IMG/VR virus record: IMGVR_UViG_3300029448_000500
Location: 1 to 22,005 of that record
DNA from: a virus
DNA: 22,005 bases
Direction: 5' to 3' (one strand)
Position 1 is the first letter of the stretch. Every line of letters starts with the position of its first letter. The notes below the pieces were generated by a model that made no database searches, was not told where the DNA came from, and was given only the letters and a program-made list of their open reading frames with translations. Shown here piece after piece: positions 1-22,005 of this stretch. Position numbers and translations under genes: made by a program.

Positions 1-563
1 ATGGGGGAACTCAATTATTTCTTGTAAAAGGAGATGGTTCTGCAACAATAGCCAACGGACTAACCCTAACTGATGGCAACCTTGTAGTAGCAAATGGTCA
101 TGGTATAGATTTTAGTGCTACATCAGATGCAAGTGGTATGTCTGGTGAAATTCTTGACAACTATGAAGAAGGAACTTTTGATATAACTATAAGAGATAAT
201 ACAAGTGGTGGCAATACTGGTTCTGTAACTCAAACTAATAAATATGTGAAAATTGGCAATAAAGTTTGGATGCAATTCAATTTAATTAATATTACTACTA
301 CTGGCATGACTGGTAGTAATGTGTTGTATTTAACTGGATTGCCTTTTACGCCTGTTAGTGGTTCTTATGGGTCTGGCTCAGTACTTACAAATCAAGTTAA
401 TGTAGGTGCTGATTGTTTTGGATTGAGTTTATTTCAGAATGAATCTCAATCTTTTGCTTCTTTTTTACAAAACAAAGACAATGTTGGCTCTGAATCGTCA
501 GTAGTAAGTGCATTTGATAATGGCACTGCTGATGCATTTGGAACTATGATGATAGAAGTTTAA
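1..563 (+). CDS. Phage tail fibre or structural protein, C-terminal part (5' end outside window)
   Basis: The frame is open from base 3 at the window edge to the TAA at 561-563, so this is the 3' end of a longer gene. The first ATG in frame (138) is internal: the upstream codons read as normal protein with a repeat-like segment (LTLTDGNLVVANGHGIDFS) and then SGEILDNYEEGTFDITI. This arrangement is common near the C-termini of marine phage fibre or receptor-binding proteins, where beta-rich repeats lead into an 'EILDxYEEGTF' linker and a globular beta domain. The rest is Gly, Ser, Thr and Asn rich, with almost no charge clusters, as expected of a beta-structured trimeric appendage. It is followed after 11 bp by a small gene and then by a second fibre gene. 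The exact role is inferred from composition and context. Confidence 0.6.
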   Translation, partial: GGTQLFLVKGDGSATIANGLTLTDGNLVVANGHGIDFSATSDASGMSGEILDNYEEGTFDITIRDNTSGGNTGSVTQTNKYVKIGNKVWMQFNLINITTTGMTGSNVLYLTGLPFTPVSGSYGSGSVLTNQVNVGADCFGLSLFQNESQSFASFLQNKDNVGSESSVVSAFDNGTADAFGTMMIEV

Positions 564-574
564 GGAGAAAATAA

Positions 575-871
575 ATGGCAATAACAAAAACAGAAGAAAT
601 ATCAAAAATTGAAGTCGTGCAAACTTGTATAATACAAATTGCGACAGACACAGTAATTAAAGAAGATGACGTAGAAATAAGTAGAACACGAAAACGTCAT
701 TCTATAATTCCTTGTGGATATAGTAAGGAAAAAGACAGCACTCCAAGTGATTGGGTGTGGAGTGACACAGATATAAGTGGAGAGGATGCACAGGTACAAG
801 CAATAGCAAATGCTATTTGGACTGACAGTGTTAAAACTGCATACAAAGCTAAGATGGAAGCACAGGGGTAA
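575..871 (+). CDS. Small conserved-type phage protein between two fibre genes
   Basis: This 98-aa protein is preceded by a good ribosome binding site (AAGGAGAAAATAA before ATG). The N-terminal two thirds looks beta-rich (alternating hydrophobic residues, IEVVQTCIIQIATDTVI), with an 'RTRKRHSIIPC' strand. The C-terminal part is helical (DAQVQAIANAIWTDSVKTAYKAK). There is no signal peptide or membrane segment. I do not recognise a named family. Small proteins of this form often sit beside fibre genes in marine phages and could be an assembly helper or a fibre-associated subunit, but that rests on position only. The next gene starts 3 bp downstream, so the two are probably co-translated. Confidence 0.6.
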   Translation: MAITKTEEISKIEVVQTCIIQIATDTVIKEDDVEISRTRKRHSIIPCGYSKEKDSTPSDWVWSDTDISGEDAQVQAIANAIWTDSVKTAYKAKMEAQG

Positions 872-874
872 CAA

Positions 875-2260
875 ATGACTAGAGCATCAGATACAGCAAA
901 ACTATTAGGAGCAGGTGCTACCATATTAGATGGTACAACTATAAGTACTGCTGATAATACAGACCAACTTACACTTTTATCTACTGATGCAGATGCTAAT
1001 GTAGGACCAAACCTTAATCTATTTAGAAACTCTGGTAGTCCTGCCGATGATGATGTCTTAGGTTTAATTATTTATAATGGTCGTAATGATAATTCACAAG
1101 ATGTGATTTATGCAAGACAGATTTCTTATATTAAAGACGCTTCTGATGGAAGTGAAGATGGTCAATTAACATTACAAGCTATGGTTGCTGGAACAATCAG
1201 AGACAGACTAAATATAACTCCAACTGAAATAGTTTTAAACGAAGAAAGTATAGATTCAGACTTTCGTGTTGAATCAGGTTCAAATGCTAATATGTTATTT
1301 GTTGATGGGGGTAATGATGCAGTTGTGGTAGGGCAATCTGCTCCTGATACAACTTTAAGTGGTGGAACACCTGCATTTCAAGTTATTGGTAGTGACCATT
1401 CGTCTTTTGCATCTTTAACAAGGAGAGTGGCATCTTCTAGTGGACCAGTTTTAATTTTAGCTAAAAGTAGAAATACAAGTGTAGGTTCACATACAGTAGT
1501 TCAAAATGGTGATGTTACTGGAGAAATTGTTTTTATTGCAGATGATGGAACAGACTTTGATTCAAGAACTGCAAGTATTAAATCTGAAGTAGATGCAGCT
1601 CCCGGTGCAAATGATACTCCGGGAAGATTAATTTTTATGACAACAGCAGATGGTGCAAATTCGCCAACAGAAAATATGCGTATTACAAAGGATGGTGACG
1701 TACTTTTTCAAAAAACGACTGCGGCAACTTCTGGTGCAGGAACATATTTTAATGTTCCAACAAATGTGTCAACGATGCCTGTTTATTTACGTTTCTGCAA
1801 AACTTATAGTGGAGTTAGAGAAGGAATAAGTTTTGCTCACAATGATTCACAAGTTGGTGGAATAACATTTAATGACTCAGCTGCATCTTTTAATACTTCC
1901 TCAGACTACAGATTAAAAGAATCCGTAACTTATGACTTTGATGCAACTACTAGATTAAAGCAACTTAAACCTGCAAGATTTAACTTTATAGCAGATGCAG
2001 ACAAAACAGTAGATGGTTTTTTAGCACATGAAGTGTCAAGCATTGTACCAGAAGCAATTAGTGGAACTAAAGATGAATTACAAGTTTGGGAAGATGGCGA
2101 AAAATTACCTGATGGTGTTTCTGTGGGTGACAATAAACTTGATGATAAGGATAACACAATACCTAAATATCAAAGCATTGACCAATCCAAACTTGTACCA
2201 CTACTAGTAAAAACCATACAAGAATTAGAAGCACGTATCACAACCCTAGAGAACGCATAA
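875..2260 (+). CDS. Tail fibre with C-terminal peptidase S74 intramolecular chaperone
   Basis: The protein has 461 aa. Residues about 1-330 are beta-helical-type fibre repeats (Gly, Asp, Asn, Thr rich, e.g. 'TPGRLIFMTTADG' followed by 'ENMRITKDGDVLF'). From about residue 340 it carries a peptidase S74 domain. The hallmark SDYRLKE begins at Ser343, with Lys348 as the expected partner. It is followed by 'RLKQLKPARFNF', 'DGFLAHEVSSIVPEAI' and a terminal coiled coil (KLVPLLVKTIQELEARITTLE). In this family the domain helps the fibre trimerise and then cuts itself off just before the Ser. Here that would release about 119 residues and leave a mature fibre of about 342. The Shine-Dalgarno site is weak (AGGGGTAACAA). 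It probably forms the receptor-binding or distal part of the tail. Confidence 0.9.
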   Translation: MTRASDTAKLLGAGATILDGTTISTADNTDQLTLLSTDADANVGPNLNLFRNSGSPADDDVLGLIIYNGRNDNSQDVIYARQISYIKDASDGSEDGQLTLQAMVAGTIRDRLNITPTEIVLNEESIDSDFRVESGSNANMLFVDGGNDAVVVGQSAPDTTLSGGTPAFQVIGSDHSSFASLTRRVASSSGPVLILAKSRNTSVGSHTVVQNGDVTGEIVFIADDGTDFDSRTASIKSEVDAAPGANDTPGRLIFMTTADGANSPTENMRITKDGDVLFQKTTAATSGAGTYFNVPTNVSTMPVYLRFCKTYSGVREGISFAHNDSQVGGITFNDSAASFNTSSDYRLKESVTYDFDATTRLKQLKPARFNFIADADKTVDGFLAHEVSSIVPEAISGTKDELQVWEDGEKLPDGVSVGDNKLDDKDNTIPKYQSIDQSKLVPLLVKTIQELEARITTLENA

Positions 2261-2261
2261 C

Positions 2262-2495
2262 ATGGAAATGGATGCAATGTTATTCTGGAACATAATCCTG
2301 ACTATGGTCGTTGTACCATTCGGTTGGGCATTTAACAAGATGTTCCAAGAGGTCAAACGCATACAGATACTCTTGAACAAGACACGTGAGGACTATGCAC
2401 GTAAGGATGATGTGAAAGATGATATGCACAATCTTATGGATGCACTCAAAAGATTAGAAGATAAGTTGGATAAAATATTGATTGGAAGTAGATAA
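2262..2495 (+). CDS. Small single-pass membrane protein with coiled-coil tail
   Basis: This 77-aa protein has one hydrophobic segment at residues about 7-26 (LFWNIILTMVVVPFGWAF). A charged amphipathic helix follows (about 30-75, including DDVKDDMHNLMDALKRLEDKL) with a heptad-like pattern typical of a coiled coil. There is no lipobox or cleavable signal. It starts 1 bp after the fibre stop codon, with no clear ribosome binding site, so translation is probably coupled; ATGs at 2268 and 2277 are alternative starts. A one-membrane-segment protein near the fibre genes could be a lysis component (pinholin or spanin-like) or a membrane-anchored virion protein. The sequence alone cannot decide. Confidence 0.6.
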   Translation: MEMDAMLFWNIILTMVVVPFGWAFNKMFQEVKRIQILLNKTREDYARKDDVKDDMHNLMDALKRLEDKLDKILIGSR

Positions 2496-2503
2496 AGTTT
2501 AAT

Positions 2504-3271
2504 ATGTCGGCATATTTATTTGGTCAGTTGAGTGACCCAAATACTAAAGTTTTATACCCACACTTTGATAAGTTTATAGACCAAGCTGCTAATATAGAAT
2601 GGAATGTAACAGAAGATGTGTTGTATGTAGAAGGTCAACCTGTTACAGACTTGGATTCTATATTTGTAAGAAACAATGTGTTTGAGGAGAGCACACATAA
2701 GAAGTATAATAACTATTATATAATACAAGATTATTTACAATATCATAATGTAACTAGATACAACAAGAATCATCACTATGAGAAGACAACTAAGTTACAC
2801 AACTTACTACTAGCAAAAGAATTAGGTTTACGTATACCTTACACAGAAGCATCAGAGAAGAGCACTAGAGATAACTCAATCATTAAACCTGTATTAGGTG
2901 GACAGCATACACTAGATGGCAATGAAGCAAGTTATCCTTGTATTATACAACAAAAGATAACAGGTAAGAACAAACGATTATATGTTATAAACAACAAACA
3001 CTTCTCATTTGAGGTAGTCACAGATAAGTTAGACTACAGAGATGACCCTGAAAGCACAGTTGTTGTAACAGAGATAGATGATGTTACTGTAGAAAAAGTT
3101 AAGCACTTAATGTGTAGGTTAAATTTAGACTTTGGTGCTAGTGATTTCATGGAAGATGAAGAAGGACTATGGTTCTTAGAAGTGAATACAGGTCCTATGT
3201 TTGTAGCTTTTGATATGCAGGTACAAGGTAAGTTAGCTGAAACAATAAGATACGAACTTAATAATATATAG
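2504..3271 (+). CDS. ATP-grasp ligase of the RimK/graspetide-ligase type
   Basis: This 255-aa protein has the ATP-grasp C-terminal half. There is an ATP-contacting lysine in SIIKPVLGGQ (Lys128), followed by the CIIQQKITGKNKRLYVI segment (146-162; compare 'QEYI.G.D.RV.V' of RimK-like enzymes). The metal site is LDFGASDF then WFLEVNTGP, giving Asp214, Glu226 and Asn228. Their 12- and 2-residue spacing is the one I recall for E. coli RimK (Asp248, Glu260, Asn262). The family joins a carboxylate, via an acyl-phosphate, to an amine or hydroxyl, for example adding glutamate to a protein or forming side-chain macrocycles. The N-terminal about 100 residues are shorter than in RimK and may bind the substrate. 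It lies directly behind the tail fibre and membrane protein genes, so a virion protein is a candidate substrate, which is inference. Confidence 0.8.
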   Translation: MSAYLFGQLSDPNTKVLYPHFDKFIDQAANIEWNVTEDVLYVEGQPVTDLDSIFVRNNVFEESTHKKYNNYYIIQDYLQYHNVTRYNKNHHYEKTTKLHNLLLAKELGLRIPYTEASEKSTRDNSIIKPVLGGQHTLDGNEASYPCIIQQKITGKNKRLYVINNKHFSFEVVTDKLDYRDDPESTVVVTEIDDVTVEKVKHLMCRLNLDFGASDFMEDEEGLWFLEVNTGPMFVAFDMQVQGKLAETIRYELNNI

Positions 3272-3281
3272 GTAAAATAAT

Positions 3282-5594
3282 ATGGCAATGTTTAAAGGCT
3301 TTAAACCACAGGGATTACAGAAGATAGCTAGTCGCATGGGATATGCAGGTCGCATGGAAGAGTTTGACAGCTATCTACAACAGAATCCTGATAAACAACG
3401 TGAAATGATTACATACGAAGAGAAAGCACAAGAGATGGCTCGTGGTGGTGCTGTACGTAAAATGCAAGAAGGTGGTATTGTTAGAGATGGTAGGGGTAAT
3501 CTACTCAATTCAACCGGACAAACTATAGGTGCTTATACACCTTCTCCTACACAAGCTGCAGGAAGTAACATTAGACCTTTAGTAAATAATACTCAATATA
3601 TTGAACCAACATTTCAAGGTGGTAATCCATACACTAGAGCAATAGGTGAAAATGGTGGTGGTGGTAATATGACACAAATAACCACTATGGCTATACCTGA
3701 AAATGGCAGTGGTGGCTTTGAGCCGATTGCTAAAACTATGGCTATAGGAGAAGATGGTGGTCAAGTACCTTTTCCTATTGCTAAAACTCAAGCTATAGGA
3801 GAAGATGGTGGAGGACCTGAACCTATTCTGCAACCCGGACCTCTGCCTTTTTTACCTGCAAACCCACCTGCTAATACTAATCAAGCCTATGTGCCTACAA
3901 TCGGAACAAATCCGGGTCAAGTATCAGCCTATGGAACACCTAATGCACCTAAGAAAGTAACAGATGTTACAGCTAACTTAGCACAGACAGGTGCTATGCC
4001 TGTAGGTGGTGTGACACAACCTGAATTAACTAGAGTAGAAGGTGGTCAATTTGTAGACCAAAGAACAGGTCAATTATCAGGCACGCCTGTAGCAACAGCT
4101 TTTGGTGCAGACACTGCTCAAGCAGCACCTGCTCAAGAAATAGCAACTACTCAAATGACTGCATCACAGGTAACACCTGCTGTGCAGACTGCTGTACAAG
4201 CAAACCAAGCTGCTCAAACAGATGTAACAGACCCTAATGCTAAAGTTGTAGCAGCTCAACAAACTGCATCAAGTATTGGCGATTTAAATGCCGCACAAGG
4301 TAATGCAACATTACTAAACAATCCTGTACAAAGACAGATACAGTCAGGTGAATTGATTACAGGTGCTGCTGACGCACAGACAGCTTCTACATTTACTGAA
4401 CAGATTCAAGCTGCCACAGCTACCCCAACAGAAAAAGCTACAGTACAAGGGCAACTAGCAAACTTAACTGCTAACTTTGATGCAAGCAATCCACCTGCAT
4501 GGGCAGCAGGAACATTACGTGCTGTACAGGCACAGATGGCACAAAGAGGATTAGGTGCATCTAGCATGGCAGGACAAGCCATGATACAGGGTGCATTAGA
4601 GTCAGCACTTCCTATTGCACAGGCAGATGCCAATATACAGGCACAGTTTGAGACACAGAACTTGTCTAACAGACAACAAAGAGCTATGCTTGCCGCACAA
4701 CAAAGAGCACAGTTTATAGGACAAGAGTTCGACCAAGAGTTCCAAGCAAGGGTCAAGAACTCTGCTAGGATAGGTGATGTAGCAAATGCTAACTTTACTG
4801 CTGAACAAAATATAGCATTAGAGAACAGTCGTGCCGCTAACACAATGAACTTAAACAACTTGTCTAATAAACAGGCACTAGTTATGGGTGAAGCATCAGC
4901 ACTTGCTAATTTAGATTTAGCTAATCTAAGTAACAATCAGCAGGCAGCAGTTCAAAATGCTCAGTCTTTCTTACAAATGGAAATGGCTAATTTAAGTAAT
5001 GAACAGCAGACTGCTCTGTTTAATGCTCAAGCTATAAATCAATCATTGTTATCTGACCAATCTGCTACTAATGCCGCAAGTCAGTTTAATGCAACATCCG
5101 ATAATCAAACAAAACAATTCATGTCTAACTTAGCAAACAGCATATCACAGTTTAATGCTACACAGGCTAATGCACAGAATCAATACAACGCAGGCGAACT
5201 AAATACTATTGGTCGTTTTAACACAGAGATACGAAATCAACGTGACCAATTCAATGCACAGAATCAATTAGCTATTGCACAGAATAATGCTGTATGGCGA
5301 AGAGAGATTGCTACAGCAGATACTGCTACAATCAATCGTGCTAATGAGTTAAATGCTAAAGCAGTGTTAGATATATCAGACAATGCCTATAATAACTTAT
5401 GGTCATTCTACTCTGACACTATTGAGTGGGCATGGAAGAGTGCTGAAAGTGAGCAAGATAGAATTAATGCACTAGCAGTGGCAGAAGTCAGTAAGGAAGC
5501 ACAGGAATATGCAGCCAACGCATCTAAAGCTGCCGCAGGTAAATCGGCACTAGGAACAATTATAGGCACTATTGGTGGTGCTTTAATTAGATAA
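3282..5594 (+). CDS. Large Gln/Asn/Ala-rich virion protein with tandem and 11-residue repeats
   Basis: The protein has 770 aa. I see no cysteine. The N-terminus is basic (MAMFKGFKPQGLQKIASRMG) and includes a Gly-rich patch 'RGGAVRKMQEGGIV' at about 55-68. Residues 120-187 are four tandem 17-residue repeats. Residues about 230-370 are Thr/Ala/Gln-rich and look disordered or beta-like. From about 380 to 740 it is a long helical Gln/Asn/Ala-rich region with an 11-residue periodicity marked by NLSN and QFNA motifs. It ends in a small Gly-zipper (SALGTIIGTIGGALIR) that could insert in a membrane. These traits resemble internal virion or tail-tube proteins that podoviruses eject into the envelope. 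It starts a tight cluster of six genes of the same kind. No enzymatic motif is visible. Confidence 0.65.
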   Translation: MAMFKGFKPQGLQKIASRMGYAGRMEEFDSYLQQNPDKQREMITYEEKAQEMARGGAVRKMQEGGIVRDGRGNLLNSTGQTIGAYTPSPTQAAGSNIRPLVNNTQYIEPTFQGGNPYTRAIGENGGGGNMTQITTMAIPENGSGGFEPIAKTMAIGEDGGQVPFPIAKTQAIGEDGGGPEPILQPGPLPFLPANPPANTNQAYVPTIGTNPGQVSAYGTPNAPKKVTDVTANLAQTGAMPVGGVTQPELTRVEGGQFVDQRTGQLSGTPVATAFGADTAQAAPAQEIATTQMTASQVTPAVQTAVQANQAAQTDVTDPNAKVVAAQQTASSIGDLNAAQGNATLLNNPVQRQIQSGELITGAADAQTASTFTEQIQAATATPTEKATVQGQLANLTANFDASNPPAWAAGTLRAVQAQMAQRGLGASSMAGQAMIQGALESALPIAQADANIQAQFETQNLSNRQQRAMLAAQQRAQFIGQEFDQEFQARVKNSARIGDVANANFTAEQNIALENSRAANTMNLNNLSNKQALVMGEASALANLDLANLSNNQQAAVQNAQSFLQMEMANLSNEQQTALFNAQAINQSLLSDQSATNAASQFNATSDNQTKQFMSNLANSISQFNATQANAQNQYNAGELNTIGRFNTEIRNQRDQFNAQNQLAIAQNNAVWRREIATADTATINRANELNAKAVLDISDNAYNNLWSFYSDTIEWAWKSAESEQDRINALAVAEVSKEAQEYAANASKAAAGKSALGTIIGTIGGALIR
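3639..3842 (+). repeat. 51-bp tandem repeat, four copies, in frame
   Basis: Copies start at 3639, 3690, 3741 and 3792, exactly 51 bp apart. Each encodes 17 residues beginning AIGENGGGG, AIPENGSGG, AIGEDGGQV and AIGEDGGGP. Copies two and three share a 'PIAKT' end. Copies three and four are the most alike in DNA (GCTATAGGAGAAGATGGTGG in both), which suggests recent duplication. The repeat keeps the reading frame and contains no start or stop signal. Confidence 0.85.
4659..5258 (+). repeat. Degenerate 33-bp (11-residue) periodicity in the coding sequence
   Basis: NLSN codons start at 4659, 4857, 4923 and 4989, and NFTA starts at 4791. The distances from the first are 198, 264, 330 and 132 bp, all multiples of 33. 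A second series of [QR][FY]N[AT] starts at 5082, 5148, 5181, 5214 and 5247, at steps of 66, 33, 33 and 33 bp. DNA identity between units is low, so this is mainly a protein-level hendecad, as in long straight or right-handed coiled coils. Confidence 0.7.
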
Positions 5595-5604
5595 GGAATA
5601 AGCA

Positions 5605-5847
5605 ATGTCACAAATGTTACACAATCCAGCTAAAACAGCATATATGAGATTTGATGCTATAGCTAAAACAATGAAACGAGTTCCTAATGCACCAAAAGAA
5701 AAAGGTAGTGGTGTTAAAGGTTTATTAAAAAGAATGAAGCAGATATCTAAAGATGATGATAAGGAACAAGAGCCTTTAGAAATAGCAATAGATTATTTTA
5801 TAGCTATAAGACAACAGAGAGAAAAACTAAAACAGGAAGATAAATAA
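5605..5847 (+). CDS. Small basic protein of unknown function in virion cluster
   Basis: This 80-aa, Lys-rich protein has a good ribosome binding site (AAGGAATAAGCA before ATG). It looks helical: an N-terminal amphipathic segment (AKTAYMRFDAIAKTMKRV), a Lys/Gly-rich turn (KEKGSGVKGLLKRMKQ) and a charged C-terminal helix (EIAIDYFIAIRQQREKLKQEDK). There is no membrane segment and I recognise no family. It sits 10 bp after the 770-aa protein gene and 1 bp before the next, so it is probably made with the internal virion proteins. It may be a small structural or assembly factor, by position only. Confidence 0.55.
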   Translation: MSQMLHNPAKTAYMRFDAIAKTMKRVPNAPKEKGSGVKGLLKRMKQISKDDDKEQEPLEIAIDYFIAIRQQREKLKQEDK

Positions 5848-5848
5848 T

Positions 5849-6355
5849 ATGTATGAGAATAGACAAGAACCTGTATTTGATACTCCTGTCCCGGGCATGG
5901 GTATGACACATGAGGTCGGTGCTAGACCTTGGCAACAACCTGCTCAGTACACAAAGATTGACGAGGTTGCACAATTATATGTGGCTCAAATGCAAGATGA
6001 AGTATTTATGGAAAATACACTTAATCTGTTAGAAACTAAAATGCCTGTCACTATGATTGCTAATGCTCTTCAGACAGCTAATGTAATGAATGGCATACAT
6101 AGTATTGATATAGGTGTGTTATCATTACCTATAATTATGGAAATGATTATGTTGATTGCTGATACAGAAGGCATAGAATATGTAACAGGCACTGAAAGAA
6201 ATATAGAAGCAGAGTTACAGGATTCAAGCATACAAGCTGCTATACAACAAGTAGAAGATGAAGGTAAAATGGCTAGAGAAGAAGAGCCAATTCAAGAAGA
6301 AGAGCAAGTAGAAATGGAAAACATGTCAACAGGCTTAATGGCTAGGAGAAGTTAA
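5849..6355 (+). CDS. Unknown 168-aa virion-cluster protein
   Basis: The N-terminus is rich in Pro, Gly and Met (DTPVPGMGMTHEVGARPWQQ). A helical middle follows with a strongly hydrophobic stretch (about 88-108, IDIGVLSLPIIMEMIMLIAD). An acidic, Gln/Glu-rich region lies at about 135-160 (EEEPIQEEEQVEMENMSTG), and the protein ends with a basic MARRS. The hydrophobic stretch holds acidic residues, so it is more likely a buried helix than a membrane anchor. A Shine-Dalgarno-like AGGAAG lies 10 bp upstream. Its TAA shares an A with the next ATG (TAATG at 6353-6357), which indicates translational coupling. I recognise no family. Confidence 0.55.
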   Translation: MYENRQEPVFDTPVPGMGMTHEVGARPWQQPAQYTKIDEVAQLYVAQMQDEVFMENTLNLLETKMPVTMIANALQTANVMNGIHSIDIGVLSLPIIMEMIMLIADTEGIEYVTGTERNIEAELQDSSIQAAIQQVEDEGKMAREEEPIQEEEQVEMENMSTGLMARRS

Positions 6356-7641
6356 TGGCTAAAGATAATAAAGTAATCGAAGATGAAATGAAAAAAGATG
6401 CTGTTACGATGGAGTCATCTTCTTCTGATTATGGTTTCTTTGATAACAAATATGTAAGAGCAGGTTTAGCAACTGCATTAGCTGTGTATGCATCTAAAAA
6501 AGAACCTTACATGCTAAAAAGTTTTGCTGATAAGATGAGTGAGTTTGAAAAGTATGACAGAGATACTAGAGCTAAATTTATAGAAGCTGCCACAGCATCA
6601 GCTACAACTGAAATAGCTAAAAATAAACTAAGAAGATTACAAAGAAGAGAAAAAATTGCACCTGAGATAAAAAGAGCAGTAGAGAATGGTATGAATCCTA
6701 TTATAGCAGGTAAAGCATATAAAGCTGGACATCTTCCTACTTTAATGAAATTAAAATTAAGAGATGCTAATTTAAATTTAAATAGTTTATATACAGTTAC
6801 TGGTGAATACAAAGATAATATGGGTGGTTTTTCCGAAACTGATGTTATTGAAGCTCTTGCTGGACCTACTTTAAAACTAGACAACGCATTTAATAACTTA
6901 AAAGCTCCACGAACAATAAGTCCTATACGAAACTTTTTAGGTGGGGGTGACGATGGAAGTGCTCAAAAAGAAATACAACAAAGGATAGATTCCCAAACTA
7001 CATCTTCTGATGACTATAAATCTATAGACTATAGTGGTGTGGAGGTTTCTGATTTAGGAACAAGGGCATTAGCTTCTATGCAGAAAGTAAGAAATATTAC
7101 TGCTAATCAAATTAAATCAAATTTTACAAGAAACTTAGCTAATGTTTTAGGAATAAAATCAGCTATTACATCTAGTGGTGATTACGTATTTGCAAGTGAC
7201 GATAAAATAAATGAAGGATATGGTTTAGATATTGCTAATCGCATGTCTATGGAAGTTGAGGATTTAATAACAAAAGATTTTATGTCACCTGCTGATGCTC
7301 AATCACAAGTTTTTAATAAATACTTTAAAACAACAGGTAAGGGTTTAGCAATAAATAAAGATGTTGTAGGACCAAATGGACTAAAAATATTACCTGCTGG
7401 ATGGACACCTGCAAAATCAAAAGGTAGTAACACAGGTGGTAACACAGGTAGTAACACAAAAGTAACATTACAGTCTTTAAAAGATAAGTGGGCAAAAAAG
7501 AAAGCAGACCTTTTAAAACAATATAAAGGAAATAAACTTAATGTAAACTATAAATCAAAGATAGCATCTCAAGGTGCTGGATTTAGAGCACAATATAAAG
7601 TATTAGGTGGTAATCCAACCGACATAGATTTAACTCCGTAG
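6355..7641 (+). CDS. Unknown 428-aa probable internal virion protein
   Basis: The N-terminal half is helical and charged, with a short apolar helix near residues 36-46 (AGLATALAVYASK) and basic stretches (KNKLRRLQRREKIAPEIKR). The middle carries a Gly/Asp linker (FLGGGDDGSAQKE, about 195-207). A three-fold GSNT/GGNT linker lies at residues 357-368, followed by a Lys-rich C-terminal helix (LKDKWAKKKADLLKQYKG). 'SPADAQSQVFNKYF' resembles a recurring helix in phage ejection proteins, but this is not a family assignment. The start overlaps the preceding stop (TAATG), so it is coupled to it. A structural role is inferred from its position between the repeat protein and the 1066-aa protein. Confidence 0.55.
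   Translation: MAKDNKVIEDEMKKDAVTMESSSSDYGFFDNKYVRAGLATALAVYASKKEPYMLKSFADKMSEFEKYDRDTRAKFIEAATASATTEIAKNKLRRLQRREKIAPEIKRAVENGMNPIIAGKAYKAGHLPTLMKLKLRDANLNLNSLYTVTGEYKDNMGGFSETDVIEALAGPTLKLDNAFNNLKAPRTISPIRNFLGGGDDGSAQKEIQQRIDSQTTSSDDYKSIDYSGVEVSDLGTRALASMQKVRNITANQIKSNFTRNLANVLGIKSAITSSGDYVFASDDKINEGYGLDIANRMSMEVEDLITKDFMSPADAQSQVFNKYFKTTGKGLAINKDVVGPNGLKILPAGWTPAKSKGSNTGGNTGSNTKVTLQSLKDKWAKKKADLLKQYKGNKLNVNYKSKIASQGAGFRAQYKVLGGNPTDIDLTP
7423..7458 (+). repeat. 12-bp tandem repeat, three copies
   Basis: GGTAGTAACACA, GGTGGTAACACA and GGTAGTAACACA follow each other without a gap and differ by one base. They encode GSNT-GGNT-GSNT, a flexible linker between the main body and the basic C-terminal helix of the 428-aa protein. 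Confidence 0.85.
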
Positions 7642-7652
7642 GTTTATAGTAT

Positions 7653-10600
7653 ATGTTAGAAGCTACACAAAAACGTACTTATAATTACTTAAACGAAGAA
7701 GATAAAGTCAAAGAAAATATCATAGAAAATGATGACTTTATTGAGGATGCTCGTGGGTTTTTACAGAAACGTGAAGGCTATACAGATGAAGATTTAGCCA
7801 CTAAAGAAGATATATATGATGCATATATGGAACATTTTCGTTATCAAAACGTTAATGAAGTTACTGCTATACGTGACTTAGAATATGCACAAAATGCTAA
7901 TCAAGAAGAGAAAGAACAGTTTGCTAGATTAATAGACTTGTTTGAGACACAGAAGAGTGAAGGCTTTTTCAATGCAGCAGGTGACTATATACAAGGTATA
8001 GCATCTGCACCATCTACATATGCAGGAATAGCAACAGGGGGTGCAGGTAAACTTGCGGCTCTTGGTGGTGTTAATTTAGCAAAAATAGGTATTAAGAAAC
8101 TACTAGGCGAAGGCATAAAGAAAAGTGCTATTAGAGCAGGTTTGACAGAAGGTGCTATTGGAACAGGTCAGGGTCTTGCACAAGAAATGACCAAAGAAGA
8201 AACAGGCTATCAAGATGATATTAGTTATGGTAATGTAGCATTAACAGGTGGTATATCAGGTATCACAGGTGGTGTTATCGGAGGTGGAGCAGGCATACTT
8301 CAAACAAGACAAGCACTTAAAGCTGCTGAAAAATTAGATGTAGCTCAAACAGCACAGAAAACTTTATCTAAAAAGGCTAATGCAAAGGCAAAAGCAACCC
8401 TACAAAAAAATAAAAATTCAAACGCACAAAAGTATATTAGTAAAAATTTAAATGCTCTTGACCCTGAAAAGGTAGACTTAGGAATAGGAATTGCAAGAGA
8501 AATTGCTGATGCCAAAGAATTAGGAACTCTCACAGGTAAACTTCCTACCGAATTATATGAAAACATTTCAGCTGCGGCATTAGATTTGGCGGCTAAAGGT
8601 AAGTTAAAAATAAATAAAGGTGATAGGATTACTACAGTTCTTCAAAGAGCTATAGCTGATGGTGATTTAAAAGTACCTGAAATAACAAAAATATTAAAAG
8701 AATATAACTTAACTGCTGATAAATTTTCTTTACTATATAAAGCTGAATTGTCTGAAGCTGGTAAAACTATGCAGGTTCAAAGTAACCTAGTGCAGACTAT
8801 GCAAGCTAGTTTGAAGGAGTTAGAAAATGCTGGTGTATCTACTGTAGGTGCTCGTGAAGCAAAAGAGATAGCAGAAAATGCAAACAAAGGAACATTCTTT
8901 AAAGACTTAGATAGATTAAGATTAGGTGCTATGACATCTCAGCCTGCTACTACAATGCGTAATAATATAAACGCAGGTCTTAGAGTAGCAGTGGATATGG
9001 GTGTAAGAGTAGCTGACAATATTTTAAATCTTAGAAATCCATTTGATAGTGTTTTTGATGTTGCTAAATATATGTTTAATCCATCAGAAGCAAATGTTAC
9101 TAGACAATTACTAGAAGGTAACATGCCTGACACAGCACGTAAGTTATTTAGAGATGCGGCAGATTTAGCATCTACTACAGGTGGAGAATCTAAACTAGCT
9201 CAATTAGGAACTAAATTAAACTACTTTAACACTATGTCTGATAACTTTTTTAAACAGGCTATGTTAACAGCTTCTTTGCGAAGAAGAATAAAAGATGCAA
9301 ATATTAAAGGGTTAGGTAATGATTTAGATGAAATAATTGCCACAGGTAAATTTAATCAAATACCTGACGATATAATGAATAAATCTATAAAAGATTCTTT
9401 GGAGTTTGTGTATCAATCGTCATTTGAAGGTGCTGACAAAGGACTTATAGCTAGAAAGACTAGGGGATTTTTAAAAGCTCATAGAGATATGCCCTTTGTT
9501 ATATCTTCTTTTATGCCCTTTCCTAGATTCGTAGCAAACCAACTAAAATTTTTATATGACCATGCTCCTGTCATAGGATATATTGGTTTAGAAAATATAG
9601 GTAAAAAGGCAGGGTATAAAAAGGCTACTTTAGCAGGTTTTGCTGACAGTAAATTAGTGAAAGAAAAAGCAGCTAAACAAATAGCAGGTGCTTCTATGTT
9701 TGCCACTGCTTTAGCTTGGAGAAATCAACAAGGTGATGGGGTAACATGGAGTGAGTTTAAGGATGATAAAGGTGACATAATTGATGGTAAGGCTTTGTAT
9801 GGTCCTTTTGCACCATTTATGTTAGCCGCAGATATATACTACAGATGGAGCAAATCAAATGTAGGTGGTGAAACAGATATAGGGGAGATTGCACCGTCAC
9901 GTGAAAACTATGTACGTGAAACATTACAGGCTTTAGCAGGGTCACAGTTTAGAACTGGATACGGTCTTTATGCCATAGATAAGATGATTGATGATTTATC
10001 AGGAGAAGGAGATTTTATAGGCTCTAAAGGAGAAAAGATATTAGGTGAATTTGTAGGTAATGTTGTTAATACATTTACTATACCACTATCTCCGTTTAAG
10101 GATATATATAGTCAATTTGATAAAGAATCAAGATTTGTTCCTGAAACTAGGATGTCAGGAGAAGTTAATTTTCTAGACATAGTTATGAAAAGGGGTTTTC
10201 GTGCTCTACCTGATATAGGTCCTGAATATGATATGCCTTTAGCAGACCCAACTAAAACAGGCAGAGTAATTGCTATTAACCCACTAGAAAAACAAATGTT
10301 TGGTTTTACTAGAAGACCTAAGAAGAACACTCTACAAGCAGAAATGGGCACATTAAATCTTCAATACTATAATATATACAAAAGAGATAGTAATGACTTA
10401 ATTGATTTGTACACAAGACATAATTTAAGTGAAGGTGGTGCAGAAACTAATCTAAGTGAAAGAATGAAAACAGTTATTGAGTCTAAGGAATATAAGAGAA
10501 GAACTACCCTTCAAGAAAAAAGAGATTACTTGTTATCTAAGGCTAAAGAAGTAACAGCTTTAGCAAAAGATAAAGCAAAAACAGAGTTAGAAGAAGAAAG

Positions 10601-10853
10601 TAAGGGAACAGGCAAATTAAGTGTTGTAAAACAGCAGATTTGGGGTAAGATACCTGAAAGTGATAGAAAAACATTAGACACAATATATAAGAGATTAATG
10701 AGAGAAGACAAACTAGCTTTTGCCGATGAAGGTTCACAAGAGATAAAAGATATAAGGTCTAACTTGAATAGAATGATATTAAGACCAAATGGAGAAGTTA
10801 TGCCTTTATATCAATGGGCATTAGAAGTTCATAGTAGGAGACTTACAGACTGA
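7653..10853 (+). CDS. Giant internal/ejection virion protein, 1066 aa
   Basis: The N-terminal about 100 residues are acidic and helical (NYLNEEDKVKENII, 'YTDEDLATKEDIYDAYMEHF'). Residues about 103-230 form a long Gly/Ala-rich, mostly apolar region with repeated small-residue zippers (GGAGKLAALGG, 'GGISGITGGVIGGGAGIL'). That pattern is typical of proteins which phages pack inside the head and insert in the host envelope. The centre is helical. Around 612-627 there is a 'MPFVISSFMPFPRFVANQ' segment that resembles domains of large phage polyvalent proteins (LPD38-type), though I hold this loosely. The C-terminal 150 residues are charged coils. The length is close to T7 gp16, but I do not see a lytic transglycosylase motif. 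The TGA at 10851-10853 overlaps the next ATG by one base. Confidence 0.65.
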   Translation: MLEATQKRTYNYLNEEDKVKENIIENDDFIEDARGFLQKREGYTDEDLATKEDIYDAYMEHFRYQNVNEVTAIRDLEYAQNANQEEKEQFARLIDLFETQKSEGFFNAAGDYIQGIASAPSTYAGIATGGAGKLAALGGVNLAKIGIKKLLGEGIKKSAIRAGLTEGAIGTGQGLAQEMTKEETGYQDDISYGNVALTGGISGITGGVIGGGAGILQTRQALKAAEKLDVAQTAQKTLSKKANAKAKATLQKNKNSNAQKYISKNLNALDPEKVDLGIGIAREIADAKELGTLTGKLPTELYENISAAALDLAAKGKLKINKGDRITTVLQRAIADGDLKVPEITKILKEYNLTADKFSLLYKAELSEAGKTMQVQSNLVQTMQASLKELENAGVSTVGAREAKEIAENANKGTFFKDLDRLRLGAMTSQPATTMRNNINAGLRVAVDMGVRVADNILNLRNPFDSVFDVAKYMFNPSEANVTRQLLEGNMPDTARKLFRDAADLASTTGGESKLAQLGTKLNYFNTMSDNFFKQAMLTASLRRRIKDANIKGLGNDLDEIIATGKFNQIPDDIMNKSIKDSLEFVYQSSFEGADKGLIARKTRGFLKAHRDMPFVISSFMPFPRFVANQLKFLYDHAPVIGYIGLENIGKKAGYKKATLAGFADSKLVKEKAAKQIAGASMFATALAWRNQQGDGVTWSEFKDDKGDIIDGKALYGPFAPFMLAADIYYRWSKSNVGGETDIGEIAPSRENYVRETLQALAGSQFRTGYGLYAIDKMIDDLSGEGDFIGSKGEKILGEFVGNVVNTFTIPLSPFKDIYSQFDKESRFVPETRMSGEVNFLDIVMKRGFRALPDIGPEYDMPLADPTKTGRVIAINPLEKQMFGFTRRPKKNTLQAEMGTLNLQYYNIYKRDSNDLIDLYTRHNLSEGGAETNLSERMKTVIESKEYKRRTTLQEKRDYLLSKAKEVTALAKDKAKTELEEESKGTGKLSVVKQQIWGKIPESDRKTLDTIYKRLMREDKLAFADEGSQEIKDIRSNLNRMILRPNGEVMPLYQWALEVHSRRLTD

Positions 10854-12787
10854 TGCGTGGATTTGAATTAGGAACTGAAACAGATAGAATGTTTGCTGAT
10901 GCTGAACAGAAACGTGCAGAACGTGATGTAGGCAAGACAGAGTTCCAACAAGTTGTTGATGCAAGTGGAACAAAGCCAATGACTGCTGAAGAGTTGGCAT
11001 ACACAGGTGCATCCATAGCACCCATCACAGGTGATATCATTGCATATAAAGAAGCACCTGAAGATTTTGAACGTGCCTATGAATTACTTAAAAAGGGTTA
11101 CAAAGAAAAAGACATTGTTAATCTAGGATTAGGTACTGCTTTTGCAGGATTAGTTGCACTAGGATTAGTTCCGGGCATTGGATTTATAGGTAGAATGGGT
11201 AAAAGTGCCGCAAAAGATAGTATAAAAAAAGCTATACAAGAAGGCAATTTGTCTGAAGCTGCAGATACTATGGTCAAGACAAGTAAAACATTTCAAGATA
11301 AGGCACTTGTAAATAAACAATCAGAAGCACAGCTTAAAAGATTAGCTGAAGCGAGAGAAGAGTTTAAAAATTTAAGTGCTAAAGAAAGAAAGAAAAAGTT
11401 TAAAAGACTCAATAGACCTGATGATATTACAGTGTATCACGGTTCTAAGGGTATGCAAGATAAGTTAGCTTCTTACAAAGACTATCCAAAAGGAACAGCT
11501 ACTGTAGACTCAACTAGAAAAGATATGTTAGTTAAAGAAGGCTTTCAACCCTACACTAATGTTGAGGAAGGTATAGCAAAAGATAGGGGTACATTTAAAG
11601 AAGCTAGAGGATTAACAGCAGGAGATGGATACCACGCAGAAATACGTGACTCTAAATTATTATCTACGTCACGTGACCCTAACGTTTCTATGTCTCCATC
11701 TTTTACTAATCCTGACAGTATAGTTGATGCTGATAATAATATTATTTCTGGACCAATCATAGAAAATTTAATTCACGCAGAAATACCATATGACAAAATG
11801 AAAAATATGAAACCTGATGACTATATGGATTTGACTAATAGTTTAGCTAAAAATAATGAGATTAGAAAAGTATTGACAGAAAAGTATTTTAGCAAAACAA
11901 ATAAAAATGAATTTGGTGCTACTATGTTACCTAAGTCAGGTCATGTCGAAGCTGAATTAGCTGTAGCATTTCCTGAATACTTTAAACCCAAATCTATATC
12001 AGACTTAAATCCTAAAGATGTTGACCGTAGTATAAGCTATGTTTACAATAAAAGGGGTGAGCTAAAAAGTCCTGCTGAAATGTTTGAAGGTAAAGATATA
12101 GGCAAATTAGATACTCCTGAAAAGATTAAAGCAGCTAAAATAGCATTTGAAAAAGCTGATACTTTTTTTGAAAGGATTGGTTCAGGAAAAGGTAGTGACC
12201 TAGAAAAAGCAATCTTTCCTACACAAAATAAAATATCTAAAGAAGAAGCAGTAATCAGTAGAAACAAAGCCTATACTAATATTAAAGATACATTGTCTAG
12301 CATGGCTGAATTAGCTAAATATACTAGTGAGTTTGGTGCTAGGGGTTCGTATGATAAATTTTTACAGAAGATGGGAACTTATGCATATGAATTTGACAAA
12401 CTAGCAGACAAGTTTCCTGAAGGCTCAGAAAAATACACTAATCTAAAAGTGCTGTCTACTTTAGCAGATTTTGGATTTTATAGTGGTCCTCTAGGAATGT
12501 CAAATATGCGTAAAGGATTTAGTGCTAAAAAAGCCTTGAACAATGTGTCTGATAAAATAAAGAAAAAAGAAATAGGTACAGGTTTAACTGCCAATAAACA
12601 AATAAAAGAATTTTTAACACAAGACCAAAATCTTATGTCACCTAAATCAACAAAAGGTATGACTAGTTTAAATAAAACATACAAAGAACTAAAACCACGA
12701 GAAGCGAAAGAGATGATATTAGAATTAACTAATCGCTTCAATCGTGGTGGTTTAGTCGAACAAAAAGGTTTAATGACACGTAACTAA
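10853..12787 (+). CDS. Virion-cluster protein with putative ADP-ribosyltransferase (ART) domain
   Basis: The protein has 644 aa. Residues about 88-115 are apolar and Gly-rich (VNLGLGTAFAGLVALGLVPG), as in its neighbour, and could be a membrane-inserting segment. A basic helical linker follows (KERKKKFKRL). Residues about 190-385 contain three motifs in ART order: DITVYHGSKG (Tyr195-His196-Gly197), LLSTSRDP (Ser271-Thr272-Ser273) and HVEAELAV (Glu366-x-Glu368). In ART enzymes these positions bind NAD, stabilise the site and catalyse transfer. Phages such as T4 inject packaged ARTs (Alt), and ART domains are frequent in ejected polyvalent proteins. The glycine spacing and secondary structure cannot be checked here, so the call is moderate. 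The C-terminus ends in 'RFNRGGLVEQKGLMTRN'. Its stop overlaps the converging minus-strand gene. Confidence 0.5.
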   Translation: MRGFELGTETDRMFADAEQKRAERDVGKTEFQQVVDASGTKPMTAEELAYTGASIAPITGDIIAYKEAPEDFERAYELLKKGYKEKDIVNLGLGTAFAGLVALGLVPGIGFIGRMGKSAAKDSIKKAIQEGNLSEAADTMVKTSKTFQDKALVNKQSEAQLKRLAEAREEFKNLSAKERKKKFKRLNRPDDITVYHGSKGMQDKLASYKDYPKGTATVDSTRKDMLVKEGFQPYTNVEEGIAKDRGTFKEARGLTAGDGYHAEIRDSKLLSTSRDPNVSMSPSFTNPDSIVDADNNIISGPIIENLIHAEIPYDKMKNMKPDDYMDLTNSLAKNNEIRKVLTEKYFSKTNKNEFGATMLPKSGHVEAELAVAFPEYFKPKSISDLNPKDVDRSISYVYNKRGELKSPAEMFEGKDIGKLDTPEKIKAAKIAFEKADTFFERIGSGKGSDLEKAIFPTQNKISKEEAVISRNKAYTNIKDTLSSMAELAKYTSEFGARGSYDKFLQKMGTYAYEFDKLADKFPEGSEKYTNLKVLSTLADFGFYSGPLGMSNMRKGFSAKKALNNVSDKIKKKEIGTGLTANKQIKEFLTQDQNLMSPKSTKGMTSLNKTYKELKPREAKEMILELTNRFNRGGLVEQKGLMTRN

Positions 12788-13143
12788 CGATTATCGCCTG
12801 ACCCATGTAATGTTCCACGTTCTTTCCTACTATGTAACTTCTTCAAGTTTTCTTTCAGAATATCATTCAATGGCACACCAACTTCCTTTGCCATCATAGC
12901 ACAATACCAAATTACGTCACCTATCTCTGATGCTATAGCAATCTTCTTCATTTCAAAGCCTTCCACATCTTCCCCATCACGTATAAGTTTCTTTACTTTG
13001 CCTGCTACTTCCCCTGCTTCACTTGTCATACCTAATGCTAGGTATTCCAATGCTTTTTCTTTAGGGAAGATAGCAGTTTGACCTGCCAAGTCTTCGTATT
13101 TGTCAGGGGTTAATAATTCATTTATAAATAACTTATCCTTCAT
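12784..13143 (-). CDS. MazG-like nucleotide pyrophosphohydrolase
   Basis: The protein has 119 aa and an all-alpha NTP pyrophosphohydrolase core. The metal-binding signature ExxE(27 residues)ExxD is complete: Glu42-AG-Glu45 in MTSEAGEVAG, and Glu73-IG-Asp76 in SEIGDVIWYC. Family members hydrolyse (d)NTPs to monophosphates and pyrophosphate. In marine phages they are thought to recycle host nucleotides, or to affect ppGpp, during infection. The ATG at 13143 is chosen because GAGGAAGTAC precedes it. The ATG at 13173 would add ten residues but has only a weak AAAGG upstream and a 41-bp overlap with the preceding gene. It is the last gene of the minus-strand arm and meets the plus-strand arm stop to stop. 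Confidence 0.85.
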   Translation of the reverse strand: MKDKLFINELLTPDKYEDLAGQTAIFPKEKALEYLALGMTSEAGEVAGKVKKLIRDGEDVEGFEMKKIAIASEIGDVIWYCAMMAKEVGVPLNDILKENLKKLHSRKERGTLHGSGDNR

Positions 13144-13381
13144 GTACTTCCTCGCTTCTTCTTCTAGCTTCATCCCTTTGTACCTTTTCTAACTGATTAA
13201 AATACGCAGTGTTGTAACCACGTTGCCATTCCTTTCTTTCTAGGTCGTTTGATTTCTTAGATGGTGACGCAAGTATTACTCTTGCATTACCTACCTTACG
13301 TGTGTAAGGTTTACTATTAAAAGATGCATAACCTCTATCAAACATGTGTTTAATAATATGTTGAGGTCTCTTATTCTTCAT
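13133..13381 (-). CDS. Small basic protein of unknown function
   Basis: The protein has 82 aa and is very rich in Lys, Arg and aromatic residues (MKNKRPQHIIKHMFDRGYAS, 'ERKEWQRGYNTAYFNQLEKV'), ending in RRRSEEVHEG. It is soluble, probably helical at its C-terminus, and possibly nucleic-acid binding because of its charge; no family is recognised. The start at 13381 is preferred over the upstream ATG at 13411, because GAGGAG stands 7 bases before it and because this reduces the overlap with the T5orf172 gene from 41 to 11 bases. The same 11-base overlap joins it to the MazG gene, so the three are probably translated in relay. Confidence 0.6.
   Translation of the reverse strand: MKNKRPQHIIKHMFDRGYASFNSKPYTRKVGNARVILASPSKKSNDLERKEWQRGYNTAYFNQLEKVQRDEARRRSEEVHEG
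13147..13153 (-). promoter_or_regulatory. Ribosome binding site deciding the MazG start
   Basis: GAGGAAG lies 3 to 9 bases before the ATG at 13143, with GAGG at 13150-13153 at a normal 6-base spacing. It sits inside the last codons (Glu-Glu-Val) of the preceding gene. It supports the 13143 start over the one at 13173. Confidence 0.65.
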
Positions 13382-13886
13382 ACTTCTTCTCCTCTTTATT
13401 GAATATTGCATTTAAATCTTCTAAGTCTTCAACGTAAAACCATTCTCCTTTTTTATTGTATTTCTTTTTAACTAATAATTTATGGATACTTCTTTCAGCT
13501 ACGTGACGATTAGCTACTTTATAAAACATAACTAACTCGTAGTTTCTAAAAGGTGAGCCTGTTTGATATGCATTTAATCTGTCTTCAGCATTAACTGCCT
13601 TACCAATCTTATACCAATTAATCCAAGCTGTATTTGCTATGGCATATATTTCTCCTTCTTTTGTCTGCTCTATCTTTTGATGTGACCATGCATCATCAAG
13701 AGACTTGTATCTGCCCGGCTTATGCAAAGGATTAGACTTGGGTATGTATTTACCATTAACAAACATTCTAGTTGTATTCTTACGTACATAAGAAGCTAAC
13801 CTTTCTCGTCTGCCTGATGGTCTTACATACCATAGTTCTCCATCCTCGAATGTAGCAGGTGTTCTTAAACTATCTGTTAAGTCCAT
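13371..13886 (-). CDS. T5orf172 / GIY-YIG-superfamily domain protein
   Basis: The protein has 171 aa. The C-terminal half (about 77-155) fits the T5orf172/MUG113 type of GIY-YIG-like fold: GEIYAIANTAW (first strand, Tyr81), WYKIGKA (92-98), an Arg in EDRLNAYQTGSP (Arg103), AERSIHKLL (Glu131) and GEWFYVEDL (Trp149-Phe150). In true GIY-YIG nucleases the Tyr, Arg and Glu are catalytic, but activity of this phage branch is mostly untested. The N-terminal half holds 'MFVNGKYIPKSNPLHKPGRY' and a basic RPSGRRERL, possibly a DNA-contacting arm. The start at 13886 has a clear ribosome binding site (AGGAGATATA before ATG). It could be a DNA-processing nuclease or a relic of a homing endonuclease. Confidence 0.75.
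   Translation of the reverse strand: MDLTDSLRTPATFEDGELWYVRPSGRRERLASYVRKNTTRMFVNGKYIPKSNPLHKPGRYKSLDDAWSHQKIEQTKEGEIYAIANTAWINWYKIGKAVNAEDRLNAYQTGSPFRNYELVMFYKVANRHVAERSIHKLLVKKKYNKKGEWFYVEDLEDLNAIFNKEEKKYEE
13389..13394 (-). promoter_or_regulatory. Ribosome binding site deciding the 82-aa gene start
   Basis: GAGGAG lies 7 bases before the ATG at 13381, within the Glu-rich last codons of the T5orf172 gene. It supports the 13381 start and not 13411. Confidence 0.65.
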
Positions 13887-13894
13887 TATATCTC

Positions 13895-14140
13895 CTATTT
13901 ACTTTTAATTTCTTTAGGCTTTTCTTCCTGCTGTGCAGGTCTCTCAAAGAATCTAACTAGATTATTTAGTTTACCGTTCTCATGTTCTAGTAAAGATAAC
14001 TCTTTTTCTATAGTTTCTACAATAGAAGGATGGTCTCCTATACCTACAGGATTAGTCATCATGGCTTCTATATTAGCTATATGACCATTTATCTGTCCTG
14101 ATATCTTACTCTTTAGTGCTTGTAATATCATTTCTCTCAT
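13895..14140 (-). CDS. Small helical protein of unknown function
   Basis: This 81-aa protein is predicted mostly helical (REMILQALKSKISGQINGHI, then 'SIVETIEKELSLLEHENGKL'), with a coiled-coil-like second half and a Lys/Glu-rich tail (QQEEKPKEIKSK). There is no membrane segment or cysteine motif. The start has a good ribosome binding site (AGGAGTATAAA). Its ATG overlaps the stop of the upstream 53-aa membrane ORF (ATGA at 14137-14140), so the two are coupled. It may be an oligomerising accessory factor, but no function can be assigned. Confidence 0.6.
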   Translation of the reverse strand: MREMILQALKSKISGQINGHIANIEAMMTNPVGIGDHPSIVETIEKELSLLEHENGKLNNLVRFFERPAQQEEKPKEIKSK

Positions 14141-14298
14141 TTTATACTCCTTTTTGGTTTTGGTTTTAAATGTAAAAACTCTCGTATGTGTAACTTTCTA
14201 CCACGAAAGAAAACTATTAAGTTTATTGTCGTATTAATAGAGATGGCAATAAGTAACCACCACTGCCACCATAATATTTCATTTGTTGATTCTAACAT
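14137..14298 (-). CDS. 53-aa single-pass membrane protein (short ORF)
   Basis: This short ORF fills the gap between the reductase and the 81-aa gene. Its ATG overlaps the reductase stop (TAATG at 14296-14300) and its TGA overlaps the next ATG (ATGA), so it is coupled on both sides, which is strong evidence that it is real. The protein starts MLESTNEILWWQWW. It has one membrane span at about 14-31 (WLLIAISINTTINLIVFF) and ends in a basic tail (RGRKLHIREFLHLKPKPKR), so the C-terminus should stay in the cytoplasm. The WWQWW patch would lie at the outer membrane-water interface. Possible roles are lysis-related (holin or spanin-like) or membrane anchoring, all inference. Confidence 0.65.
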   Translation of the reverse strand: MLESTNEILWWQWWLLIAISINTTINLIVFFRGRKLHIREFLHLKPKPKRSIK

Positions 14299-16265
14299 TA
14301 ACTAGCCTGTATGTCAACCATCTCACACGCATCTGCTGTGCAAGCTAGTTCCCTTCCACCACTAGTTGTATCTTCCTTCTCGTAGTCTGCTAACTTTGAC
14401 CAATCAATAGACTCAGGCATTTCATGCGATAGTGCATAATACTTTGCTTCATCTATGTCTTGATAGGGTGCTTGAGCATATGTGTGGTCACTGAATGGTA
14501 AGAAAGATATACCTGATACTTCATCAAAGTTATCATGTACCCATGCTCCCACTTTCATCCACTCATCTTCCTTAACAGATACAGTAACAGAAGGCTTGTG
14601 CTCACACCAATGTCTTTGGAATGTGAGCCAGTATTCTAGCTGTTCTATGGCTGTCATCTCTGTCCTAGTGATAGCACCTGAAGGTGACTTCATAGGAAAG
14701 CTAAATACCGTTGTGCTGTCAGGCTTCATAACATCAGGTTCACTAGGTATGCCACTTTCTTTCATAAACTGTGTGATAGGGTCTTTGTTATCGCCACGTA
14801 CAGTTCTGATGTAGTAGTCATTGTGTCTAGCATGAATACCTGAAGCACTGTCAACTAATTGACTAACTGTTCCACTAGGTTTGACACAAGTTATAGCAGT
14901 TGACTGTGGTATGCCTAAATCTTTAGCAAACTTCTTATTAGTTTCAACTGCTACATGTCTTAGTATTTCTAAGTTGGATTCTAAGTTACTGTTGTCAGGT
15001 GATAATACAGGACAGTCAAGTATACCTGTCAAAGATACACCTAGTAATCTTTCCTCTTCCGTATTATCTTTCCATACTTTACGTAAATATTTAAAGTTAG
15101 TAAGAGTAGATTGAAATGTGCCAAGTATAGTGGCTGTACGTACTTTCTCTTGTAAAGAAAGCATATCATCGGTCTCACGTGCAACAACCTCTGTAAGATT
15201 ACAGAACTGATAAGGTCTAAGTATAATCTCACTACATGGATTGCAACCAAACTCATAATATTCAGGTAGTCCGTAACGATTTTTAAAACCTGTTTTAGAT
15301 TTACGTCTGCCATTTTCTTCTACTTTCCTTATGGCTGCATTTCTATTAAATATTCCACGTTCACCTGACTTAGATTCATATAAAGCTGTCCATTCTCGCA
15401 TAAACGTACCCATATCAGGCTTACCTTTAAATGCTATAGAGTTATTAGCTAATGACCTTTGACCTTCATTATCCCACCATTGACCTGACTTAGCATGTCT
15501 CATTTGGTCATCGCCTAAGTTAGACAATGATATAAGAGCAGACCTACGTACACCACCAACAACTACAACTTCACCAATCTTGCACATAATGTCATGGCAC
15601 TCAATAGGAAACAATCGTCTACCTTTAGCACCTTTAAACTTCTGTATGCAGAACTGAAACAACTCAACTAATGGTGCAGGTCCTGATGCCCTGCCACCAA
15701 ATGTCTTTAGTCTTGCACCTGCTGGTCTTACCTGTGATACATCCCAAGTAGGCACTTGCCCTACATATAACATAGCAATAAGTTCTCTCAATGCCTTTGC
15801 CCATCCGGGTCTGCTATCTCCAACGGTGATGATAGTAGTGCTGTCCTCAAAGTGTTCATTCACTATGGGTAGCTTATCTACATTCTCACGTTCTACAGAG
15901 AAGCCAACACCTGTGCCACACATAAGTATGTACATACATTCATCAAATGAACGTGGACTATCTACAGGTATATAGCTACAGTTGTAACCACCTACGTGAC
16001 ATCTATCTAGTGCAGGTCCTGCTGTCATCAAGGCTCTCATACTAGGCATAACACCTAAGTTCATTATCTGTGATGTCATCTTTTCTTTCAAGGCTTTAGT
16101 TACACTATAGCTATAATTATTTTTTAGGTGTTCCTCCATGTAGTCAAAGTATCTGTCTACAGTTTCTCCCCAATTTTCTCTACGTTGTTCATCGTCTTTC
16201 CACCTTGCATAGCGAGACAGTGCTATGAAGTTTTGATAGTCAGTTGGTAAATAGTTACTTAGCAT
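14298..16265 (-). CDS. nrdJ: Class II (adenosylcobalamin-dependent) ribonucleotide reductase
   Basis: This 655-aa reductase converts ribonucleotides to deoxyribonucleotides for phage DNA synthesis, using vitamin B12 to create the thiyl radical. All five expected cysteines are visible and their spacing matches the Lactobacillus enzyme as I recall it. Cys96 (GGYNCSYIP) and Cys355 (YQFCNLTEV) would be the redox pair; Cys344 in FGCNPCSEI (the N-x-C-x-E motif, with Asn342 and Glu346) would carry the radical; Cys642 and Cys647 (ACTADACEM) would form the C-terminal shuttle. Also present are 'MCGTGVGFSVE' and 'CVKPSGTVSQLVDSASG', typical of the fold. The start has GGAG at -10. Class II enzymes need neither oxygen nor a second subunit, and are common in marine podoviruses. 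It depends on host B12. Confidence 0.95.
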   Translation of the reverse strand: MLSNYLPTDYQNFIALSRYARWKDDEQRRENWGETVDRYFDYMEEHLKNNYSYSVTKALKEKMTSQIMNLGVMPSMRALMTAGPALDRCHVGGYNCSYIPVDSPRSFDECMYILMCGTGVGFSVERENVDKLPIVNEHFEDSTTIITVGDSRPGWAKALRELIAMLYVGQVPTWDVSQVRPAGARLKTFGGRASGPAPLVELFQFCIQKFKGAKGRRLFPIECHDIMCKIGEVVVVGGVRRSALISLSNLGDDQMRHAKSGQWWDNEGQRSLANNSIAFKGKPDMGTFMREWTALYESKSGERGIFNRNAAIRKVEENGRRKSKTGFKNRYGLPEYYEFGCNPCSEIILRPYQFCNLTEVVARETDDMLSLQEKVRTATILGTFQSTLTNFKYLRKVWKDNTEEERLLGVSLTGILDCPVLSPDNSNLESNLEILRHVAVETNKKFAKDLGIPQSTAITCVKPSGTVSQLVDSASGIHARHNDYYIRTVRGDNKDPITQFMKESGIPSEPDVMKPDSTTVFSFPMKSPSGAITRTEMTAIEQLEYWLTFQRHWCEHKPSVTVSVKEDEWMKVGAWVHDNFDEVSGISFLPFSDHTYAQAPYQDIDEAKYYALSHEMPESIDWSKLADYEKEDTTSGGRELACTADACEMVDIQAS

Positions 16266-16268
16266 TTC

Positions 16269-16430
16269 TTACTCCATTAATACTTTCATGTTTTTAACTT
16301 TAACACCTTCTAAATCGTGAAACAATTCATTCATATAGTCTTCAAAATCTTCAGTGACATCCCCATCTGAAGGTATGGGATAATCTTCAGGGTCTACCTC
16401 AAGGGTAAGCATGATTTTAACTTTTATCAT
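16269..16430 (-). CDS. 53-aa acidic protein (short ORF)
   Basis: This short ORF fills the gap before the reductase. It begins MIKVKIMLTLEVDPEDYPIP, where a beta strand would precede an acidic region (SDGDVTEDFEDYMNELFHDL), and ends with a second strand (GVKVKNMKVLME). GAGGT lies 5 bases upstream of the ATG. The start overlaps the DUF3310 gene by 14 bases, and the stop lies 3 bases before the reductase ATG, so it is embedded in the operon. Strong acid content and a strand-helix-strand layout suggest a small alpha/beta protein or DNA mimic-like inhibitor, but this is a guess. I recognise no family. Confidence 0.65.
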   Translation of the reverse strand: MIKVKIMLTLEVDPEDYPIPSDGDVTEDFEDYMNELFHDLEGVKVKNMKVLME

Positions 16431-16704
16431 CGTAGACCTCTATAAGTTTATTAAGATACCATTGTGCCTTTTCTAAATCTTCAACACCATTCTTATACTC
16501 ATATCGCCATATATACTTTAGTATATTCCCCTGTAAATAATATTTAAACCCTTCATTAGTTGCAGCACCGATAGCATCAATAGTTTCGATACCTGCTTTG
16601 TTGTAATGAACAGGGTGATTAACCATGTCTTGCATTTCAATATTATCAGATTGTGTATCTGCCTGTTTCTGTCTCATCTTCATGTACTCCATGTGTCTTA
16701 ACAT
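16417..16704 (-). CDS. DUF3310 protein
   Basis: The protein has 95 aa. Residues about 27-92 match the DUF3310 pattern: VNHPVHYNKAGIETIDAI, then YYLQGNILKYIWRYEYKNG and VEDLEKAQWYLNKLI. The family is widespread in phages, sometimes labelled a nucleotide kinase-like protein, but I see no Walker P-loop and its biochemical role is unknown to me. Its place beside nucleotide metabolism and replication genes fits a role there. The start overlaps the previous stop (TAATG). Later ATGs (residues 5, 8, 10) are alternatives, but the first has GAAGG upstream. Confidence 0.85.
   Translation of the reverse strand: MLRHMEYMKMRQKQADTQSDNIEMQDMVNHPVHYNKAGIETIDAIGAATNEGFKYYLQGNILKYIWRYEYKNGVEDLEKAQWYLNKLIEVYDDKS
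16436..16440 (-). promoter_or_regulatory. Ribosome binding site of the 53-aa acidic ORF
   Basis: GAGGT stands 5 bases before the ATG at 16430, inside the DUF3310 coding sequence (Ile-Glu-Val codons). It is the main evidence for translation of the short ORF. Confidence 0.6.
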
Positions 16705-17054
16705 TACGCATTACCTTCTGTGTCTGCATCGAAAGACAATACCACAACATTGTCGTGTCTGTCAACTACTTTTCCTTTTTTATTTTCAGGGGTATAGGTT
16801 ACTTCATCAAACTCTACAGCTTTATCCTCTAGGGTTTTTCTTATGTATTCATCCTCTTCCATAGCAGGAACAGAAGAACAAACTACTTTGCAAAAAGAAA
16901 GTACACCATAGTAATCATCATCTGTTAGTGGATTATCAATAGATGTAACAATAGACAAGTCAACTTCTCCTGTCCATACTCTTTTACTATCTAATTTAGG
17001 TCTTACACTAATTATAAAGTCTTCTTTTTTTATTTGATTAGTTATATTGTTCAC
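16704..17054 (-). CDS. Unknown 116-aa replication-arm protein
   Basis: The start codon is GTG and overlaps the stop of the endonuclease gene (GTGA at 17051-17054). AAGGAG lies about 6 bases upstream, so the start is secure. The protein is acidic, with alternating strands (DFIISVRPKLD, 'TGEVDLSIVTS', NVVVLSFDAD) and a central helix around two close cysteines (VLSFCKVVCSSVP). There is no membrane segment and no catalytic motif I can name. Expression is coupled with the endonuclease and the DUF3310 gene, which points to a DNA metabolism or takeover role. Confidence 0.6.
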   Translation of the reverse strand: MNNITNQIKKEDFIISVRPKLDSKRVWTGEVDLSIVTSIDNPLTDDDYYGVLSFCKVVCSSVPAMEEDEYIRKTLEDKAVEFDEVTYTPENKKGKVVDRHDNVVVLSFDADTEGNA

Positions 17055-17509
17055 GTTGTTCTCCTTACTTTTTTACCCTTAAATTTTATAAATAAAGGAT
17101 GCCTGTTTTTACCCTTTTCTTTTAGCCAATCTTCAGGTATTATCCTGTCATAGTATCGGAATCCATGTTTAATACACCACTCTGCGTATGTAGATTTCGC
17201 ACCTTTACTTAGCTTACTTCGACTGTTTGTAAATACAAATCTAATATCTAGTTTAGGATGTTGCTTCTTAATGCACAAGTGTTTTCTTCTGTCTGTTGTT
17301 AGGAATCTTCCTTTCGTTTCTATTATTATACCATTCTTTAATATAAAATCAGGGGTATAAGTGCGATAGGCTAAGTCTTCCCACTCTATCTTGATACTTT
17401 CATAATCATAATTATACTTTATTGTATCGAGAGCCATAGAAATCTTATGCTCTAAACCACTCCTATACCCATACTTTATTGCTTCTCGTCTTACTTTATG
17501 AGGAGACAC
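17051..17509 (-). CDS. T7-type endonuclease I (Holliday junction resolvase)
   Basis: The protein has 152 aa, close to T7 gp3 (149). It has the PD-(D/E)xK junction-resolving signature: Glu20 in RSGLEHKIS, Asp54 in YTPDFIL, and Glu64 and Lys66 in IETKGRF. These match the T7 catalytic set Glu20, Asp55, Glu65 and Lys67. 'TDRRKHLCIKKQHPKLDIRF' and 'YAEWCIKHGFRYY' are also family-typical. It cuts branched DNA such as four-way junctions, debranching replication intermediates before packaging and helping to break down host DNA. The start codon is GTG, two bases after the preceding stop, with no clear Shine-Dalgarno. No later start keeps Glu20, so the GTG is needed. Confidence 0.92.
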   Translation of the reverse strand: MSPHKVRREAIKYGYRSGLEHKISMALDTIKYNYDYESIKIEWEDLAYRTYTPDFILKNGIIIETKGRFLTTDRRKHLCIKKQHPKLDIRFVFTNSRSKLSKGAKSTYAEWCIKHGFRYYDRIIPEDWLKEKGKNRHPLFIKFKGKKVRRTT

Positions 17510-17728
17510 TTAAAAGTTTCGCCACGTTATACCATTAAAAGGATTATACGCAGGTGTGTATCCCAAGTTTTTCAACTCTTCCTTTACAGCTTCGTCAGCT
17601 ACCTTTCTAGCTTCCATAGCATCACGCAAACCTGCTGTACGCATTTCACGATACTCTTTTTTGGCTTCAGCTAATTGCTTTTCCATTTCTTCTATATTTT
17701 CTTTTAGTTCATCTAGTGATTTACTCAT
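17510..17728 (-). CDS. Small coiled-coil protein
   Basis: This 72-aa protein is almost entirely a charged helix in its first 50 residues (SLDELKENIEEMEKQLAEAK, then KEEL), with heptad spacing of Leu, Ile and Met typical of a coiled coil. A short aromatic tail follows (GYTPAYNPFNGITWRNF). A good ribosome binding site (AAAGGAGAGTAGC) precedes the ATG. It lies 1 base after the exonuclease stop and ends immediately before endonuclease I. It could be a partner of one of the two nucleases, by position only. Confidence 0.6.
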   Translation of the reverse strand: MSKSLDELKENIEEMEKQLAEAKKEYREMRTAGLRDAMEARKVADEAVKEELKNLGYTPAYNPFNGITWRNF

Positions 17729-17729
17729 G

Positions 17730-18581
17730 CTACTCTCCTTTCAGTTTTATATATTGAACCATCTTAGGTTCTTTAGCTTGAGACATTTGTGCAGGTAGTT
17801 CTTTCAAACCATCCCAACAAGATTGTCTATATGAACAAAATGTACAGTTTTTATTTAGTACCATGTTACCTGTAGGTTTACCCCTAAAGGTTTCAGGTTC
17901 AGGTTCAAAGCACCGTACTAACTTTTTAGATTCAACTGCTTTAATAGTCTTTTTAACTTTATTAAGTTCTTTATCCATATCAATGTTAGCAGGAACATAT
18001 TTAAATTGACCATTAGCTTTGTTTACAACCCACCAACCACCTGCTCTGTAGCCTGATGCTTTTGCGTATCCTGCAAGTTGTCCTACGTATCCAAAGCTGT
18101 CTCCTGAAGCCAATGACTCATAGGAGTCAAACTTATACTTGTACGACCAATCAGATGCAGACTTGATATCGTCTACTGCTCCATCAACAACTAGGTCGTA
18201 AGAGCCTGATATAGTATTCTTGTCATCAATTTTAAGTGCTACAGTATCGCTGTCTTTATAATCGACTTTAGCTTCTGTGAGTAATGCCTTAAACACAGAC
18301 TCGACTATATCGCCAATCATCATGTTCATAACAAACGTAGTGGGTCTAGGTAGTGCAGTCTCAGGTCTATTCTTTTCAAACCATAGTTGACATGAGGGTC
18401 TACCTATATTAGACATGCGTAACCTAAACCCATCTCGCTTATTACCACCTGCAAACTGACGTTTAAGTGCTTCCTTTATTTCTTCGCCTACACGATTAAT
18501 AGTTTCATCACTCATTGATGTCAAACCCTTAGAAGCATTTTCTAAGTATTGACTAATCGCCAATTCACCACGATGTTGCAT
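17730..18581 (-). CDS. Cas4-like PD-(D/E)xK exonuclease with Fe-S cluster cysteines
   Basis: This 283-aa protein combines a nuclease core with four cysteines arranged as in Cas4 and AddB. Cys64 lies in GRPSCQLWF, and C246-x2-C249-x5-C255 in NCTFCSYRQSCW, which together would hold a 4Fe-4S cluster. The nuclease motifs are GSYDLVVDG (Asp129) and DDIKSA (Asp138-x-Lys140). The glutamine in 'YVGQLAGYAKASG' fits the downstream Q-x3-Y element of RecB-type nucleases. Enzymes of this group degrade DNA ends. In a T7-like setting it would take the place of the gp6 exonuclease, in recombination and host DNA turnover. No CRISPR array or other cas gene is present. The start overlaps the previous stop (TAATG). 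Confidence 0.85.
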   Translation of the reverse strand: MQHRGELAISQYLENASKGLTSMSDETINRVGEEIKEALKRQFAGGNKRDGFRLRMSNIGRPSCQLWFEKNRPETALPRPTTFVMNMMIGDIVESVFKALLTEAKVDYKDSDTVALKIDDKNTISGSYDLVVDGAVDDIKSASDWSYKYKFDSYESLASGDSFGYVGQLAGYAKASGYRAGGWWVVNKANGQFKYVPANIDMDKELNKVKKTIKAVESKKLVRCFEPEPETFRGKPTGNMVLNKNCTFCSYRQSCWDGLKELPAQMSQAKEPKMVQYIKLKGE

Positions 18582-19486
18582 TAGGCTACCTCTTCTTCTA
18601 TATCAATAAAGTCACCAACAACAGAGTTGTCTTCTTCATTATGCTTTTGACTTGCTTGAGAATCCCACTCATTAATGATGTAACTATTGTAGTTCTCCAC
18701 CCAAGCTAAGAAGTTAGCAAATGTTTCTTGGTCTTCGTTAGATAACTCTATGGTCTTAGACATATCTAAACTAGCAGTAGGTAAGTAAAAACAATTACCA
18801 TTAGGTAACTTTCTTTCTTCCGTACCAAGTGTCACATTATGCTGAACAGGTAGTCTCTTCATTTGAGATAACTTCGTGAAAGGCATAGCCATTATCTTGA
18901 AGGCATCTCTATTGTCAATCTCCCATATAAATGGCTGACTGTCTACTTCAGTAGCTTCTCCCTTTTCATTGGTTGGTTTAATTAAGTCAACCATACCAAA
19001 GATAACACGGACACGTTTTATCTGCTTGATAAGTTCCTGTGTCTTCTCAGGAAGAGATTTGAAGTCTTGGATATATCCTGATGGTTTACCACAGTTGAAG
19101 CCACCCTGATTATCCTTCAAGTCTATGTTAAGATTATCTGCCATAAGAGTTTTATGATATGTACCCATAGGCTCACCTGCTTTCGCAGACATATTCTTTA
19201 CAAACCTTTTGTACATAAATCTCTGTATGAAGGGTCTTATAGTAGCAGATGTTGCATAGATAGCTTTATCGTCAGGTATATCTAACTTATAAGTACCACC
19301 TTGCACAACTTCTACATTCATAGACTTGCCTTGTACTTCTGCTTCACCCATAATAGGTGAATGATTTATCTTTAATCTAGGTAAAGTGTTTGACTTCTTA
19401 TCACTAGATGAATTTTCTCCTGCTATGCCCATAGCCTTCGCCATTGCGGCATAATTACTTGTATCTATAGTTACTAAATCACTCAT
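18581..19486 (-). CDS. Probable ssDNA-binding / replication accessory protein
   Basis: The protein has 301 aa and I do not recognise a definite family. It has beta-rich stretches (GTYKLDIPDDKAIYATSATI, 'RVRVIFGMVDLIKP', PFIWEIDNRDAF) and a long helix near the end (ETFANFLAWVENYNSYIINEW). An acidic tail finishes in hydrophobic residues (VVGDFIDIEEEVA), like the C-termini that SSB and T7 gp2.5 use to bind partner proteins. It lies between PolA and the exonuclease, where T7-like phages often keep their ssDNA-binding protein. It has the strongest ribosome binding site of the block (AAAGGAGAAAACTTAA), as expected for a product needed in quantity. The SSB call rests on tail and context. Confidence 0.45.
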   Translation of the reverse strand: MSDLVTIDTSNYAAMAKAMGIAGENSSSDKKSNTLPRLKINHSPIMGEAEVQGKSMNVEVVQGGTYKLDIPDDKAIYATSATIRPFIQRFMYKRFVKNMSAKAGEPMGTYHKTLMADNLNIDLKDNQGGFNCGKPSGYIQDFKSLPEKTQELIKQIKRVRVIFGMVDLIKPTNEKGEATEVDSQPFIWEIDNRDAFKIMAMPFTKLSQMKRLPVQHNVTLGTEERKLPNGNCFYLPTASLDMSKTIELSNEDQETFANFLAWVENYNSYIINEWDSQASQKHNEEDNSVVGDFIDIEEEVA

Positions 19487-19522
19487 TTAAGTTTTCTCCT
19501 TTGTAAAAGTTTTATTGTTATA

Positions 19523-21574
19523 TCATATTATGTCTTTGGTGTCAAGCCAATTATTACCTATTTTTGCTTCTAATAGTAAAGGTACATTAAAATCAATGTT
19601 AAACTTACGATTAATAATACTTAGTAGGTCTTGATTAGCTGAATGTAACAGGAATAATACCTGCTTCTCTTCTTCAGGATGTATGTCTATGACGATAGAA
19701 TCATGCACACTGTTTACAACACAGGATTTTAAGGTAGATAGTAGTTTATCTACGTGCATAAGTATGAGAGGAACTATATCAGCAGTAGCAAAACTCTGCA
19801 CAGGATAATTCTTGACCTGTGTGAAGTGTGTTATCTTACCACTTGCATATCGTTTAGCATCAGGAAATGCAAACTCTCTACCTGAAGGTATCTTTATCTT
19901 ACCTGTATTCATAACTTCTTTAGCCAACTTGGTGTGCCAAAGTGCGATTCCTTTGTACTTTTCTGTGAAGTGTTTATAATATGTAGCCTGAGAAGGTGTC
20001 CTTCCAAATCCTGTTGCTCCGTAGAGGGGTGCAAACGTATGTGCCTTCGCTTCTTGGCGAGATGTCTTCTCACCAGCATCACTAATAACACGAGCAGTAT
20101 AACTGTGAACATCAAATCCATCTTCTATCTCCTTCATAGCAGTTTGGTCTTGTGATAAAAATGCAGCAGCTCTGAACTCTAATTGTGCAAAGTCAGCTTC
20201 GAGTATCTTGCCACCCTTCCAACGTGATACGAATACCTTCTTAACAGGGAATGTACCACCTCTAGGCATATTCTGCATGTTAGGGTCAGCACCACTAAAT
20301 CTACCTGTCGCTGTCCTGTGTTGTAGTAGTCGTACATGCAACTTACCATCAGGCTTTATGTGTGTCTGTATGCCTTCGACAAAGGAAGATAGGTATGTAT
20401 CTAATGCTGACAGTCTCTGTAAGTCAGACAGAAAGTTCATGGCACTAGTCATATTCTTTTGTTTAGCTATAGTATGTAGTGTTCCTAGATTATTCTTATT
20501 GACACTAAAACCATTAGCACTAACCCATTTAGCATTGGGAGCATTAAACTTTAAACCACCTACCACCATTCTGTCAGGTATAAATAAGTAGCCACTAGAA
20601 TCACACACACTACACTTGGTAGGTCTAGCAAAAGGAGTTCCATCTTTCCTTACCTTTCTAACATGCCCTGTACCTAAACAGGTCTTACATTGTTCTGCCT
20701 TTGTTTTATATACAATAGTAGACTTAGTGGCTACCATTTGCTTGTAGTCAGTAGTATCCATATAAGGTGTAAAGTTATTTGCCCATAGTGTTTTATCTAA
20801 AGGCTTTCTACTATATATAACCCATGACATCTGTTCAGGACTATTGAGATTAATAGGTGTGTCTCCCATCAATTCCTTTACTTGCTTGTTTAGTCTGTTC
20901 TCTATATCTTGTTTCTCTTGTTCAAACTGCTCACGAACAGAATCCAAAGCATCTCTGTCTACAGTGAATCCTCTCTGATATATTCTAGCTAGTGTTGTAG
21001 CTACTTGATTAGTAAACAGTACAGTCTCCATAAGACTAGCATTATCTACTGTGTTTAGTCTTCTGTATATAGAATCACTTAATTGTTGTGTAGCTTTCAA
21101 GTCAGCAGATAAATAGTCTGACAATTCCTGTCGAGGAATCTCATCAACAGATACATTATTCTTAAAGTATTCTTTCATAGTATCTTGTTTCTTTGTATCT
21201 AGGTCATGCCTAATTGCACATGCTTCTAGTGACAATGGTTCTTTCTGCCCACGTTGTAGTATATACTCACCCAACATGGTGTCAAAGACTGTGCCATCAT
21301 ACTTGAATCCACATTCCCACAGCCACAATAAATCGTGTACAATATTGTGTCCTATAAGGACAGTTGCTTGGTCTAACAACTCCTGTATATTAGAACGTAC
21401 TCTTGTAATGCTGTATAAGTTATCATCTAAATCATCCATGTGAAATAAATGCTCTTCACCTTTGTCTGTTAAACATCCCACCATTACTAGCTTGTTGTTC
21501 TCTTCAAATGGGTCAAGGTGTAACTTACCACCCCTATGAGTAACAGTATTCTCTACGTCAAGTGTTAGCTTCAT
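19523..21574 (-). CDS. polA: Family A DNA polymerase with 3'-5' exonuclease and DnaJ-like zinc insert
   Basis: This 683-aa protein is the phage replicase. The proofreading domain has all three motifs: Asp6-x-Glu8 (TLDVENT), Asn77/Asp81 (GHNIVHDLL) and Tyr154-x3-Asp158 (DYLSADL). The polymerase domain has motif A EADFAQLEFR (Asp461), motif B R506-x3-K510-x7-YG (RQEAKAHTFAPLYG; the Pol I Phe762 position is Phe514) and motif C VHDSIVI (Asp625), where the usual HDE reads HDS. Between the thumb segment INLNSPEQM and FSVNKNNL lies an insert with CKTCLGTG (296-303) and CSVCDSSG (321-328), a DnaJ-type zinc pair. The T7 thioredoxin-binding loop position holds no comparable insert. The gene overlaps the helicase stop (ATGA). 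There is a 36-bp gap to the next gene. Confidence 0.96.
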   Translation of the reverse strand: MKLTLDVENTVTHRGGKLHLDPFEENNKLVMVGCLTDKGEEHLFHMDDLDDNLYSITRVRSNIQELLDQATVLIGHNIVHDLLWLWECGFKYDGTVFDTMLGEYILQRGQKEPLSLEACAIRHDLDTKKQDTMKEYFKNNVSVDEIPRQELSDYLSADLKATQQLSDSIYRRLNTVDNASLMETVLFTNQVATTLARIYQRGFTVDRDALDSVREQFEQEKQDIENRLNKQVKELMGDTPINLNSPEQMSWVIYSRKPLDKTLWANNFTPYMDTTDYKQMVATKSTIVYKTKAEQCKTCLGTGHVRKVRKDGTPFARPTKCSVCDSSGYLFIPDRMVVGGLKFNAPNAKWVSANGFSVNKNNLGTLHTIAKQKNMTSAMNFLSDLQRLSALDTYLSSFVEGIQTHIKPDGKLHVRLLQHRTATGRFSGADPNMQNMPRGGTFPVKKVFVSRWKGGKILEADFAQLEFRAAAFLSQDQTAMKEIEDGFDVHSYTARVISDAGEKTSRQEAKAHTFAPLYGATGFGRTPSQATYYKHFTEKYKGIALWHTKLAKEVMNTGKIKIPSGREFAFPDAKRYASGKITHFTQVKNYPVQSFATADIVPLILMHVDKLLSTLKSCVVNSVHDSIVIDIHPEEEKQVLFLLHSANQDLLSIINRKFNIDFNVPLLLEAKIGNNWLDTKDII

Positions 21575-22005
21575 GCTGTATACCTCGCTGTCTTGTAGTC
21601 AAGTTCGCAGTGGACTGTGCCATGCCAACCTGATAACTTATTCTTTACTATATTAAGATGTCGCTGTACATCTTCCTCGTCTTGTCCTTCTACCTGTGGA
21701 TTCTTAGCTATGAGAATCATAAGGTCAGCTTCTGCGGCTTTTCCTGTACGTGAGCCTTCCATCATGGCTTGGTTCAATACAATCTTACCTTCAGCTTCAG
21801 CAGACAACTGTGACATATAAAAGACTGCACACTCATACGTCTTGGCAATCTGCCTAGCATGTATTGCATTAGCCTTCAATGCTTCATCAGGTCGAGAGAA
21901 TCCACTTGTCCTAGCAAACTTATCTCCCATATCCAACACTAGAATGTCAGGCTTGTATGCCTTACACACACTCTCCACCCATGCCATGTCACGATTAGAT
22001 GCATA
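21571..22005 (-). CDS. Replicative DNA helicase (DnaB/T7 gp4-type), C-terminal part
   Basis: The frame is open to the window edge, with codons YASNRD before the first visible Met, so the 5' end lies outside. The visible 144 residues are the second half of a RecA-like hexameric helicase ATPase. They contain a Walker B strand (PDILVLDMGD), the sensor segment FYMSQLSAEAEGK, and GSRTGKAAEADLMILI, equivalent to the DnaB stretch that contacts DNA and senses ATP. A conserved-type 'LNIVKNKLSGWHG' and a final strand LDYKTARYTA follow. It should unwind the fork ahead of PolA, whose start codon overlaps this stop (ATGA at 21571-21574). Whether a primase domain is fused upstream cannot be seen. Confidence 0.85.
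   Translation of the reverse strand, partial: YASNRDMAWVESVCKAYKPDILVLDMGDKFARTSGFSRPDEALKANAIHARQIAKTYECAVFYMSQLSAEAEGKIVLNQAMMEGSRTGKAAEADLMILIAKNPQVEGQDEEDVQRHLNIVKNKLSGWHGTVHCELDYKTARYTA

Follow-up and report, generated by a model that had tools for sequence, protein, structure and literature searches.

The 22,005-nucleotide stretch of viral DNA analysed here (the window) probably encodes a leaderless graspetide-type macrocyclase that would staple rings into a virion-region protein encoded by the neighbouring gene. We put the probability of this reading, which draws on sequence comparison, a structural model and analogy with known systems, at roughly 0.77. On our best reading the staples would be Thr-Glu rings, in some copies with an outer Thr-Glu or Lys-Asp ring, and in other marine phages the target would be a transglycosylase-containing protein. 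The features concerned are:

875 to 2260, plus strand: tail fibre with an S74 intramolecular chaperone (Pfam, PHROGs), upstream neighbour, no sign of a substrate role
2262 to 2495, plus strand: 77-aa neighbouring protein with one transmembrane segment and a coiled coil, no sign of a substrate role
2504 to 3271, plus strand: ATP-grasp macrocyclase-like ligase, 255 aa (profile, alignment, model), with K128, R158, D177, R179, D214, E226 and N228 invariant
3282 to 5594, plus strand: proposed substrate, a Q/N/A-rich virion-region protein of 770 aa, orthologue of HMO-2011 ADW08438.1
3477 to 3875, plus strand: motif-bearing insertion (about residues 66-198), not in the ligase-less sister L047 or HMO-2011
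3630 to 3653, plus strand: motif copy 1, YTRAIGEN
3681 to 3704, plus strand: motif copy 2, TTMAIPEN
3732 to 3755, plus strand: motif copy 3, KTMAIGED
3783 to 3806, plus strand: motif copy 4, KTQAIGED

The window derives from an HMO-2011-type phage, with a DNA polymerase 64% identical to that of HMO-2011 over its full length, related structural genes, and a substrate orthologue that is 62% identical. The polymerase (19523-21574, minus strand) carries an inserted CxxC...CxxC (DnaJ-like) zinc-finger stretch. Elsewhere in the window, the 644-aa protein encoded at 10853-12787 has a stretch, GDGYHAEIRDSKLLSTSRDPNVS, that resembles ADP-ribosyltransferases by eye and had no Pfam or PHROG match, and the 171-aa protein encoded at 13371-13886 (minus strand) shows a by-eye likeness to T5orf172/GIY-YIG nuclease domains.

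The open reading frame at 2504-3271 starts with ATG, is intact, and is a genuine ATP-grasp ligase. It matched no Pfam family, and its one PHROGs match, short and weak, is labelled S6 transferase. Among the NCBIfam profiles, the TIGR04187 graspetide maturase (E = 1.6e-9, 37.4 bits) was followed by MvdC (E = 2.7e-5), MvdD (E = 1.7e-4) and the RimK family TIGR00768 (E = 0.005, 16.2 bits); all of these scores lie far under the curated cut-offs (350 bits for TIGR04187, 143.4 bits for TIGR00768), so that by score the ligase belongs to neither of these two families. The best solved sequence match in the PDB is PsnB (E = 4.3e-5 as a single sequence, 3.8e-7 as a profile). A first AF2 model, based on 8 near-identical rows, was discarded (pLDDT 35); a 17-row alignment of relatives with 40-89% identity together with PsnB gave a model with a pLDDT of 92.3 and a pTM of 0.88. 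Foldseek searches of the PDB with this model recovered the ATP-grasp fold and placed PsnB first (E = 3.8e-16), followed by PruB, RimK, AMdnB and MdnC, with a probability of 1.0 for PsnB, RimK and MdnC. This ranking is partly dependent, as PsnB is itself a row of the alignment and may be favoured, and the PDB sequence match is independent of it.

Lys128, Asp214, Glu226 and Asn228, which the preliminary description reported as intact, are indeed unvaried in all 17 rows, PsnB among them, as are R158, D177 and R179; dN/dS values of 0.06-0.18 indicate purifying selection. The predicted fold, the catalytic Lys and the metal-binding Asp/Glu/Asn place the protein in the ATP-grasp superfamily, and the earlier assignment to an active-looking member of the RimK/graspetide group agrees with the model and with the catalytic residues, none of which was lost in the relatives. 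Within this group, sequence and predicted fold both suggest that the ligase is nearer to graspetide macrocyclases of the PsnB/MdnC type than to RimK.

The ligase had been described as stand-alone, which is misleading, as the next gene downstream forms a pair with it. That gene begins 10 nt past the ligase stop codon, and the gap is 1-12 nt in relatives. The upstream neighbours, an S74-type tail fibre and a one-TM protein, were correctly recognized as a fibre and a membrane protein, but the proposal that either is the partner found no support: the comparative evidence indicates the downstream-encoded protein, which had been overlooked. The anticipated conservation with a neighbour was found for the downstream gene at 3282-5594, which co-occurs with the ligase. 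The fibre (875-2260) and the 77-aa membrane protein were rejected as ligase substrates, as neither has the repeated motif. The proposal that the ligase modifies or cross-links a phage protein gains support from this co-occurrence.

No known domain is present in the 770-aa protein. It is probably an ejection protein, judging by its position behind the fibre gene, by its repeats rich in Q/N/A and by the substrate with an SLT domain in other phages, and gene order suggests that it is located in the virion. It contains four copies of x-T-x-A-x-[GP]-E-[DEN] within a Pro/Gly-rich stretch, none of which (0/4) has the full TT..EE form. Alignment with L047 and HMO-2011 shows the motif block as a clean insertion with flanks that align. 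A PsnA-like leader (LFIEDL), the recognition element of PsnB, was found in none of the motif proteins at the 26 phage loci examined; the Plesiocystis locus has one. As this leader is missing, the ligase probably recognizes the motif itself or the body of the substrate, and since several motif proteins open with the motif (MTTRAVGEEG), recognition cannot rely on an N-terminal leader. At 770 aa, the candidate substrate is also far from the short precursor expected of a graspetide. Because formal membership fails on the curated cut-off, the leader and the short precursor, "graspetide-like" is the preferred term for the system.

Many HMO-2011-type phages have the substrate protein, and those relatives that lack the ligase could serve as controls. 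The conserved C-terminal region was used to collect orthologues without regard to ligase or motif; in this set plus HMO-2011, 52 members have no ligase although 900 nt or more of their upstream sequence is available. The motif was present in 12/12 ligase-bearing orthologues, nine of them found without use of the motif, and in 0/52 ligase-less orthologues with upstream sequence visible. In every close ligase-bearing relative in which the downstream gene is visible, that gene has 1-7 motif copies, and no second ORF with two such motifs was found in those loci, bar an unrelated S-x4-E-D-D chance pair in L006. The strict motif was absent from all 1,036 ORFs of the ligase-less loci, and three or more motifs arose in none of 20,000 shuffles. 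A profile that does detect the L293 ligase found no ligase anywhere in 16 ligase-less records, several of them 50-56 kb long and including complete HMO-2011. On a tree of the C-terminal region of the substrate protein, with the motif block left out, the ligase and motif labels require about 5-6 changes, five of which are forced by starred branches in the case of the motif. Ligase and motif are concordant in all four independent pairs on this tree, four being too few for a significant sign test. Together, these comparisons indicate that the motif block and the ligase are gained and lost together in HMO-2011-type phages.

The pairing could also be followed from the motif to the ligase, as motif-only DNA scans led to ten contigs with a ligase gene or ligase end. 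A one-motif pattern, which fixed K1 for a few loci and left the D/E choice at position 8 free, yielded two contigs (L024, L028) that have, beside the motif gene and at their very edge, the C-terminal end of a ligase. A two-copy pattern returned five contigs that each hold a divergent ligase (L226, L168, L246, L136 and L215), and a second two-copy scan returned L293, L300 and L334, with the ligase immediately upstream. In the reverse direction, starting from the ligase at L267, L268-L271 and other loci likewise led to motif genes. Searching DNA for single K-T-M-A copies turned up true matches together with many unrelated ones due to chance. No ligase was detected on the 5-17 kb fragments bearing motif proteins in L198, L292, L336 and L337, and the contigs L166, L178 and L203 start within or at the motif gene. 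The motif proteins of L198, L292, L336 and L337 have 4-5 TTMAMGEE-like copies. Gly/Met-rich motif proteins with up to 10 copies occur in L203 (6214-7629), L334, L246 and L269, and degenerate variants in such proteins (MTMADPEGG, VTQVVFENG) are perhaps decaying or alternative core motifs.

One group of phages has a substrate of ~680 aa in which Pfam recognizes a transglycosylase SLT domain (E = 4e-22), and the ligase lies ~10 kb off. Proteins of this size and type with 2-3 motif copies were seen in L206, L215, L225 and L280, of the same genome type; the L206 and L225 contigs stop short of the expected ligase position. Beyond these contigs, tblastn with three divergent ligases found no relative in 50,697 named phage records, scans of genome contigs returned no cellular relative in one round and only PsnB itself in a second, and a PDB search with the motif peptide gave nothing useful. 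Viral structure matches of the ligase were distant ATP-grasps at about 9-16% identity.

The composition of the motif bears on the chemistry. Among 106 distinct motif copies, 27 have the full TT..EE form and the others are variants; the copy number ranges from 1 to 10, and positions 3 and 5 are diversified within single proteins. T2 and E7 are constant, which is descriptive rather than proof, as the counting pattern required both; it allowed any residue at position 1 and D, E, N or Q at position 8, whereas the scans required an acidic residue at position 8 and the two-copy scans additionally Ala4 and Gly6. E8 occurs exclusively with T1 (27 versus 0; Fisher p = 8e-15, or p = 7e-8 on 72 distinct 8-mers, both values being inflated by the common ancestry of the copies), and K1 exclusively with D8 (23/23). 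For a ring of fixed size, a short donor would need a long acceptor and vice versa, and the T1/E8 and K1/D8 combinations are as expected for cross-linked side-chain pairs. Where position 1 is Met, Val, Ile or Leu, the inner ring alone would be possible.

We propose that the ligase, with ATP and Mg, would phosphorylate the invariant Glu7 of the motif x1-T2-x3-A4-x5-[GP]6-E7-x8, and that Thr2 would attack the phosphorylated Glu7 to close an omega-ester ring. A second, outer ring would join T1 to E8 as an ester or K1 to D8 as an amide, stacked on the inner one like the hairpin-like bicyclic repeats of plesiocin, in which each repeat has two ester links (PMC9484694, PMC12291112). Lys-Asp amides are also made by graspetide synthetases (PMC13097080). 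The virion-region protein would remain at full length, its Pro/Gly-rich segment bearing small stapled hairpins in a row, and no peptide would be released.

The most likely purpose, a weaker claim than the chemistry, would be to protect the ring segment of a virion protein from proteases, or to let it inhibit them, while the protein is ejected across the host envelope. In T7, ejection proteins with a transglycosylase domain cross the periplasm (PMC8954989). With the same chemistry, the rings may form a multivalent protease inhibitor that resembles the heads of plesiocin and targets proteases of the host or the environment, with the specificity determined by positions 3 and 5 (R, M, Q, L, V, Y). 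We hold this possibility tentatively: all graspetides characterized as of 2022 are protease inhibitors (PMC8939145), plesiocin becomes more potent with more rings (PMC13097080), and the 1 to 10 copies diversified at positions 3 and 5 would suit such a role, but the motifs are embedded in a large protein. Slightly less likely, the same rings may serve as a mechanical staple or inter-subunit cross-link, stiffening the linker or joining chains for tail packing or passage. The Pro/Gly-rich linkers and the SLT domain in one substrate class, typical of entry proteins, are in line with a mechanical role, while the pairing of T1/E8 and K1/D8 inside each 8-mer favours local rings over links between chains. 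Overall, we rank inhibition or resistance slightly over a purely mechanical role.

Other reactions account for less of the evidence. Addition of amino acids onto the acidic motif, as by RimK or TTLL enzymes, could be suspected from the RimK structures among the close fold matches, but it is improbable, since it leaves the invariant Thr2, the T1/E8 covariation and the register shared with plesiocin unexplained, and PsnB is nearer than RimK in both sequence and fold. We give equally little credence to excision of the motif segment as a diffusible antibiotic or inhibitor peptide: short Gly-rich motif proteins without other domains do occur in L168/L269 and L246, but in most phages the motifs lie inside long conserved proteins, and no protease or exporter gene was noticed alongside the motif genes. 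The suggestion that a host protein is modified, as RimK does S6, with the downstream motif a coincidence, echoes the label of the weak PHROG match; it is highly improbable in view of the ligase-motif co-occurrence and the blind recovery of ligase contigs by the motif, and PsnB again is the nearer relative.

We consider it rather likely that several lineages of marine phages have a leaderless graspetide-type ligase dedicated to stapling macrocycles into their own cell-entry proteins. The chemistry is known from graspetides; a phage enzyme that aims it at a virion-region protein appears to be new. In agreement with the preliminary description, which knew of no characterized phage example, a literature search with little reach into subscription journals and bioRxiv found none, nor any paper tying graspetides or such ATP-grasp ligases to virion proteins. 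If true, RiPP chemistry would here serve the enzymatic covalent maturation of virion proteins, a viral modification without earlier description, and the system would be a first candidate for ester staples that an enzyme installs in a virion. Graspetide chemistry would thereby reach beyond the small natural products of bacteria to large proteins of viruses, and protein engineering would gain a cyclase that needs no leader, with TTxAxGEE as its short portable tag. Since the pairing names the substrate and the residues to mutate, the claim can be tested directly.

Among known systems, PsnB/PsnA of Plesiocystis pacifica (PDB 7drm-7drp) is the closest, with the top sequence and fold match, an adjacent substrate gene and tandem repeats. 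We tested the register on the Plesiocystis locus, fetched by PsnB residues, in which the ORF immediately before PsnB encodes TTLALGEEEPTTLSLQAEEPTTLSLQAEEPTTLSLSAED. The TTLALGEEEPTTLSLQAEEP... just ahead of PsnB shares its format with the phage TTLAVGEE/TTMAVGEE; the first unit is an exact TTxAxGEE and the remaining units are close variants of TTxxxxxEE, so that plesiocin TTLALGEE and phage TTxAxGEE are in one register. Judged by sequence, the phage loci have what marks the plesiocin group, a neighbouring substrate with a repeated core in the TTxxxxEE register. In contrast to PsnB (314 aa), the phage ligase has 255 aa, lacks several PsnB segments and is only 21% identical, and its substrate, unlike PsnA, is encoded in the virion region, has about 490-1060 aa, lacks the LFIEDL leader and has Lys at position 1 in many copies. 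In favour of the proposal, graspetide synthetases can cyclize whole proteins (PMC12291112) and tolerate a moved leader (PMC13003496). The microviridin macrocyclases MdnB/MdnC and MvdC/MvdD have in common with the phage system the ATP-grasp fold, catalytic residues and ester plus amide side-chain links, but are weaker matches and use another core motif, short leader-bearing precursors and two enzymes. CorB/corallotide (TIGR04187) is likewise a case of motifs repeated within a larger protein (of about 22 kDa), with Lys-Asp isopeptides (PMC13097080), but it is bacterial, has a KxxxD motif and a partner oxygenase, and lacks Thr-Glu rings. RimK and the RimK-type phage ATP-grasps (phrog_2599) share the superfamily and the metal/ATP residues; RimK differs in adding glutamates to a C-terminus and in its lower sequence similarity, and the named phage ATP-grasps match at the level of the fold only (about 9-16% identity). 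In HK97-type capsids, virion proteins are covalently linked by autocatalytic cross-links that need no enzyme, whereas a dedicated ligase is proposed here.
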